This document shows positions 1 through 64,000 of a DNA stretch of 64,000 nt, one piece after another. The translations under genes were made by a program, and so were the position numbers. Source of the DNA: Mucilaginibacter frigoritolerans (GTDB lineage Bacteria; Bacteroidota; Bacteroidia; Sphingobacteriales; Sphingobacteriaceae); the NCBI RefSeq assembly GCF_007830615.1, contig NZ_VLLI01000001.1, forward strand, positions 310,001 to 374,000, in the 5' to 3' direction. The first letter of the stretch is position 1; each line of letters starts with the position of its first letter. The notes under the pieces are model-generated. The model did no database searches, was not told the DNA's origin, and saw nothing but the letters and a program-made list of their open reading frames with translations.

Positions 1-2
1 AG

Positions 3-35
3 GTTGAAGAACAATTGATACGCAGACTGAATTAA
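3..35 (+). CDS. 3' tail of an upstream gene (partial)
   Basis: One forward frame is open from the window edge and reads VEEQLIRRLN before a TAA stop. The composition looks coding and it ends 138 bases before the next start. Only ten residues are visible, so no function can be given, and it could be chance. Confidence 0.3.
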   Translation, partial: VEEQLIRRLN

Positions 36-141
36 GATTAAACCCGGCTTTCAACATAGAAACCAATCTTTAACTGCAAGCGTATAATCGGCCAATTAAA
101 CTTTTTCTTATATTGCTCATCTAATATCCCGAATCAATACT

Positions 142-149
142 TAAATTTG
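142..149 (+). promoter_or_regulatory. Possible -7 promoter element of the BI-1 gene
   Basis: TAAATTTG matches the Bacteroidota -7 consensus TAnnTTTG and lies 23 bases before the ATG. No good TTTG partner is seen at the expected spacing upstream. Confidence 0.35.
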
Positions 150-172
150 AATAATTAATTTTTTTATAAAAA

Positions 173-904
173 ATGGAAAATAACAGACCTGATTACGTTT
201 ACGACAACGTAATGCAAATAAATGATGCTGACGCATCACGTAAATTTTTAGCTAACGTGTTTATGTGGATGTTTGTGGCTTTAGGCATATCTGCACTTTG
301 TGCTTATGTGTTTGCTAATAGCCCTGCATTCCTTTCAACCTTAGTTGATGCAGATACGCATCAATTAACTGGTTTTGCTTACATTATTATGTTTGCGCCA
401 CTTGCATTTGTACTTTTAATGAGATTTGGCCTTAACCGTATTTCGTACCCGGTGTTAGCTTTACTATTCGTTGCCTACGCAGCTGTAACTGGAATGAGTT
501 TAAGCTTTATACTATTAGCTTACACAGCATCATCTGTATTGGGTGTATTCTTAACTTCTTCGGTAGTATTTGGTGTTATGGCAATTGCCGGTTACACAAC
601 AAAAACTGATTTAACTAAATTCGGCTCCATATTAATTATGTTCCTGATTGGTATAGTTGTTGCAAGCTTAGTAAATATGTTTTTACATAGCAGTGGACTG
701 GACATGATTATCAGTTATGTTGGTGTTGCCGTGTTTGTTGGCTTAACTGCTTACGACGTTCAGAAACTGAAAAATATTGGTGCTGGTTTAACTTATGGTG
801 ATGCAACAGCTTCAAAAATGGCATTAATGGGAGGTTTAACATTATATCTTGATTTTATCAACTTATTCCTAATGTTACTGCGTATTTTTGGCAGAAGAAA
901 ATAA
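173..904 (+). CDS. Bax inhibitor-1/YccA family membrane protein
   Basis: A 243-residue inner-membrane protein with a soluble N-terminus of about 25 residues followed by roughly seven hydrophobic helices from residue 27 to the end. The C-terminal stretch LYLDFINLFLMLLRIFG is the hallmark of the bacterial BI-1 (TMBIM/YccA) family, and length is typical. Family members are pH-sensitive calcium-leak-like channels or interact with the FtsH protease; the role in this organism is not known. It is monocistronic, with a TAAATTTG promoter-like element upstream and a hairpin terminator right after the stop. Confidence 0.92.
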   Translation: MENNRPDYVYDNVMQINDADASRKFLANVFMWMFVALGISALCAYVFANSPAFLSTLVDADTHQLTGFAYIIMFAPLAFVLLMRFGLNRISYPVLALLFVAYAAVTGMSLSFILLAYTASSVLGVFLTSSVVFGVMAIAGYTTKTDLTKFGSILIMFLIGIVVASLVNMFLHSSGLDMIISYVGVAVFVGLTAYDVQKLKNIGAGLTYGDATASKMALMGGLTLYLDFINLFLMLLRIFGRRK

Positions 905-921
905 TCAATAAAACGATTTTA

Positions 922-957
922 AAAGAGCTGCCTGATAAAAACGGGCAGCTTTTTTTA
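922..957 (+). terminator. Rho-independent terminator of the BI-1 gene
   Basis: AGCTGCC (926-932) pairs perfectly with GGCAGCT (944-950) across an A-rich loop and is followed by seven T residues. Confidence 0.85.
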
Positions 958-1003
958 TGCACTAAAATTACGTTATAATGAAGGTTGGGGACTTAACACC
1001 CTA

Positions 1004-1034
1004 TTGCATATTAACTGTTTATTACGCATCTTTG
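1004..1034 (+). promoter_or_regulatory. Promoter of the metH leader
   Basis: TTG at 1004-1006 and CATCTTTG at 1027-1034 are 20 bases apart, close to the Bacteroidota consensus TTTG-N~19-TAnnTTTG with one mismatch at the first base of the -7 box. The expected start of transcription falls at about 1038-1041, exactly where the riboswitch P1 helix begins, which supports the call. Confidence 0.6.
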
Positions 1035-1038
1035 CGGT

Positions 1039-1147
1039 GCTTATGGAGAAAGACGGAGGGATTAGACCCTGCGAAGTCTTGGCAACCTGTGCTTACAAGG
1101 TGCTACATTCTACTCGGCTGGTAATTACACCATCGGGAAAGATAAGC
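1039..1147 (+). ncRNA. SAM riboswitch (S-box/SAM-I type) controlling metH-metF
   Basis: The aptamer core motifs are present in order: GACGGAGGGA (1052-1061), CCCTGCGAAG, TTGGCAACC (1079-1087), AAGGTGCTA and GGGAAAGATAAG. GCTTAT (1039-1044) pairs with ATAAGC (1142-1147) to form P1. The class binds S-adenosylmethionine and shuts off methionine genes. Downstream, CGAAAGTC (1147-1154) can pair with GACTTTTCG (1166-1174), a second ATAAGC lies at 1177-1182, and a T-rich run follows (1183-1192); these look like the expression platform, but which helix forms with ligand is inference. Confidence 0.9.
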
Positions 1148-1194
1148 GAAAGTCATTATACAACCGACTTTTCGATATAAGCTTTATTTTTTGT

Positions 1195-1342
1195 GATTAC
1201 ACTGATTAAATTTTGATTACACAGATTTGTTGTTGATTGCACTGATAATTTTACATTGTAGAGATCGGTGAAATCAAAAAAAAGAATCAGTGTAATCATT
1301 CAAGAAAATCGGTGAAGTCATCCAAAAAGAATCGGTGAAATC
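1195..1342 (+). repeat. Tandem direct and inverted 12-mers in the metH leader
   Basis: Three copies of GATTRCACWGAT start at 1195, 1215 and 1235 (20-base period). Four copies of the reverse complement, ATCRGTGWARTC, start at 1264, 1286, 1308 and 1331 (22-23-base period). Any of the first three can pair with any of the last four in the transcript. The last copy ends five bases before the metH ATG. No family name can be given. Confidence 0.85.
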
Positions 1343-1347
1343 ATAAA

Positions 1348-4300
1348 ATGAGTATTAAAAAAGAATTAGAGAAACGCATCCTGGTAATTGATGGAGCAAT
1401 GGGCACCATGATACAGCGTTACGAATTATCGGAAGATGATTTTCGTGGCGAGCGTTTTCGTGATCACGCTTCTGATCTTAAAGGAAATAACGACTTACTG
1501 AATATTACACGTCCTGACGTGATTAAAGCTATTCATGCCGAATATCTGGATGCCGGGGCCGACATTATTGAAACCAATACCTTTAGTACCCAGCGTATTT
1601 CTCTTGCAGATTATCACCTGGAAGAACTGGCTTATGAACTAAGTTATGAAGGTGCGCGTTTGGCTCGTGAAGTGGCCGATGAGTATACTCAAAAACAACC
1701 CAACAAGCCTCGTTTCGTAGCGGGTGCAGTAGGCCCAACTAACAGAACTGCATCACTTTCACCAGACGTAAATGATCCAGGCTATAGAGCAGTTACTTTT
1801 GATGATTTGGCTGAGGCTTATTATGACCAGGTACGCGGATTGGTTGATGGCGGCTCGGATTTGCTTTTAATAGAAACCATATTTGATACCCTGAATGCAA
1901 AAGCAGCCTTATTTGCCATTGACAGATATGCTCATGAATCAGGCAAGCAATTGCCGGTAATGATTTCAGGTACCATCACCGATGCTTCAGGACGTACATT
2001 ATCGGGCCAAACGGTTGAGGCTTTCTGGAACTCTGTCCGTCATGCTAATTTGCTGTCGGTAGGTTTAAACTGTGCCTTAGGAGCAAAAGAAATGCGACCG
2101 CATTTGGAGGAATTATCAACAAAAGCAGATGTATTTATATCGGCCTATCCGAATGCCGGTTTACCAAATGAGTTCGGTCAGTACGACGAAACTGCTCATG
2201 AAACCGCCCATCAGGTTGATGATTTTATGAAAGCTGGGTTGGTAAATATTGTAGGTGGTTGTTGTGGCACTACTCCTGATCACATTAAATGTATTGCTGA
2301 AAAAGCCGCTAAATATTCACCTCGTTTGAAGCCCGAAATTGAGTCCTATCTCCGTTTAAGCGGACTGGAAGCGGTTACCCTAACTCCCGAAACCAACTTC
2401 GTAAACATTGGTGAACGTACCAATATTACAGGTTCACCAAAGTTTTCAAAACTCATATTGGCCGAAGATTATGAGGCTGCATTAGCTGTTGCATTGCAAC
2501 AAGTGGAGGGTGGCGCACAGGTTATCGATATAAACATGGATGAAGGGATGATTGATTCGGAAGCTGTAATGGTTAAATTTTTGAACCTGGTAGCTTCTGA
2601 ACCAGATATCGCTAAACTGCCTATTATGATCGATTCATCTAAATGGACGGTTATTGAGGCTGGTTTAAAATGTTTGCAGGGAAAAGGTATTGTTAACTCC
2701 ATCTCTCTAAAAGAGGGTGAGGATAAGTTTAAAGAATATGCCCGTAAAATTTTGAGTTATGGTGCCGCTACTGTGGTAATGGCCTTTGATGAAAAAGGAC
2801 AGGCGGATTCTCTTGAACGCAGAAAAGAAATCTGTGAGCGTTCCTACCGAATTTTGGTTGATGAAATTGGTTTCCCCCCACAGGATATTATATTCGATCC
2901 TAATATATTAACCGTTGCAACCGGGCTTGAAGAGCATAACAACTACGCGGTTGATTTTATTGAAGCAACCCGCTGGATAAAACAAAACTTACCCTATGCC
3001 AAAGTAAGCGGCGGTGTAAGTAATATATCCTTCTCCTTTAGGGGAAACAACGTAGTGCGCGAAGCAATGCACTCTGCGTTTTTATACCATGCTATTAAAG
3101 CAGGTTTGGATATGGGTATTGTAAACGCCGGTATGCTGGAAGTTTATGAACAGATTCCACAAGACTTGTTAGAACTTGTTGAAGATGTATTGCTGAATCG
3201 TCGCGATGATGCAACTGAACGTTTGGTTGAATTTGCAGATACCATCAAATCAAAAGGCAAAGAAATAGTAAGGGACGAGGAGTGGCGCAAAGCACCGGTT
3301 GCTGAGCGTTTATCGCACTCATTGGTAAAAGGTATCATCGAATACCTGGATGATGATGTGGAAGAAGCAAGGCTGCAGTATGCCAAGCCGCTGGAGGTAA
3401 TTGAGGGTCCGCTTATGGACGGAATGAATGTAGTAGGCGACTTGTTTGGTGCAGGGAAGATGTTCTTGCCACAGGTAGTAAAATCAGCACGTGTAATGAA
3501 AAAGGCCGTTGCTTATTTATTGCCATTTATAGAGTTGGAGAAACAACGGGTTATTGATGCCGGCGAAGATTCAAGCGATAGCCGGGCCAATGCTGGCAAA
3601 ATATTAATGGCTACTGTAAAAGGCGATGTGCACGATATCGGCAAAAATATAGTAGGCGTGGTTTTAGCCTGCAACAACTTTGAGGTGATAGACTTGGGCG
3701 TGATGGTGCCTGCACAGAAGATAATTGAGGAAGCCAAAAAACAAAATGTGGATATCATCGGTCTGAGTGGTTTAATTACCCCTTCGCTGGATGAAATGGT
3801 GCATTTTGCCAAGGAAATGGAGCGTGAAGGTTTTACCATTCCTTTAATTATTGGCGGAGCTACCACTTCCCGTATACACGCTGCTGTAAAGGTTGATCCG
3901 CATTATTCAGGACCTGCCATTCATGTACTGGATGCTTCACGCAGCGTAACTGTTTGTAGCAGCTTAATGAGTAAGGAAAACCGCGGTGCCTACATTCAAG
4001 GTATAAAAGATGAATATGCAAAAGCCCGCGAAGCGCATCTGAACAAAAAATCAGATAAACGCTTTGTGACTATTGAAGAAGCAAGAAACTCGAGATTCCA
4101 AATCAGTTTAGACGGGGATGTTGCGCCAAAGCCAGCATTTACAGGTACTAAGGTATTTGAAGATTTTTCATTGGATGAATTGGTTCCCTATATCGACTGG
4201 ACGCCATTTTTCCATACCTGGGAATTACGTGGCAGTTATCCGAAAATTTTCAACGATAAGTACGTGGGTGTTGAAGCTAAAAAGCTGTTTGATGATGCAC

Positions 4301-5037
4301 AAGTATTATTGAAAAGAGTTGTAAGCGAAAAACTGTTTAAAGCAAAAGGTGTAATCGGTTTTTGGCCAGCAAATAGTGTGGGTGATGACATTGAACTTTA
4401 TACTGATGATACCCGCACAACCTTGCTTACCCGTATCCATACTTTACGTCAGCAGGCCGAAAAAGTAAAGGGCGAGCCATATTATGCATTGTCAGATTTC
4501 ATCGCACCAAAAGAAAGCGGTGTACCTGATTATTGGGGTGGCTTTGCCGTTACCACAGGTATTGGTTGCGATGAACTGGTTGCTGAATTTGAAAAAGATC
4601 ATGACGACTATAACAGCATTATGGCCAAAGCTATTGCTGATCGTTTAGCTGAAGCTTTTGCCGAAAAAATGCATGAGCTGGTACGTAAAGAGTATTGGGG
4701 ATATGCCAAAGGCGAGCATTTAGGTACCGACGAACTGATCAAAGAAGAATACCAGGGAATTCGCCCGGCACCGGGATATCCTGCCTGTCCGGATCATACC
4801 GAGAAAACAACCTTGTTTGAATTGCTAAAGGCCGAAGAAAATGCAGACATGCATCTAACCGAAAGCCTGGCGATGTTGCCGGCAGCAGCCGTAAGCGGGT
4901 TTTATTTTGCACACCCGCAGGCTCGTTATTTTGGCTTGAACAAGATCAGTAAAGATCAGGTGGAAGATTACGCCATACGTAAAAATATGCCGTTAGAAGA
5001 AGTTGAACGCTGGCTTGGGCCAAATTTGAATTATTAA
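1348..5037 (+). CDS. metH: Cobalamin-dependent methionine synthase MetH
   Basis: Transfers a methyl group from 5-methyltetrahydrofolate to homocysteine via methylcobalamin in the cytoplasm. The 1229 residues carry all four modules of the E. coli enzyme: a homocysteine domain with zinc ligands C242, C305 and C306 (the GGCCG motif), a pterin-binding domain starting near residue 350 ([13 protein letters not shown]), a B12 cap and Rossmann domain with D760-x-H762-x-x-G765 supplying the lower cobalt ligand, and a C-terminal activation domain with R1139 in [12 protein letters not shown]. The gene sits under a SAM riboswitch and leads directly into metF 84 bases downstream, so the two are probably cotranscribed. 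It appears intact and full length. Confidence 0.98.
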
Positions 5038-5098
5038 GCCACTGACCCCGAGAGGGTGAGCAAAACAAAAAAAATATCACAACTAAATATAAAAAATT

Positions 5099-5112
5099 CC
5101 CCCTTAAGGGGG
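5099..5112. repeat. Palindrome just before metF
   Basis: CCCCCTTAAGGGGG is a perfect 14-base palindrome ending nine bases before the metF ATG; G-rich sequence continues to 5120. It resembles the edge of an intergenic repeat and may fold over the start region. Confidence 0.6.
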
Positions 5113-5121
5113 GTAGGGGGT

Positions 5122-6078
5122 ATGAAAATAACCGAACACATCAGCAACGCTAAAGGCAAAACACTTTTTTCTTTTGAATTGATACCACCTTTAAAGGGAC
5201 AAAGTATCCAGGGGATTTATGATGCCATTGACCCTTTAATGGAATTTAAGCCGCCCTTCATTGATGTAACTTCACTGCGTGAGGATTTTATTTATAAAGA
5301 ACATTCAAATGGCTTGCTGGAGAAATTAAGCTATCGTAAACGACCAGGCACTATTGCTATTTGTGCGGCAATTATGAATAAGTACAAGGTGGATACAGTT
5401 CCTCACTTATTATGCGGAGGCTTTACCAAAGACGAGACAGAGAATGGCCTTATTGATTTGCAATTTTTAGGAATTGAAAATGTGTTGGTTTTGCGTGGAG
5501 ATGCCCGTAGAGGGGATGCTTCCTTTGTGCCAACACCAAACGGTCATAATTATGCTACCGATTTGTTACAGCAGGTAGTTAATTTAAACAATGGCATTTA
5601 TTTACACGAATCTAATGACGAAATTCTGAAAACAAGTTTCTGCATTGGTGTGGCAGGGTATCCTGAAAAACATTTTGAGGCGCCGAATCTGAAAACTGAT
5701 TTCAAATACCTAAAGCAAAAGGTAGATATGGGGGCCAACTTTATTGTTACCCAAATGTTTTTTGACAACCAGAAATATATCGACTTTGTAAATAGTTGCA
5801 GGGCTAACGGAATTAATGTACCTATTATTCCGGGTTTAAAACCGGTTGTTAATTCAAAGCAATTGGTTAACCTGTCAAAAACTTTTCATATCGATATGCC
5901 TGAAGATCTTTGCGATGCAGTAAACAGTTGCAAATCAGAAAAAGAAGTAAGAGAAGTAGGCATAGAATGGACAATAAACCAATGTAAAGAGCTGATAAAA
6001 TTTGGAGCACCAGTATTACATTTTTATACCATGAGCAATGCAGGGCCAACCAAAAAAATAGCTGAAGCAATATTTTAA
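5122..6078 (+). CDS. metF: Methylenetetrahydrofolate reductase MetF
   Basis: Reduces 5,10-methylene-THF to 5-methyl-THF with FAD, supplying the methyl donor used by MetH. The 318-residue product begins MKITEHI; the frame stays open back to a GTG at 5056, but that extension encodes a palindromic repeat (5099-5112) and no conserved sequence, so the ATG at 5122 is preferred. FSFELIPP near residue 16 holds the conserved catalytic glutamate of the TIM-barrel family, and LRGDARRGD and TQMFFDN match conserved family segments. It ends in a strong terminator shared with the facing peptidase gene. Cotranscription with metH puts it under the same riboswitch. Confidence 0.95.
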   Translation: MKITEHISNAKGKTLFSFELIPPLKGQSIQGIYDAIDPLMEFKPPFIDVTSLREDFIYKEHSNGLLEKLSYRKRPGTIAICAAIMNKYKVDTVPHLLCGGFTKDETENGLIDLQFLGIENVLVLRGDARRGDASFVPTPNGHNYATDLLQQVVNLNNGIYLHESNDEILKTSFCIGVAGYPEKHFEAPNLKTDFKYLKQKVDMGANFIVTQMFFDNQKYIDFVNSCRANGINVPIIPGLKPVVNSKQLVNLSKTFHIDMPEDLCDAVNSCKSEKEVREVGIEWTINQCKELIKFGAPVLHFYTMSNAGPTKKIAEAIF

Positions 6079-6117
6079 AATAAGAAGGGGCGGAAAATTT
6101 CCGCCCCTTCTTATTTT
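6077..6117. terminator. Bidirectional terminator between metF and the M13 peptidase gene
   Basis: A nearly perfect 20-bp inverted repeat with AAAATAAGAAGGGGCGGAAA on the left and its complement on the right, loop of one base. The A/T ends give a T-run on either strand, so it can end both convergent genes. Confidence 0.9.
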
Positions 6118-6161
6118 ATGTAACATGTAAAGGCCAATTTTTAGTGCCTTTGCATTATATC

Positions 6162-8249
6162 TTACCAAACTTTCGTTCTGTCCTCAGGTTTCTTGTACAT
6201 CTTATCGCCTGGTTTAATACTAAAGGCAGTGTACCATGCATCAATATTGGTTAATGGCGCATTGGTTCGGTATTGTTCAGGAGAGTGCGGATCAACTAAA
6301 ATCCTTTGTGCCGCAGCTTCCGGACGTTGAGAACCTCTCCAAACCTGGGCCCATGACAAGAAGAAACGTTGATCAGGAGTAAAGCCATCAATCTTTTTAG
6401 TTGATTGTCCTTCTTTGGTTTTCTTAAAGGCAGCATAAGCAACATTCAATCCGCCCAAATCAGCAAGATTTTCACCTAATGTTAATTTACCGTTTACGTG
6501 TAAAGTGTCTAACACAGTAAATCCATTGTATTGGGCAACAACCTGGTCAGCACGGGTTTTAAACTTATCTGCATCATCTTTGGTCCACCAATCACGTAAA
6601 GTTCCGTCAGCATCATATTGACGACCCTGATCGTCAAATCCATGGGTCATTTCGTGACCGATAACTGCACCTATACCACCATAATTTACAGCATCATCAG
6701 CTCCAAAATCAAAGAATGGAAACTGCAATATACCTGCCGGGAACACAATCTCATTATTTACCGGGTTGTAATAAGCGTTTACAGTTGGCGGCGACATGCC
6801 CCAACGGGTTTTATCTACCGGTTTGTTAATCTGGCTAACACCATAGTTATATCTCCAGATAGAAATCGCCCTTAAATTACCCACATAATCATTACGGGTA
6901 ATTGTTAAACCTTCATACAACTGCCACTTGTCTGGGTAACCGATTTTTACAGTAAATGCATTTAGTTTTTTAAGTGCGCGTGCTTTGGTAGCATCGCTCA
7001 TCCAGGTTAAGTTTTGAATTCGCTCGCCCAAGGTAACCTTCAGGTTATTTACCAGATCAACCATGTATTGTTTAGCGGCCGGGGTAAAGTATTTAGCTAC
7101 GTATAACTGGCCCAATAATTCGCCAATGCTGCCATCAACCAGGCTAGACATACGCTCGTTACGTGGAGTTTGTACTTTCTGGCCGCTCAGAGCACTTGAA
7201 AAGGCAAAATTAGCCTCAACAAAAGGATTGCTTAGGGCCGATGCTGAGCCTTTTAAAATATTCCATTTTAAATAAACTTTCCAATTATCTATTGGTGTTG
7301 CGGCCAATAAAGTGTCCTCAGTTTTGAAAAATGCAGGCTGTCCAACGTTCATGGTATCCTGTCCGGCAACTTTCATCTGCGGTAATAGCTCAACCCAGTT
7401 TAAGTGCGGGGTGGTTTTTGCAAAGTCAGCAACGGCAAATTTGTTATAGGTGACATTTGGATCGCGCATGGCAACACGGCTTAATTGTGCTTTAGCCAGG
7501 GCTGCCTCAATGCTGAATATGGTAGCTGCATTTTTAGCTGCATCTTCTTGACTGCTGCCTGTTAATGTAAAAAGCGCAATAATATATTGTTTATAGGCAT
7601 CCTGGATCTTTTTGGTACGCCCATCGCTCTTTAAATAATAATCGCGATCGGGTAGGGTAGTACCACCCTGGTTTATGCCCGCAACATGTTTGGTTACATG
7701 TTTTTCATCCTGGCTAACACCAAAACCAAACAACGGACTTCCTTCACCATTTGTACGTTCAAACACGGCTTCGGTAATCACTCCATTCAAGTCAGTTATT
7801 TTGTCAATCCGCTCTAAATCTGCTTTTATAGGATTATAGCCTAATTTTTCAATTGCTACACTATCCATTCCGCTGGCATACAAATCACCTACACGTTGCT
7901 CCAGGCTGCCAGCAGGATGTGTGGTTTTACTTACCTCATTTAATATACCTAATAGTCGGTCGGTATTTTCCTGGTGAAGGATGTTAAAGCTTCCCCAGCG
8001 GGTTTCTTTAGCTGGTATGGCATTTTGTTTTATCCAGTTACCGTTGGCGTATTCAAAAAAGTTGTCGCCAGGGTTAACGGTCAGATCCATATTAGCAGGA
8101 TCAATAAATTTTTTAGGTGGAATAGCTATGCTTTTTGGCTTGCTTTTTCCTTTGCTTTTCTTACCGCCACCGGCAGCAAAAGCATTAACCGATAAGCCTA
8201 TTAAGCCAATCAGCATAAAATTAGTTAGTTTGGTCAGTTTCAGTTTCAT
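6162..8249 (-). CDS. Secreted M13 family zinc metallopeptidase (PepO/neprilysin type)
   Basis: A 695-residue zinc endopeptidase. The N-terminus is a signal peptide (about residues 1-26, ending AFA), followed by a basic Gly/Ser/Lys-rich linker. The catalytic motif H532-E-M-T-H536 lies in VIGHEMTHGFDDQGRQ, and E593 in ENLADLGG is the third zinc ligand. NAYYNPVNNEIVFPAGILQ is the M13 substrate-binding segment and the C-terminus VDPHSPEQYRTNAPL...W is typical. It should act in the periplasm or at the outer membrane on peptides. It is monocistronic and divergent from valS. Confidence 0.95.
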   Translation of the reverse strand: MKLKLTKLTNFMLIGLIGLSVNAFAAGGGKKSKGKSKPKSIAIPPKKFIDPANMDLTVNPGDNFFEYANGNWIKQNAIPAKETRWGSFNILHQENTDRLLGILNEVSKTTHPAGSLEQRVGDLYASGMDSVAIEKLGYNPIKADLERIDKITDLNGVITEAVFERTNGEGSPLFGFGVSQDEKHVTKHVAGINQGGTTLPDRDYYLKSDGRTKKIQDAYKQYIIALFTLTGSSQEDAAKNAATIFSIEAALAKAQLSRVAMRDPNVTYNKFAVADFAKTTPHLNWVELLPQMKVAGQDTMNVGQPAFFKTEDTLLAATPIDNWKVYLKWNILKGSASALSNPFVEANFAFSSALSGQKVQTPRNERMSSLVDGSIGELLGQLYVAKYFTPAAKQYMVDLVNNLKVTLGERIQNLTWMSDATKARALKKLNAFTVKIGYPDKWQLYEGLTITRNDYVGNLRAISIWRYNYGVSQINKPVDKTRWGMSPPTVNAYYNPVNNEIVFPAGILQFPFFDFGADDAVNYGGIGAVIGHEMTHGFDDQGRQYDADGTLRDWWTKDDADKFKTRADQVVAQYNGFTVLDTLHVNGKLTLGENLADLGGLNVAYAAFKKTKEGQSTKKIDGFTPDQRFFLSWAQVWRGSQRPEAAAQRILVDPHSPEQYRTNAPLTNIDAWYTAFSIKPGDKMYKKPEDRTKVW

Positions 8250-8576
8250 ATCTTTTTAACAAAAACTTAAAGATAATAATTTGACTCGTGCATACAAGTA
8301 AGCATAATCCCTGTGCTTGGCAGTTAAGCTATTTTATTAAAAAGGATAATACCATCTTCTTCATATCCTTTTGAAAAAGTGCTGTAAATGCTATCGTTTT
8401 CTTAATAAGGAGTACATTTTATAGGTCGAATTTTTGATTGTAAAAATGTTGTTGCCTGTTTAGAGGCTAAGCTCAAATCTTTTCCAAAGGAGATGACTTG
8501 AAAAAAAGATTAAAAAAGCGTTCTCTTTAGGATAGAGGTTTGGGCTAAGGCTCAGAAAAAGCTATTTTTGCACATT
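8250..8576. other. Divergent intergenic region, peptidase gene/valS
   Basis: 327 AT-rich bases hold the regulatory regions of both flanking genes. Apart from the valS promoter at 8539-8570 I see no gene, T-box leader or repeat. Confidence 0.6.
8539..8570 (+). promoter_or_regulatory. valS promoter, apparently giving a leaderless mRNA
   Basis: TTTG (8539-8542), 20 bases, then TATTTTTG (8563-8570), a full match to the Bacteroidota consensus. The ATG begins only seven bases after the -7 box, so the transcript should start at or within a few bases of the start codon. Confidence 0.7.
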
Positions 8577-11213
8577 ATGAGTATTTCTAAAACATATCTG
8601 CCTAAAGAGACCGAAGAAAAGTGGTACAGTTACTGGTTAAAGCATAACTTTTTTAAATCAGTACCTGATGAGCGCGAACCTTACACTATAGTTATACCGC
8701 CACCAAACGTCACCGGTGTTTTGCACATGGGCCATATGTTAAACAATACTATTCAGGATGTTTTAATCCGTCGTGCCCGTATGAAAGGTAAAAATGCCTG
8801 CTGGGTGCCCGGAACAGATCATGCCAGTATTGCTACTGAAGCAAAGGTTGTAGCCATGCTAAAAGAACGTGGCATCAGCAAAAAAGACCTTACCCGTACG
8901 GAGTTTTTAAGCTATGCCTGGGAATGGAAGGAAAAGTACGGTGGTATTATTCTAGAACAACTTAAAAAACTGGGCGCATCATGCGACTGGGACCGTACCC
9001 GTTTTACCATGGAGGATGATTTATCTGAAGCGGTGATTGATACTTTTATTCATCTGTATAAAAAAGGTCAGATTTATCGTGGCGTACGTATGGTAAACTG
9101 GGATCCGCAGGGAAAAACGGCGGTATCAGATGAAGAGGTTATCCGTAAAGAGGTTAATCAAAAACTTTATTATATCCGTTATACTATTCAGTCGGGAACC
9201 AATAGCGAACCAGGATATCTGGTGGTAGCTACTACCCGCCCTGAAACAATTATGGCCGATGCCGCAATCTGTATCAACCCTAATGATGAAAGATACCTGC
9301 ATTTGCATGGCAAGACTGTTTCAATACCTTTAATTAACAGGGAAATCCCGGTTATACTGGATGAGTATGTAACCATGGATTTTGGTACCGGCTGTTTGAA
9401 AGTTACTCCGGCGCATGATTTAAATGACTATGAGCTTGGGCAAAAACATAACCTGCCGGTTATTGATATTTTGAATGATGATGGAACACTGAATGAAAGT
9501 GCACAGATACTGGTAGGGGAAGATCGTTTTGTGGCCCGTAAAAAAATTGCGATATTACTTGAAACAGATGGTTATCTGGATAAAGTAGAAGATTACAAAT
9601 CACAAATTGGTTTTTCTGAACGTACGGATGCCGTTATCGAGCCCAAATTATCAATGCAATGGTTTTGCAAGATGGATGAAATGGCTAAACCCGCATTGGA
9701 TTATGTTTTGAAAGGTGATATAAAGCTCATCCCTGAAAAATTCATCAACACCTACCGTCATTGGATGGAAAATGTGAAAGATTGGTGTATTAGTCGCCAA
9801 TTATGGTGGGGGCAGCGTATACCAGCCTGGTATTTACCAAACGGCCAATTTGTAATTGCAAAAACGCTTGAAGAAGCATTTGAAGCGGCTAAAAGTATCC
9901 TTCCGGAGGTTAAGGCTGAAGAATTGAGACAGGATGAAGATGTGCTGGATACCTGGTTTTCTTCGTGGCTATGGCCAATATCAGTATTTGATGGTTTTAA
10001 AGATCCCAACAATGCAGATATAAATTATTACTATCCAACCAATGATCTGGTAACTGCTCCAGAAATTTTGTTTTTCTGGGTTGCCAGGATGATAATGGCT
10101 GGGCATGAGTTCAGAGGTGAAGTTCCGTTCAAAAATGTTTATTTAACCGGGATAGTGCGTGATAAAATTGGCCGTAAAATGTCAAAATCATTAGGCAATT
10201 CGCCAGATCCTTTGGACTTAATAGAGAAGTACGGTGCAGATGGGGTAAGGACGGGAATGCTTCGTAGTTCACCGGCTGGTAATGATTTAATGTTTGATGA
10301 AAGTCACTGTGAGTGGGGTCGTAATTTCTTTAATAAAGTTTGGAATGCTTTCAGACTAGTTAAGGGCTGGGAGGTTGATGATAAGCTTGAAAATAAAAAT
10401 AAGGTTGCTATTGAATGGTTTGAAAGCCGGTTTAATGAGTCGTTGATTGAGATTGAAAGTAATTTTGCTCAATATCGTATTTCAGAGGCTTTAATGACCA
10501 CTTATAAGCTGGTATGGGACGACTTTTGCGCCTGGTACCTGGAAATGATAAAACCTGCTTATGAGCATCCGATTGACAGGGAAACATTAAATACCACTAT
10601 AGCATATTTTGAGAATATTTTAAAAATTCTGCATCCGTTTATGCCATTTATAACAGAAGAGTTGTGGCATGACGAGCTTTTTGGCGAACGTACAGATAAC
10701 GATTGTTGTATCGTTGCTCAATTACCAAGCAATGGGAAAATTAATTCCCGTGTATTATCTGAAATTGAAATAATAAAGCAAGTTATCACCCAGATAAGAA
10801 ATATTCGAAATAATAAACAAATATCTCCTAAAGAGAAATTATCGCTTTCGGTAATGGAAAATTCTGTTGTTAACTATAAAGAATATGAATCGATCATAGC
10901 CAAATTAGGAAATATTGAGAGTTTGGAAATAGTTGCGGATAAAGTAGTTGGTGCTGTGAACTTTATGGTTTCAACAGATGAGTTTTATGTACCGTTAAAT
11001 GAAAATATTGATCCGGTTGCAGAATGTGCCCGTTTACAAAAAGAGAAAGAATACTTAATTGGTTTCTTAAAATCGGTTAACTCTAAGTTAGGAAACGAAC
11101 GGTTTATGGCTAATGCTAAGCCCGATGTTATTGATATAGAATTAAAGAAAAAGGCTGATGCTGAGGCAAAACTAAAAATACTGGAAGAAAACATTTTGGC
11201 TTTGGCTTGTTAA
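8577..11213 (+). CDS. valS: Valyl-tRNA synthetase
   Basis: Charges tRNA-Val with valine and edits threonine. The 878-residue class I synthetase begins MSISKTYLPKETEEKWY; a TTG three codons upstream is part of the promoter box and is not the start. The HIGH-type motif is H50-M-G-H53 in GVLHMGHML, the KMSKS loop is at residues 534-538, and TTRPETIMAD marks the editing domain. The C-terminus is the usual coiled coil with charged repeats. Length and domain order are standard. It is monocistronic, divergent from the M13 peptidase gene. Confidence 0.97.
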   Translation: MSISKTYLPKETEEKWYSYWLKHNFFKSVPDEREPYTIVIPPPNVTGVLHMGHMLNNTIQDVLIRRARMKGKNACWVPGTDHASIATEAKVVAMLKERGISKKDLTRTEFLSYAWEWKEKYGGIILEQLKKLGASCDWDRTRFTMEDDLSEAVIDTFIHLYKKGQIYRGVRMVNWDPQGKTAVSDEEVIRKEVNQKLYYIRYTIQSGTNSEPGYLVVATTRPETIMADAAICINPNDERYLHLHGKTVSIPLINREIPVILDEYVTMDFGTGCLKVTPAHDLNDYELGQKHNLPVIDILNDDGTLNESAQILVGEDRFVARKKIAILLETDGYLDKVEDYKSQIGFSERTDAVIEPKLSMQWFCKMDEMAKPALDYVLKGDIKLIPEKFINTYRHWMENVKDWCISRQLWWGQRIPAWYLPNGQFVIAKTLEEAFEAAKSILPEVKAEELRQDEDVLDTWFSSWLWPISVFDGFKDPNNADINYYYPTNDLVTAPEILFFWVARMIMAGHEFRGEVPFKNVYLTGIVRDKIGRKMSKSLGNSPDPLDLIEKYGADGVRTGMLRSSPAGNDLMFDESHCEWGRNFFNKVWNAFRLVKGWEVDDKLENKNKVAIEWFESRFNESLIEIESNFAQYRISEALMTTYKLVWDDFCAWYLEMIKPAYEHPIDRETLNTTIAYFENILKILHPFMPFITEELWHDELFGERTDNDCCIVAQLPSNGKINSRVLSEIEIIKQVITQIRNIRNNKQISPKEKLSLSVMENSVVNYKEYESIIAKLGNIESLEIVADKVVGAVNFMVSTDEFYVPLNENIDPVAECARLQKEKEYLIGFLKSVNSKLGNERFMANAKPDVIDIELKKKADAEAKLKILEENILALAC

Positions 11214-11321
11214 TTGCATATAGATTTGCGATAAATTATTGGTGGGAGGGCATTCATCTTTCCTCACCATTTCTTAATGCAAATTTTTATATTGAAATTT
11301 AACTAATAAGCCATAACCTTA

Positions 11322-13127
11322 ATGAGCAGGGAAGTCAATTTTTTTAATTTTTCAATCAGTAAAATACTTTCAAAAGATCAGTCAATTCTTGATCAGGCCC
11401 GCATACGTCTTTTATATTATGGTTTTTGGATCGTAGCTGTAGCAACAGCGGGCTTGTTTATCAATGTTTATTTTCAACATCAGGTTTTATTATCTATCAC
11501 CGCAGGTATACTGTTTGTATCAGTTGCCGTATTATTTAAATATCTAACCTATAAACCCCAATGGAGGCCAATATCGCATGCATTGCTGGTAATTGCCACG
11601 CTTATCAACTTAAATAACGTATTTATAGCATTACAAAACGTTGATATAATTACAGTTCAAATTATATTACTCATCATATTGTTCAGTTTTTACATGCTTG
11701 GGCAAACCTGGGGCCTGGTTTATACTTTGTTAAATCTTATTCCAGTGCTGGCCTTTATGGTGATGGAATATAATACGAGTTATTTTATAGCCTTACGCCC
11801 CGAAAAAGTAGATCAATCGACTATCATCATCAGTATTTTCGCCAATTTTATTATCATTGTTTATATCCACAGCCATTTCTATGGCGCATTCTTTAATAAC
11901 ATTAAGCAGTTAAAAGAAACCGGGGAGGAGCAGCTCAGATTAAATGCACAACTTGAACTGGCTATTGATAAAGCGGAGAAATCATCGCAGGTAAAGTCTG
12001 AATTTTTGGCAACCATGTCGCATGAAATCAGAACGCCGCTTAATGCTATTATCGGCATGAGCAATTTAATGATTATGGCCAATCCAAGGCCTGATCAGCG
12101 CGAAAACTTAAATGTATTGAAGTTTTCTTCCAATAATCTTTTGGCTATTGTAAACGATGTGCTCGATTTTAATAAAATAGAATCGGGCAAAGTGGTTTTT
12201 GAAAATACAAAGTTTAATATTATTGAGCTGATGCAAAATATTTGCGGAGCTGAAATATTAAAGGCGGAACAAAAAGGGCTAACATTTACCTTGAAAATCG
12301 ATCCTCAGTTACAGAATAAAGTACTTTTCGGCGACCCAACACGGGTGAGCCAGATTCTTTTTAATCTGATTAGCAATGCTATAAAATTTACACAAAAGGG
12401 TAATATTTGGGTAAAAACATCTCTTTATGAAGATAAGCACAATACGGTTATAATAAATTTTGTAGTAAAGGATACCGGTATTGGTATTGAAAAAAGTAAC
12501 CTTGAAAGTATTTTTGAACCCTTTACACAAGAGTCAATTACCACCACACGTCAATATGGAGGTACCGGATTAGGTTTGGCCATTGTTAAACGGTTACTTG
12601 AGTTACAAGGGTTAAATATGAATGTAACCAGTAAAGTTGGTGAAGGATCTGAATTTTCATTTAATATGGAATTCCCGGTATCCACAGAAAAAATGAAACC
12701 GAGTGGCGAAAAATATTCTTTACTTCAAAATAATGAGGTATTAAATTCACTACGGGTTTTGATTGCTGAAGATAATCCGGTGAATGTTTTGTTAATGAAA
12801 AAATTATTATCAAAATGGAATATTTTACCTATGATAGCTGAAAATGGTGAACGGGCTATTGAAATTTTGCAATATGGCAATTTTGATATTATTTTAATGG
12901 ATCTTCAAATGCCGGTAATGAATGGCTTTGATGCGGCCAGAGAAATACGGAGATTACCTGATCCTAAAAAAGCAAGTATACCCATCATAGCTCTTACTGC
13001 AGCTGCTTTAAATGATATAAGGGAACAGGTTTTAAATGCCGGAATGAATGACTATGTATCAAAGCCGTTTAAGCCCGAAGATTTAATGGAGAAAATTCAT
13101 GGATTGGTTGTAGCTGTACACTCATAA
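11322..13127 (+). CDS. Membrane-bound hybrid histidine kinase
   Basis: A 601-residue sensor with about six transmembrane helices (residues 30-200), no recognisable periplasmic domain, a short coiled linker, and a HisKA domain with phospho-acceptor H234 in MSHEIRTPLNAIIG. It then has an ATPase domain (DTGIGI, GGTGLGLAIVKRL) and a fused receiver domain with D527 in MDLQMPVMNG and a conserved lysine in YVSKPF. No Hpt or DNA-binding output is present, so phosphate must pass to a partner encoded elsewhere. The signal sensed is unknown. It ends three bases from the convergent nuclease-like gene. Confidence 0.9.
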   Translation: MSREVNFFNFSISKILSKDQSILDQARIRLLYYGFWIVAVATAGLFINVYFQHQVLLSITAGILFVSVAVLFKYLTYKPQWRPISHALLVIATLINLNNVFIALQNVDIITVQIILLIILFSFYMLGQTWGLVYTLLNLIPVLAFMVMEYNTSYFIALRPEKVDQSTIIISIFANFIIIVYIHSHFYGAFFNNIKQLKETGEEQLRLNAQLELAIDKAEKSSQVKSEFLATMSHEIRTPLNAIIGMSNLMIMANPRPDQRENLNVLKFSSNNLLAIVNDVLDFNKIESGKVVFENTKFNIIELMQNICGAEILKAEQKGLTFTLKIDPQLQNKVLFGDPTRVSQILFNLISNAIKFTQKGNIWVKTSLYEDKHNTVIINFVVKDTGIGIEKSNLESIFEPFTQESITTTRQYGGTGLGLAIVKRLLELQGLNMNVTSKVGEGSEFSFNMEFPVSTEKMKPSGEKYSLLQNNEVLNSLRVLIAEDNPVNVLLMKKLLSKWNILPMIAENGERAIEILQYGNFDIILMDLQMPVMNGFDAAREIRRLPDPKKASIPIIALTAAALNDIREQVLNAGMNDYVSKPFKPEDLMEKIHGLVVAVHS

Positions 13128-13129
13128 TG

Positions 13130-13582
13130 CTACTTATATTCTGGTAATTCTTCAATAAATTTATAATTTCCTTTAATAAAGTCAATACTGCAATAAAAAT
13201 GCTGTAGGCCATTGGTAACCGCCAATAAGTTTACCTTATGTACCATATTGTACCGGGCTACCTGGTCAAACGTGCTTTGATCAATAGTTACCGATGGTGC
13301 CTTGCACTCAACCAATAAAATTTTCTCTCCGGCTGAATTGAAAACCACAATATCAGACCTTTTAGCCTTTCCATGTAACTTATGGCCACCTTCCAGTTTT
13401 ATTAGTGTTTTTGGGTACTTTTTTTGTTGGATAAGATATTGCACAAAATGTTGCCTTACCCACTCTTCGGGAGTAATGATGATATTTCTTTTCCTGATTA
13501 CATCAAACATTATTAACTGACCATTCTGATCACTTATTTTAAATGGGTAAGGGGGTAAATGAAGCGGCAGCAGCAATTCCAT
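13130..13582 (-). CDS. Type I restriction HsdR N-terminal-like (PD-(D/E)XK) protein
   Basis: A 150-residue stand-alone protein matching the HSDR_N_2 family: a helical N-terminal part, then the nuclease-fold core with D77 in RSDIVVF, E92 and K94 in LLVECKAP, and Q107 in FDQVARY, which is the PD-(D/E)XK signature. No helicase domain, methylase or specificity subunit is nearby, so it is not a restriction system. I recall that it is often found beside holA in Bacteroidota, which suggests a DNA maintenance role, but the function is unknown. It is divergent from holA. Confidence 0.8.
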   Translation of the reverse strand: MELLLPLHLPPYPFKISDQNGQLIMFDVIRKRNIIITPEEWVRQHFVQYLIQQKKYPKTLIKLEGGHKLHGKAKRSDIVVFNSAGEKILLVECKAPSVTIDQSTFDQVARYNMVHKVNLLAVTNGLQHFYCSIDFIKGNYKFIEELPEYK

Positions 13583-13722
13583 ATTGCGAAAGTGATTATT
13601 TTATGGTTCTAATCCTAATGAATGAACAAGAGTGTATCATATTAAGCAGCGCTTGTATTTACTGTTTGACCGATCACTATTCCATTTATCATTCACAATA
13701 AATCTGTAATTTGCACCTTGAA

Positions 13723-14745
13723 ATGACTGCAACGGATTTACTTAAAGACCTCAAAAATAAAAAATACAAACCTCTGTACTTACTACATGGGGACGAACCT
13801 TATTTTATTGACCTGGTAAGCAATTTTGTAGAGCATAAGCTTTTACATGACGCAGAAAAGGGATTTAATCAAACGGTGCTTTATGGGAAAGATACAGATA
13901 TCATGACGGTACTTAACGCTGCTAAACGTTACCCAATGATGGCTGATTACCAGGTGGTATTAGTAAAAGAAGCCCAGGACATGAAGTGGGGAAGTGATGA
14001 TGCAGACAAAAAGGGGATGAATCCTTTGTTGAGTTACCTGGAGAACCCATTGCCCAGCACAATATTGGTGTTTTGCTATAAGTATGGCAAATTTGATAAG
14101 CGAAAAAAAACCTATAAGGCGATTGAAAAAAACGGAATCATCTTTGAATCAGCTGCATTATATGATAGTAAAATACCTGCCTGGATAGAAGGTTTTATAG
14201 CCGAAAAAGAATACAAAATAAATCAACAGGCCAGCATGATGTTATCTGAATATTTAGGGAATGATCTGTCGAAAATTGCCAACGAACTGGAAAAACTAAA
14301 GTTGAATGTTTCCTCAGGTCAGGAAATAACGCTCAAACATATTCATGATAATATAGGCATCAGTAAGGAGTATAATGTTTTTGAACTACAAACAGCGCTA
14401 GGCAAAAAAGATGCTTTTAAAGCCAATCAAATCATTAATTATTTTGAAGCAAACCCTAAGGCCAATCCAATCGTATTAGTTTTGGGTAATTTGAATAACT
14501 TTTTTAGTAAAGTACTGATTTATCATTATGTAAGGGATAAATCACAGCAAAACCTTGCCCGTGAGCTAGGCATAAGTCCTTATTTTGTGAAAGACTATGA
14601 ACAAGCTGCCCGAAGCTATAATTACGGAAAAACCATGCAGATTATAAGTTATCTGCGCGAGTATGATCTTAAAAGTAAAGGTGTAGATTCTACTACGGAC
14701 CATGGCGGCTTGATGAAAGAATTGGTGTTTAAAATTTTACATTAA
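13723..14745 (+). CDS. holA: DNA polymerase III delta subunit
   Basis: Clamp-loader subunit that opens the beta sliding clamp. The 340-residue product begins MTATDLLKDLKNKKYKPLYLLHGDEPYFID; LHGDEPYFI is the start of the AAA+-like domain of HolA. The middle holds LGNDLSKIANELEKLKL, the segment linking to domain III, and NVFELQTALGKKD, both family-typical. A TTG four codons earlier is open but the ATG fits the family start. The gene is divergent from the HsdR-N-like gene and is followed by a PAS kinase after 62 bases. Confidence 0.92.
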   Translation: MTATDLLKDLKNKKYKPLYLLHGDEPYFIDLVSNFVEHKLLHDAEKGFNQTVLYGKDTDIMTVLNAAKRYPMMADYQVVLVKEAQDMKWGSDDADKKGMNPLLSYLENPLPSTILVFCYKYGKFDKRKKTYKAIEKNGIIFESAALYDSKIPAWIEGFIAEKEYKINQQASMMLSEYLGNDLSKIANELEKLKLNVSSGQEITLKHIHDNIGISKEYNVFELQTALGKKDAFKANQIINYFEANPKANPIVLVLGNLNNFFSKVLIYHYVRDKSQQNLARELGISPYFVKDYEQAARSYNYGKTMQIISYLREYDLKSKGVDSTTDHGGLMKELVFKILH

Positions 14746-14807
14746 AAAGGTGTGAAACAAAATTTTACCAAAGTGGTTGTATAGTCCTGATAGTTAAATA
14801 ATTAAAA

Positions 14808-16736
14808 ATGTTATTTAGATCGTCGTCAGACAATAATATTCAAAAACTGGAGGACGCTCATCCTGATTTGATGGCATTTTTTAATGCTATGGATGAGGTG
14901 TTTTTTTCTGTTGATATGACTACCTCCACGCTGATACAAATATCAGACTCCTGCGAAAGCTTGTATGGATATAAACCTGTTGATTTTTTAGTAAATAATA
15001 AGCTTTGGTTTGAGGTGATACACCCGGATGACCAATACCTTGCTCTTGGCGAAGATAAGATATTAAACCAGGGCAAGCAGGTAAACAGTCAGTATAGGAT
15101 TATTCATAAAGACGGTACCATCCGGTGGGTAGAAAAAAAGATTGTTCCCCGTTTAGATGAAACTGGAAATTTGATTAGAGTTGACGGCATTACAAGAGAA
15201 ATAACATCGCGCAAGCTGAACGAAGATGCAAACCGGGAGCAGGATATCAGGTACAAACAAATTGTTGAAAGTGCACAAGAAGGGATTTGGACAATTGATG
15301 CCGATAATAAAACCAATTTTGTTAATAAAAAGATGGCCGACATGTTGGGATATGCCCCAGCAGAGATGATGGGGAAAGGTCTTTATGATTTTATGGATCC
15401 CGAGCAAAAGGAATACGCCATGGCCTGTATGGAGAGACGTAGAAAAGGGGCTAAGGAGAACCTGGATGTGCGGTACACAAAGAAAGATGGGGAAGAGTTT
15501 TGGGCAAACATTTCTGCCAATCCTATTTTTGATGAAACGGGCAGATATCGTGGAGCACTGGCAATGGTAACAGATATTACCGAACGAAGAATAAATGAAG
15601 AGGCGATGAAGAAGTCGGAAGCCAATCTTCGTACTATATTTGAAAACACAGATACCGCTTATATACTGGTAGATCCCCAGTTAAATATAGTCTCCTTTAA
15701 TTTATTGGCACAGAAATATTCTGAAGAGCATAATCATAAAATGCTGGAGATTAATAAAGAGATCAAATATTATTTTTCGGAGGAAAGATGGCCCAGCATA
15801 GTACAGATGCTTGAAAATGTAGCCGCTGGCGAAATGGTTGCTTATCAATTATGTTTTACGCAAAGTGATGGAACTATTCAGTGGAATGATGTACGATGGT
15901 TGAATGTAAAAAATAATGAAGGGGAAAACTGGGGCTTTATTTTAGCTAATAAAGATATTACCGAAGCTAAAAACGCCACCCTTGAACGGGAAAGGATAAC
16001 CGCTGATTTGATTCAGCATAATAATGATCTTGAACAGTTTACCTATATTGTTTCGCATAATTTGCGTGCTCCGGTAGCCAATATAATTGGTTTAACTGAC
16101 ATGCTTAAGGATGAAGATGTTGATCATGAACTGAAAAATGAAGTAGTTGACAGGGTTTCACTCTCCATACAAAATATTGATACTGTAATTCAGGATCTTA
16201 ATTACATATTGCAAGCCCGTGGTGTAATAAATGAAAAACGGGAAATAGTTTATTTTCAGGATATTATAAATTCAATAAAAACAAGTATTTATAATATGTT
16301 GCTAATTGAAAGTGTACAATTTAAATGCTCTTTTAGTGATGTCGAATCCATATTTACCATACGTAGTTACATTTATAGCATATTTTATAACCTCTCATTA
16401 AACAGTATAAAGTATTCGCGTTCAGGAGTAACGCCGGTTATAACGATTACAAGCCGTAGGGTGAATGATAAAGTTGAACTATGTTTTGAAGATAACGGAA
16501 AAGGAATTGATCTTGATAAAAACGGTGATCAATTATTCGGGCTTTACCGGCGTTTTGACACCTCAACAGAAGGTAAAGGAATAGGCTTGTTTATGGTGAA
16601 AACGCAGGTAGAAGCACTCGGAGGTTCTATAAAAATAAAAAGTAAACTAGGAGAGGGTACAGAGTTTACCATTCAATTTAACATGCAGTCGGTATTGCCA
16701 GGCACAACACCAACTGCAAGTGGAAAAGTTAACTAG
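14808..16736 (+). CDS. Multi-PAS sensor histidine kinase
   Basis: A 642-residue cytoplasmic kinase without membrane segments. Three PAS domains lie at about residues 20-140, 145-265 and 275-390; two PAC-type ends can be read (GITREIT, VTDITERR). HisKA has H417 in IVSHNLRAPVANIIGL, the SHNLRAP variant common in Bacteroidota. The ATPase domain has NSIKYS (N box), FEDNGKGIDL (G1) and GKGIGLFMVK (G2). There is no receiver and no adjacent response regulator gene. Its last eight bases overlap the convergent gene on the other strand, with no terminator between them. Confidence 0.9.
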   Translation: MLFRSSSDNNIQKLEDAHPDLMAFFNAMDEVFFSVDMTTSTLIQISDSCESLYGYKPVDFLVNNKLWFEVIHPDDQYLALGEDKILNQGKQVNSQYRIIHKDGTIRWVEKKIVPRLDETGNLIRVDGITREITSRKLNEDANREQDIRYKQIVESAQEGIWTIDADNKTNFVNKKMADMLGYAPAEMMGKGLYDFMDPEQKEYAMACMERRRKGAKENLDVRYTKKDGEEFWANISANPIFDETGRYRGALAMVTDITERRINEEAMKKSEANLRTIFENTDTAYILVDPQLNIVSFNLLAQKYSEEHNHKMLEINKEIKYYFSEERWPSIVQMLENVAAGEMVAYQLCFTQSDGTIQWNDVRWLNVKNNEGENWGFILANKDITEAKNATLERERITADLIQHNNDLEQFTYIVSHNLRAPVANIIGLTDMLKDEDVDHELKNEVVDRVSLSIQNIDTVIQDLNYILQARGVINEKREIVYFQDIINSIKTSIYNMLLIESVQFKCSFSDVESIFTIRSYIYSIFYNLSLNSIKYSRSGVTPVITITSRRVNDKVELCFEDNGKGIDLDKNGDQLFGLYRRFDTSTEGKGIGLFMVKTQVEALGGSIKIKSKLGEGTEFTIQFNMQSVLPGTTPTASGKVN

Positions 16737-17154
16737 CCTCTTCAAATTTAACTACAGTTACCCTGATTCTGTCGTCAGGCATACCATCCGTTTCAAATAG
16801 CAGCGTAACTTTACCATCCTTTCCTTCAATAGTTATGGTTACCTCTCTGTCTGTTCCCTGTTCATCTGTTACCGTTGCTTTGATAACTGATTTTCCATCC
16901 TTATAAGGCACTTTCCAGTTACAGGTATCAGATTTTATTTTGCCGGTCATTTTGTGTTCATCATTCACATTAATTGCCAAATCCGTTTTATTAATTTCAA
17001 CTATGGCTTTTTCGTCAACAGTCCGTTCTACGGCTCCGCTGGCATCCAGGTGCTGGGTGCTGGCTGTTGTAAGTACTACTTTTTTACCGCATTGCGCAAA
17101 GCTAACGGCACATCCTGTAATTAACAGGGAAATGATAAGAGTAAGGGTTTTCAT
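16729..17154 (-). CDS. Secreted protein of unknown function
   Basis: 141 residues starting with a signal peptide (MKTLTLIISLLITGCAVSFAQ); the LITGC stretch could also be read as a lipobox. The mature part is rich in Lys, Asp and Thr with alternating hydrophobic residues, suggesting a small beta-rich periplasmic domain. I do not recognise the family. The next gene upstream on the same strand (17183-17572) is 28 bases away and both contain a D-x-A-I-x-V-N-D segment (residues 57-64 region here), so they may form one transcript. It overlaps the 3' end of the PAS kinase by eight bases. Confidence 0.7.
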   Translation of the reverse strand: MKTLTLIISLLITGCAVSFAQCGKKVVLTTASTQHLDASGAVERTVDEKAIVEINKTDLAINVNDEHKMTGKIKSDTCNWKVPYKDGKSVIKATVTDEQGTDREVTITIEGKDGKVTLLFETDGMPDDRIRVTVVKFEEAS

Positions 17155-17182
17155 GTTGTTTTTTATTTGTAATTTGTTTTGA

Positions 17183-17572
17183 TTATTTTCCGGTTAGTAG
17201 GTTTTTTATCCCATCGCACATTTTTCTGATTCGGTAGATGGATGCATTTGAATTTTTCCTTTTATCGATCTCTATTTTAAGCTTCCCGGGTGATTCGTAC
17301 GCATAGAATTCGGTTTTGTCTGCAAGCGTGGTTGTCACGTCAAAATAATCGTCGCTTGATTTAGCCAGTTTATTAGGCGAAATACTTTTATTGATATATT
17401 CCTGGACGCGAGTCGTGTTTCCATCAGGAAAAGATGCGGAGAATTTGTATTTGTCATTGTCGTCATTCACAGCAATAGCAATGTCATGATCATTTATCCT
17501 GAATTTTGACCACATCAAAAAAATACTTAATGATACCAGGCAGATGGCGGTTAGATAAAAGCTAGTTTTCAT
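17183..17572 (-). CDS. Small membrane-anchored protein of unknown function
   Basis: 129 residues with one N-terminal hydrophobic helix (residues 5-21) that could be an uncleaved anchor or signal peptide, then a polar domain with DIAIAVNDDNDKYKF and a basic C-terminus (IYRIRKMCDGIKNLL). The family is not recognised. It is the first gene of a likely two-gene unit with 16729-17154, whose product has a similar AI-x-VND segment. Confidence 0.65.
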   Translation of the reverse strand: MKTSFYLTAICLVSLSIFLMWSKFRINDHDIAIAVNDDNDKYKFSASFPDGNTTRVQEYINKSISPNKLAKSSDDYFDVTTTLADKTEFYAYESPGKLKIEIDKRKNSNASIYRIRKMCDGIKNLLTGK

Positions 17573-17965
17573 TTGTTTACGGTTTAATTTTTAATGGTTT
17601 TATTGTTTGAGTTTTTTTTCAATTCAGGTAAATCATTTACTTGTTGAACAAAGATATATGTTTTGTATGGTAATATGCAATACATAGTTCTATAATAATA
17701 TACTTTATTTTATAAGTAATTGATTGTTAGTGATATATTTATTAAATTGATTTGGGTTTTTAATTTTTTATACTGTAGATGTATGTATTTCGGATTAAAA
17801 ATGATTGAGAACATCAACCTTAAATTACCTTTTGTAAGATTATATTTACATGAAAACTATCCCTCTTATTTCTTCGTATAACAAAAAAGCTGTTAAGGTG
17901 GCATTTTAAATATATGCGTTTGAAACGTTTATTTTAGCCCCTATTAAGCACAATTAAGACCATTG
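17573..17965. other. AT-rich divergent intergenic region
   Basis: 393 very AT-rich bases between the small membrane protein gene and the GAF-PAS gene. I see no gene, strong hairpin or repeat. TATTTTAG at about 17931-17938 resembles a weak -7 box for the GAF-PAS gene. Confidence 0.5.
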
Positions 17966-19111
17966 ATGATTGAAGATTTAGAACAGAGGGCTATTGAACA
18001 CTTTTTGCATTTTGGTCTGGAGGACGATAAAGAACTTCTGGAAATTGTTGAGCTTGCAGCAGCAGTGGCCAATGTGCCCTATGCTGTTATTACATTTTCA
18101 GATAATGAAACAGTATATTTAAAAGTTCGCAAAGGGGTTACTATAACCTCTTCTCCGCGCCATTTGAGTTTCTGTACACATATTGTAAACCGTGATGAGG
18201 TTATTGTTGTAAAAGATACTTTAAAAGACAAACGATTTTATGACCACCCTAAAGTGACCGGTGGCCCGGCTTTGAGGTTTTTTGCAGGTATGCCCATACT
18301 GGCACCTAACGGCACAAAAGTAGGATCGCTTATTGTTTTAGATACCAAACCCCACACACTTGATGCACACCAGGAACTTGTTTTGAAGATATTGGGGAAC
18401 CAGGTGATGAAGATAATTGAAGTAAGAGCCGGTGCGAAATTGCTCAAGAAAAAGAATGAGGAACTTGAAGAGCAAAAAAAGCTAAATATTCATGCCAATA
18501 TTCGCTTGCGTTCGTTTTTTGAAAGCTCAACAAACTTTCAGGTATTGTTAAACAGGAATGCAGAAGTAATCGACTTTAATAAAACCGCCTTTAATTTTAT
18601 TAAAGCGGTGCATAAAACTGAAATGAAAAATGGCGATCAGTTTATAAAATACCTGCACCCTGAGTTTATTGCCACCTTTATTGATAAATATAACCTTACG
18701 TTGCAAGGCGTAAAGTCAACAGTTGAAGGATCTACCGATTATGCTGAAATGGGTATAATTTGGTGGGAGGCTACATTTGAAGCTGCCCGTGATACTAATA
18801 ATGAAATAATAGGGGCATCCTATATTATCCGGAATGTTACTGAACGGAAATTAAAAGAACAAAAGATAATAGCACAAAACAATTCTTTAATAAAGATAGC
18901 ACATATACAAACTCATCAGTTTCGGGCACCTCTAACTACCATTATGGGATTAATGAGTTTAATTAAAGAAGAAAATTACGAAGCTCCTTCTGAATATATT
19001 GACTTACTTGAGCAGGCAGTAGATGCATTGGATGTTCAGGTAAGGCATATCGTGAGCGATATTGATAATATGGTTATACCTAATTATGCAGGTGGTTCAA
19101 ACAAAGATTAA
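17966..19111 (+). CDS. GAF-PAS protein with HisKA helix but no kinase ATPase domain
   Basis: 381 residues, cytoplasmic. A GAF domain spans about residues 5-160 (SFCTHIV, FFAGMPILAPNGTKVGSLIVLD are typical), followed by a short coiled coil, a PAS domain (about 175-290, ending IRNVTERKLKEQ), and a dimerization/phospho-acceptor helix with H317 in THQFRAPLTTIMGLMSL. The protein stops 64 residues after that histidine, so N, G1 and G2 boxes are all missing. The stop is clean and no remnant of an ATPase domain follows. It may accept phosphate from another kinase or heterodimerise. The ATG at 17966 is preferred to a TTG one codon upstream. Confidence 0.85.
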   Translation: MIEDLEQRAIEHFLHFGLEDDKELLEIVELAAAVANVPYAVITFSDNETVYLKVRKGVTITSSPRHLSFCTHIVNRDEVIVVKDTLKDKRFYDHPKVTGGPALRFFAGMPILAPNGTKVGSLIVLDTKPHTLDAHQELVLKILGNQVMKIIEVRAGAKLLKKKNEELEEQKKLNIHANIRLRSFFESSTNFQVLLNRNAEVIDFNKTAFNFIKAVHKTEMKNGDQFIKYLHPEFIATFIDKYNLTLQGVKSTVEGSTDYAEMGIIWWEATFEAARDTNNEIIGASYIIRNVTERKLKEQKIIAQNNSLIKIAHIQTHQFRAPLTTIMGLMSLIKEENYEAPSEYIDLLEQAVDALDVQVRHIVSDIDNMVIPNYAGGSNKD

Positions 19112-19133
19112 TAGTTTATAAGTGCCGTTAAAG

Positions 19134-19159
19134 TAAAAAAGCGGCCCTTTGGGACCGCT
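19134..19159 (-). terminator. Terminator of the small DUF5670 gene
   Basis: AGCGGCCC/GGGACCGCT (19140-19159) forms a hairpin with one mismatch; on the minus strand it is followed by a run of T residues (the A-run at 19135-19140 on the plus strand). Confidence 0.7.
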
Positions 19160-19185
19160 ATAAGTGAAAATAATGGAATTACCTT

Positions 19186-19341
19186 CTATATAGTGGAAGG
19201 ACTCCTGATTAAGCCAATTAAAAATGCAATTATGGCGATTACTAATAAGGCATGTATTATGCCACCTGCCGAATAAGCAAATACTCCAATCGCCCATCCA
19301 ATTACCAGGATAACTGCGATAATATAAAGAATTGATCTCAT
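19186..19341 (-). CDS. Lmo0937-type (DUF5670) small membrane protein
   Basis: A 51-residue protein, too short for most ORF cut-offs, beginning MRSILYIIAVILVIGWAIG and ending LIGLIRSPSTI. It has two hydrophobic helices separated by a short turn (YSAGGIIH), which is the pattern of the lmo0937/DUF5670 family, widespread in Bacteroidota and often stress related. The function is unknown. It has its own terminator at 19134-19159. Confidence 0.85.
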   Translation of the reverse strand: MRSILYIIAVILVIGWAIGVFAYSAGGIIHALLVIAIIAFLIGLIRSPSTI

Positions 19342-19616
19342 GATATTATGTTTTTTATGTTAGATGTACCAATACATATTGCAAAACCGTGCCATAGTTT
19401 ACCTTGCTATGTAATTTAATAAAAACTGAGTTTTTGTTTAGAATAGGCTACAACTTATAGGAAAGGAAGGACATTTTACTTCTTTTAATGAGAAGTGACT
19501 TAAAGTTGTGTTTGCCCTTACAATTAGTAAATTTCATAAAGCGAACGTAATAATTTTTAACGTTGATGAAGATTTTATGACTGATTAACTCCATATCTTA
19601 GACCCGATTAATATCT

Positions 19617-20771
19617 ATGAAAAAACATTTACCAAACCTTGATGGTCTCCGATTTATTGCTGCATCTACTGTTTTATTCTACCATATTGACCTTGCCTTG
19701 GTAATGAATAAATATAAAAGCAATACGATTGATTATTTCCCTTTTGGCTTTGGTGAACTTTCTGTAGTTCTATTTTTTGTTTTAAGCGGATTCATTATCA
19801 CTTATCTATTGATTAATGAAAACGCAAACAAGGGTATATCCATTCCCCAATTTTATTTAAAAAGAGTTCTACGTATCTGGCCATTATATTATTTAATAAT
19901 TATCCTTGCCTTTGTTTTTTTTAATCATAATCCATTATTCACCTGGATAGGGGGGACTTCTAATGTCATTATCCAAGGCCACCGAAGTATAATAACTGTC
20001 TTACTGCTTTTTATCTGTCCTAATATTGCATTAATATTTACGCCGAGTTTGGGTTACGCAAATCCAACCTGGAGTATTGGTGTGGAAGAGCAATTTTATT
20101 TAATCTGGCCTTTCATTATGAAAACTAAAAAACCTCTTTATTACATCTTTTCTATAATAGTATTAATGCTCTTTTTAAGTAATAATGGTATTTTACATAT
20201 ATTAAATCACTTTCACATTTTATCTAATACAGGTCTCAAATTGAACCTATTTTTCAATTCAAGTTATGGGTTTAAAATTGACGCAATGGCAATTGGTGCA
20301 TTAGGCGCTTTTATTGCCATAGAGTATACGTACTTTCTAAAATACATTTTTTCAAAAACAGCTCAACTTCTGTTTTATTTACTGATGATTCCTTTATTAT
20401 TTTATCCGCATATTGTGAGCTACCAGGTATATTGCTTGTTTTTTATATTTCTTATTTTAAACCTCGCAATTAATGATGATTCCATTTTACGTATGGAAAA
20501 TCAGATTTTCAAATATTTAGGAAAAATTTCATATGGAATATACATATTCCACGGCTTAACTATAATTCCGGTTATAAAACTTGTAACTGGTGTACTGAAT
20601 TTGAAGGTCAATATTATCAGTGAAACTTTAATTTGCCTTATTGCTTTAGTAATTACTATTGGAATAGCTTCTATCTCCTATAAATATTTTGAAAGCTACT
20701 TTTTGAAATTAAAGGACAGAATAACAGGTAAAGGTAATAAGCTAGTATTACGTAGTGAACAATCGATATAG
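19617..20771 (+). CDS. Acyltransferase 3 (OafA/YrhL-like) membrane protein
   Basis: 384 residues with about ten transmembrane helices. LPNLDGLRFIAASTVLFYH (residues 5-23, His23) is the N-terminal signature of the acyltransferase-3 family, which O-acylates sugars of exported polysaccharides, lipids or peptidoglycan. GVEEQFYLIWP is the second conserved motif and SYGIYIFHG the C-terminal one. The gene is noticeably more AT-rich than the adjacent housekeeping genes, a possible sign of transfer, but no polysaccharide genes or mobile element adjoin it. The acceptor cannot be told. Confidence 0.92.
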   Translation: MKKHLPNLDGLRFIAASTVLFYHIDLALVMNKYKSNTIDYFPFGFGELSVVLFFVLSGFIITYLLINENANKGISIPQFYLKRVLRIWPLYYLIIILAFVFFNHNPLFTWIGGTSNVIIQGHRSIITVLLLFICPNIALIFTPSLGYANPTWSIGVEEQFYLIWPFIMKTKKPLYYIFSIIVLMLFLSNNGILHILNHFHILSNTGLKLNLFFNSSYGFKIDAMAIGALGAFIAIEYTYFLKYIFSKTAQLLFYLLMIPLLFYPHIVSYQVYCLFFIFLILNLAINDDSILRMENQIFKYLGKISYGIYIFHGLTIIPVIKLVTGVLNLKVNIISETLICLIALVITIGIASISYKYFESYFLKLKDRITGKGNKLVLRSEQSI

Positions 20772-20830
20772 TCATAATTAAAAAAAACGAAAATGGTGTA
20801 ATTAACTCCTTTTACTTTCTCAAATCTTCT

Positions 20831-20838
20831 TATTTTTG
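20831..20838 (+). promoter_or_regulatory. -7 promoter element before the EVE gene
   Basis: TATTTTTG, an exact TAnnTTTG match, 22 bases before the ATG. The upstream -33 box is not a clear TTTG. Confidence 0.45.
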
Positions 20839-20860
20839 AAACTTGTCTTGACACCTCACA

Positions 20861-21298
20861 ATGGAAAATAGCCTTAACAACATCAAAAACGTACAATATT
20901 GGCTCGTAAAAAGTGAACCTGTAAAATATAGCTGGGAAAAATTTAACCAGGATGGTCGCACCTTTTGGGATGGCGTACGCAATTATCAGGCACGCAATAA
21001 CTTAAAAGAGATGAAAGAAGGCGACCTTGTACTTTATTACCACAGTAATGAGGGTAAAGCAGTAGTTGGGATTGCCAAAGTGGTAAAAGCATTTTACCAG
21101 GATCCCACTACTACCGATCCTAACTGGGTTGTAGTAGACCTGGCACCTGTTGAAAGCCTAAAAACTCCGGTGACGCTTGAAGAAATAAAAGCCGATGAAA
21201 GACTAAAAGATATTGGCCTGGTAAGACAAGGCCGTTTGTCTGTAATGGGCTTAAAGGCCGAAGAATTTGATCGCATTGTTGAACTTGGAAGTAAATAA
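20861..21298 (+). CDS. EVE domain protein
   Basis: A 145-residue single-domain protein of the EVE/PUA-like fold (THYN1-like). It begins after a short polar tail with YWLVKSEPVKYSWEKF and has WDGVRNYQARNNLKEMKEGDLVLYYHS, the family's conserved core with the aromatic cage expected to bind a modified base. Family members bind modified cytosine or adenine in DNA or tRNA; the ligand here is not known. It is complete, and the next gene starts nine bases after its stop, so cotranscription with the secreted CBM9-like gene is possible although functionally odd. Confidence 0.9.
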   Translation: MENSLNNIKNVQYWLVKSEPVKYSWEKFNQDGRTFWDGVRNYQARNNLKEMKEGDLVLYYHSNEGKAVVGIAKVVKAFYQDPTTTDPNWVVVDLAPVESLKTPVTLEEIKADERLKDIGLVRQGRLSVMGLKAEEFDRIVELGSK

Positions 21299-21307
21299 CC
21301 ACATTTA

Positions 21308-22441
21308 ATGTACAAAAAACTAATAACCAACCTATTTACTGGGTTAGGGGCTATCGCTTTGTTTTCGGTTTTACCAAAAAATGGAAATGCCCAGCAGGAA
21401 TTTAAACCTTTTGAGAATTTATTTACAGCCCCTAAAAGCTATGTAGTTACCCATACTAATACACCACCTGTTATTGATGGTGATGTTAATGACGCTGTTT
21501 GGCAACAAACCCCATGGACTGATGATTTCAGGGATATTGAGGGTGATCTGAAACCCAATCCACCATTGCGCACTAAGGTGAAAATGCTTTGGGATGATAG
21601 CTGTTTGTATATTGCTGCTCAAATATATGATCCTGCGGTTTGGGCTACCCTTAAACACCACGATGATATCATATATCGTGATAACGACTTCGAGGTTTTT
21701 ATTGACCCAAACAAAACAGGGCACCAGTATTTTGAAATAGAATGCAATGCCCTCAATACCATTTTCGATTTGTTTTTGAACAAGCCTTATCGTAATAACG
21801 GTAATGCCATGATAGGATGGAACGCTGAGGGATTAAGATCTGCGGTGAAGATACAGGGAACATTGAATAATCCCTCAGATACCGATCAGGGTTGGACAAT
21901 GGAAATGGTTGTTCCATTTAAATCTATAAGCCTTGGCGATAATGTACAAATACCACATGACGGAACTCTATGGCGCATTAATTTTTCGAGGGTGGAGTGG
22001 GATACTAAAGTGGTTGATGGTAAGTATATTAAGCTGAAAGATAGTACCGGGCGCAATTTAAAAGAGCATAATTGGGTATGGTCGCCGCAGGGAGTGATAA
22101 ATATGCACTTTCCCGAAAGATGGGGATACCTGCAATTCAGCAAGGGTAACACAAATAATACAGTGTTTACCTTACCATATTCTGAGCAACAAAAACGATA
22201 TTTATGGCTGTTGTATTACCATCAAAAACAATGGCAGCAGGAGCATGGTACTTACGCAACATCAATTAAAAAGTTTGGGTTAAAAAGTAAAATGAACATT
22301 GGTGATAAAATCAATATACTGCAAATGGAAGCCACCGCTCACCAGTTTGTAGCGTTTATTACCGACAAAACCGATAATACCACCTGGAGCATTAACCAGG
22401 AAGGACTGATCGGTAAAATAAAATCTCCTTCTAATGAATAA
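21308..22441 (+). CDS. Secreted carbohydrate-binding (CBM9-like) protein
   Basis: 377 residues with a signal peptide (about residues 1-28, ending NAQQ). Residues about 50-260 match the CBM9-like fold: PPVIDGDVNDAVWQQTPW, VKMLWDDSCLYIAAQIYDP, and the paired DNDFEVFIDPNKTGHQYFEIE and MEMVVPFKSI motifs. The last 110 residues (YLWLLYYHQKQWQQEHG onward) form an extra domain. Proteins of this type bind or process carbohydrates in the periplasm. The stop overlaps the start of the following glycosidase-like gene by eight bases, so the two form a translationally linked pair. Confidence 0.85.
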   Translation: MYKKLITNLFTGLGAIALFSVLPKNGNAQQEFKPFENLFTAPKSYVVTHTNTPPVIDGDVNDAVWQQTPWTDDFRDIEGDLKPNPPLRTKVKMLWDDSCLYIAAQIYDPAVWATLKHHDDIIYRDNDFEVFIDPNKTGHQYFEIECNALNTIFDLFLNKPYRNNGNAMIGWNAEGLRSAVKIQGTLNNPSDTDQGWTMEMVVPFKSISLGDNVQIPHDGTLWRINFSRVEWDTKVVDGKYIKLKDSTGRNLKEHNWVWSPQGVINMHFPERWGYLQFSKGNTNNTVFTLPYSEQQKRYLWLLYYHQKQWQQEHGTYATSIKKFGLKSKMNIGDKINILQMEATAHQFVAFITDKTDNTTWSINQEGLIGKIKSPSNE

Positions 22442-23513
22442 ACGTGATTTTTTAAAGGCAAGCCTGTTGGTTGGCGTAGCATCGCAATTACCTTTAAGCA
22501 GCGAGGCCGCTGTTACTTCAAAGAAAAAAAGTAAAAAGCTTAAAAACTGGGTATGGACCAATCCCAACCAGAAAGATACTGATGATGAGCTGAAAACCCG
22601 TTACGCATCTTATAAAGCAGCAGGTATTACCGGTATGTTTTTTGAGGCTGATAGCGAGCGGCACTTCCGTGCAGCCAAGGCACAGGGATTAGAAACGCAT
22701 CGTTGGATGTGGACCTTTAACCGTGCCGAACTGATCACCGTTCACCCTGAATGGTATAGTAAAAACAGGAATGGAGAATCATGTGCAGATAACCCGCCAT
22801 ATGTAAATTATTACCGCTGGTTGTGCCCGTCACGTCCGGAAGTACAGCAGTATTTGGAACAGCAGGTAACTGATATATTGAGCAAAGATTACGTTGATGG
22901 TATTCACCTTGATTATGTACGTTACTGCGATGTGGTATTACCTTTAAACTTGTGGGATCATTACAAAATTGAACAAACCCGCGAATTGCCTCAATATGAT
23001 TACTGTTACTGTGATGTTTGTAAAGCTCATTTTAAAGATCAATACGGAATTGAGCTTACCGATTTACAATACCCTGAAGCCAGCCTTTCATGGCGTTTAT
23101 TCAGGTATGGTAATATTAGCAGGGTAGTAAACAGTTTATCTGATATTGCTCATCAGCGTAAAAAGCAAATAACAGCGGCTGTTTTCCCAACGCCTGAAAT
23201 TGCCCGCCGAAACGTAAGGCAGGATTGGACTAACTGGCGGTTAGATGGCGTATGCCCGATGATATACCACGGATTTTATAAAGAGAAAGTAAGCTGGATA
23301 GGGGATGCTGTTAAAGAAGGTGTTCATTTTCTGGCCGGTTCATTTCCTTTATACGCAGGCCTGTATTTGTCAGATTTTAAAAGTGATGACGAATTAAGGC
23401 AGGGAATGCAATATGCAATGAAAAATGGCGCTGCCGGAGTATCGTTGTTTGGTAATGTAACGCAACCTGTACTGGATATTTTAAAGCAGGAAATAACTAC
23501 GCCCTTAACTTAG
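22434..23513 (+). CDS. Secreted GHL10-like (family 10 glycosylhydrolase) protein
   Basis: 359 residues. MNKRDFLKASLLVGVASQLPL looks like a Tat-style or Sec signal without the twin arginine (KRD), followed by a TIM-barrel domain. D155-G-I-H-L-D160-Y-V-R-Y is the signature of hypothetical glycoside hydrolase families related to GHL10/DUF4015, with D160 a likely catalytic or structural acid. GITGMFFEADSERH and CPMIYHGFYKE are other barrel strands. The substrate is unknown. It overlaps the CBM9-like gene by eight bases (ATG inside the previous reading frame), implying joint expression and probably joint substrate handling. Confidence 0.8.
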   Translation: MNKRDFLKASLLVGVASQLPLSSEAAVTSKKKSKKLKNWVWTNPNQKDTDDELKTRYASYKAAGITGMFFEADSERHFRAAKAQGLETHRWMWTFNRAELITVHPEWYSKNRNGESCADNPPYVNYYRWLCPSRPEVQQYLEQQVTDILSKDYVDGIHLDYVRYCDVVLPLNLWDHYKIEQTRELPQYDYCYCDVCKAHFKDQYGIELTDLQYPEASLSWRLFRYGNISRVVNSLSDIAHQRKKQITAAVFPTPEIARRNVRQDWTNWRLDGVCPMIYHGFYKEKVSWIGDAVKEGVHFLAGSFPLYAGLYLSDFKSDDELRQGMQYAMKNGAAGVSLFGNVTQPVLDILKQEITTPLT

Positions 23514-23535
23514 GGGCGTAGCGACGCATTTTTCT
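23497..23535 (+). terminator. Terminator-like hairpin overlapping the end of the GHL10-like gene
   Basis: CTACGCCC (23497-23504) pairs with GGGCGTAG (23514-23521), and ATTTTTCTTT follows a few bases later. The 5' arm lies inside the last codons of the gene. Confidence 0.45.
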
Positions 23536-23560
23536 TTACTTGAGATAGAAGGAAGATTAA

Positions 23561-24082
23561 TTACGCCTCATTCCCAAAAAAGAGCGCTTTCAATTCTGTA
23601 GCATCATTGGGTTTCATTTTGCCACCCAGTATAAGACGCAATTGCCTGCGACGAAGCGCTCCTTCATACAAAATCATATCTTCTTCTGTTTCCGGTATCA
23701 ATTCAGGTACAGGAATGGTACAACCATTTGAATCAAGAGCTACAAAGGTGTAATAAGCCTCATTACTTTTAACTTTTGAGCCTGATGGAATATTCTGTGC
23801 CCAAACATCAAGCCTAACCTCTACAGAAGTATTAAAGGCCCGTGAAACCTTGGCTTCGATGGTAATTACATCGCCTAGTTTTATCGGCTTTTTGAAGGAA
23901 ACATTATCCACTGAAGCGGTAACCACTATGCGGTTGCAATGTTTTTGTGCCGATATAGCCGCAGCAATATCCATCCAGTGCAGCAGGCGTCCTCCCATTA
24001 AATTATTCAGCGTATTGGTATCATTGGGTAATACCAGTTCATTCATTATGGTATGTGATTCTTGGGGAGACTTTCCGTTCAT
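23561..24082 (-). CDS. Acyl-CoA thioesterase, hotdog fold
   Basis: A 173-residue cytoplasmic protein with one hotdog domain. NLMGGRLLHWMDIAAAISAQKHC (from residue about 27) is the N-x-x-GG-x-L-x-W-x-D motif of YciA/BFIT-type acyl-CoA thioesterases, where the Asp is catalytic, followed by VTASVDNVSFKKPIKLGDVITIEAKVSRAF. It hydrolyses acyl-CoA to free acid and CoA; chain length preference cannot be told. The C-terminal tail (RRQLRLILGG) is basic. It is convergent with the GHL10-like gene and divergent from the peptidase gene. Confidence 0.92.
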   Translation of the reverse strand: MNGKSPQESHTIMNELVLPNDTNTLNNLMGGRLLHWMDIAAAISAQKHCNRIVVTASVDNVSFKKPIKLGDVITIEAKVSRAFNTSVEVRLDVWAQNIPSGSKVKSNEAYYTFVALDSNGCTIPVPELIPETEEDMILYEGALRRRQLRLILGGKMKPNDATELKALFFGNEA

Positions 24083-24169
24083 TGAGCGTGTTTTTTACAA
24101 AGATAGTTATTAACGTGAAAGGTTAAGATGGATGATGGATATTTACAATGAGCCTTTCGCCCTAAGCTA

Positions 24170-24201
24170 TTTGACAATTCAAGGTAATTCAATTAGCTTT
24201 A
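24170..24201 (+). promoter_or_regulatory. Promoter of the S9 peptidase gene
   Basis: TTTG (24170-24173), 20 bases, then TAGCTTTA (24194-24201), one mismatch from TAnnTTTG; the ATG is 28 bases downstream. Confidence 0.5.
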
Positions 24202-24229
24202 TGAGCTTAAAAAAAATCAAATAGTTTTT

Positions 24230-26482
24230 ATGAAATATCAATTTGTGCGGGGCAGCTTAATAGGAATGCTCGCGTTAGGTATTGTTTTACCTTTAGGGTT
24301 AATGGCGCAGAGCAAACCGCAATATGGCAGTTTAGCCGAAGCTTTACGTTCTGCCGGTAATTTGTATGGCAGCCAGGGACCGCAAAGTGTAAACTGGACC
24401 AACGGAGGTAACAAATATTCGTACACCAATAATGATGAGATCCACTCCATGGATCCTAAAACCCTGAATGATGAATTGATATTTAAAAACCAGGGACTAA
24501 CTTTCCCGGGCAGTGCCAAAGGCTTTGAGTATGAATCGTTCCAATGGTCGCATGACTCTAAACATTTGGTATTTAAAACCAATTTGAGAAAGATTTACCG
24601 CCGTTCGGGTATATCAGATTATTATATCTATGATCTGGACAGCAAGCAGCTAAAGCAAGCCGCAAAGGATGCACGTTCGGCCGAGCTATCGCCCGATGGT
24701 TCAAAGGTGGGTATTGAACGCGGTGGCAATATGTTTACTTATGATTTTGCCACCGGCCAGGAGAAACAATTAACCGGCGACTCCACCAGCGAGAATGGCA
24801 TTTTTAACGGGCATTATGACTGGGTTTACGAAGAAGAGTTTGGACAGGAGCAAGCCTGGAACTGGTCGCCTGATAGTAAGTACATGGCCTTTTGGCAATT
24901 TGATGAGCATACAGTGCCCGATTTCCAGATGACTAATTATGAGGGTCAACATCCTGATAATATCCATATCTCTATTCCGCAGGTGGGCGATGCCAATCCA
25001 GTAGTTAAAATTGGGGTTATTGATGTTGCATCTGGCAAAAAGGTATGGTTAACGCCCGATGAAACCGGCGATTTCTATATCCCCCGTATTTACTGGACAA
25101 GCAACCCCGATGTATTGGCCATGATGACTTTAAACCGTGCCCAAAATCACCTTAAACTTTACTTTTTTAATGTGAAGACAGGTGAGCACCACGTGGTAAT
25201 GGAAGAGCAGAACAGCACCTGGGTGGCTATATTTAACTTTTATACCAATGTGAACGATATGATCTATTTCCCCGAAAAATCGAAAGAGTTTTTCTGGGTG
25301 TCTGATCGTTCGGGATATTACCATATCTATCGGTACAATTACGATGGCAAGCTGATTAACCAGGTAACCAAAGGCAACTGGGATATGATCAAGGTATCAG
25401 GCATCGATCCTGAAAGTAAAAAGATCTATTACCTATCGGCAGAGACTTCCGGTTTGGAGCAGCAGTTTTACGCTATTAAGTTTGATGGCAGCGATAAAAC
25501 CAAACTTTCAACCGTGCCTGGTTTCCACGACATCAATATGTCGCCCAATACCAAATACTATTTGGATTCTTACAGCAATGTAAGCACACCACTGCACGTG
25601 GCATTAAACGATGATAAAGGTAAAACCCTGAAGATGCTGGAAGATAACAAGGGCGTAAGCGATTTTATAAAAGATCATGCTTATTCGGCACCGGAGTTTT
25701 TCAACTTTAAAACTGCCGATGGTACCAGTTTGGATGGCTATATCATTAAGCCTTTCAACTTCGATCCAAATAAAAAATACCCGGTGGTAATGACCGTTTA
25801 TGGTGGTCCTGAATCGCACGATGTATTTAACAGCTTCTCGGCAGATATGTGGCAGCAATGGCTGGCTCAAAACGGTTATATTGTAGCTAATGTAAACAAC
25901 CGGGGTATAGCTAATTATGGCAGTGCCTTTATGAAAATTGTTTACAAGCAACTGGGTAAATACGAAAGCAATGACTTTGCCGAAACTGCCGGATACCTGG
26001 CTAAACTGCCCTTTGTTGATGCTTCAAAAATGGCCATTATGGGTACCAGTTATGGCGGTTATAGCACCACTTATACCTTGTTAACCCACCCTGGAGTGTT
26101 TAGTGTGGGTATAGCCAACTCGCCGGTTACCGACTGGCGTTTGTATGATGATATTTATACCGAGCGTTACATGGCACCATTAAGTGATAATGAAAATGGC
26201 TATAAAAACAGCTCAGACATGACTTTTGCCGGTAACCTGAAAGATCATTTATTACTGATCCACTCCATGAGCGATGATAACGTACACCCGGCTAATACCA
26301 TGCAGTTGTTAACCGCTTTAACCAATTCGGGTAAAGATGTTGATTTGCGCATTTATCCACCAGGTGCACATGGAGCTGCTTATAACTGGGAAAGCTATAT
26401 CCTTATTGAAAGTGTAAGCTACCAGTACCTGGAACGCTACCTGAAAGGCAATTGCGATTTGCCCAATTTGAATGCGAAGTAG
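24230..26482 (+). CDS. Secreted dipeptidyl peptidase IV-type S9 peptidase
   Basis: 750 residues: signal peptide (about residues 1-26, ending LMAQS), an eight-bladed beta-propeller domain to about residue 500 with the DPP4 signature DWVYEEEF (the Glu pair that holds the substrate N-terminus), and an alpha/beta-hydrolase domain. The nucleophile is S607 in GTSYGGY, with Asp682/683 in SMSDDNVH and H714 in PGAHGAAY completing the triad. It should remove X-Pro or X-Ala dipeptides from peptides in the periplasm. It is monocistronic and ends at a strong palindromic terminator that also belongs to the repeat family found across the next 10 kb. Confidence 0.95.
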   Translation: MKYQFVRGSLIGMLALGIVLPLGLMAQSKPQYGSLAEALRSAGNLYGSQGPQSVNWTNGGNKYSYTNNDEIHSMDPKTLNDELIFKNQGLTFPGSAKGFEYESFQWSHDSKHLVFKTNLRKIYRRSGISDYYIYDLDSKQLKQAAKDARSAELSPDGSKVGIERGGNMFTYDFATGQEKQLTGDSTSENGIFNGHYDWVYEEEFGQEQAWNWSPDSKYMAFWQFDEHTVPDFQMTNYEGQHPDNIHISIPQVGDANPVVKIGVIDVASGKKVWLTPDETGDFYIPRIYWTSNPDVLAMMTLNRAQNHLKLYFFNVKTGEHHVVMEEQNSTWVAIFNFYTNVNDMIYFPEKSKEFFWVSDRSGYYHIYRYNYDGKLINQVTKGNWDMIKVSGIDPESKKIYYLSAETSGLEQQFYAIKFDGSDKTKLSTVPGFHDINMSPNTKYYLDSYSNVSTPLHVALNDDKGKTLKMLEDNKGVSDFIKDHAYSAPEFFNFKTADGTSLDGYIIKPFNFDPNKKYPVVMTVYGGPESHDVFNSFSADMWQQWLAQNGYIVANVNNRGIANYGSAFMKIVYKQLGKYESNDFAETAGYLAKLPFVDASKMAIMGTSYGGYSTTYTLLTHPGVFSVGIANSPVTDWRLYDDIYTERYMAPLSDNENGYKNSSDMTFAGNLKDHLLLIHSMSDDNVHPANTMQLLTALTNSGKDVDLRIYPPGAHGAAYNWESYILIESVSYQYLERYLKGNCDLPNLNAK

Positions 26483-26511
26483 TTTTTGAATTTCGGAATT
26501 AGATGATTTAT

Positions 26512-26569
26512 AAAAGCTTGTCCGTCCGCTCTCCAGGTCAACCACCTGCGGACGAACGGACAAGCTTTT
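26512..26569. repeat. GTCCG-palindrome copy 1, acting as terminator
   Basis: AAAAGCTTGTCCGT and its exact complement (26556-26569) form a 14-bp outer stem, with GGACGAACGGAC in the right arm, followed by a T-run. It is the first of seven related elements and lies 30 bases after the S9 peptidase stop. Confidence 0.85.
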
Positions 26570-26580
26570 TTTATACCCCA

Positions 26581-26713
26581 TGTCATCGAGCGATAGCGAG
26601 AAATCTCCTGCGATATGCTATGCGAACTATGCAGAGCGGATATACATGGCGTAAAAGTTTTTTCGCTACGCTCAAGAGATAGTTTCTCCTCGGTACCCTC
26701 GTTCGAAATGACA
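26581..26713. repeat. Long imperfect palindrome (TGTCAT...ATGACA)
   Basis: The ends TGTCATCGAGCG and CGTTCGAAATGACA are complementary with small bulges, and inner segments GAGAAATCTCC and GAGATAGTTTCTCC are related. It resembles the widespread non-coding 'TGTCATTTCGA' elements of Bacteroidota. No ORF is inside. Confidence 0.7.
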
Positions 26714-26751
26714 TTTTTATTTCCTCACAATAAGCTTCTTTCTACACAACT

Positions 26752-26849
26752 CTGAAATTGAAATTCCGAAATTCGAAATAAAAATTACTTATCAACCTAT
26801 CAGCATTTTCTCCACAAATCCGAAATCAAACATCCGAAATCCGAAATTC
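26752..26849 (+). repeat. Cluster of TCCGAAAT motifs upstream of dnaE
   Basis: At least six TCCGAAAT/TTCGAAAT/CTGAAAT-type octamers occur in about 100 bases, ending four bases before the dnaE promoter box. A matching cluster stands before pheT (36449-36530). Confidence 0.7.
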
Positions 26850-26853
26850 ACCA

Positions 26854-26861
26854 TAACTTTG
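26854..26861 (+). promoter_or_regulatory. dnaE -7 promoter element
   Basis: TAACTTTG matches TAnnTTTG exactly and lies 30 bases before the dnaE ATG; no convincing TTTG box upstream. Confidence 0.5.
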
Positions 26862-26891
26862 CTATCTTCAAACAAAATAGGATTAGCTGTC

Positions 26892-29800
26892 ATGCCGGAT
26901 TTTTCACACTTACACGTACATACTCAATTTTCACTGCTGGACGGTGCTGCCGATATCTCAAAATTATACAAAAAGGCAGCTAAAGACGGGATGAAAGCCC
27001 TTGCTATTACCGACCATGGTAATATGTTTGGCGTGTTTAAGTTTGTAGCCGAAGCCGGTAAGCATGGCGTAAAACCTATTGTAGGCTGTGAGTTTTATGT
27101 GGTTGATGATCGCCATAAAAAACAATTTACCAAAGAGAAAAAAGATAAGCGCTACCATCAGCTCATGCTGGCTAAAAATCCCGAAGGGTATAAGAACCTG
27201 GTAAAGCTTTGCTCGCTGGGTTATATGGAGGGCCTGTACAGTAAATGGCCACGTATTGATAAAGAGCTGATATTAAAACACCATAAGGGCCTTATTACTA
27301 CTACCTGTTGTTTGGGTGCATCGGTACCGCAGGCTATTTTAAGAGGTACTGAAGAAGAAGCCGAAATTGAGTTTAAATGGTGGCTGGATCTGTTTGGCGA
27401 AGATTACTACATCGAGCTTCAACGACATAACATCCCCGAGCAAAATACCGTTAATGCGGTGCTGCTTAAATTCGCTAAAAAGTATAATGTAAAGGTTATC
27501 TGCTCAAACGATTCGCACTATGTGGATCAGCAGGACTCTAATGCCCATGATATTTTGCTTTGCGTAAACACAGGCGATATGCAAAGCACGCCGATAGCTA
27601 CTGATGAAGAAGGTGGTAAAGGCTATCGTTTCGGTTTCCCTAACGACCAGTTTTATTTTAAAACGCAGGACGAAATGGGTAAGCTGTTTAATGATCTGCC
27701 CGAATCATTGGATAATACCAACGAGATTGTTGACAAGGTGGAGGTATTAAAGCTTAAACGCGATATTTTACTGCCCAACTTCATTATCCCCGATGAGTTT
27801 AAGATCCACAGTGAGCTCACTCCCGATTCAGATACCCTTAACCAATGGGAGTATTTAAAGCATTTAACGTATACCGGTGCCAAGGAAAGATATATTGATA
27901 TCTCGCCCGAGGTACAGGAGCGGATAGACTTCGAGCTGTTTACTATCCGAACCATGGGTTTTGCAGGTTACTTTTTAATTGTGGCCGATTTTATAAAGCA
28001 TGGTCGTGAAATTGGGGTATTTATTGGCCCTGGTCGTGGTTCTGCTGCTGGGTCTGTGGTAGCTTATTGTACCGGGATTACCAATATCGACCCAATGAAA
28101 TACAACCTCCTGTTCGAGAGGTTTTTGAACCCGGATCGTAAGTCGATGCCCGATATCGATACGGATTTTGATGATTCCGGCCGACAGAAGGTGATTGATT
28201 ATGTGGTGGAGAAATATGGCAAGAACCAGGTAGCACAGATTATTACCTATGGCTCCATGGCTGCCCGAACCAGTATACAGGATGTTGGCCGTGTGCTGGA
28301 TATGCCATTATCTGACGTAAACGCCATTAAGAAACTCGTTCCGGATACCCTGGGCATCACCTTAAGAGATGCTATTGAACAGGTACCGGAGCTGAAAGAT
28401 ATATTAAAAGGGAACGACCTGAAGGCCCAGGTACTTCGTGAAGCCGAAAAGCTGGAAGGCTCGGTACGTAACACAGGTGTACACGCCGCAGGTATCATCA
28501 TAGCCCCTTACGATTTAACGGATATTGTACCCGTTGCCGTAGCCAAAGATTCTGACCTGCTGGTTACCCAGTATGATGGCCGTGTAATTGAAGATGCAGG
28601 CGTTATTAAGATGGACTTTTTGGGACTAAAAACCCTGACCATTTTGAAGGATGCCCTGCGTTTAATTAAACAGAACCATGGCGTATCTATCGATATTGAT
28701 TATATCCCGCTGGATGACCTGAAAACGTTTGAGCTTTACCAGCGTGGCGATACCAACGGAACGTTCCAGTTTGAAAGTGACGGTATGCAAATGTACCTGC
28801 GCGACCTGAAGCCCGATAAGTTTGAGGATTTGATTGCCATGAACGCCCTTTACCGTCCGGGACCGATTGAGTACATCCCCAGCTTTATTAAACGTAAACA
28901 TGGCGTTGAGCCTGTAGCGTTCGACTTACCGGATATGGAGGAATACCTGGGCGAAACCTATGGTATTACCGTATACCAGGAACAGGTGATGCTTTTGTCG
29001 CAAAAACTGGCAGGCTTTAGTAAAGGCGATGCCGACGTATTGCGTAAGGCAATGGGTAAAAAGCAAATTGAGGTACTGAATAAAATGGAGGCCCAGTTTA
29101 TGGATGGTGCCGCAGCTAAGGGTCACCCTAAAGATAAACTGACTAAAATTTGGACCGACTGGAAGGCTTTTGCCCAGTATGCGTTCAATAAATCGCACTC
29201 TACCTGTTATGCCTTTGTGGCTTACCAAACGGCTTACCTGAAGGCGCATTATCCATCTGAGTACATGGCAGCGGTTTTAAACAACCAGAACAACATGGAG
29301 AAGATTACCTTCTTTATGGAGGAATGCCGCCGTATGGGTGTGGGGGTTTTAGGACCGGATATTAATGAAAGCGACATGTCTTTCGCGGTAAACAAAAAGG
29401 GACAGGTGCGTTTCGGATTGACAGGCGTAAAAGGTGTGGGCGATAAAGCCGTTGAAAGCATTATTGAAGAGCGTAATGAACGTGGTCCGTATAAATCTGT
29501 TTATGATTTTGCACAGCGCAGTAATACCCGGAGCGTTAACCGTAAATCGTACGAAAACCTGGTTTATGGTGGTGCCTTTGATGAGTTTGGCCTTAACCGT
29601 GCCCAGTTTTTTGCCAAAACCGAAAATGGCATATTAACTGGTATTGAACGCTTGATTAAATATGCCAACGACTATCAGAATGTACAAAGCAGCTCCCAGT
29701 CATCCTTATTTGGTGGGGGAGTGGCATCATACGTGCCTGAACCTGCTATGCCTGAATCAGAAGAATGGGCACTGATAGAGAAGCTGAAATATGAAAAGGA

Positions 29801-30482
29801 AGTAATAGGCATCTACCTAACCGGTCACCCGCTGGATAATTACAGAGTAGAGCTGGAAAGATATTGCAACACCAATATCAGCGATTTGAAGATGATGCAG
29901 AAGGCCCGTTCGGGCGAGGGTGGTGAAGAGATTATGACAGCTTTTGCCAACCTGCGTAAGCGCGGTGAAATCTGTATCGGCGGTCTGGTATCAACCGTTC
30001 AGCATAAAATGACCAAAACGGGTAAACCATTCGGCACCTTTGTTTTGGAAGATTACAATGAATCGTACGAGTTTGCTTTATTTGGCGATGATTATGTGAA
30101 GTTCCGCAACCTGTTGGTGAGTGGTTATTTTCTGCACCTGAAAGGGATTATTGAAGAAAAATTCAGGCAGAAGGATAACTGGGACATGAAGATCATCACC
30201 ATGAGCCTGCTTTCAGAAATGCGTGACAGGTTAACCAAATCGCTTACCGTTTGCCTGGAGCTGAATAACCTGAACAGCCAGCTGCTGGATAATATTCAGG
30301 AGCTTATTGACATAAATAACCAAAAGTACCCGGTAAAAAACTGTACGCTCCGCTTTATGATTAAGGATAGGGACGATAACCTGCTGGTTGAACTCCCCTC
30401 CAAAAACTTCAAAGTAAACCCCAGCGATGATTTAATGGCCGAGATTTACAGCTTAACTAATGTACAGCCAGTGTTGAATTGA
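26892..30482 (+). CDS. dnaE: DNA polymerase III alpha subunit
   Basis: The replicative polymerase, 1196 residues. It starts with a PHP domain (FSHLHVHTQFSLLDGAADI), then the C-family polymerase core with catalytic D421 and D423 in PDIDTDFDD and D575 in IKMDFLGLKTL, the fingers and beta-binding region (YQEQVMLLSQ, FNKSHSTCYAFVAYQTAYLKAHYP), an HhH region (GLTGVKGVGDKAVESI), and an OB domain (ICIGGLVSTVQHKMTKTGKPFG). The frame is open from a TTG 11 codons earlier, but that codon lies inside the -7 promoter box, so the ATG at 26892 is chosen. It is a single-gene unit among repeats. Confidence 0.97.
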   Translation: MPDFSHLHVHTQFSLLDGAADISKLYKKAAKDGMKALAITDHGNMFGVFKFVAEAGKHGVKPIVGCEFYVVDDRHKKQFTKEKKDKRYHQLMLAKNPEGYKNLVKLCSLGYMEGLYSKWPRIDKELILKHHKGLITTTCCLGASVPQAILRGTEEEAEIEFKWWLDLFGEDYYIELQRHNIPEQNTVNAVLLKFAKKYNVKVICSNDSHYVDQQDSNAHDILLCVNTGDMQSTPIATDEEGGKGYRFGFPNDQFYFKTQDEMGKLFNDLPESLDNTNEIVDKVEVLKLKRDILLPNFIIPDEFKIHSELTPDSDTLNQWEYLKHLTYTGAKERYIDISPEVQERIDFELFTIRTMGFAGYFLIVADFIKHGREIGVFIGPGRGSAAGSVVAYCTGITNIDPMKYNLLFERFLNPDRKSMPDIDTDFDDSGRQKVIDYVVEKYGKNQVAQIITYGSMAARTSIQDVGRVLDMPLSDVNAIKKLVPDTLGITLRDAIEQVPELKDILKGNDLKAQVLREAEKLEGSVRNTGVHAAGIIIAPYDLTDIVPVAVAKDSDLLVTQYDGRVIEDAGVIKMDFLGLKTLTILKDALRLIKQNHGVSIDIDYIPLDDLKTFELYQRGDTNGTFQFESDGMQMYLRDLKPDKFEDLIAMNALYRPGPIEYIPSFIKRKHGVEPVAFDLPDMEEYLGETYGITVYQEQVMLLSQKLAGFSKGDADVLRKAMGKKQIEVLNKMEAQFMDGAAAKGHPKDKLTKIWTDWKAFAQYAFNKSHSTCYAFVAYQTAYLKAHYPSEYMAAVLNNQNNMEKITFFMEECRRMGVGVLGPDINESDMSFAVNKKGQVRFGLTGVKGVGDKAVESIIEERNERGPYKSVYDFAQRSNTRSVNRKSYENLVYGGAFDEFGLNRAQFFAKTENGILTGIERLIKYANDYQNVQSSSQSSLFGGGVASYVPEPAMPESEEWALIEKLKYEKEVIGIYLTGHPLDNYRVELERYCNTNISDLKMMQKARSGEGGEEIMTAFANLRKRGEICIGGLVSTVQHKMTKTGKPFGTFVLEDYNESYEFALFGDDYVKFRNLLVSGYFLHLKGIIEEKFRQKDNWDMKIITMSLLSEMRDRLTKSLTVCLELNNLNSQLLDNIQELIDINNQKYPVKNCTLRFMIKDRDDNLLVELPSKNFKVNPSDDLMAEIYSLTNVQPVLN

Positions 30483-30520
30483 TTCTGAAAAAATTAGCGG
30501 CAATGACGCTTTTTGGGGAT

Positions 30521-30568
30521 TTTTGTCCGTCCGTTCGGATGCCGGTGCTTCCGGACGAGCGGACAAAA
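30521..30568. repeat. GTCCG-palindrome copy 2
   Basis: TTTTGTCCGTCCGTTCGGA and TCCGGACGAGCGGACAAAA pair with one mismatch and two G-T pairs around a short loop. Located 38 bases after the dnaE stop. Confidence 0.85.
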
Positions 30569-30587
30569 TAAGATAAATAAGCTCCCA

Positions 30588-30689
30588 TTGTCATGCTGAA
30601 TGTAATCAAGCATCTTCTTCCGTCTTTATGTCGACGACTGTTCTGCTGAAGAAGATCCTTCTCCGCCATTTGGCGGATCAGGATGACAA
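30588..30689. repeat. Long imperfect palindrome (TTGTCATGCTGA...TCAGGATGACAA)
   Basis: Complementary ends 30588-30599 and 30678-30689, with inner pairs such as CATCTTCTTCC and GAAGAAGATCC. It fills the gap between dnaE and the convergent gene and may end both transcripts. Confidence 0.7.
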
Positions 30690-30698
30690 CCTGTTTAC

Positions 30699-31484
30699 TT
30701 AATTCAACCTAACCCTCGCAGTATCCTTATTTGCAGCATCATGAAAGGGATTGGAAGCATTCATTCCATCCTGCTTAAACTCCTTAAAACACTTTCTGAT
30801 ATACACTTCCATATCGTAATCAGTCGCTTTTTTAGCAAACTCATAGTTGGGTCTGTAATTCACTAAAAAGGTTGATAGGGTATCGTCCTTTAATCCTGTT
30901 ATGCGGCCAACATTGCCACGATTAAATTTATGGTCAACAAAGGCAGCATGCTCATCGTTCAGTAGTATTTTATTGAATTTGTATTCGGGTGTGCTCTTTT
31001 TGGTTAGTACATCAACAACAGTAAGCAGGTTTATAGACAGCAATTCGCCCGGCTGCTTATTAGCATCAGTCGAAAACGCATCTGTCAATTTAGGTGCCCT
31101 GTAATTAAACTGACGGGCATAAGCCAGTCGGTTATCAAGGCTATCCTGCTTAAAATCCCTGGTCCCGTGTATGGTAACCGCATCTAAATTAATGGTAGCA
31201 GGCTCCATTTCAATGCGTAATACAGTAGTGGTTTTGGCAGATACAACAACAGCGTTATAGGCAAAATGCGTGATGCGCAGGCTATCGGTAGTATTATTGG
31301 CTGGTATTTCAAACATGCCTAATGTGTTGGTATAGGTTTTTGCCGTACCCAAAGTAACCAGTGCATTATTAACGGGCTGCTTGTTTGCTTTGTTAATTAC
31401 CACGCCGGTTATGGTTTGGCAATAGCTGTTTAAGCAACAGCAGAGCAGCAGCAATGGGTAAGTTATCCGTTTTATGAGCAGCAT
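30699..31484 (-). CDS. Secreted protein with CarboxypepD_reg-like domain
   Basis: 261 residues counted from the ATG at 31484, which gives a clean signal peptide (MLLIKRITYPLLLLCCCLNSYCQ); an ATG ten codons earlier is also open. Residues about 25-95 (ITGVVINKANKQPVNNALVTLGTAKTYTNTLGMFEI) form a carboxypeptidase-regulatory-like beta-sandwich as at the N-terminus of TonB-dependent receptors, but no plug or barrel follows. The C-terminal 150 residues are a conserved Bacteroidota domain of unknown function. It is likely periplasmic or outer-membrane associated. It is divergent from the 161-residue gene across palindrome copy 3. Confidence 0.75.
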   Translation of the reverse strand: MLLIKRITYPLLLLCCCLNSYCQTITGVVINKANKQPVNNALVTLGTAKTYTNTLGMFEIPANNTTDSLRITHFAYNAVVVSAKTTTVLRIEMEPATINLDAVTIHGTRDFKQDSLDNRLAYARQFNYRAPKLTDAFSTDANKQPGELLSINLLTVVDVLTKKSTPEYKFNKILLNDEHAAFVDHKFNRGNVGRITGLKDDTLSTFLVNYRPNYEFAKKATDYDMEVYIRKCFKEFKQDGMNASNPFHDAANKDTARVRLN

Positions 31485-31541
31485 TACCAAAAGTAGCGAA
31501 CTGATAATCAGCAATAAAAAGGTTTAACATCATTTAACAAG

Positions 31542-31588
31542 TTTGTCCGCTCGTTCGGAGATAGGGTACTTGCGGACGGACGGACAAA
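31542..31588. repeat. GTCCG-palindrome copy 3
   Basis: TTTGTCCGCTCGTTCGGAG on the left and TGCGGACGGACGGACAAA on the right, in the divergent gap between 31484 and 31672. Confidence 0.85.
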
Positions 31589-31671
31589 ATGTGGTCCCGA
31601 TGAAGTATTATCGGTCGGCTTAAATTGCGAAAATTATCTATATTGGGTTCCTGTTAAACTACAAACCTTAC

Positions 31672-32157
31672 ATGAAATCAGACCGAACGAAAAAGATAGC
31701 TTTTATTTTTATTACAGTGATAATGTCGTTGGTTGCCATTGATTGTCTGCTAACCCAACCTGCAAATGAACAAAATATTACTACGGTTAAAGGTCATTTT
31801 AAAGCGATTGAGGTGGGCGTTGCTAAAGGAGATACTTCCTATTGTTTATACATCAATGAAAATCAAACTAATTATAAAATCTCAGCCGATTGGTCAGGTT
31901 GTTTTCAATATCATAATTTTATCAACAACGTTAAGCAGGGGGATGAGCTTACTGTTTCTTTTAAAATCGAACACTTTTTAGGTTTGTTTAACTCCATCAG
32001 GGCTGTATCTGTTGTTGCAGGTGATAACACTTTTATGAGCGTTGATTGTGTAAACTTTAAGATAGAAGATAATAGATTTAAAATGCCATTAATGTGCCTT
32101 TTAGTAATAGCATTTATATGGGGCTACTGGTTTTTAAGAGGTACTAAATTGAAATAG
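31672..32157 (+). CDS. Membrane protein of unknown function
   Basis: 161 residues with a hydrophobic helix at each end (about 9-27 and 136-155) and a soluble domain between (TTVKGHFKAIEVGVAKGDTSYCLYI, GDELTVSFKIEHFLGLFNSI). The middle looks like a small beta domain exposed on one side of the membrane. No family is recognised. The stop codon is directly followed by palindrome copy 4. Confidence 0.65.
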   Translation: MKSDRTKKIAFIFITVIMSLVAIDCLLTQPANEQNITTVKGHFKAIEVGVAKGDTSYCLYINENQTNYKISADWSGCFQYHNFINNVKQGDELTVSFKIEHFLGLFNSIRAVSVVAGDNTFMSVDCVNFKIEDNRFKMPLMCLLVIAFIWGYWFLRGTKLK

Positions 32158-32204
32158 TTTGTCCGGTCGTCCGGAGTACCTGTACCTGAGAACGGACGGA
32201 CAAA
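32158..32204. repeat. GTCCG-palindrome copy 4
   Basis: TTTGTCCGGTCGTCCGGAG and GAGAACGGACGGACAAA pair; the element starts at the very base after the preceding stop codon. Confidence 0.85.
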
Positions 32205-32207
32205 TTC

Positions 32208-32237
32208 TTTGTAATAAATACCTTTCTATTAGCTTTA
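32208..32237 (+). promoter_or_regulatory. Promoter of the lipoprotein gene
   Basis: TTTG (32208-32211), 18 bases, TAGCTTTA (32230-32237); the ATG is 29 bases on. It begins three bases after palindrome copy 4. Confidence 0.5.
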
Positions 32238-32266
32238 CAGCATCTTTACTTTATCAATAAGTTTCA

Positions 32267-32845
32267 ATGAAAAGGAAAATATCCATTTGTTTATTAATTT
32301 CTTTAATCATAATGTCATGCCAGCATACCAAAAAGGAATTGCCAATTGTGAAAATAAGGAAACGAAAAACTGAATCAGTTACAGGTGATACAACTAAAAT
32401 ACTGATGAGTAGAACCTATTTGCACGTATTTTCAGATCCGATGAAACCTGATACATTTAAGATTAGCTTAATCGGAAGCTCTATAAATAAGGCAAAATTT
32501 CTATTTGAAATAGTTTCTGTCAATAATGGAAAAGTTTATTCTGAAAAGGATGACGCCAGTGATTTATTAGGCGATCTTGATGATATGACGGTGAAACAAA
32601 ACGAAGACACTATTCGTGTTCGATTTGATAACTTTCTCAGCGCTGATGTTTTTTTTAAACCAGCATTAGATAAACCAAAGGCAACGGCAATTGATACTGA
32701 TTATGTTGATTTAAAAACCCAAATTGATATCAGCTCAGATTCAACTGCTGTTGGCTTTTCTTACAACATGGGGTATGAAAGTAATTTTGAGATAGCCTAT
32801 TCAAAAAGCCAAAAGAAAACTGTAATATGCTTTGCGAGTGACTAA
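32267..32845 (+). CDS. Lipoprotein of unknown function
   Basis: 192 residues with a lipoprotein signal (MKRKISICLLISLIIMSCQHT, lipid-modified Cys18). The mature part is a mixed polar domain with no motif I recognise; VRFDNFLSADVFFKPALD and IDISSDSTAVGFSYNMGYESN are its most ordered segments. It is the only gene between two palindromes and has its own promoter-like element, so it is probably monocistronic. Confidence 0.65.
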   Translation: MKRKISICLLISLIIMSCQHTKKELPIVKIRKRKTESVTGDTTKILMSRTYLHVFSDPMKPDTFKISLIGSSINKAKFLFEIVSVNNGKVYSEKDDASDLLGDLDDMTVKQNEDTIRVRFDNFLSADVFFKPALDKPKATAIDTDYVDLKTQIDISSDSTAVGFSYNMGYESNFEIAYSKSQKKTVICFASD

Positions 32846-33050
32846 TATAAATAGTTTATAATGCTAAATTATAAAAATACCCCTTCCTTACCCACTTACT
32901 TATCAATGTAAAGGACGGCTGTTGTTATAGTGGCTTAAAATGGGGGATGTATTTAGCGGTTGGCTATACTAACAAAGTTAGCAAAAATAATATTCATTTG
33001 CAACAAAAAGGTGTAGTATTTTTTATGCTGATAGGTTTGGCTTTAAATAG

Positions 33051-33096
33051 TTTGTCCGCTTGTTCGGGCTTGCACCTTACCGGACGAACGGACAAA
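33051..33096. repeat. GTCCG-palindrome copy 5
   Basis: TTTGTCCGCTTGTTCGGG and CCGGACGAACGGACAAA; the loop holds GCTTGCACCTTA, close to that of copy 6. Confidence 0.85.
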
Positions 33097-33125
33097 AAAT
33101 TAACAAAAGAAGTATAACTCACCAT

Positions 33126-33254
33126 CCCGTCATTGCGAAGAATGAAGCAATCTATAAGCTCTGCAAATCAACAGAGACAAATTTGGTTAGATAAATAATG
33201 CCGTACTGCTGATTGTCCTCAGTAGAGATGGCTTCGTTCCTCGCCAAGACGCGG
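33126..33254. repeat. Long imperfect palindrome (CCCGTCATTGCGAAG...)
   Basis: The left end CCCGTCATTGCGAAGAATGA (33126-33145) is nearly complementary to the right end ending CGTTCCTCGCCAAGACGCGGG (33234-33254). It belongs to the common 'CGTCATTGCGAGGAACGAAGCAATC' type seen in many Bacteroidota. Confidence 0.75.
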
Positions 33255-33260
33255 GTTGGT

Positions 33261-33306
33261 TTTGTCCGCTTGTCCGGGAGTGCACCTTATCGAACAAGCG
33301 GACAAA
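33261..33306. repeat. GTCCG-palindrome copy 6
   Basis: TTTGTCCGCTTGTCCGGG and TCGAACAAGCGGACAAA; loop AGTGCACCTTA resembles copy 5. It stands upstream of glyS. Confidence 0.85.
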
Positions 33307-33375
33307 ATACTTTACCTGCATTGCCCATAAAGCATCAGCCTAAACATCTTCCTAACTTCTTTTAAAACTTCTCCT

Positions 33376-33405
33376 TTTGCACTTTCCTGTTAAAAACTAT
33401 CTTTG
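33376..33405 (+). promoter_or_regulatory. glyS promoter
   Basis: TTTG (33376-33379), 18 bases, TATCTTTG (33398-33405): full consensus. The ATG follows eight bases later, so the mRNA should be leaderless or nearly so. Confidence 0.7.
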
Positions 33406-33412
33406 CCTCATT

Positions 33413-34894
33413 ATGAGCAAATCAACCGACGAACTTTTTAAGAATGTTATCTCGCACGCAAAAGAATATGGCTTTGTTTTCCAGTCAAGCGAAATTTATG
33501 ATGGTTTAAGTGCTGTTTATGATTACGGGCAATTTGGCTCGGAGTTAAAAAACAACATCAAAACCTACTGGTGGAAAGCAATGGTTCAAATGCACGAGAA
33601 CATTGTGGGTATTGATTCGGCCATATTTATGCACCCGAAGATTTGGAAAGCCAGTGGCCACGTTGATGGTTTCAGCGATCCGATGATTGATAACAAGGAC
33701 AGCAAAAAACGCTATCGTGCTGATCAGTTACTGGAAGATAAGATTGCCCGCTACGATAAAGACGGCAAAACCGATAAGGCCGAAGAGCTACAGATAGAAA
33801 TGGACACCGCCCTTAAAAATGAGGACCTTGCCCGCTTAAAAGAGTTAATATTAGAACACGAAATAGCCGACCCGGTTAGCGGTACCCGCAACTGGACCGA
33901 TGTGCGCCAGTTTAACCTGATGTTTAGCACCCAGATGGGCGCCGTGGCCGATGATGCCGATGTGGTTTACCTTCGCCCGGAAACTGCTCAGGGTATATTT
34001 GTAAACTACCTTAACGTGCAAAAATCAGGCAGGATGAAAATTCCTTTCGGTATTGCGCAAATAGGTAAGGCTTTCCGTAATGAGGTAATTGCCCGCCAGT
34101 TTATTATCCGCATGCGTGAGTTTGAGCAAATGGAGATGCAATACTTTGTTCGCCCTGGCACACAGAAAGAGTGGTTTAACAAATGGAAAGAAACCCGCCT
34201 AAAATGGCACCTGGCACTGGGTACCGACGCTGCCAAATACCGCTACCACGAACATACCAAGCTGGCCCATTATGCCGATGCTGCTTATGATATTGAGTTT
34301 GATTTCCCATTCGGCTTTAAAGAGGTTGAAGGTATCCATAGCCGTACCGATTTTGATTTAAGTCAGCACCAGAAGTTTTCGGGCAAAAAGATGCAGTACT
34401 TTGATCCGGAGATAGACCAGGCAACCGAAAAGCCTTACGGTAACTATATCCCTTACGTTATCGAAACTTCGATAGGGTTAGACAGGATGTTTTTACTAAC
34501 GATGATCAACGCTTTTGAAGAAGAGGACCTGAGCACCGAAGAAAAACAGGATAGCCGTACCGTACTGAAGCTTCATCCTTGTTTGGCACCAGTAAAAGCA
34601 GCCATATTCCCGCTGATTAAAAAAGACGGATTGCCGGAAAAGGCACGCGAAATAATGGACAAGCTGAAGCTGGATTTTAACCTGCAATACGAAGAGAAAG
34701 ACGCTATTGGTAAGCGTTATCGCCGTCAGGATGCTATTGGTACACCTTTCTGCATCACGGTTGACCATCAAACACTGGAAGACGATACCGTAACCATCCG
34801 CTACCGCGATACCATGCAACAGGAACGCGTAAACGCCGCCGACCTCGAAAAAATAATCGGCGACCAGGTAAGCTGGAAGAATTTGTTGGGGTAG
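33413..34894 (+). CDS. glyS: Glycyl-tRNA synthetase (dimeric, eukaryote-like type)
   Basis: Charges tRNA-Gly. The 493-residue class II enzyme begins MSKSTDELFKNVISHAKEYGFVFQSSEIYDG; a TTG 12 codons upstream is open but lies in the -33 promoter box. Motif 2 (IGKAFRNEVIARQFIIRMREFEQMEMQYF) and motif 3 (ETSIGLDRMFL) are present, followed by an anticodon-binding domain (LHPCLAPVKAAIFPLIKKDGLP). It is the alpha2 form, not the alpha2-beta2 form. It stands alone between repeat clusters. Confidence 0.96.
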   Translation: MSKSTDELFKNVISHAKEYGFVFQSSEIYDGLSAVYDYGQFGSELKNNIKTYWWKAMVQMHENIVGIDSAIFMHPKIWKASGHVDGFSDPMIDNKDSKKRYRADQLLEDKIARYDKDGKTDKAEELQIEMDTALKNEDLARLKELILEHEIADPVSGTRNWTDVRQFNLMFSTQMGAVADDADVVYLRPETAQGIFVNYLNVQKSGRMKIPFGIAQIGKAFRNEVIARQFIIRMREFEQMEMQYFVRPGTQKEWFNKWKETRLKWHLALGTDAAKYRYHEHTKLAHYADAAYDIEFDFPFGFKEVEGIHSRTDFDLSQHQKFSGKKMQYFDPEIDQATEKPYGNYIPYVIETSIGLDRMFLLTMINAFEEEDLSTEEKQDSRTVLKLHPCLAPVKAAIFPLIKKDGLPEKAREIMDKLKLDFNLQYEEKDAIGKRYRRQDAIGTPFCITVDHQTLEDDTVTIRYRDTMQQERVNAADLEKIIGDQVSWKNLLG

Positions 34895-34913
34895 AAGGAT
34901 ATTCATACTATGG

Positions 34914-35078
34914 CTTTACCCTCTTTATCGCTCGCGATAGAGAGGGTGGTCCAGCGTAGCGTAGACCGGGTGAGTTGAATATGCGCGCGATATCGACGTC
35001 AATGCATTGGCGTATGGACTCACCCCGACATTGCTTCGCTCGTCGTCCCTCTCTCAGGCAAGCCGCAAAGAGGGAAAG
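34914..35078. repeat. 165-bp imperfect palindrome after glyS
   Basis: The ends CTTTACCCTCTTT and AAAGAGGGAAAG pair, then AGAGAGGG/CCCTCTCT and CCGGGTGAGT/ACTCACCCCG nest inside, giving a long branched hairpin with a central GC-rich loop. No ORF is inside. It looks like a non-autonomous repeat. Confidence 0.7.
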
Positions 35079-35136
35079 TATATTAATGACTTACCTAACA
35101 CCTTAACACATTTGATTTTTTTCCTAACTTAATCCC

Positions 35137-35835
35137 GTGAATTCATACGAAACCAAAATCGGCATAAAATCATGGGCAGAGGAAGACCGTCCGCGTGAGA
35201 AACTGAGCGCACAGGGCAGGCGGGCCTTAACCGATGCTGAGTTGATTGCCATTTTAATAGGTTCGGGCAGCAGGGATGAAACAGCGGTTGAGCTGAGCAA
35301 ACGCATCCTGCATCATTATGATAACGATTTAAATAAGCTCGGCAAGGCATCCATTAACGAACTATCCAACTTTAAAGGTATCGGCGAAGCCAAAGCCATC
35401 TCCATCATTGCCGCATTAGAAATAGGCCGCAGAAGAAACGATTTTGAAACCAAACCCGCAGATGTAATCGGTAGCAGCCGCGATGCATACAACATTATGC
35501 GCAGGCATTTGGTTGATTTAAATCACGAAGAATTCTGGATCATATTAACAGGCAGATCGCAAAAGGTATTGACCAAAGAGCTGGTGAGCAAGGGCGGATT
35601 ATCAGAAACAGTGGTTGATCCTAAAATCATCTTCGGCATGGCATTACAGCATCAGGCAAGCGGAATTATCCTCATCCATAATCATCCTTCGGGCAGTTTA
35701 AAACCCAGTCAGAATGATATTCATCTTACTAAAAGACTAGCCGACGCAGGCAAAATACTGGGCATCAATATCCTCGATCATTTAATCATCAGCGATACCG
35801 GTTACCTGAGTTTTGGCGATGAAGGGATTATTTAA
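35137..35835 (+). CDS. radC: RadC family JAB1/MPN-domain protein
   Basis: 232 residues starting at a GTG codon (GTGAATTCATACGAAACC), the only start that keeps the conserved N-terminus IKSWAEEDRPREKLSAQGRRALTDAELIAILIGSG. An HhH segment (LSNFKGIGEAKAISIIAALEIGRR) precedes the JAMM metalloprotease-like core with H181-N-H183-P-S-G and D194 as metal ligands. The E. coli namesake's role in repair is disputed; the family may be a DNA-linked protease or nuclease. Length is typical. Confidence 0.93.
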   Translation: MNSYETKIGIKSWAEEDRPREKLSAQGRRALTDAELIAILIGSGSRDETAVELSKRILHHYDNDLNKLGKASINELSNFKGIGEAKAISIIAALEIGRRRNDFETKPADVIGSSRDAYNIMRRHLVDLNHEEFWIILTGRSQKVLTKELVSKGGLSETVVDPKIIFGMALQHQASGIILIHNHPSGSLKPSQNDIHLTKRLADAGKILGINILDHLIISDTGYLSFGDEGII

Positions 35836-35892
35836 GGTTGAGTAATTGGATGATTAGCACAGCGGTAATATTTTAGTCATTTACGTTAGCCC

Positions 35893-35926
35893 TTTGTCTT
35901 TTTACCAAACAAAGTGCTTAGCTTTA
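35893..35926 (+). promoter_or_regulatory. Promoter of the small acidic protein gene
   Basis: TTTG (35893-35896), 22 bases, TAGCTTTA (35919-35926); ATG 31 bases downstream. Confidence 0.45.
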
Positions 35927-35956
35927 TAGTTATCATCAAACAAAAAAACAAAAGCC

Positions 35957-36184
35957 ATGATCATACCAGACAACCAGATTCCATACGACGACGAAGATAA
36001 GTCAGAAGCTGACGATCAGCAAAGCCAGAAAGATATCCATGCCAGCGGATTGGAGGATGCTCCCGAAGCTGGGGACACGGTTGATTACGCTGATCCTGAT
36101 AAATTGAAACAGGCCTATGATGCCTCAGAATCATCATATACCCTGAACTTAGATAATATCAGCAAGAAAAAAACTGACGAATAA
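35957..36184 (+). CDS. Small acidic protein of unknown function
   Basis: 75 residues, very rich in Asp and Glu (DDEDKSEADDQQ, LEDAPEAGDTVDYADPD), with no hydrophobic segment and probably disordered. Similar short acidic proteins are common in Sphingobacteriaceae but I know no function. It has a plausible promoter and an AAAAACAAAAGCC leader before the ATG, supporting a real gene. Confidence 0.65.
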   Translation: MIIPDNQIPYDDEDKSEADDQQSQKDIHASGLEDAPEAGDTVDYADPDKLKQAYDASESSYTLNLDNISKKKTDE

Positions 36185-36208
36185 AGATAAGCAGATGTCA
36201 CCCTGAAA

Positions 36209-36302
36209 AGCCCCACCTAAATCCTCCCCGGTAGAGAGGACTTAAAAAATAAGCGCGGGTGAAGCTAAAGTCTCCCTTACCGGGGGAGATTTAGAGGGGG
36301 CT
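36209..36302. repeat. Palindrome of the CCTAAATCC/GGATTTAGG type
   Basis: The left arm from 36209 (AGCCCCACCTAAATCCTCCC) is complementary to the right arm ending at 36302 (GGGGAGATTTAGAGGGGGCT), and AGAGGACTT pairs with AAGTCTCCCTT. It is of the kind scattered through Bacteroidota genomes. Confidence 0.75.
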
Positions 36303-36381
36303 ATTATGCGCTTTAAACTTAATGACATTGCATGCTTCGAGTGCCTCAGCATGACACCTCACTTTTATTGGTTACCAAAAT

Positions 36382-36429
36382 ATTGTCCGTTCGTCCGGAT
36401 GGCAACGCATCAGGAAGCGGACGGACATT
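36382..36429. repeat. GTCCG-palindrome copy 7
   Basis: ATTGTCCGTTCGTCCGGAT on the left and GGAAGCGGACGGACATT on the right. It lies in the gap before pheT, inside a spurious in-frame extension of that gene. Confidence 0.8.
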
Positions 36430-36448
36430 TAACAGGAGTGCTTTCTAA

Positions 36449-36530
36449 TTCCGAAATCGAACTTCCGACTTCCGAAATCTTCGTAATAGCACCTGCTAAA
36501 TCCGAAATCCAACTTACCACTTCCGAAATC
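36449..36530 (+). repeat. Cluster of TCCGAAATC motifs upstream of pheT
   Basis: TTCCGAAATC occurs at 36449, 36470 and 36521 (approximately), with AATCCGAAATCC between, ending just before the pheT promoter box, as in the dnaE upstream region. Confidence 0.7.
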
Positions 36531-36534
36531 TTTA

Positions 36535-36542
36535 TATCTTTG
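36535..36542 (+). promoter_or_regulatory. pheT -7 promoter element
   Basis: TATCTTTG, exact consensus, 21 bases before the ATG at 36564; no clear -33 box. Confidence 0.5.
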
Positions 36543-36563
36543 CCGGATTATCGTACTGCAATA

Positions 36564-38963
36564 ATGAAGATATCTTATAATTGGCTCAAAGAATTTATTG
36601 AAACTGATAAAACTCCCGAAGAAATTTCCAAAATATTAACCGGTACCGGTTTGGAAGTGGAAAGTCTGGAAAAAGTTCAAACCATACCCGGCGGATTAGA
36701 GGGCCTGGTAATTGGTTATGTTAAAGAATGCATTGATCACCCTAACTCTGATCATTTACATATCACCAAAGTTGATGTAGGTACCGGTACAGATTTGCAG
36801 GTAGTATGCGGTGCAACAAACGTAGCTGCCGGTCAAAAAGTAGTGGTGGCAACTGTGGGCACAACCGTGCATCCGCTAACCGGCGAACCTTTTAAAATCA
36901 ACAAATCAAAAATTCGTGGTGAAGCATCTGAAGGGATGATTTGTGCCGAAGATGAAATTGGTTTAGGAAGCAGTCACGAAGGGATTATGGTGCTTGCTGA
37001 AGATGCCCTTGTAGGCACACCAGCCAAAGAATATTTTAAAGTAAACGACGATTATCTTTACGAAATAGGCCTAACCCCTAACCGTGCCGATGCGGCTTCG
37101 CACCTGGGTACTGCCAGAGATATTGCTGCTTTCCTGAAAATTGCAGTTAAAAGACCGGATGTATCTGCTTTTAAGGTTGATGATGCCAGCCGTACCATTA
37201 AGGTAGTGGTTGAGAACGAACAGGCAAGCCCAAGATACTCCGGGTTAACCATATCAGGTATTGAAGTTAAAGAGTCTCCTAAATGGCTTAAAGAGCGTTT
37301 GGCGGTAATAGGTATCCGCAGCATTAATAATATTGTGGATGTTACCAATTATGTGCTGCATGATTTGGGTCAGCCCCTGCATGCTTTTGATGCCGATGCT
37401 ATAAAAGGTGGTACCGTAATAGTAAAAAACGTTGCAGAAGGCACTTTATTTAAAACTTTGGATGATGTAGAGCGCAAACTCTCTGCCGATGATCTGATGA
37501 TTTGTGATGCCGAAGAACCGATGTGTATAGCAGGCGTTTTTGGCGGAGCAAAATCAGGCGTTAAAGAAAGTACTCAAGCTATCTTTTTGGAGAGTGCTTA
37601 TTTCAACGCGGTTGCGGTGCGTAAAACATCCAAGCGTCATGGCTTAAAAACGGATGCCTCTTTCAGGTTTGAGCGTGGTACCGATCCGGATATGACTGTT
37701 TTTGCCTTAAAACGTGCAGCTTTACTAATTCAGGAGGTAGCAGGTGGTAAAATAACATCTGAAATTTTTGACCATTACCCTGCACCGGTAGCACCTTTCG
37801 AGATAGAGGTTACCTACAAAAACATCCACAGGTTAATAGGCAAAGAGATTCCTCACGGCGAAATGAAAGGCATTATTGAGGCCCTGGATATTGAGGTAGT
37901 TGGCGAAACAGGCGAAGGTTTATCGTTAAAAGTACCTCCATACCGTGTTGACATTACCCGCGAGGTAGATATTGTGGAAGAGATATTGCGTATTTACGGT
38001 TACAACAACATCGAGATCCCTACACAGGTAAGGGCATCGTTAAATAACTCCAACAGACCGGAGAAAGATAACGTGCAGAACCTGATCTCTGACTTGCTTA
38101 CCGCGAATGGTTTTAACGAAATCATGTCGAACTCGCTAACCAAATCGGCTTACTCTTCCGATCTGGATAAGGCAGTGAAAATATTGAACCCGCTAAGCGG
38201 CGATCTGGATGTAATGCGTCAAACTTTATTGTATTCAGGCCTGGAAGCTGTTGCCTACAATCAAAACCGCAGAAATGCCGATTTGAAGATGTACGAGTTT
38301 GGCAAGGTGTATGAGCTAGACGAAGAGAAGTATAAGGAAACACAACGCTTTGCTATCTTTTTATCAGGAGCAGATAAAGCCGAGCAATGGAATCAAAAGG
38401 CTAAACAGGTTTCTTTTTATACCCTGAAAGCTATTGTCGACGGCTTGCTAAGCAAACTAAACATTACTGATGCAGTACTGGAAGATGCCACCTGTAAAAA
38501 GCTTGCTTACGGCTTACAATACAAAAAGAATAACAAGCAGCTGGTTAAATTTGGTGCGGTTGCCAAAGAGGCCCTGAAACTGGCAGATGTTGACAAAGAG
38601 GTTTTTTATGCCGATTTTAATTTCGACCTGATTTTAACTTTGGTGAGGAAGAATAAAATTGTTTACGAAGAGATTTCAAAATATCCGGCAGTGCGCAGAG
38701 ATTTGTCAATGCTGATTGATCAGTCGGTTACTTTTGCACAGTTAAAGCAGATAGCACTTAGAACAGAAAGAAAGCTGTTACAGGATGTGAATGTGTTTGA
38801 TGTTTACCAGGGTGATAAACTTCCGGCAGGTAAAAAATCATACGCCTTAAGCTTTATTTTGCAGGACAGTGAAAAAACGCTGACAGACAAAGCCATTGAC
38901 AGCATTGTGCAAAAGCTGATTTATAATTTAAGTAAAGAAGCAGGAGCGGAGATAAGGAAGTAG
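36564..38963 (+). CDS. pheT: Phenylalanyl-tRNA synthetase beta subunit
   Basis: Beta subunit of the alpha2-beta2 enzyme that charges tRNA-Phe. The frame is open 86 codons further upstream, but that stretch encodes only intergenic repeats and contains the promoter box; MKISYNWLKEFIE at 36564 is the standard PheT start and gives 799 residues. Domains in order: B1 core, tRNA-binding OB domain (about 40-150, HPNSDHLHITKVDVG), B3/B4 editing domain (RSINNIVDVTNYV, QPLHAFDAD), B5 (DITREVDIVEEILRIYGYNNI) and the C-terminal FDX-ACB anticodon domain (SKYPAVRRDLSMLID). pheS is not in the window. It leads the zapA-rny gene block. Confidence 0.96.
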   Translation: MKISYNWLKEFIETDKTPEEISKILTGTGLEVESLEKVQTIPGGLEGLVIGYVKECIDHPNSDHLHITKVDVGTGTDLQVVCGATNVAAGQKVVVATVGTTVHPLTGEPFKINKSKIRGEASEGMICAEDEIGLGSSHEGIMVLAEDALVGTPAKEYFKVNDDYLYEIGLTPNRADAASHLGTARDIAAFLKIAVKRPDVSAFKVDDASRTIKVVVENEQASPRYSGLTISGIEVKESPKWLKERLAVIGIRSINNIVDVTNYVLHDLGQPLHAFDADAIKGGTVIVKNVAEGTLFKTLDDVERKLSADDLMICDAEEPMCIAGVFGGAKSGVKESTQAIFLESAYFNAVAVRKTSKRHGLKTDASFRFERGTDPDMTVFALKRAALLIQEVAGGKITSEIFDHYPAPVAPFEIEVTYKNIHRLIGKEIPHGEMKGIIEALDIEVVGETGEGLSLKVPPYRVDITREVDIVEEILRIYGYNNIEIPTQVRASLNNSNRPEKDNVQNLISDLLTANGFNEIMSNSLTKSAYSSDLDKAVKILNPLSGDLDVMRQTLLYSGLEAVAYNQNRRNADLKMYEFGKVYELDEEKYKETQRFAIFLSGADKAEQWNQKAKQVSFYTLKAIVDGLLSKLNITDAVLEDATCKKLAYGLQYKKNNKQLVKFGAVAKEALKLADVDKEVFYADFNFDLILTLVRKNKIVYEEISKYPAVRRDLSMLIDQSVTFAQLKQIALRTERKLLQDVNVFDVYQGDKLPAGKKSYALSFILQDSEKTLTDKAIDSIVQKLIYNLSKEAGAEIRK

Positions 38964-39104
38964 TTGATTTAAGGCGATGATGAAGTGCTTGATTGAGTTT
39001 TAATATTAATTTAATATATTTCAGCTCAAAAAAGATTAAAAAAATAACACAAAAAGCAGTCGGGCTTAATACAAAAAATCCGGCAAAAATCAATTAAAAT
39101 AAAA

Positions 39105-39392
39105 ATGTCCTTAGCAGAGCAGTTAGATAAGATTGTAGACAGAACAGAGCGCCTAATAGAGCTCTGTGCGGCTTTGCAGGAGGAAAATGACCTTTTAAAA
39201 TTAGAGAGCGAAGCACTGACGGTGGCTCTTGATGCGAGTAAAAACAAGACCAAAGAACTGGAAGAAAAGCTGCGCGCCTTGAAAATGGCGAAATCTTTTT
39301 CAGAAACAAGTGAAAAAAGTTTTGATATAAAGCAAAAAATTAACGAATTTGTGCAAGAAATTGATAAGTGCATTGTATTATTAAAAAAATAG
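39105..39392 (+). CDS. Small coiled-coil protein upstream of zapA
   Basis: 95 residues, almost entirely predicted coiled coil by heptad pattern (LIELCAALQEENDLLKLESEALTVALDASKNKTKELEEKLRALK). It lies 21 bases before zapA and after pheT, an order I recall as conserved in Bacteroidota. By size and position it could be a ZapB-like partner of ZapA in cell division, but that is inference; sequence similarity to ZapB is not evident. Confidence 0.75.
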   Translation: MSLAEQLDKIVDRTERLIELCAALQEENDLLKLESEALTVALDASKNKTKELEEKLRALKMAKSFSETSEKSFDIKQKINEFVQEIDKCIVLLKK

Positions 39393-39413
39393 TACAGAAA
39401 GTGAAAAGCTCAA

Positions 39414-39707
39414 ATGGGAGAAATCTCTATAAAAATAAATATTGCTGACAGAGTTTACCCCTTAAAGGTGAACATGGAAGAGGAAGAAATAATACGCAGG
39501 GCAGCCAAACTAATTAATGACCGGATAAAAGAATATCAGGAAAATTATGCGGTAAGGGATAAGCAGGATTTGCTTTCGATGTGTGTGTTGCATTACGCAA
39601 CGTCATCATTAAAGGCTGATATGAAAGTTACAACTGAGGATACGGAAGTAGCTGAAAAGGTTTACCAACTGGATTATTTATTGACAGATTTTTTTTCAAA
39701 GCAATAA
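39414..39707 (+). CDS. zapA: Cell division protein ZapA
   Basis: 97 residues matching the ZapA family: N-terminal beta-hairpin (EISIKINIADRVYPLKVNMEEEEIIRRAAKLINDRI), then a C-terminal helix forming the tetramer coiled coil. ZapA bundles FtsZ filaments at the division ring. The upstream coiled-coil gene is 21 bases away, and a structured RNA lies between zapA and rny. Confidence 0.88.
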   Translation: MGEISIKINIADRVYPLKVNMEEEEIIRRAAKLINDRIKEYQENYAVRDKQDLLSMCVLHYATSSLKADMKVTTEDTEVAEKVYQLDYLLTDFFSKQ

Positions 39708-39741
39708 CGTTCTTTACATATAACAAGAGCAATTAAGATTT

Positions 39742-39910
39742 AACCGCAGTTAAATTTTAAGTTTCACTATTAAAAACTTAACGCTTCAATATTAGCGGAT
39801 CAAAGCGGCGTGGCGTTATCCTGCAGGGTAATGGTAAACCGTGATTCCATATCCGAAATGAAGTTTTTAAATACATGAGACTTAGAAGTTTAGTTGCGGT
39901 TTTTTTATTT
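39742..39910 (+). ncRNA. ssrS: 6S-like RNA between zapA and rny
   Basis: A long rod can be drawn: AACCGCA (39742-39748) pairs with TTGCGGTT near 39894-39901, the adjoining GTTAAATTTTAAGTTT pairs with AACTTAGAAGTTTAGT by mixed Watson-Crick and G-T pairs, TTAAAAACTT (39770-39779) pairs perfectly with AAGTTTTTAA (39861-39870), and TTATCC-TGCA-GGGTAA makes an apical hairpin. Large internal loops separate the helices, and a T-run (39900-39906) ends the molecule. Size (about 165 nt), rod shape and the position after zapA fit 6S RNA, probably the 6S-Flavo type. No covariance search was possible. Confidence 0.65.
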
Positions 39911-39927
39911 ATACCAAATTATAAACG

Positions 39928-41493
39928 ATGAATTCAATATTATATTTAATTATAGGCGTGCTTATAGGCGGCCTCCCGGGAGTGCTCGTAGGGCGCTTTT
40001 TACTCCGGAAACTATTTAAAGACCAGGAAGTATCTGCTCAAAATAAAGTGAAAAAGATTTTAAAGGATGCTGAGGTAAATGCCGAGATCCTTAAAAAGAA
40101 TAAGCTGCTGGAAGCAAAAGAGAAGTTTTTGCAAATGAAGGCTGAGCATGAGCAGGAAATAAATACCAAAAACAATGCCATCAATCAGCGTGAAAACGGT
40201 GTTAAGCAAAAAGAGCAATCGCTTAACTCTCGTTTGGAAAACATGAACCGTAAGGAGAGTGAGATCGACAATGTTCGCAAGAACCTGGAACGCCAAACCG
40301 AGATTGTGGTTAAGAAACAAGAAGAAGTTGAGATACTGAAAAACTCACACGTACAGCAATTGGAAACCATTGCAGGCTTATCAGCCGAGGATGCAAAGAA
40401 CCAATTGGTAGATACCTTACGTGAGGAAGCCCGCAGCAAGGCAATGATACAAATTAAGGATATTGTTGACGAAGCCAAGCTTACAGCAACCAAAGAGGCT
40501 AAGAAAATAGTTATCCAAACCATTCAGCGTACTGCTACTGAAAGCGCTATTGAAAACACGGTTTCTATTTTCAATATTGAAAATGATGAGATAAAGGGCC
40601 GTATCATTGGTCGTGAGGGAAGGAATATCCGTGCACTGGAAGCAGCAACAGGAATTGAGATTATTGTTGATGATACCCCAGAAGCTATTATCCTTTCAGG
40701 TTTTGATCCGGTTAGGCGTGAAATTGCCCGTTTGGCCATGCACCGCCTGGTAACGGACGGACGCATACACCCGGCACGTATTGAAGAGGTGGTTGCCAAA
40801 ACCAAAAAGCAAATTGAAGAAGAAATTGTTGAAATAGGTGAGCGTACCGTAATTGATTTAGGTATCAATGGCCTGCATCCGGAACTGATCCGTATGGTTG
40901 GTCGTATGCGTTACCGTTCATCATACGGACAAAACCTTTTACAGCACTCGCGTGAGGTGGCTAACTTCTGCGCTACCATGGCTGCCGAATTAGGATTGAA
41001 TGTGAAACTGGCTAAACGTGCAGGCTTACTGCATGATATTGGTAAGGTGCCTGATGATAACCCTGAATTGCCACACGCAATTTTAGGTATGCAATTGGCC
41101 GAGAAATATAAAGAGCATCCGGAAGTATGCAACGCCATCGGTGCTCACCACGATGAAATAGAAATGACTTCTATGTTATCACCGATTATACAGGTATGTG
41201 ATGCTATTTCAGGCGCAAGGCCAGGTGCAAGGCGTGAGGTTGTAGAAAGTTATATCAAACGTTTAAAAGAGCTTGAGGAGCTTGCTTTATCATACCCTGG
41301 TGTTGAAAAAACATTCGCTATTCAGGCTGGTCGTGAGTTGCGTGTAGTGGTTGAGAGTGAGAAGATAAGCGATGCACAGTCAGAAGTATTGGCTGCAGAT
41401 ATATCAAACCGTATACAAACAGAAATGACCTATCCGGGACAGATTAAGGTAACCGTAATAAGGGAAACCAGGTCTGTTGCGTTTGCAAAATAA
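39928..41493 (+). CDS. rny: Ribonuclease Y
   Basis: Membrane-anchored endoribonuclease that starts mRNA decay. The 521 residues show an N-terminal transmembrane helix (about 1-25), a long coiled coil (about 30-200), a KH domain ([21 protein letters not shown]) and an HD domain with H369-D370 in [11 protein letters not shown]. The C-terminus [19 protein letters not shown] is diagnostic. It follows the 6S-like RNA by about 20 bases and ends before a palindromic repeat that may stop transcription. Confidence 0.97.
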
Positions 41494-41506
41494 AAAAAGT
41501 TAAAGA

Positions 41507-41588
41507 AAGGGGTGTCACCCTGAGGTACTCGAAGGGTTTGTGCAGAGCATTTGCCAGCATACTTTGGATACTTCAGTATGACACCCTT
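41507..41588. repeat. Palindrome after rny (AAGGGGTGTCA...TGACACCCTT)
   Basis: AAGGGGTGTCACCCTGAGGTA pairs with the right arm ending TATGACACCCTT with a few mismatches, and T-rich sequence follows, so it may terminate rny. It resembles the 'GTCACCCTGAG' repeats of Bacteroidota. Confidence 0.7.
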
Positions 41589-41605
41589 ATTTAATAAATA
41601 CTAGT

Positions 41606-42121
41606 ATGAAGTCCCAATCCCCAACGGCAGCCGAAAAACGCCCGGTTGATATTTACTTTGATAAATATGCCGAGAGCCATCAGAATCATACCAATAAAAC
41701 CATCCATTGGATATGTGTTCCGTTAATTGTTTTTAGTTTGCTGGGCTTGGTATGGGCCATACCTTTTCCTTATCTTAAATTTTTAGGTAGTTATAACGGT
41801 TTCTTTAATTGGGCATCGTTTTTAATTGCATTCAGCATTTATTTCTACTACAAGCTTTCTCCTGTTTTATCTTATCTCATGCTGCTGATCATTTTTGCCT
41901 TCTGTTATGGAATAATGGAGCTGGATGCTATTCAAAAAGCAGGTGGCCCTGCGTTATGGTTGGTTTGCCTGGTTTTATTTGTAGTCTCATGGATCGGACA
42001 ATTTATTGGCCATAAAATAGAAGGTAAGAAACCTTCGTTTCTGGATGATCTTAAGTTTTTACTTATCGGGCCAATCTGGCTGCTGCATTTTATACTGAAA
42101 AAAGTTAAGCTAAAGTATTAA
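41606..42121 (+). CDS. DUF962 (Mpo1/YGL010w-like) membrane protein
   Basis: 171 residues with four to five hydrophobic helices. The N-terminal VDIYFDKYAESHQNHTNKTIHWICVPLIVFS contains the YxxxHxxxxNxxxHxxxVP pattern of the DUF962/Mpo1 family; the yeast member is an Fe-dependent dioxygenase that alpha-oxidises 2-hydroxy fatty acids, and the conserved histidines fit a metal site. The bacterial role is unknown. It stands between rny and a lipoprotein gene. Confidence 0.88.
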   Translation: MKSQSPTAAEKRPVDIYFDKYAESHQNHTNKTIHWICVPLIVFSLLGLVWAIPFPYLKFLGSYNGFFNWASFLIAFSIYFYYKLSPVLSYLMLLIIFAFCYGIMELDAIQKAGGPALWLVCLVLFVVSWIGQFIGHKIEGKKPSFLDDLKFLLIGPIWLLHFILKKVKLKY

Positions 42122-42228
42122 GCAGATACGACGATAAAGCCTAAAAGAATAGGACTCTAAATAGTTAAACGGTAAAGTACTTTGCAAATTACTGTATCAC
42201 TATAGGCCATATTTTCGTATAAGGGCAT

Positions 42229-42729
42229 ATGAAAATTAAAGCAGGAATCTTTTCTATTCTTATCGTGATATTATTTGGTTGCAGTAAAGACGGTTTAGTA
42301 ATGAACGGTACAATAACCAATTGTCCTAATAATAGCACCTGCTCTTATCAATATTATGAAAATGCTGATTATACAAATGTATACAAGCTTACAAGTGGGC
42401 AAAACAGGGTTTTTGTTTACAAAAGTGTAGATAGTGCTATGTGTAATGCCCTTACCTCTATGTATTTTAAGGCAGATATGGGCAGCAGTAGTTTTGAAAT
42501 TACCGCAAAGCAGATTATTTTGGCCCAGGTTGCCAGTGCTAGCCTTATATGTTCCTGCTGCAACAGTGTGGGCTATATAAACCCAATAGGCGGAGATATA
42601 AGGGGAACGAAAAAAAACAGCACGGCATGGCTCATAAATGCCGAAATAATAGAGGGTGATGCAAACGGCAAGCCAATTGATACCGTGGTAGTCAATCAAT
42701 ACTTTACCTTGTCATCAGCCCCTTTATAG
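42229..42729 (+). CDS. Lipoprotein of unknown function
   Basis: 166 residues with a lipoprotein signal (MKIKAGIFSILIVILFGCSKD, lipid-modified Cys18). The mature domain is Cys-rich for its size: NCPNNSTCSYQYY, MCNAL and ICSCCN, suggesting disulfides or a metal site in the periplasm. No family is recognised. Its last six bases overlap the convergent acyltransferase gene. Confidence 0.7.
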   Translation: MKIKAGIFSILIVILFGCSKDGLVMNGTITNCPNNSTCSYQYYENADYTNVYKLTSGQNRVFVYKSVDSAMCNALTSMYFKADMGSSSFEITAKQIILAQVASASLICSCCNSVGYINPIGGDIRGTKKNSTAWLINAEIIEGDANGKPIDTVVVNQYFTLSSAPL

Positions 42730-44478
42730 GTTTTTTCCAAGCTTATCCAAAATATCCTGTGGTACTTTTTCCAGGTCAAGCACCAGGAATCCATCCAGGC
42801 AATCAGCAAACTTCGGATCGATGTTGAAGCAGATGATTTTGGCATTCAAAGCAATGTACTGACGTAACAGCACCGGTACTTTCATGCTCCGGGTTTCTAC
42901 TTCTGATATCAGGTTATCCAATCCTTTAAAGCTATCTTCACCGGCCATCAGCAGGTCGGTATCAATGCTGGCAAAATCAACCTTAAATTTCTTACGTGGT
43001 TTTACATACTGCGCCATTTCATGGTCAAAATGGTTACGGTTGATATAGTCAACAATAAGTGATTTAGAGAAATTGGAGAACGAATTGCTGATGCTTACCG
43101 GGCCAATTAAATAGCGGTAGCGCGGGTTATCAATCAGGTATTTTAAAATGCCCTTCCAAAGTAAGAATAAAGGCAATGGTTTTTGCTGATATTCCTTACG
43201 GATCCATGAGCGGCCAAGCTCAATGCTCTTTTTCAGTACAGGTGTAAACTGCGTTTTGATTTTGAATAATTCGGATATGTAAAATCCTTTTTTACCAACG
43301 CTGTAAAATATCTCATCGCCCAGGCCTAAACGGTAGGCGCCCACAATCATTTTGGCATCAACATCCCATATAAACAGGTGATGATAGTAAATGTCGTACT
43401 CATCCAAATCAGATGCCTTATTGGTACCTTCACCAATTTCGCGGAAGGTTAATTCCCTTAAGCGGCCAATTTCACGAATTACATTGGGGATCAGTGAGGT
43501 TGGTGTTATAAACACCTCGTAATTCTTTTCAACCCAAATGCGGTAATCTTCGCGTAGCGGTTCAATATCTTTTTCCAGTAAGGCAGTACCGGTTTCAGGT
43601 GCAATTGCTTCCGGCAGTTTTTTTATTTTAAACAGGTTACGGGGGTTAAAGATTTTTTTCTCTTCTTCTAATCCGGTGCCTAAAGCATAGGTACGTGCCC
43701 TTAAGTAGTTGAGTAGTTTAGTATTGTTGTTATAATCTGGTATTTCCTGAACGTTAATAGGTTTGCCTATGCGAAGCTTAATAGTATGGCCCTGTTTGTT
43801 AAATAATTCTGATGGTAATTTGGCCGTACGCAGTGCAGGGTGTATTAAGCTAAGCAGGTTGAAAATTAAACCATTGTTGCCATGAAAATAAATAGGCACC
43901 ACCGGAACCTTTGCTTTCGCGATGATTTTGCCTACTACCGGGTGCCACATCCGGTCGGTTACTTCTTTTTTATCAATTTTAAAGGTAGAAACCTCGCCTG
44001 CCGGGAAAATACCAATTGGTGTACCGTTTGCCAGCAGCTCCAGTGTGTTTTTTAAACCACTGATACTGGAAGAATGTTCCACATTTTCGAACGGGTTTAC
44101 CGCAATGAAATAATCACTCAGATTAGGGATCTTTTTTAGCAGAAAGTTAGCCATTAGTTTGGCATCGGGCCTGGCCATGCAAAGTATTTTTAACAATACC
44201 ATTCCCTCAATACCACCATAAGGGTGATTGGCTATGGCTATAAAGCTGCCGTTAGCCGGCAGGTTTTTTAACTCTCTTTCATCAAACTCAATGTCAATAC
44301 CGCATCCCTCTAAAATAGCATCCACAAAATCAGGACCTTGTTTGGGTTGTGCCTGGGCAAACAGTTCGTTTACCTGGTTAATTTTCATCAGCTCCATCAA
44401 TAAAGCTGCCAGACCTGGCATTTTTAATTTATCCAGTTTTGTAGCTTTGGCAAACTCTTCGGTGGTAATTACTTTCAT
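42724..44478 (-). CDS. Two-domain acyltransferase, PlsC-like plus GNAT (OlsF-like)
   Basis: 584 residues. Residues about 70-270 form a PlsC-type O-acyltransferase with N-H-P-Y-G-G-I-E-G (the H-x5-E form of the HX4D motif) and IGIFPAGEVS as the substrate-binding motif. Residues about 310-510 form a hemolysin/OlsB-type GNAT N-acyltransferase (YEVFITPTSLIPNVIREIGRLRE, YHHLFIWDVDAKMIVGAYRLGLGDE). This order matches OlsF, which makes ornithine lipids in one polypeptide and is known from Flavobacterium; a glycine-lipid product is also possible. It acts at the inner membrane. It is convergent with the lipoprotein gene (six-base overlap) and divergent from the HHH gene. Confidence 0.8.
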   Translation of the reverse strand: MKVITTEEFAKATKLDKLKMPGLAALLMELMKINQVNELFAQAQPKQGPDFVDAILEGCGIDIEFDERELKNLPANGSFIAIANHPYGGIEGMVLLKILCMARPDAKLMANFLLKKIPNLSDYFIAVNPFENVEHSSSISGLKNTLELLANGTPIGIFPAGEVSTFKIDKKEVTDRMWHPVVGKIIAKAKVPVVPIYFHGNNGLIFNLLSLIHPALRTAKLPSELFNKQGHTIKLRIGKPINVQEIPDYNNNTKLLNYLRARTYALGTGLEEEKKIFNPRNLFKIKKLPEAIAPETGTALLEKDIEPLREDYRIWVEKNYEVFITPTSLIPNVIREIGRLRELTFREIGEGTNKASDLDEYDIYYHHLFIWDVDAKMIVGAYRLGLGDEIFYSVGKKGFYISELFKIKTQFTPVLKKSIELGRSWIRKEYQQKPLPLFLLWKGILKYLIDNPRYRYLIGPVSISNSFSNFSKSLIVDYINRNHFDHEMAQYVKPRKKFKVDFASIDTDLLMAGEDSFKGLDNLISEVETRSMKVPVLLRQYIALNAKIICFNIDPKFADCLDGFLVLDLEKVPQDILDKLGKNL

Positions 44479-44495
44479 CCTTATATAAAAAATAA

Positions 44496-44511
44496 ACCCT
44501 TTGTAAAGGGT
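44496..44511. other. Short palindrome between divergent genes
   Basis: ACCCTTTGTAAAGGGT, a 7-bp inverted repeat with a two-base centre, lies in the 83-base gap between the OlsF-like gene and the HHH gene. It could be an operator or just a hairpin in the 5' leader. Confidence 0.3.
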
Positions 44512-44561
44512 GTTAAATATCTTGAAAATTATTTAATTTAAACCCTTGATAAACCTTATAA

Positions 44562-45434
44562 ATGAAAGCGCGGATAAAAAATTACCTGTCAATAACCAAA
44601 AAGGAATGGAACGGCATGGTAGTTCTTGTTGTTTTGATAACATTGGTATTGGCTGCGCCTTACGTTTATCAATTGTTGCGCAAAGATAATACAATAAATT
44701 TTAAAGATTTTGATAAAGCGATAGCGCAGCTAAGCAAGGTAGAGCAAACACAGGTATATCCTGATAATAAACCTATAGCAGATGATAAATTACAGCATCC
44801 GGTAATGTTTCCCTTTAATCCTAATAACTTAACAGTTGAACAATGGAAACTATTAGGGCTTAGTGAACACCAGGCAGATGTAATTGAACACTATAAAGCT
44901 AAAGGTGGCAGGTTTTACAGAAAAGAAGATGTGAAAAAGATTTATGCCATTACTGCAGCCGATTATATACGACTGGAACCTTATATTAATATCCCGGAAA
45001 TGGAGTACACTACATCAAAAAAAGCCAAACTAGGTGAAGTTATCGAACTAAATAGTGCTGATTCGGCAAGAATGACCATGATAAGAGGAGTAGGGGCATC
45101 CTTTGCGGTGCGTATAATCAGGTACAGAAATCGTTTGGGCGGGTTTTATAGCAAAGAACAATTAAAAGAAATTTACGGAGTTGATTCGGCTAAATATGCA
45201 GAGATTAAAGATGTGGTTTCTGTAAATCCGTCAAAAGTGAAAAAGATCGATATCAATACCATTTCTTTTGATCAGTTAAGGATATTCCCTTACTTAGGAT
45301 ATAAACAAGTGAATGCCATTATACAATACCGCACCCAACATGGTAATTATGAATCTATAAATGACATGAGAAATATTGCCATACTGGATGAAGGAATTTT
45401 GCGTAAAATTGAACCATATTTAAATTTCAAATGA
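44562..45434 (+). CDS. Helix-hairpin-helix (ComEA-like) membrane-anchored protein
   Basis: 290 residues: one N-terminal transmembrane helix (about 18-38, MVVLVVLITLVLAAPYVYQLL) and three helix-hairpin-helix units, at about 90-130 (LLGLSEHQADVIEHYKAKGG), 155-205 (ELNSADSARMTMIRGVGASF) and 225-288 (DINTISFDQLRIFPYLGYKQ). Such units bind DNA non-specifically in ComEA, but Bacteroidota have many such proteins outside competence loci. The stop overlaps the apt start (ATGA), so the two are translationally coupled. Confidence 0.85.
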   Translation: MKARIKNYLSITKKEWNGMVVLVVLITLVLAAPYVYQLLRKDNTINFKDFDKAIAQLSKVEQTQVYPDNKPIADDKLQHPVMFPFNPNNLTVEQWKLLGLSEHQADVIEHYKAKGGRFYRKEDVKKIYAITAADYIRLEPYINIPEMEYTTSKKAKLGEVIELNSADSARMTMIRGVGASFAVRIIRYRNRLGGFYSKEQLKEIYGVDSAKYAEIKDVVSVNPSKVKKIDINTISFDQLRIFPYLGYKQVNAIIQYRTQHGNYESINDMRNIAILDEGILRKIEPYLNFK

Positions 45435-45958
45435 TAGCAGAGCAAATTAAATCGGCCATACGTGATATTCCTGATTTCCCTAAGCCGGGAATTATTTTTA
45501 AAGACATTACTCCCATACTTAAGGCACCTCAATTATGCAGCAATATTGTTGATGCTTTTGTAGAGCAACTTAAAGGGATAAGGGTAGATGCAATTGCCGG
45601 TATTGAAAGCCGTGGCTTTTTATTTGGATTAACACTGGCTACCAAATTGGGTGTGCCTTTTATCCCGGTGCGCAAAGCTGGTAAGCTACCATTTACCATC
45701 AAACAAAAAGCGTACAAACTGGAATACGGTACTGCCGTTATTGAATTACATACTGACGCTTTTGAGCCAGGAAAGCATATACTGATTCATGATGATTTGC
45801 TGGCAACCGGTGGTACCGCGCTGGCAGCAAGCGAGCTAATTAAGGAAATGGGTGGTGAAATAGCCGGATTTTCGTTTGTAGTTGGATTGGGTTTCCTGAA
45901 TGGAAAAGAAAGATTGCAACCGGTGTCAGAAAACTTGATTGTGCTTGCTGATTATTAA
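45431..45958 (+). CDS. apt: Adenine phosphoribosyltransferase
   Basis: Salvages adenine to AMP with PRPP. The 175-residue product starts in the ATGA overlap with the HHH gene and shows IPDFPKPGIIFKDITPIL, GIESRGFLFG, FIPVRKAGKLP and the PRPP loop LIHDDLLATGGTA, all typical of Apt, at normal length. Confidence 0.96.
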   Translation: MIAEQIKSAIRDIPDFPKPGIIFKDITPILKAPQLCSNIVDAFVEQLKGIRVDAIAGIESRGFLFGLTLATKLGVPFIPVRKAGKLPFTIKQKAYKLEYGTAVIELHTDAFEPGKHILIHDDLLATGGTALAASELIKEMGGEIAGFSFVVGLGFLNGKERLQPVSENLIVLADY

Positions 45959-46016
45959 ATATTTAGCGTTTGCGACTTTTTTAAATACTTCTCTTTAGGC
46001 ATTAAATCCTAACCTT

Positions 46017-47261
46017 ATGAAATGTTTGTTTGTGTTATTGTTAGCTGTTTTTTGTGCCATCAATGTTTATGCGCAGAAATCTCAATCCGGTTACCAGCCA
46101 ATTGGAAATGGCAGTGTGCAGGCCAAGAACTTTTACTTGTTAACGCTATTGGAGCACAACGATAAAATAAGATTGGTGCTTGAACATGATAGCGTGCTTT
46201 CGATAATGGCTGTTAAGCAAAATGAAGCAATAGCCAGATGCCTTGCAGTCTGTACAACATATAAGTGTATTACCGATACCTTAAAATTAAGTAGTGAGGC
46301 CATTAATAAAGTTAGCACAAGGTTGGCTTACCTTTATCGCAATAGCGCTGATTTGCAAAAATTAGTAAAAAATGAGCTGATTCCATCCAATTGTTACCGG
46401 CAGGATAGTGCCTATGAAGCGGTAACCCAACTAACTAAAGCCTGGGAACAAGATGCTAAAGACATTAACCATACTATTGACGTTTATGCGAATGGTTTGC
46501 CTCCCAAGTATCCGGCAATTGATTCAATTAGTTTTAATGTAAATAGTCCCGGATATATTAATGTGGTGAAACAAACAACCGCAAAAATATTAGGAGAAGA
46601 GCATAAATCGCGTTTGTTTTTTATGCCAGGCATGACAGCCGCACTTGCTTTTTTAAATGTCAATGGCCGCAATAATGCCGGTGACTATGAGCCCATGGAG
46701 CTTACGGTAAACAAAGCTGCACTGCAGAAAGCCAAAAGTATTGTATGGGCCAATTATAACTATACAGTATTGCTGGTACCTGGTGAAGGGCCAGATAGCA
46801 GTAATACACCTATAAGCAATAGTAGTAAAAACAGGTGCAGAATTGCCGCGGCAGTGTACCATCAATCAAAATCAGCTCCTTTTATTATGGTATCCGGTGG
46901 GAAAGTTCATCCCTACAAAACTCCCTTTTGTGAAGCAGTAGAAATGAAAAGATTTTTGATAGATAGCCTGCAAATACCGGATAGCTCCATTATTTTGGAA
47001 CCTCATGCTCGGCATACTACTACAAATATGCGCAATGGGGTAAGGCTGCTGATTCAATATAACTTTCCCTTATTAATGCCGGCTTTGGTGGTGAGTGACT
47101 CATCGCAAAGTGCCTACATTAGTGGTATGAAACAGCGTTGCATTAATGAGTTGGGCGATGTGCCTTACCAATTAGGTAAACGGATTTCGGTCAATAGTCA
47201 GGAGTTTTATGCTGTTCCTGTAGCCGGACAAATTAACCTAACAGAGCCTCTGGATCCTTAG
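46017..47261 (+). CDS. Secreted YdcF/DUF218-family protein
   Basis: 414 residues with a signal peptide (about 1-19, ending VYAQ). The C-terminal half carries the DUF218/SanA-YdcF fold: YTVLLVPGEGPDSSNTPISNSSKNR, FIMVSGGKVHPYKTPFCEAVEMKRFLID and IILEPHARHTTTNMRNGVRL. DUF218 proteins have been linked to envelope integrity and cofactor binding, but function is unclear. The N-terminal half is a separate helical region. It stands alone between apt and the SusCD locus. Confidence 0.8.
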   Translation: MKCLFVLLLAVFCAINVYAQKSQSGYQPIGNGSVQAKNFYLLTLLEHNDKIRLVLEHDSVLSIMAVKQNEAIARCLAVCTTYKCITDTLKLSSEAINKVSTRLAYLYRNSADLQKLVKNELIPSNCYRQDSAYEAVTQLTKAWEQDAKDINHTIDVYANGLPPKYPAIDSISFNVNSPGYINVVKQTTAKILGEEHKSRLFFMPGMTAALAFLNVNGRNNAGDYEPMELTVNKAALQKAKSIVWANYNYTVLLVPGEGPDSSNTPISNSSKNRCRIAAAVYHQSKSAPFIMVSGGKVHPYKTPFCEAVEMKRFLIDSLQIPDSSIILEPHARHTTTNMRNGVRLLIQYNFPLLMPALVVSDSSQSAYISGMKQRCINELGDVPYQLGKRISVNSQEFYAVPVAGQINLTEPLDP

Positions 47262-47706
47262 GAGATTCCAACCCGTATTTTTTTCTTCTTTAATATTTTA
47301 ACCATCCAAAATGCCTGTGGTTAAACGGGTATCTGTTTTTGATACGTTTTATTGGAATTCGTGATTGACAATTAGTTTTTTAATTGTTTGCGGCCTTTCT
47401 ATGTCTTTATTTTTCTGCTGATTAAATAGAAGCCGGAAAATGCCTCGTGTATTTTCCGGCCACAATTAACTAATTAACTGACTTATTTTTAAACCCTCAT
47501 GGTTAACTTATAATTTAATAAGTCGATTAATTATTAGATAAAACATGAAAAAAATATAAATGTTTTAACTATCTATTTTAAAACATTATATCATTAAAAG
47601 TGTTACCTGAAAATAAACCTATTTGAATTTATTTATTTCTTTATTGGAAACTTTTACTTCCATTTATTTTTTAATTAAATTTATTATTAACTAAATCACT
47701 TATTCA
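47262..47706 (+). other. Long AT-rich leader of the SusC gene
   Basis: 445 bases with no gene. It holds a perfect 10-bp hairpin, GCCGGAAAAT (47432-47441) with ATTTTCCGGC (47451-47460), without a following T-run, and a very AT-rich stretch before the ATG. No TAnnTTTG box is convincing. The promoter and any regulator site of the SusCD locus should be here. Confidence 0.55.
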
Positions 47707-50700
47707 ATGAAAAAATTTTTACTTCTGAATTTGTGCATCCTATTATTAGCTACAACCAGGCTATTTGCGCAAAGTCATGCCGTAACGGGAAAGGTTACGG
47801 GCAAAGACGATGGTTTACCAATTCCGGGTGTAACGGTAAGTATAAGAGGAACAACTACCGGAACTCAAACTAATATCGACGGTAAGTACACCTTAAACGT
47901 ATCGGATGGTGCTGTACTAGTTTTTAGCTTTATTGGTTATTCATCACAAACTTTAACGGTAAGTGGTAATACATTAAATGTAATATTGTCGCCATCGAGC
48001 CAGCAGCTTGGTGAAGTGGTGGTAACCGGTGCATTGGGTATCACCCGTACGCGAAACCAACAAAGCTATGCTGCTCAACAGGTATCAGGCGAGGAAGTTA
48101 GCAAACAACGATCAGATAATTTTATTGATGGATTATCAGGTAAGGTTGCGGGCTTGCAGATCAGTCAGAACAATACCATGGGCGGATCAACTAATGTGGT
48201 ATTGCGTGGTTATAAATCCATAACGGGTAATAATCAGGCCTTGTTTGTAATTGATGGTGTGCCTATTGGTAATGAAAATAACAATGGAAGCAACCAGATG
48301 CAAGGTGGTGGCGGTTATGATTATGGTAGCCCGGCTTCGGATATTAATCCTGACGATATTGAAAGTATTACAATTTTAAAGGGTGCAGCAGCTTCTGCCT
48401 TGTATGGTTCAAGGGGTAGTAATGGTGTTATTTTGATTACGACCAAAAAAGCCAGAAAAGGGCTGGGTATTGTTATTAACTCTACCGTGAGTGTTGGTTC
48501 GATTGATAAATCTACTTTTCCTCAATATCAAAAGCAATATGGTGCAGGGTATGCCCAGTATTTTAATTCTGGGAATATTTTTGGTAATCCAAATGCACAG
48601 GTTGCACCAACTTCAGATGATGCTTCCAATGGCTATGCGTTTAATCCAAACCTGATGATTTACCAGTGGGATGCATTTGATCCATCGTCACCAAATTATG
48701 GCAAGGCTACTCCATGGGTTGCTGCTAAAAATGATCCGACAACCTTTTTTATAAACCCAGTTTCATCTGATCAAAGTATACTAATAACTAATGGTGGTGA
48801 TAATGGGACCTTTAAATTGGGTTATACCAACAGTATTAATAATGGTGTAATACCGAACAGTAACCTAACCAAGAATTTAGTGGATTTTGGAGCCACTTAT
48901 AATATCACCCCCAAATTAATTGTTGGTGCAAATTTAAGTTATTACAATACTAATGGCAAAGGCCGTGGGGGAACTGGCTATGACGGCAACAATTCTGATA
49001 ACAGGAACGTGATGACCAATTTCAGACAATGGTGGGAAGTAAACGTCGATGTTCAGGAGCTGAAAGCTGCTTATAACAGGACTCAATCCAATATCAGCTG
49101 GAATATGGCCGATCCTCAGGATGGAAATACCAGCCCTGCCTATTGGAATAATCCTTATTGGGTGGTTGATCATAACTATGAAACAGATTCACGTAACAGG
49201 TATCTGGGGAATATCAACCTGAATTATAAAGTGACGCCATGGTTAAATATTATGGGCCGTACATCATTGGATACCTATTCGGAATTGGATGAAGAACGTT
49301 ATGATGTGGGGAGTATTGGTGTTCCGTATTATTCAAGGTATAACCATGATTATTCAGAAACCAATTTTGACCTGCTGGCTACGGTTAATAAAAATATTTC
49401 AAAAGACTTTAATTTAAAGGCGCTTTTAGGTGGTAATATTAGAAAGGATTATGATAATAGTATTTTGGCCCAAACAAATGGAGGTTTAATAATACCAGGA
49501 TTATATTCTTTATCTAATTCTTTGAATACACCACTTGCACCAGGGGAATATGATGCAAAAAAGGAAGTCGACGGTGTTTTTGCAGGTGCAACATTAACCT
49601 GGAAAAATATGCTGACTTTGGATGGTACCTTAAGGAGAGATGTATCATCAACCTTACCTGCCAATAATAATAAATATTATTATCCTTCAATATCAGCCGG
49701 TTGGGTTTTTTCAGAGCTGCTTAAGCAGTATAACTGGTTATCATATGGAAAAATAAGAGCCAATTACGCGCAAGTAGGTAGTGATGCACCACTTTACAGC
49801 GTTAATGATACTTATGTAATATTCCCTCCGTTTGGCGCAAACCCGCAAACTTATAATAATCCAACTAAAAATAATTCTGATTTGAAACCAGAACAAACAA
49901 AAAGTAAGGAAATTGGATTGGAGCTTGCATTTTTTAAGAGCCGACTGGGTTTTGACGGAACTTACTATGAAACAAATACATTTGATGAAATATTGCCAGT
50001 AAATGTTTCGGGAGCAACAGGCTATAATTTTAAATATTTAAATGCAGGTAATGTTCAAAATAAAGGTATTGAACTTTCATTAAATGGCACTCCGGTTTTA
50101 ACTCAAAACTTCAACTGGAAAATTACCTTAAACTTTACTGCTGCCAAAAATAAGGTTACTGCACTATATACTGATGCCACAGGACAGGAAGCAAGTAACC
50201 TGGAGTTAGCAAGTTTTCAAAATGGTGAAACGCTTAACGCGCCTTTGAACCAGTCATTCGGTACAATAAGAGGAACAGATTATGTATATAATTCAAAGGG
50301 CCAAAAGCTTATTTATGAAACCGGGCCAAATGCAGGGCAGTATGAAATAACACCAAACTCAAACAATAACATAGGTAATACAAACCCCAACTGGACAGGC
50401 GGTATAAACAACAGCTTTACTTATAAGAGTTTTACGCTTAGCTTTTTGATCGACATAAGAAAAGGCGGGTCTGTTTTCTCAAATGATCTTGCTTATGGTT
50501 TAGCTGATGGAATTTACCCTTTAACAGCATATACCAATGATTTAGGAAAACCGGTGCGCAATACGCTTGCTGACGGTGGTGGCATGATACGCCCGGGGGT
50601 ATATCCTGATGGGCAACCAAACACTACCAGGGTAACTGCTTATAACTATGGCGATTTTGGTGATGGATCAGGCTTGTTACCGCTAAAAGCATTTGTATAT

Positions 50701-50949
50701 GATGCAAGTTATGTAAAACTGCGTGAAGCTCTGATAGGTTATACGATGCCCCAAAGTGTAATTGACAAATGGGCGCCTGTTAAAGAACTTACCTTTCAGC
50801 TTATTGGTAAAAACTTATGGATAATCCATAAAAACCTACCATATGCTGATCCGGAAGACGGCCTGAGTGCAGGCAACCTGCAGGGTATACAAGAAGGATC
50901 ATACCCTACTACACGCACTATTTCACTGAATGTTAAAGTACGTTTCTAA
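47707..50949 (+). CDS. SusC/RagA-type TonB-dependent outer-membrane transporter
   Basis: 1080 residues. Signal peptide (about 1-21, ending LFAQ), then a CarboxypepD_reg-like domain (VTGKVTGKDDGLPIPGVTVSIRG), a TonB box-like segment with QLGEVVVTGALG (about residues 100-111), a plug domain (FVIDGVPIG, SGKVAGLQISQ, SPASDINPDDIESITILKGAAASALYGSRG), and a beta-barrel ending in aromatic RTISLNVKVRF. It lacks an STN domain, so it is not anti-sigma-linked. It forms the import channel with the SusD-like lipoprotein 12 bases downstream. The glycan cannot be inferred from sequence. Confidence 0.96.
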   Translation: MKKFLLLNLCILLLATTRLFAQSHAVTGKVTGKDDGLPIPGVTVSIRGTTTGTQTNIDGKYTLNVSDGAVLVFSFIGYSSQTLTVSGNTLNVILSPSSQQLGEVVVTGALGITRTRNQQSYAAQQVSGEEVSKQRSDNFIDGLSGKVAGLQISQNNTMGGSTNVVLRGYKSITGNNQALFVIDGVPIGNENNNGSNQMQGGGGYDYGSPASDINPDDIESITILKGAAASALYGSRGSNGVILITTKKARKGLGIVINSTVSVGSIDKSTFPQYQKQYGAGYAQYFNSGNIFGNPNAQVAPTSDDASNGYAFNPNLMIYQWDAFDPSSPNYGKATPWVAAKNDPTTFFINPVSSDQSILITNGGDNGTFKLGYTNSINNGVIPNSNLTKNLVDFGATYNITPKLIVGANLSYYNTNGKGRGGTGYDGNNSDNRNVMTNFRQWWEVNVDVQELKAAYNRTQSNISWNMADPQDGNTSPAYWNNPYWVVDHNYETDSRNRYLGNINLNYKVTPWLNIMGRTSLDTYSELDEERYDVGSIGVPYYSRYNHDYSETNFDLLATVNKNISKDFNLKALLGGNIRKDYDNSILAQTNGGLIIPGLYSLSNSLNTPLAPGEYDAKKEVDGVFAGATLTWKNMLTLDGTLRRDVSSTLPANNNKYYYPSISAGWVFSELLKQYNWLSYGKIRANYAQVGSDAPLYSVNDTYVIFPPFGANPQTYNNPTKNNSDLKPEQTKSKEIGLELAFFKSRLGFDGTYYETNTFDEILPVNVSGATGYNFKYLNAGNVQNKGIELSLNGTPVLTQNFNWKITLNFTAAKNKVTALYTDATGQEASNLELASFQNGETLNAPLNQSFGTIRGTDYVYNSKGQKLIYETGPNAGQYEITPNSNNNIGNTNPNWTGGINNSFTYKSFTLSFLIDIRKGGSVFSNDLAYGLADGIYPLTAYTNDLGKPVRNTLADGGGMIRPGVYPDGQPNTTRVTAYNYGDFGDGSGLLPLKAFVYDASYVKLREALIGYTMPQSVIDKWAPVKELTFQLIGKNLWIIHKNLPYADPEDGLSAGNLQGIQEGSYPTTRTISLNVKVRF

Positions 50950-50961
50950 TTATATACGGAC

Positions 50962-52437
50962 ATGAAAAAAACAGCATTAATTTTTGTACTGATGTCGGTA
51001 TTAACGGCATGTACGAAAGACATAACTAAATTAAATATAAATCCAAAGCAACCATCAAAGGTGCCTTCTTATAGTTTGTTTACTGAATCTGAAAGAGTAT
51101 TGGATAGTTCTTTGTGCTCGGCAAATGAAAATTTAAATATATTCCGTTTAATTGAGCAGCAGTGGACAGAGACCACTTATTTAAATGAAACTAATTACCA
51201 GATAACTTATCGCAAACAGCCAGATGCTATTTGGAGCGAATTTTACACAGGCATTTTGATTAACCTTGAAAAAGCAAAATCATTAATGGTTACTGATGTA
51301 ACAGACGCCGGTACCAGGAAAAACGAAACTGCTATAGCCGATATTCTTGAAGTTTACTCTTATTTCTACCTGGTTACTACTTTTGGTAATATTCCTTATT
51401 CGCAGGCATTGAATATCAATAACCCTTTCCCTGCTTATGATGATCAGAAAACAGTTTACTATGCTTTATTAACGCGTTTGGATACTGATATTGCTGCTTT
51501 AGATGCATCAGCGGGCAGTTATGGTTCGGCAGACATTGTGTATGGAGGAAGCCCAGCCAGCTGGATAAAGTTTGCCAATACATTTAAACTTAAAATGGGA
51601 ATTATCATAGCAGATTATGATAATGTAAAAGCAAAAGCAACAGTTGAAGCAGCCTATAATGCTGGAGTTTTTACATCAAATAGTGACAATGCCATATTTC
51701 AATTTCTAACCACTCCACCTAATACCAATCCGATTTGGGTTGATTTGGTACAGGGTGGTAGGCATGACTATGTAGGTACCAGTGGCTTTATTAACCTGAT
51801 GAATCCAAATTCAGCTACGCAAGATCCACGCTTATCATATTATTTTGCCCCGAGTATTGCCAATGGAGTATATGTTGGTGCAGATAATGGATCAGGCAAC
51901 GGAGGTATTGTTTATAGCCAATTTTCATTACCATCGGGGCCCTTACTCACCCCGGGATCTATAGGAACTTTAACTAATCCCGATTTTCCGGGTGATATGC
52001 TCGATTATTCAGAAACAGCGTTTTACCTGGCTGAAGCTGCTGCCAGGGGTTATAGTGTTGGAGGCACGGCAGAAACATATTATAATGCGGCTATCACAGC
52101 ATCAATTATGTATTGGACAGGTTCAACCACTGGTGTGAGTGATTACCTGCTTTTACCTAACGTTGCTTTTGCCACTGCCACCGGCGGTACCGATTTGCAA
52201 AAAATTGCCCAACAGGCCTATATTGCATTTTATAACAGGGGCTGGGATGCCTGGATAGAAAGCAGAAGGCTTAATTACCCGGTGTTACTTCCTCCGCCAA
52301 ATGCAGTTAGTGCTTTTCCGCTTCGTTTTACTTATCCAATTAATGAGCAAAATGTAAATGTGGTTAATTACAATAAAGCATCATCGGCAATAGGTGGTGA
52401 TGCAGTGACTACTAAACTATTTTTTGATGTGCACTAA
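50962..52437 (+). CDS. SusD/RagB-like surface lipoprotein
   Basis: 491 residues with a lipoprotein signal (MKKTALIFVLMSVLTACTKD, lipid-modified Cys17). LNINPKQPSKVPSYSLFTESE at the N-terminus and SWIKFANTFKLKMGIIIADYD in the middle are typical of the SusD-like 2 group; DYSETAFYLAEAAARGYSVGG and FYNRGWDAWIESRRLNYPVL complete the TPR-rich fold. It caps the adjacent SusC transporter and captures glycan. It ends in a strong terminator, so the downstream glycosidase has its own transcript. Confidence 0.95.
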   Translation: MKKTALIFVLMSVLTACTKDITKLNINPKQPSKVPSYSLFTESERVLDSSLCSANENLNIFRLIEQQWTETTYLNETNYQITYRKQPDAIWSEFYTGILINLEKAKSLMVTDVTDAGTRKNETAIADILEVYSYFYLVTTFGNIPYSQALNINNPFPAYDDQKTVYYALLTRLDTDIAALDASAGSYGSADIVYGGSPASWIKFANTFKLKMGIIIADYDNVKAKATVEAAYNAGVFTSNSDNAIFQFLTTPPNTNPIWVDLVQGGRHDYVGTSGFINLMNPNSATQDPRLSYYFAPSIANGVYVGADNGSGNGGIVYSQFSLPSGPLLTPGSIGTLTNPDFPGDMLDYSETAFYLAEAAARGYSVGGTAETYYNAAITASIMYWTGSTTGVSDYLLLPNVAFATATGGTDLQKIAQQAYIAFYNRGWDAWIESRRLNYPVLLPPPNAVSAFPLRFTYPINEQNVNVVNYNKASSAIGGDAVTTKLFFDVH

Positions 52438-52463
52438 TTAGTAGTTTTAACTAAATATTATGG

Positions 52464-52497
52464 AACCCCCAGATGTTTTAACAGCTGGGGGTTTTTG
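52464..52497 (+). terminator. Terminator of the SusCD operon
   Basis: AACCCCCAG (52464-52472) with CTGGGGGTT (52485-52493), then TTTTG: a strong GC stem with a T-run. Confidence 0.85.
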
Positions 52498-52521
52498 TTA
52501 TAAGAGCTAAATTAGGTATTG

Positions 52522-52986
52522 TTAAAATGGCCTGAATAAAGGCCTGCTTATCAATGGCGAAAACGACCAGGGGATAGAGCTTAAAATAACTAACAGACCT
52601 ATGGTAAACCAAATGGCTATTGTTTTAAATTTTTGATTATCTGTTGTTTGTTTTTTTGCTTTGGCTGATCCAATCGTGATCAGGATTATTGCGGTAATCA
52701 TCATGGTAATGTGCTCTATGCCAAAAAATCTGATCTGCCGGTTGTGTACCGCATCCTTGAAATTATGTAGAAAATAATTAACGATTGGGCTGATGAAGTA
52801 TAGCCAAAGCCCGATAACCAATTGCGTATGGGCAATAATTACTGTAATCATCCGGATAAGATTATCCCGTTTGCTATAAGTCTTATATTGAAACCAGCCC
52901 CTATAAGCAGTGATAATGGAAACAAGCAGGCTTGTTAGCACCAGCCAGCGTAATAAGGAGTGAAATGCAAGGATAAATTGATACAT
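52522..52986 (-). CDS. Four-helix membrane protein of unknown function
   Basis: 154 residues with four hydrophobic helices (about 8-27, 44-66, 90-108, 124-142). FHSLLRWLVL and FGIEHITMMITAIILITIG contain histidines reminiscent of cytochrome b561-like proteins, but no complete heme-ligand pattern is clear. It is a common conserved membrane protein in Bacteroidota. It lies on the opposite strand between SusD and the glycosidase-like gene and seems unrelated to the glycan locus. Confidence 0.75.
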   Translation of the reverse strand: MYQFILAFHSLLRWLVLTSLLVSIITAYRGWFQYKTYSKRDNLIRMITVIIAHTQLVIGLWLYFISPIVNYFLHNFKDAVHNRQIRFFGIEHITMMITAIILITIGSAKAKKQTTDNQKFKTIAIWFTIGLLVILSSIPWSFSPLISRPLFRPF

Positions 52987-53129
52987 AAACGAAGCTATAA
53001 CAGGCAGACGATTGGGGAGATATAATATTTTATAATGTGTTAGATCTTTTGAAAAAATTACAAAATAAATTAGTTTATCCTAACTGTTAGTTACCTTTTA
53101 CAATACATTTGGGGTATAAATTAATACTA

Positions 53130-55652
53130 ATGTTTGCCAAAAGAATTTACACGCTTTCTGTTTGCTTTTTAGTTGTTCTTTTACCTTTAATTGGTTCAGC
53201 AACAATTTTCAGTCAAAATATTCCCGGAGAATCAAGGCAGATTACAATCAGCAGTGCCAAAACTGCTCTGACTATTGATTATGATCATAAAGCTGCTGTT
53301 ACATCTTTAATCATTAACGGACAAAAAGTAGTTAGTAGTACCGATGGTATGTTTACTTCGGTAAAGGTAGGTAGCATTACCTATTCTTCATTGCACACCA
53401 AAAGCAATCCTGTGATTGTTCAAAGGGCAGATAGCTTAAAGATCACCGGTATTAATTATGGAGATAAACAACTCACCATTTCAGAAACCTGGACCTTTAT
53501 AAAGACCAGTAAATTCATCAAATGGAAAATTGAAAGAAGCTTCTCTAAAGCGGTTAACATTGATGAGGCAGCAATGCCGGTAATTAATTTTGATAACATT
53601 AATACCTGGGAGGGTGCTTACCAGGGCTATGGGGGCTTGGCCTGGTTTTATTTGTTCAATGAAAAGCTTTGTACCTATGGCGTTCATACAAGAGCATCTA
53701 ACTTTTGGAACAGCAAAACAAATAATGGGTTAAATATAACTGTTGATGCACCTGGTGAACAGGTTGCCATGAAATATACCCGGACAAACGATGACAGACT
53801 TCAGTATTCCGTTACCGCCTCCAAACAGGAAATGCTGCCACGCGGAGATACTGGAACCAACAGGCGCCGGTTTATAAGAGGCAGAACTAATGTTTGGGCT
53901 CCTTTTTTTGAACCTGCAGATAAAACCACACAAACTTTAACATTTACTTATTTTGAGTATGATGAGAAATATGGCCGGGGAAAATTTACAGGCATCAACG
54001 GTGAGCAGGTGAGCGCTGTGTTGGGTACCATAGCTCATATCGGCGTAATTGATTCTCTGCACTATGGGGGTAATAGTTGGCATACTCCTTATGGTCCTAT
54101 TTGTTTACATGAACAATATATTGCGCAGCTTGGTCTGGGCATTAATGACCCAGCGTATCTTAACGGATATAAAAGCTGTTTAGATTTTTATAGGGATTAT
54201 GCTATAAAACCGGATGGGCGGGTTTACCCGCGTTGGGCCTATACCAATGAGGATGCTATGCCGGGCCAGTTTAATAAGGATGGCTTTTATGAGGCACAGT
54301 GGGGGATTTTGTTGGACTCAAACCCTGACTATGTTAGCAATGTATCTGAACTTTATGATTTAACAGGCGATAAGAAATGGGTAAAAGGTCAGCAACTGGC
54401 ATGTGAAAAAGCACTTGACTGGATACTTAAAAGAGATAGCAACCACAATGGCCTGGTTGAAATGATGACTGACTCTAAAGACCAGAAAAGAAGCAGCGAC
54501 TGGATTGATATTATTTGGGCATCATACGAAAATGCTTTTGTAAACGCGAAACTTTATCACGCATTGATAAAATGGGCCGCGATAGAACATCAACTGGGTA
54601 ATACTGGTAAAGCATTATATTATGAAGAATTTGCAGCGAAACTAAAAACGAGTTTCAATAAACCAACAACGGATGGAGGCTTTTGGGATGACGAGAAAAA
54701 ATGCTATGTGCATTGGAGGGATAAGGATAATACCATACATGGCCGTAACATGGTTACACCAGTAAATTTTATGGCTATTGCCTATGGCATTTGTGATGAT
54801 TCTAGCCGGAAAAAACTTATTCTGGATAATATTGAAGCGCAAATGCAACAAGAAAATCTTTTCTTCTGGCCATTAGCAATGACATCGTATGCAGCTGGAG
54901 AGGGTAAGGAATGGCAGTTCCCTTTTCCGCAGTATGAAAATGGCGACTTGTTTTTATCCTGGGGGGCATTAGGAGTTAAAGCCTATGCAGACTATAATCC
55001 AGCTATTGCGGTTAAATATGTAAAGAAAGTGCTGGAACAGTATAGTAAGGATGGCCTTGCATTTCAAAGATATGGCCGCTTGAAACAGGATGGTTTGGGT
55101 GATGATATCTTATCGGGTAATAGTCTTTCTATAGTTGGTTTGTACCAGGCCATATACGGTATTAATCCATTATACAACCGCTTTTATCTGGAGCCGCACA
55201 TTACCTCTGAGCTTTATGGCACCGAGTTAAGGTACAATTTTCATAACCAGCGTTTAACCATAAACCTGGATAGCAGCGGTTATGCTGTATCGAACCATTT
55301 TTTTAAAGTGATAAGCACTAAAAACTTTGGCTTTGCAGGTTCTAAAAATCATCTCTCTTATTTTGATGGTAGTAATGCTATTGCTTCATTACAAATTATA
55401 ACTGATAAACCGCTTACTATAGTTGTAAAGAACTGGAACAATGAGCAAAGAGAATGGAGTCAAACGGCGTCTAAAGTTTCGATAAAGCCGTTAAGCTATA
55501 AAATAAGTCAATTAAAGCCGAATACGGTGTACATTGTATCAGTTAACGGCAAAACAGTTCAGAAAACTAAAAGCGATGATAAGGGTAATTTGCTGATCAA
55601 TCATCGTATATCGGAACTTACTGAATCGTTAAGTGTCCATCTTGATAATTGA
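53130..55652 (+). CDS. Secreted six-hairpin (alpha/alpha)6 glycosidase-like protein
   Basis: 840 residues from the ATG at 53130; a TTG seven codons earlier is open but unlikely. Signal peptide (about 1-30), an N-terminal beta-sandwich (about 35-300: TISSAKTALTIDYDHKAAVTSLIING), an (alpha/alpha)6 barrel at about 310-680 (DGFYEAQWGILLDSNP, LKRDSNHNGLVEMMTDSKDQKRSSDWIDIIWASYENAF, GRNMVTPVNFMAIAYGICDD, DGGFWDDEKK), and a C-terminal beta domain. The acids in SDWIDIIW and WDDEKK may be catalytic. It fits clans of inverting glycosidases (GH63/GH78/GH15-like) but I cannot assign a family. It should digest the glycan captured by SusCD. Confidence 0.75.
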   Translation: MFAKRIYTLSVCFLVVLLPLIGSATIFSQNIPGESRQITISSAKTALTIDYDHKAAVTSLIINGQKVVSSTDGMFTSVKVGSITYSSLHTKSNPVIVQRADSLKITGINYGDKQLTISETWTFIKTSKFIKWKIERSFSKAVNIDEAAMPVINFDNINTWEGAYQGYGGLAWFYLFNEKLCTYGVHTRASNFWNSKTNNGLNITVDAPGEQVAMKYTRTNDDRLQYSVTASKQEMLPRGDTGTNRRRFIRGRTNVWAPFFEPADKTTQTLTFTYFEYDEKYGRGKFTGINGEQVSAVLGTIAHIGVIDSLHYGGNSWHTPYGPICLHEQYIAQLGLGINDPAYLNGYKSCLDFYRDYAIKPDGRVYPRWAYTNEDAMPGQFNKDGFYEAQWGILLDSNPDYVSNVSELYDLTGDKKWVKGQQLACEKALDWILKRDSNHNGLVEMMTDSKDQKRSSDWIDIIWASYENAFVNAKLYHALIKWAAIEHQLGNTGKALYYEEFAAKLKTSFNKPTTDGGFWDDEKKCYVHWRDKDNTIHGRNMVTPVNFMAIAYGICDDSSRKKLILDNIEAQMQQENLFFWPLAMTSYAAGEGKEWQFPFPQYENGDLFLSWGALGVKAYADYNPAIAVKYVKKVLEQYSKDGLAFQRYGRLKQDGLGDDILSGNSLSIVGLYQAIYGINPLYNRFYLEPHITSELYGTELRYNFHNQRLTINLDSSGYAVSNHFFKVISTKNFGFAGSKNHLSYFDGSNAIASLQIITDKPLTIVVKNWNNEQREWSQTASKVSIKPLSYKISQLKPNTVYIVSVNGKTVQKTKSDDKGNLLINHRISELTESLSVHLDN

Positions 55653-55694
55653 AATATCGGTATACTTTAAATAAAAGGAACTTTGTTGATTTGT

Positions 55695-55728
55695 AAAAGT
55701 ACGCTGTGTCAATGTTGCGTACTTTTTA
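55695..55728. terminator. Terminator after the glycosidase-like gene
   Basis: AAAAGTACGC (55695-55704) and GCGTACTTTT (55717-55726) form a perfect 10-bp stem with A and T ends on the two sides, so it can work in both directions; the kinase gene faces it. Confidence 0.8.
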
Positions 55729-55786
55729 GTTTATAGGAAAAAACTGAAAGTACCTGGCCTGATAAGAGGAGTTTGAAAACAGTTTA

Positions 55787-57655
55787 TTATTTAACTGGAA
55801 TGCTGTAATAAAAAGTGGCGCCAAATTCTGGTTTGCTTTCTGCCCAGATGCGTCCATTTAATAAAGTGATAAATTCTTTACAAATAGTAAGGGCCATGCC
55901 GGCATCGCGACTGGTGGTTTCGCTCTGTTTAAATGAAAAAAGATGATTCAGTTCCGTTTCAGTCATTCCTTTTCCTTCGTTTTTTATTGATATGACTATT
56001 TCACTTTCGGTAGAAGTGACGTTGCAGGTTATTGCACCACACTGAGGAGAGAATTTGATGGCATTATTTATCAGGTTACGATTAATAAATTGCACTATTT
56101 CTCTGTCGGATTTTAAAGTAAACTCCGGAGCAATCGGGTTATTGATGACTAATTGCTTATCATCAATTTTGTGCTGAAAAAGACTGAAGGATTGCTCAAT
56201 TAATTCTCTCAGGTTTAATTGTTCGGCTGTGAAAATGTATCCCGACAATTGTTTTTTAATCCATTGTAAAATATTATCAAATGTGAGCAGCACATTCTCA
56301 ATGTCAGTTTGAATGTTATTGCATGATTGCAGGAGGATTGTTCTGTCCAGCTCTTCATCGCGCAGCAAATTAACCATGCCCAGAGCTTCACCCAATGGAG
56401 CCCTGAAATCATGGGCGAGCATGCTTAATAATCTGCCTTTAAATTCATCATTAATTTTAAGCGCTTTATTTTGCCGGGTTATTTGCTCGTTCAGTCCTTT
56501 TAATACTGTAGCGTGTTTGCGCGAACGATAATAAAATCCTATTAATAACAGAAGGGTTACCGATCCAACGCTGCTGGCAATAATAAACCACAGTTGTTTT
56601 TTATGATTCGCATTATCCAGTAACTGAAGTCTTTTAATATTCTCTTGTGCGTCATTATATTTGATATAGTCGCCCAAAAAACTACTATTGTTATCGTTTT
56701 GCTTTCCCAATGCGCTAACCAGTAATTTATTGGTTTCAGCCTGTTTAATTAAATTATGTTTTAATTCGTAGATGTGTAGCATATCTTTCAATACATCTAT
56801 CTTCCAATAAACAAAATTATTAACCGCAGCCATATCATAAATCTGCTGGTAACAATAGAGTGCACTATCTGTTTGTTTTTCGGCTAGGTAATAGGTGGCA
56901 TAAACGTTCAAGCCCTCCATTTGATGGTAATCCCATTGATTGCTGCGGGCTATTTGAATTGACTTAAGAATTAAAGGTAGGGCGGCTTTATTATCCTTTT
57001 TATCTAAAAATAAACCGGCCTTTTCCTGCATTACAAAAACCAAAGCCCTGTCATAATGGAAACGAATAGCAAGTTCCGTTGCTTTGTTCAGGTAATAGGC
57101 AGCAGAGTTGCCAGTCAGGTTATTCATCTCTACATAATTAGCATAAAGCATACAAAGTGTTGAATCAGCCTTTAAATGGCGGGCCGTAAACATTGCTTTT
57201 TGCGAAAATTCTTTGGTTTTAATACTATCATTAATGAAGCTGTAACTGATTGATGAATTCATCAGCATTTGTGCCATTTCAGCAGTGTCGGGTAGTTTGG
57301 CGTAGGTATGATAGGCTCTGCTATAATAATCAAGCGACTGGCTGTAAAGGCCCTTAAGTGCAAAGCTGATAGCAATATTGGTGAGGGCATCGGCTTGTCC
57401 ACGGGTGTTATGCAGTTGTTGTGCGATAGCATTTGCTTTTGTGCCGTAAATATAGCTGCTATCGGCACTTTTCATATGAATAAGAAAGCCAATTTTATTC
57501 ATCAGTCGCATCACCTTCAAGCTATCCTTAGTAACAGCTAATTGCTGCTCAAACTTTTTAAGCTCTAATTGTTGTGCACCGGCAACAGTGAGAACAAACA
57601 ATGGTATCACCAACAAAGCAATTTGTATCCATAACCGAATTGAAGGAGCCCTCAT
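55787..57655 (-). CDS. TPR-containing sensor histidine kinase
   Basis: 622 residues. Signal peptide or anchor (about 1-27), a periplasmic region of tetratricopeptide-like repeats (about 40-330; units such as GQADALTNIAISFALKGLYSQSLDYYSRAYHTY), a transmembrane helix near 350-372 (LWFIIASSVGSVTLLLLIGFYY), a short coiled linker, then HisKA with H415 in MLAHDFRAPLGEALGMVNLL and an ATPase domain (NRNLINNAIKFSP, KNEGKGM, DAGMALTICKEF). The G2 box is degenerate (DAGMALT for GxGLGL), so activity may be unusual. It has no adjacent response regulator. Confidence 0.88.
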   Translation of the reverse strand: MRAPSIRLWIQIALLVIPLFVLTVAGAQQLELKKFEQQLAVTKDSLKVMRLMNKIGFLIHMKSADSSYIYGTKANAIAQQLHNTRGQADALTNIAISFALKGLYSQSLDYYSRAYHTYAKLPDTAEMAQMLMNSSISYSFINDSIKTKEFSQKAMFTARHLKADSTLCMLYANYVEMNNLTGNSAAYYLNKATELAIRFHYDRALVFVMQEKAGLFLDKKDNKAALPLILKSIQIARSNQWDYHQMEGLNVYATYYLAEKQTDSALYCYQQIYDMAAVNNFVYWKIDVLKDMLHIYELKHNLIKQAETNKLLVSALGKQNDNNSSFLGDYIKYNDAQENIKRLQLLDNANHKKQLWFIIASSVGSVTLLLLIGFYYRSRKHATVLKGLNEQITRQNKALKINDEFKGRLLSMLAHDFRAPLGEALGMVNLLRDEELDRTILLQSCNNIQTDIENVLLTFDNILQWIKKQLSGYIFTAEQLNLRELIEQSFSLFQHKIDDKQLVINNPIAPEFTLKSDREIVQFINRNLINNAIKFSPQCGAITCNVTSTESEIVISIKNEGKGMTETELNHLFSFKQSETTSRDAGMALTICKEFITLLNGRIWAESKPEFGATFYYSIPVK

Positions 57656-57793
57656 TAAATGGTTTATCTTTTACCTGCTAAGTTAGTCTTCTTTTTTCAG
57701 AAGTTTTAAAAGTTAGGTTTCTTAATAGTTTATAAGGGGCTATTTGGGCTAAATATGTATTTGGTTATAAGTGGCTGATTACTCTGAACAGAA

Positions 57794-57854
57794 ATCGCCC
57801 CGCCCATTGCCGCGGAGGCCTAGTTACTTTTGTGGCCACAAAAGTAACCAAAAA
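57794..57854. repeat. Left inverted repeat flanking the zinc-ribbon gene
   Basis: 61 bases starting ATCGCCCCGCCCATTGCCGC, including CCGCGGAGGCCTAGT and a 26-base perfect palindrome at 57823-57848 (GTTACTTTTGTGG and its complement). Its reverse complement matches 58790-58851 with few differences outside the loop. Confidence 0.85.
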
Positions 57855-58093
57855 GGCTTTCAGCAGAAATGCTTCTTTGCTGCTCCGGCCTTTGCCCTGC
57901 AAATTCGTTAAAACCGGGGCTGCAATCTTTTCGCGGTTGCACCTTGTCATTTTCAGACCCTTATGCGGAGATTTGCTATGCCCTGCCACCGCTTTTCGGC
58001 CGAATCGTTTTTCCGCATTTCGGCCGAAGCTTATTTGCTGACGAGTATCTCATGTTATCAGAAGTTGACTTACTATAGCTCCGAAGCGTTTGT
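57855..58093. other. Non-coding stretch inside the inverted-repeat cassette
   Basis: 239 bases with no credible gene. It holds two copies of the palindromic decamer TTCGGCCGAA (57995-58004 and 58019-58028, 24 bases apart). Composition is richer in G and C than the neighbouring genes. Confidence 0.6.
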
Positions 58094-58633
58094 TTATATA
58101 TGACTATTAATAATTTTAACTTTACAAGATAGAATCTTTTCAAACTCTTGCACGACTTCATCCTTTAATGGTGGCCAATTCCAAAAGGTGAACCCCAGGT
58201 TACTAAATCCCCAGGTTGGTTCGATTAAATAATCATTAAGATCACTTGCATTATTGCAAAGTGGACATAATAATAGTGAATTGCCTGTTTCATAATAATC
58301 ATTCAAATCCCATTCATTTGATATTATATTCTCATTGCACTTTGGGCAAATAAAGCTATCTAAACCATTTTGTCCAGTGTGAAATACCTCTCGATCGGTT
58401 ACAACCTCAAGGCCATTACATCTGAGCGAAAATGGCAGATATTCTGGTTCATCAACTAAATTAGAAGCTCCTTTGTCAATTGGATACCCCAATTCGGAAG
58501 ATAATATACAGTCTGTTTTAACTGGCTTAACAGCTTTTATACTTACTAACCATTCAATAATTTGTTTAGCCTTTACTTCTCTGTCGAGGAAATGGGTAAT
58601 ATTAGGGACAATGCTTGTACTCGAGTCACTCAT
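58094..58633 (-). CDS. Zinc-ribbon protein of unknown function (cassette passenger)
   Basis: 179 residues, cytoplasmic. A polar N-terminal domain (about 1-90; IVPNITHFLDREVKAKQIIEWL, LSSELGYPIDKGA) is followed by a four-cysteine zinc ribbon (C96-x2-C99 and C123-x2-C126) and a C-terminal segment PTWGFSNLGFTFWNWPPLKDE. I have seen similar uncharacterised proteins in Pedobacter and Chitinophaga but know no function; an immunity-like or regulatory role is only a guess. It is the sole gene between the inverted repeats at 57794-57854 and 58790-58851. Confidence 0.75.
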   Translation of the reverse strand: MSDSSTSIVPNITHFLDREVKAKQIIEWLVSIKAVKPVKTDCILSSELGYPIDKGASNLVDEPEYLPFSLRCNGLEVVTDREVFHTGQNGLDSFICPKCNENIISNEWDLNDYYETGNSLLLCPLCNNASDLNDYLIEPTWGFSNLGFTFWNWPPLKDEVVQEFEKILSCKVKIINSHI

Positions 58634-58719
58634 AGAGCTAAACTAATTGAATTTTCTATTCGAAACATTAAGGAAAGTTTAAATATTTTGGAAAGTGCTT
58701 TTATTAATACATTAAGTTA

Positions 58720-58750
58720 AAAAGGACTGGCCCGTCAGAAAAACGGGCCA
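58720..58750 (-). terminator. Terminator of the DUF2130 gene
   Basis: CTGGCCCGT (58727-58735) and ACGGGCCAG (58742-58750) make a perfect 9-bp stem; read on the minus strand it is followed by TCCTTTTTAA. Confidence 0.75.
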
Positions 58751-58789
58751 GGAGTATGGCCTGCAGCGCTGAAGCTTTTTTCTGACTTG

Positions 58790-58851
58790 ATTTTTGGTTA
58801 CTTTTCATCTAAGGAAAAGTGACTAGGCCACCGCGGCCATGAGCGGGACGA
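58790..58851. repeat. Right inverted repeat flanking the zinc-ribbon gene
   Basis: 62 bases, the inverted partner of 57794-57854: TTTTTGGTTACTTTT, an 8-9-base non-matching loop, AAAAGTGACTAGGCCACCGC, then a segment complementary to ATCGYCCCGCYCATKG. Confidence 0.85.
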
Positions 58852-58921
58852 TGATTGTATGTACCATCAGCTAATAATAACCACAAATTATTTCAAAAGG
58901 GGGTAACTAATCAAACAAAAC

Positions 58922-60172
58922 CTACTCCAGCAACAAAGTATCATCCTCATCCCCTAAACTTAAATGAATCATATCACTACCGGCAATGCCTTCGATAGAG
59001 CCTTTAATATGAGCGGCATTTAATAGTACTTTTTCCAGTTGCTTTTCGCGGGCCTTCCATAGTTTTTCCATGGCATCGCGCTCTTTTTGTATGGATATAC
59101 GCATGCTCATATAGCCTTCACGAATTGCTTTCCATTGTTCAGAAAATTCATTGCTTATCAGATAGTCGTACAGAAGATGCATTTTATCGCCTTTGTTGTC
59201 CTGTGCCTTTGCCAGATTGGCTAGTTTGATGATACCATCACGTAATATATAAGATACGGCTTTCACTTCTTCAAACGAGCAGATCCATACACCGTCTTTT
59301 TCGCCAAAGCAATCCATGCCTTTTGGATAGCATTGAGTAACAATAACAGCCACATCCACCCCAATGGCGCGCATGTCTTTTTTCAGCTTATCAATCCAGT
59401 CCATGGAGAAATCTTTGGTGCGCTTACTTTCATAAATAATACGACCGCATTCTTGACCAAACTGGTTGCGTACAGTTTGTACACAGTCTGCCCCTCGCAC
59501 GCCCTTGCCCACCTCGCTAATCATATCGAAAGGGAAATTATCGCGAAGCAATTCTTCTAAAATCAATTCCTGTACCTCGCCTTGTAACTGCATAGAGCCT
59601 TGTTCGGCTTTGCGTTTCATTTCTTCGGCCAGTTTTTTTTGGTCGTCCAGCTGTTTTTCAAGCTCTTTTACCTTTAGCTGGTAATCAGTGTCTTTCAAAC
59701 TAAATTTCTCTGCTTCCTGCTTACGGATGGTTTCGGCCAGCTCATTGCGCTGTTCCTGCATGCGGCGCTGTATGGAAAGTTCCAGTTCTTCTTCCTTTTG
59801 TTTAAGCGCCTGCTCTTTTTGTAAAAATTCCAGCTCTTTCTGGCGGGCCGTTTTTAGTTTTTCGTCCGATTCCTGTTTGGCGCTTTGCAGTATCAGTAAT
59901 TGGTTCTCAAAATCAGAAGCTATGGTTTTACGCAGCGATTGTTCAATATTTTGCTGTAGTTGTTTCTTTTCATCGTTTAGGCGTTGTTCAAAAAGCAATT
60001 GTTGTTGCCGTTCTTTATTGGCAAACTCCGTTTCTTTTTTGCGGTACTCCTCTTCCTTTTGCTGGGTATATTCCTGCATTTTGGTGCGAAGCTCTTTTTT
60101 ATATTCTTCGGCCATCACTTCTTCAATCGGGAATCCAAAACCACAGCTGGGGCACTTAACTTCTGTTGCCAT
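58922..60172 (-). CDS. DUF2130 protein: zinc knuckle, coiled coil, PD-(D/E)XK-like core
   Basis: 416 residues. C7-x2-C10 (KCPSCGFGFPIEE) is a half zinc finger, residues 20-200 are an unbroken Glu/Gln/Lys-rich coiled coil, and residues about 205-310 form the conserved DUF2130 core with D229 (VRGADCVQTV), E248 and K250 (IIYESKRTKDF), and a helix DWIDKLKKDMRAIGVDVAVIVT. The D...E-x-K spacing is that of PD-(D/E)XK nucleases. A helical tail (about 345-390) follows. Function is unknown; a DNA-processing enzyme tied to a long arm is likely. It is monocistronic with its own terminator. Confidence 0.85.
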   Translation of the reverse strand: MATEVKCPSCGFGFPIEEVMAEEYKKELRTKMQEYTQQKEEEYRKKETEFANKERQQQLLFEQRLNDEKKQLQQNIEQSLRKTIASDFENQLLILQSAKQESDEKLKTARQKELEFLQKEQALKQKEEELELSIQRRMQEQRNELAETIRKQEAEKFSLKDTDYQLKVKELEKQLDDQKKLAEEMKRKAEQGSMQLQGEVQELILEELLRDNFPFDMISEVGKGVRGADCVQTVRNQFGQECGRIIYESKRTKDFSMDWIDKLKKDMRAIGVDVAVIVTQCYPKGMDCFGEKDGVWICSFEEVKAVSYILRDGIIKLANLAKAQDNKGDKMHLLYDYLISNEFSEQWKAIREGYMSMRISIQKERDAMEKLWKAREKQLEKVLLNAAHIKGSIEGIAGSDMIHLSLGDEDDTLLLE

Positions 60173-60467
60173 ATTTATAAAGGGAATTAAAGCTGCAATT
60201 TACAGCTATTAGGTGAATAGCGGTGTGTAATGATGAAAAATGAAGTAGTGGCGCAGGTAAATAGTAAGTGTTCACGCGTTAATTATTGAACATCAGGATA
60301 AAATACCGGCAAAATATTTTTCAATCAAGATACCTTCACAAACAAGGGTTAAATCAACTAAACCTAGTATTCATACCGTATACTAAAAGTGTCGTTTTTC
60401 ATGGGCTTTTATCTGAAACTTTTGCATTATTTATTACGTTACTTTGCTATAAACCAATTAAAAGCCA

Positions 60468-61640
60468 ATGGATTCCATACTTACAGATATACCTGCCGGT
60501 TACGATTTTTCGAACAGTGATAACCAGCGCATGATAGAGCAGATGGTAGGTGATTTTGCCGAAAAGCATATCCGACCGCATGTGATGGAATGGGATGAAG
60601 CTCAGTATTTCCCTATTGAGCTTTTTAAGCAACTAGGCGAGCTCGGCTTGATGGGCGTGGTAGTACCGGAAGAGTACGGAGGATCAGGTTTCGGGTATTT
60701 TGAATATGTAACGGTTATTGTTGAAATAGCTAAGGTTTGCGGATCGATAGGTTTGTCTGTTGCTGCGCACAACTCGTTATGTACCGGGCATATTCTGGCA
60801 TTTGGTAATGAAGAGCAGAAACAGCGTTGGTTGCCTAAGCTGGCTACTGCTGAATGGATTGGCGCATGGGGCTTAACTGAAGCCAATACCGGATCGGACG
60901 CGCTGGGCATGAATACTACCGCAGTGCCAGACGGCGATTACTATGTAGTTAATGGATCAAAGAATTGGATAACACACGGTAAATCGAGCAATGTAGCGGT
61001 TGTAATGGTGCGGACAGGGGAGAAGGGCGATTCACACGGGATATCGGCATTGGTAATAGAAAAGGGTACAGCAGGGTTTACCCATGGCAAAAAAGAAAAC
61101 AAACTGGGCATGCGTGCATCAGAAACTACTGAGCTGATATTTGATAACTGCCGCGTACCTAAAGAAAACTTGTTAGGTAAATCCGGTGAAGGCTTTGCCC
61201 AGGCCATGAAAGTACTGGATGGAGGAAGGATCTCCATTGCTGCATTATCATTGGGTATCGCTAAAGGTGCTTTTGACGCAGCTGTAAAATATGCTAAAGA
61301 GCGGAAGCAATTTGGCCAGCCGATTAGTAATTTCCAAGGCATATCCTTTAAACTGGCCGATATGGCTACCGAAATTGAAGCTGCCGAGTTATTGATAATG
61401 CAGGCTGCCGATTTAAAGAATAAACATCTGCCGGTAACCAAACAATCAGCTATGGCAAAATATTTTGCCTCGGAAGTAGCTGTTCGCTGTGCTAATGAAG
61501 CGGTACAGATATTTGGTGGTTATGGCTATACTAAAGATTTCCCGGTTGAAAAATATTATCGCGATGCCAAACTTTGTACTATAGGAGAGGGGACTTCGGA
61601 AATTCAGAAAATAGTGATCAGCAGAGAAATACTAAAGTAA
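60468..61640 (+). CDS. Acyl-CoA dehydrogenase
   Basis: Flavoenzyme that makes trans-2-enoyl-CoA during fatty or branched acid breakdown in the cytoplasm. The 390 residues show the N-terminal helical domain, the FAD segment WGLTEANTGSDALGMNTTA, the beta domain, and C-terminal YRDAKLCTIGEGTSEIQK with E374 in the position of the catalytic base of MCAD/SCAD. It is a short- or branched-chain type by overall pattern, but the substrate is unsure. No partner beta-oxidation gene is close. Its stop is one base from the end of the convergent kinase gene. Confidence 0.94.
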   Translation: MDSILTDIPAGYDFSNSDNQRMIEQMVGDFAEKHIRPHVMEWDEAQYFPIELFKQLGELGLMGVVVPEEYGGSGFGYFEYVTVIVEIAKVCGSIGLSVAAHNSLCTGHILAFGNEEQKQRWLPKLATAEWIGAWGLTEANTGSDALGMNTTAVPDGDYYVVNGSKNWITHGKSSNVAVVMVRTGEKGDSHGISALVIEKGTAGFTHGKKENKLGMRASETTELIFDNCRVPKENLLGKSGEGFAQAMKVLDGGRISIAALSLGIAKGAFDAAVKYAKERKQFGQPISNFQGISFKLADMATEIEAAELLIMQAADLKNKHLPVTKQSAMAKYFASEVAVRCANEAVQIFGGYGYTKDFPVEKYYRDAKLCTIGEGTSEIQKIVISREILK

Positions 61641-61641
61641 G

Positions 61642-63213
61642 CTATTCATTGATAGGGACGGTGAACCAGAAGTTACTGCCATTACCCAACGTACTATCCA
61701 CACCAATGGTTCCATTATGTCTTTTGATTATTTCTGAGCTGATATAGAGTCCCAATCCAAGACCAGAGAATTGATGACCCAGGGTATCTACACGGTAATA
61801 CCTGTCGAACAAATGAGGGAGTTTTTGAGGGTTTATGCCAATGCCAAAGTCTCTAACAGAAACTTTAACAAAATCAGCATTCGTAGCCACGGTTATCTCA
61901 ATTTTTTTTGATTGAGGTGAATATTTTACTGCGTTATTAATCAAGTTAACCAGCACCTGATCAATACGGCGATAATCGGCAAATATCATTACCGTTTTAT
62001 CGGTATTAATGGTGAAATTATGATCGCTTATCAGTTTTGTGTTCTCACAGCAGTCATGCACTAAATCGGCAAGGTTAAAAAGGGTTTTGTTCAGGCCCAA
62101 TTGTCCTTGCTGAATTTTGGTTACATTGAGCAAATCATCAAGAAGGTGTACCAGCTTATTTAAATTATTACTGGCCTTATTAACAAACAAAGGGATTTTT
62201 TCTGGACTCGAGTTAGTTTTGATCAGCTTTTGCAGTATCTGCATAGAAGCACTCAGTGAAGTTATAGGTGTTTTTAACTCGTGACTAGCTACACTTATGA
62301 ATTCATCTTTTCGTTGCTGTAATTTATATTCTTCGGTAACATCCAGCAAAATACCGCTAAAACGGTAGGCAATCCCTTCAGCATCGAACCGGGCTTTGCT
62401 GATGGCTTCAACAACCCTCCGGCTTTTGTTTACGGGATTTTCGATGGTGTAGATAACGCTATAATTACCATCAGATCCTTTTTCAATTGCTTTTTGTATG
62501 GTGGCAATAACACGTTCTTTATCTTCATCAACAATAACATCAATTGCGGTATCGAAGTCTATTTCATCTTCTAAAGGTAAGCCAAACCATAATTTTAAAC
62601 GATCGTTACTAATAAAATGATTGGTTATCGGATTTAAATCCCAGGTACCCAAGTCAGCTGCTTCTATGGCAAACTCAAGCTCTCTTTTTGCTTCCTGTAT
62701 TATATTATAGGTTTGTACCTTGTTAGTAGTTTCATTACAAATAACCAGTACACCGGCTATTTTTCCGGTTTCATCTTTAACAGGGCTGTAGCTGAATGTC
62801 CAGTAAACATCCTCTAATCTTTTATTTCGATAAATAGGGATAAGTTGATCCTCGCTCCATGTTGGCTCCCCGGTTAAAAGTACCTGGTCTATTAATGGTT
62901 TAATAATTGGCCATATTTCTTTCCAGCAGTCTTCACCGCGCTGACCAAGTGCCTTTGGATGTTTGCCATTATTGCCCAGGCTGGGGCGATAGGCATCGTT
63001 GTAAAATTGAATAAGATCCTCACCCCACCAGATAAACATCGGGAATCTTGAATTAAGCATGATGCTTATGGTGGTCAGTAGACTCTGCGACCACCCTTCA
63101 GGGCTTCCTAAAATAGTTTTTGACCAGTCGAATTCCCTTGTCAGCCTTCCCATTTCACCGCCGCCTTCTAAATATTGTTGATATGCTATTGATGGTGAAT
63201 AATTTGATGTCAT
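61642..63213 (-). CDS. PAS sensor histidine kinase
   Basis: 523 residues, cytoplasmic. An N-terminal PAS-like domain of the kind ILGSPEGWSQSLLTTISIML...FPMFIWWGEDLIQFYND (about 30-165) is followed by a second PAS (about 180-295, ending GILLDVTEEYKL), HisKA with H311 in VASHELKTPITSLSASMQIL, and an ATPase domain (NLINNAVKYSPQ, VRDFGIGINPQKLPHLFDRYYR, GLGLGLYISSEI). All catalytic boxes are intact. There is no membrane segment and no adjacent response regulator. Confidence 0.9.
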   Translation of the reverse strand: MTSNYSPSIAYQQYLEGGGEMGRLTREFDWSKTILGSPEGWSQSLLTTISIMLNSRFPMFIWWGEDLIQFYNDAYRPSLGNNGKHPKALGQRGEDCWKEIWPIIKPLIDQVLLTGEPTWSEDQLIPIYRNKRLEDVYWTFSYSPVKDETGKIAGVLVICNETTNKVQTYNIIQEAKRELEFAIEAADLGTWDLNPITNHFISNDRLKLWFGLPLEDEIDFDTAIDVIVDEDKERVIATIQKAIEKGSDGNYSVIYTIENPVNKSRRVVEAISKARFDAEGIAYRFSGILLDVTEEYKLQQRKDEFISVASHELKTPITSLSASMQILQKLIKTNSSPEKIPLFVNKASNNLNKLVHLLDDLLNVTKIQQGQLGLNKTLFNLADLVHDCCENTKLISDHNFTINTDKTVMIFADYRRIDQVLVNLINNAVKYSPQSKKIEITVATNADFVKVSVRDFGIGINPQKLPHLFDRYYRVDTLGHQFSGLGLGLYISSEIIKRHNGTIGVDSTLGNGSNFWFTVPINE

Positions 63214-63366
63214 GTAAGGTAGAGAATATGTTTTTTATTAAAGGGTAAATATAATTATTGCAACAACGTTTTTTTAATAATAAAGTTTTGGCCAAAAAGA
63301 GCTTTAAGGAATAGAATTAGTGACTAAAGTAATAAATCAATCCGAGAAATCTATTTTTAAATTATC

Positions 63367-63397
63367 TTTCATATTAAAAACTAATTACTTACCTTTG
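63367..63397 (+). promoter_or_regulatory. rpsU promoter
   Basis: TTTC (63367-63370), 19 bases, TACCTTTG (63390-63397), an exact -7 match with a one-base-off -33 box. Confidence 0.55.
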
Positions 63398-63406
63398 CCT
63401 TCCCTG

Positions 63407-63415
63407 AAAGGAGGT
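63407..63415 (+). promoter_or_regulatory. Perfect Shine-Dalgarno before rpsU
   Basis: AAAGGAGGT, complementary over eight bases to the 16S rRNA 3' end, lies 10 bases before the rpsU ATG. Other start regions in the window lack such a site, as expected for Bacteroidota. Confidence 0.85.
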
Positions 63416-63425
63416 ATTTGGAATT

Positions 63426-63620
63426 ATGATCATTATCAACGTAAAAGACGGCGAATCATTAGATAAAGCATTGAAACGCTTCAAAAAGAAATTTGAAAAA
63501 ACAGGAGTTTTAAGAGAGCTTCGTAGTCGCCAGGCATTTGAAAAAAAATCTGTTACCCGCCGTCACGTGGTGAAACATGCCATCTACAAACAGAATATGA
63601 ACTTAGAAACAACTGTTTAA
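63426..63620 (+). CDS. rpsU: 30S ribosomal protein bS21
   Basis: 64 residues: MIIINVKDGESLDKALKRFKKKFEKTGVLREL matches bS21, with a basic C-terminus (KKSVTRRHVVKHAIYKQN). In Bacteroidota ribosomes bS21 helps bury the 16S anti-Shine-Dalgarno, which explains why most mRNAs lack one; the strong site ahead of this gene fits self-regulation. The following xerC/D-type gene starts 84 bases on, the usual Bacteroidota order. Confidence 0.96.
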   Translation: MIIINVKDGESLDKALKRFKKKFEKTGVLRELRSRQAFEKKSVTRRHVVKHAIYKQNMNLETTV

Positions 63621-63704
63621 TTCTTGTTAAAAGAATTTTAAGTTTTTCTACCAATATATCAAAACTATTTGTACATTCATCTTTGGAGTGTGCAAGTAGT
63701 TTTT

Positions 63705-64000
63705 ATGTTTTCAGAGCGATTTATCCGGTATATTAAATTCGAGAAAAGGTATTCCCCGCATACCGTATTGGCCTATCAATCAGACCTCGATCAGTTTTTT
63801 AACTTCCTAAATAATCCTGATAAAAAGGTACCTGCTCCTGAGGCGGTAATTACTCATCCTTCACAAATAACGCACCATCATATCCGTAACTGGATGGTTG
63901 AAATGATGGGAGATCAAATCCTGGCGCGTTCCATTAACCGTAAGATAGCTACGCTGCGTAAATATTTTAAATTTATGCTGCAGGAAGGCGTGATAGAAAT
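63705..64000 (+). CDS. XerC/XerD-type tyrosine recombinase, N-terminal part
   Basis: The gene runs off the window edge; 98 complete codons are visible from the ATG at 63705. MFSERFIRYIKFEKRYSPHTVLAYQSDLDQFFNFL is the SAM-like N-terminal DNA-binding domain of Xer recombinases, and HHIRNWMVEMM...SINRKIATLRKYFKFMLQEG continues it. The catalytic domain lies outside. By position after rpsU it is probably the chromosome dimer resolution XerC homologue, but XerC and XerD cannot be told apart here. Confidence 0.88.
   Translation, partial: MFSERFIRYIKFEKRYSPHTVLAYQSDLDQFFNFLNNPDKKVPAPEAVITHPSQITHHHIRNWMVEMMGDQILARSINRKIATLRKYFKFMLQEGVIE

Follow-up and report, generated by a model that had tools for sequence, protein, structure and literature searches.

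The closest described system is the autoregulation of ribosomal protein bS21 in Flavobacterium johnsoniae (McNutt et al. 2023, PMC9976891), a species in which both the sequestration of the 16S rRNA tail and the response to bS21 loss have been demonstrated. According to the parts of that paper available to us, on which all statements from it rest here, an rpsU'-gfp reporter went up about 3-fold with the Y54A change or upon bS21 depletion, and more than 4-fold with truncated bS21. A tuf reporter with AGGAGGU as its Shine-Dalgarno (SD) sequence rose more than 2-fold with truncated bS21, 1.7-fold with Y54A or depletion without inducer, and 1.4-fold with inducer, and reporters lacking an SD were nearly unchanged, with a slight fall for rpsE. 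Ribosomes without bS21 initiated faster on rpsU, an advantage that was gone at 37 C in one assay, and normal ribosomes too formed unusually stable 70S complexes on the rpsU mRNA, the leader of which is 25 nt long. In the view of the authors control is limited to rpsU in F. johnsoniae, and in nearly all Sphingobacteriales rpsU was the clear winner under -13 kcal/mol. In the portions seen of two further papers, Tyr54 stacks on A1534 in F. johnsoniae (PMC9723584) and the model is restated in 2024 (PMC10783764). In our literature search on bS21 autoregulation, the sources, as far as they were accessible, did not name Mucilaginibacter and the experiments found were all with F. johnsoniae; the names Mucilaginibacter and Pedobacter have 0 occurrences in the main text of PMC9976891.

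We analysed a window of 64,000 nucleotides (the whole stretch of DNA under study) from a Mucilaginibacter genome of 5.66 Mb, in which rpsU lies close to the end (Table 1). Its product was the sole bS21 match in a search of the own genome and aligned to chain z of PDB 7jil (E 2.7e-16), presumably the F. johnsoniae ribosome, with Tyr54 placed on Tyr54; among the matches listed, the closest named relative by bS21 was Mucilaginibacter sp. X4EP1, 100% identical. The letters from 63402 are CCCTGAAAGGAGGTATTTGGAATT, the rpsU ATG being at 63426, and AAAGGAGGT lies on the + strand at 63407-63415, separated from that ATG by 10 bases. The upstream element resembles TAnnTTTG, the -7 promoter consensus of Bacteroidota, and its position would fit a leader of roughly the 25 nt reported for F. 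johnsoniae rpsU, which would place the transcript start near 63401. Structural control by the rpsU leader was considered and rejected, as 63402-63455 folds at only -4.5 kcal/mol and 187 of 200 shuffles do at least equally well; in the predicted structure, the SD's AGG pairs with CCU in a hairpin of three pairs, too weak for such control. No Rfam match at gathering score was obtained for 63000-64000. The stem-loop at the rpsU stop is also weak (z -1.4; 17 of 200 shuffles fold as well).

Table 1. Coordinates of rpsU, its leader elements and the neighbouring genes
Feature	Position	Strand	Basis
Promoter-like -7 element TAnnTTTG, TACCTTTG	63390-63397	+	ends 28 bases before rpsU ATG
Extended SD GAAAGGAGGT (G63406 plus AAAGGAGGT)	63406-63415	+	ten consecutive pairs with the 16S tail
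ATTT, conserved, directly 3' of the rpsU SD	63416-63419	+	columns of 81 leaders
rpsU, bS21, 64 aa, Tyr54 present	63426-63620	+	ORF; Pfam Ribosomal_S21 4.3e-18
AT-rich stem-loop followed by a T-run, overlapping the rpsU stop; possible terminator	63619-63637	+	-5.5 kcal/mol
Tyrosine recombinase gene start, cut by the window end	63705-64000	+	ORF; Pfam Phage_integrase, C-terminal part
hpf, 115 aa, SD AAGGAGG	C1:374629 (L198:629-976; window-equivalent 64629)		Pfam Ribosomal_S30AE

Every pairing computation, the class-wide ones included, was made with a 16S tail (...UCACCUCCUUUCU) read in a genome of the same family (L100). A search of the own genome with RF00177 gave no match and left its own 16S 3' end unread, the tail expected for it being CCUCCUUUC. 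The 16S-tail pattern matched in 2 of 60 relatives and a related pattern in 1 of 301 family genomes, and the tails seen were one from the family (L100) and two from the class (L097 and L098). The duplex of the rpsU SD reached -17.0 kcal/mol with a 13-nt tail, -17.3 with 16 nt and -12.2 with 8 nt, and the 16S bases paired are those that we take, by numbering, to be A1534-C1543. The site thus lies under the published limit of -13 kcal/mol, computed here with RNAduplex (the program of the authors differs) and a tail from a same-family genome. In the 16-nt duplex the ATTT that follows pairs past one unpaired tail base (C1533 is left out), with a gain of only 0.3 kcal/mol. The A after GGAGGT was invariant in all 81 leaders compared (window plus best 80 relatives), though it stands unpaired opposite C1533.

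How unusual this site is was judged at several scales. In the window, AAAGGAGGT was found once on both strands, against 0.53 expected, and 44 of 100 shuffles had at least one copy, so that its occurrence alone is unremarkable and it is position and conservation that count. In the whole genome, AAAGGAGGT-N(3-14)-ATG occurred at 15 places (two of which are one site with two ATGs), versus 6 for the reversed control; 14 of the 15 belonged to short frames (4-44 codons) or lay inside a longer frame, and only that of rpsU opens a gene. Among the 49 window ORFs of at least 60 aa, GGAGG was present within 24 bases before the start in rpsU only. The next strongest window starts (16-nt tail) were 5122 (-12.2), 36306 (-11.2), 63705 (-9.2) and 30669 (-9.1), as compared with -17.3 for rpsU. 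The 318-aa ORF at 5122 is preceded by CCCCCTTAAGGGGGGTAGGGGGT, another G-rich, repeat-like stretch, which pairs at -12.2. Five ORFs (36306 in the window, and C1:47445, C2:182597, C2:301994 and C7:21347) have called starts that come a few bases after the end of a dispersed repeat, GGGGAGATTTAGAGGGGGC; this repeat looks like an SD and could be a REP-like element or a sign of wrong starts.

For a wider comparison, we took 1466 called ORFs of at least 60 aa in 1.654 of the 5.66 Mb (29% of the genome), their starts being called mechanically as the first ATG of the longest frame, so that some are wrong, and used as mock sites the 50-70 bases upstream of starts. The SD before rpsU announced by the first-pass annotation proved real: with its ten pairs and -17.0 kcal/mol, the site at 63406-63415 ranked first among the 1466 starts of this sample, and its pairing was stronger than those of rpsR, rplI and rpsF among the ribosomal protein genes compared. 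Pairing at -6 kcal/mol or lower was found at 133 starts versus 222 mock sites, and at -8 or lower at 64 versus 91; at -10 both counts were 27, and at -12 or lower starts exceeded mock sites (15 versus 8), two of these 15 being what we take to be frames in 16S fragments at contig ends (C6 and C7). At -13 or lower there were five starts, rpsU included, and three mock sites. Since weak pairing is depleted at starts, as is also reported for Flavobacteriales (PMC9976891), and pairing at -12 is enriched, most genes here avoid SDs and a few have real ones. GGAGG preceded 15 of the 1466 starts, among them those of rpsR (-12.6; Pfam S18), rplI (-11.7; Pfam L9) and hpf (-12.2; Pfam Ribosomal_S30AE), which have moderate SDs. 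The statement that the genome otherwise lacks SDs goes too far, in view of these three genes and of the four further starts at -13 or lower (C7:8430, C1:41043, C3:274741 and C3:219350), on account of which strength alone singles out rpsU less cleanly than in Flavobacteriales. In that order, as far as the available text of PMC9976891 goes, it is usually rpsU alone that has an SD, whereas in this genome moderate SDs also stand before rpsR, rplI and hpf. Jha et al. 2021, as cited in the accessible parts of PMC9976891, described SDs of rpsR and of further ribosomal genes in Bacteroidia, and the rpsR (-12.6) and rplI (-11.7) sites resemble them, both being weaker than that of rpsU.

We then compared the leader of the window with those of the best 80 of at least 553 confirmed relatives (L017-L096, named mostly Mucilaginibacter and Pedobacter), which are the nearest ones and not a fair draw; the 81 leaders comprised 52 distinct ones. 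The core GG[AGT]GGT was present in 81/81, as GGAGG in 69, GGGGG in nine and GGTGG, which breaks one pair, in three. The columns before it were also nearly fixed (G in 80, A in 81, A or G in 80 and A in 79), and so were those after it, with T in 81 followed by ATTT (A 81, T 80, T 63 and T 74). Pairing was -13 kcal/mol or lower in 78 of the 81 leaders with the 13-nt tail and in 80 with 16 nt, those above -13 with the shorter tail being L038 (-11.7) and L058 and L083 (both -12.9). A lack of conservation in relatives had been named by the first-pass annotation as a result that would refute its reading, and the alignment gave the opposite, with the core kept in every leader of this set. The remark that the spacing is slightly long was not borne out: the distance from GGAGG to ATG, 11 bases here, is ordinary for the family (12 in 42 leaders, 11 in 23, 13 in nine, and 9, 10 or 14 in seven). 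Tyr54 of bS21 was likewise found in 81/81. In 79 of the 81 leaders there was a TAnnTTTG whose end lay 28-56 bases from the ATG, the SD core staying 9-14 bases away; the two leaders without the element were L019, where the contig ends after 32 bases, and L038, which has none. In six leaders of a Pedobacter group (L051, L052, L054, L066, L073 and L082) we noticed by eye C-rich runs followed by G-rich ones (such as CCCC...GGGG). They lie between the promoter-like element and the SD, at about 35-50 bases from the ATG, where a short hairpin at the 5' end of the transcript is possible.

Beyond the family, rpsU was found in 115 of 119 evenly drawn class genomes. The class count had 119 rpsU rows, of which 90 were read, that is 89 loci besides that of the window, the 28 weakest rows being left out; three of the 89 loci belong to the same genus or family. 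An rpsU SD at -9 kcal/mol or lower was present in 15 of the 89, all 15 being also at -13 or lower, and in 12 of the 86 outside the family. In eight of these 12 the core is followed by GGTG, and the pairing is at -18.8 to -22.2 kcal/mol. The helix of the family stops at A1534 and is followed by the conserved ATTT, whereas those eight loci pair one base further.

These data make the rpsU SD a genuine element that the family conserves, credible in function and already explained in print, and we think it very probable that bS21 limits its own synthesis by negative feedback with this SD as the sensor. In such a loop, complete ribosomes would hold the 16S 3' tail in a pocket of bS21, bS18 and bS6, with Tyr54 of bS21 stacked on A1534; the anti-SD would be hidden and mRNAs would be chosen without an SD. 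A shortage of bS21 would free the tail in the ribosomes that lack it, and through the ten-base-pair helix with the rpsU leader these would start preferentially on rpsU until bS21 is replenished. Genes for both partners of the pocket, bS18 and bS6, are present in the genome, the latter gene being presumably that of bS6, as judged by its sequence. The extended SD, strongest of the sampled starts, the depletion of weaker SDs and Tyr54 are all likenesses to bS21 autoregulation in F. johnsoniae, as far as the accessible accounts describe it, and from the sequence we infer that the same loop probably operates in this Mucilaginibacter. The autoregulatory loop put forward by the first-pass annotation is thus supported, being the one published for F. 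johnsoniae (PMC9976891, in the parts available), with which the sequence signs here agree; its wording that the SD would be read only by ribosomes short of bS21 goes too far, given the unusually stable 70S complexes formed by normal ribosomes on rpsU mRNA in the same source and the loss at 37 C, in one assay, of the rate advantage of ribosomes without bS21. The locus cleanly exemplifies the mechanism of McNutt et al. in a family that is well sampled, and the comparison of 81 leaders defines the exact sequence block to mutate.

A broader version would place a small gene set (rpsU, rpsR, rplI and hpf) under the control of bS21-poor ribosomes, with bS21 shortage tied to ribosome hibernation. The hpf start lies 629 bases past the window end and 1203 after that of rpsU, beyond the recombinase gene, and its AAGGAGG (-12.2) is conserved: the SD was at -9 kcal/mol or lower in 74 of the 76 family relatives scored (80 loci were searched and four had no hpf in reach), the two exceptions being L059 (-8.8) and L086 (-3.0), and the start being uncertain in L072 and L078. 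It was kept also in L067, L076, L081 and L087, where the preceding bases differ from the usual recombinase gene end. The rpsR (-12.6) and rplI (-11.7) SDs are in favour as well, and so is the AGGAGGU reporter of F. johnsoniae, which responded to bS21 loss by 1.4- to over 2-fold (PMC9976891, available parts). However, rpsR, rplI and hpf are all weaker than -13, and hpf usually follows an upstream stop by a few bases, so that the SD may be there for coupling inside an operon. In the class, moreover, the hpf SD was found in 18 of 62 loci and was unlinked to that of rpsU: both SDs were present in three loci, that of rpsU only in ten, that of hpf only in 15 and neither in 34, and without two same-family loci both occurred in 1 of 60. 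This lack of co-occurrence led us to downgrade the joint rpsU and hpf regulon, and with the limitation to rpsU stated for F. johnsoniae in the text available of PMC9976891, we regard the small set as unlikely. A search of the Bacteroid literature for a hibernation factor with an SD found, by title and abstract, no paper on an SD of hpf, which is no proof of absence.

It could also be argued that the strong SD is a constitutive boost of rpsU translation with no feedback, since sequence alone cannot separate a strong from a regulated start and normal ribosomes too form the unusually stable 70S complexes on rpsU mRNA (PMC9976891, in the parts seen). Yet in the same source a strong SD placed on tuf of F. 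johnsoniae somewhat lowered the yield of normal cells and raised it in cells with mutated or depleted bS21, and the EF-Tu gene here (Pfam) lacks an SD (2.0 kcal/mol for the 13-nt tail and -1.5 for 16 nt), which makes a constitutive boost highly improbable. That the motif is a product of chance, as the 0.53 copies of AAAGGAGGT expected per 64 kb shuffle might suggest, or a by-product of the promoter region has a practically negligible probability and is refuted by the core standing 9-14 bases from the ATG in 81/81 leaders, with the promoter-like element 28 to 56 away.

Outside the host genomes, bS21 is also encoded by phages, and an aromatic residue in their bS21 was already noted by Chen et al. 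2022 (PMC9723584, in the portions available); in those portions no mention of an SD of the phage bS21 gene was found, nor was a paper on it found by our literature search. We examined 58 bS21 loci in viral contigs (L130-L187), 42 with a Bacteroidia-type start and matched from residue 1, and 16 without, one of the 58 (L181) having no start codon near the bS21 match. The 42 copies, which are related to each other, reduce to 22 distinct protein-leader pairs. No SD better than -4.0 kcal/mol (-3.1 in the 20 bases before the start) preceded any of the 42 genes, and a Tyr, judged by eye, stood at the position of Tyr54 in 21 of the 22 pairs. Around the 22 pairs (one locus each), 4 of 186 neighbouring starts reached -8 kcal/mol versus 12 mock sites, and around the 16 other loci 63 of 140 did so versus 8 mock sites; with so few SD starts in comparison with the other loci, the Bacteroidia-type group looks adapted to SD-poor putative hosts. 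A tentative suggestion, rather unlikely as it stands, would be that the phages of these putative Bacteroidia hosts stay outside the host loop, their bS21 keeping the Tyr that hides the anti-SD and its gene lacking an SD. If this were true, complete ribosomes would produce the phage bS21 free of feedback, and host rpsU would be switched off. Considering that 74 of the 89 class-wide host rpsU loci are also without an SD, the phage observation is a lead and not a result. Together with the conserved hpf SD, the phage bS21 genes without SD provide two cheap tests of the reach of the mechanism beyond rpsU. Of five public phage records, one being a twin of another, four were read (L328-L331): three were without a strong SD (0.8, -5.1 and -1.1), and the bS21 gene of the huge phage LR756501 had the SD AAAGGAGGA, at -12.1 kcal/mol.
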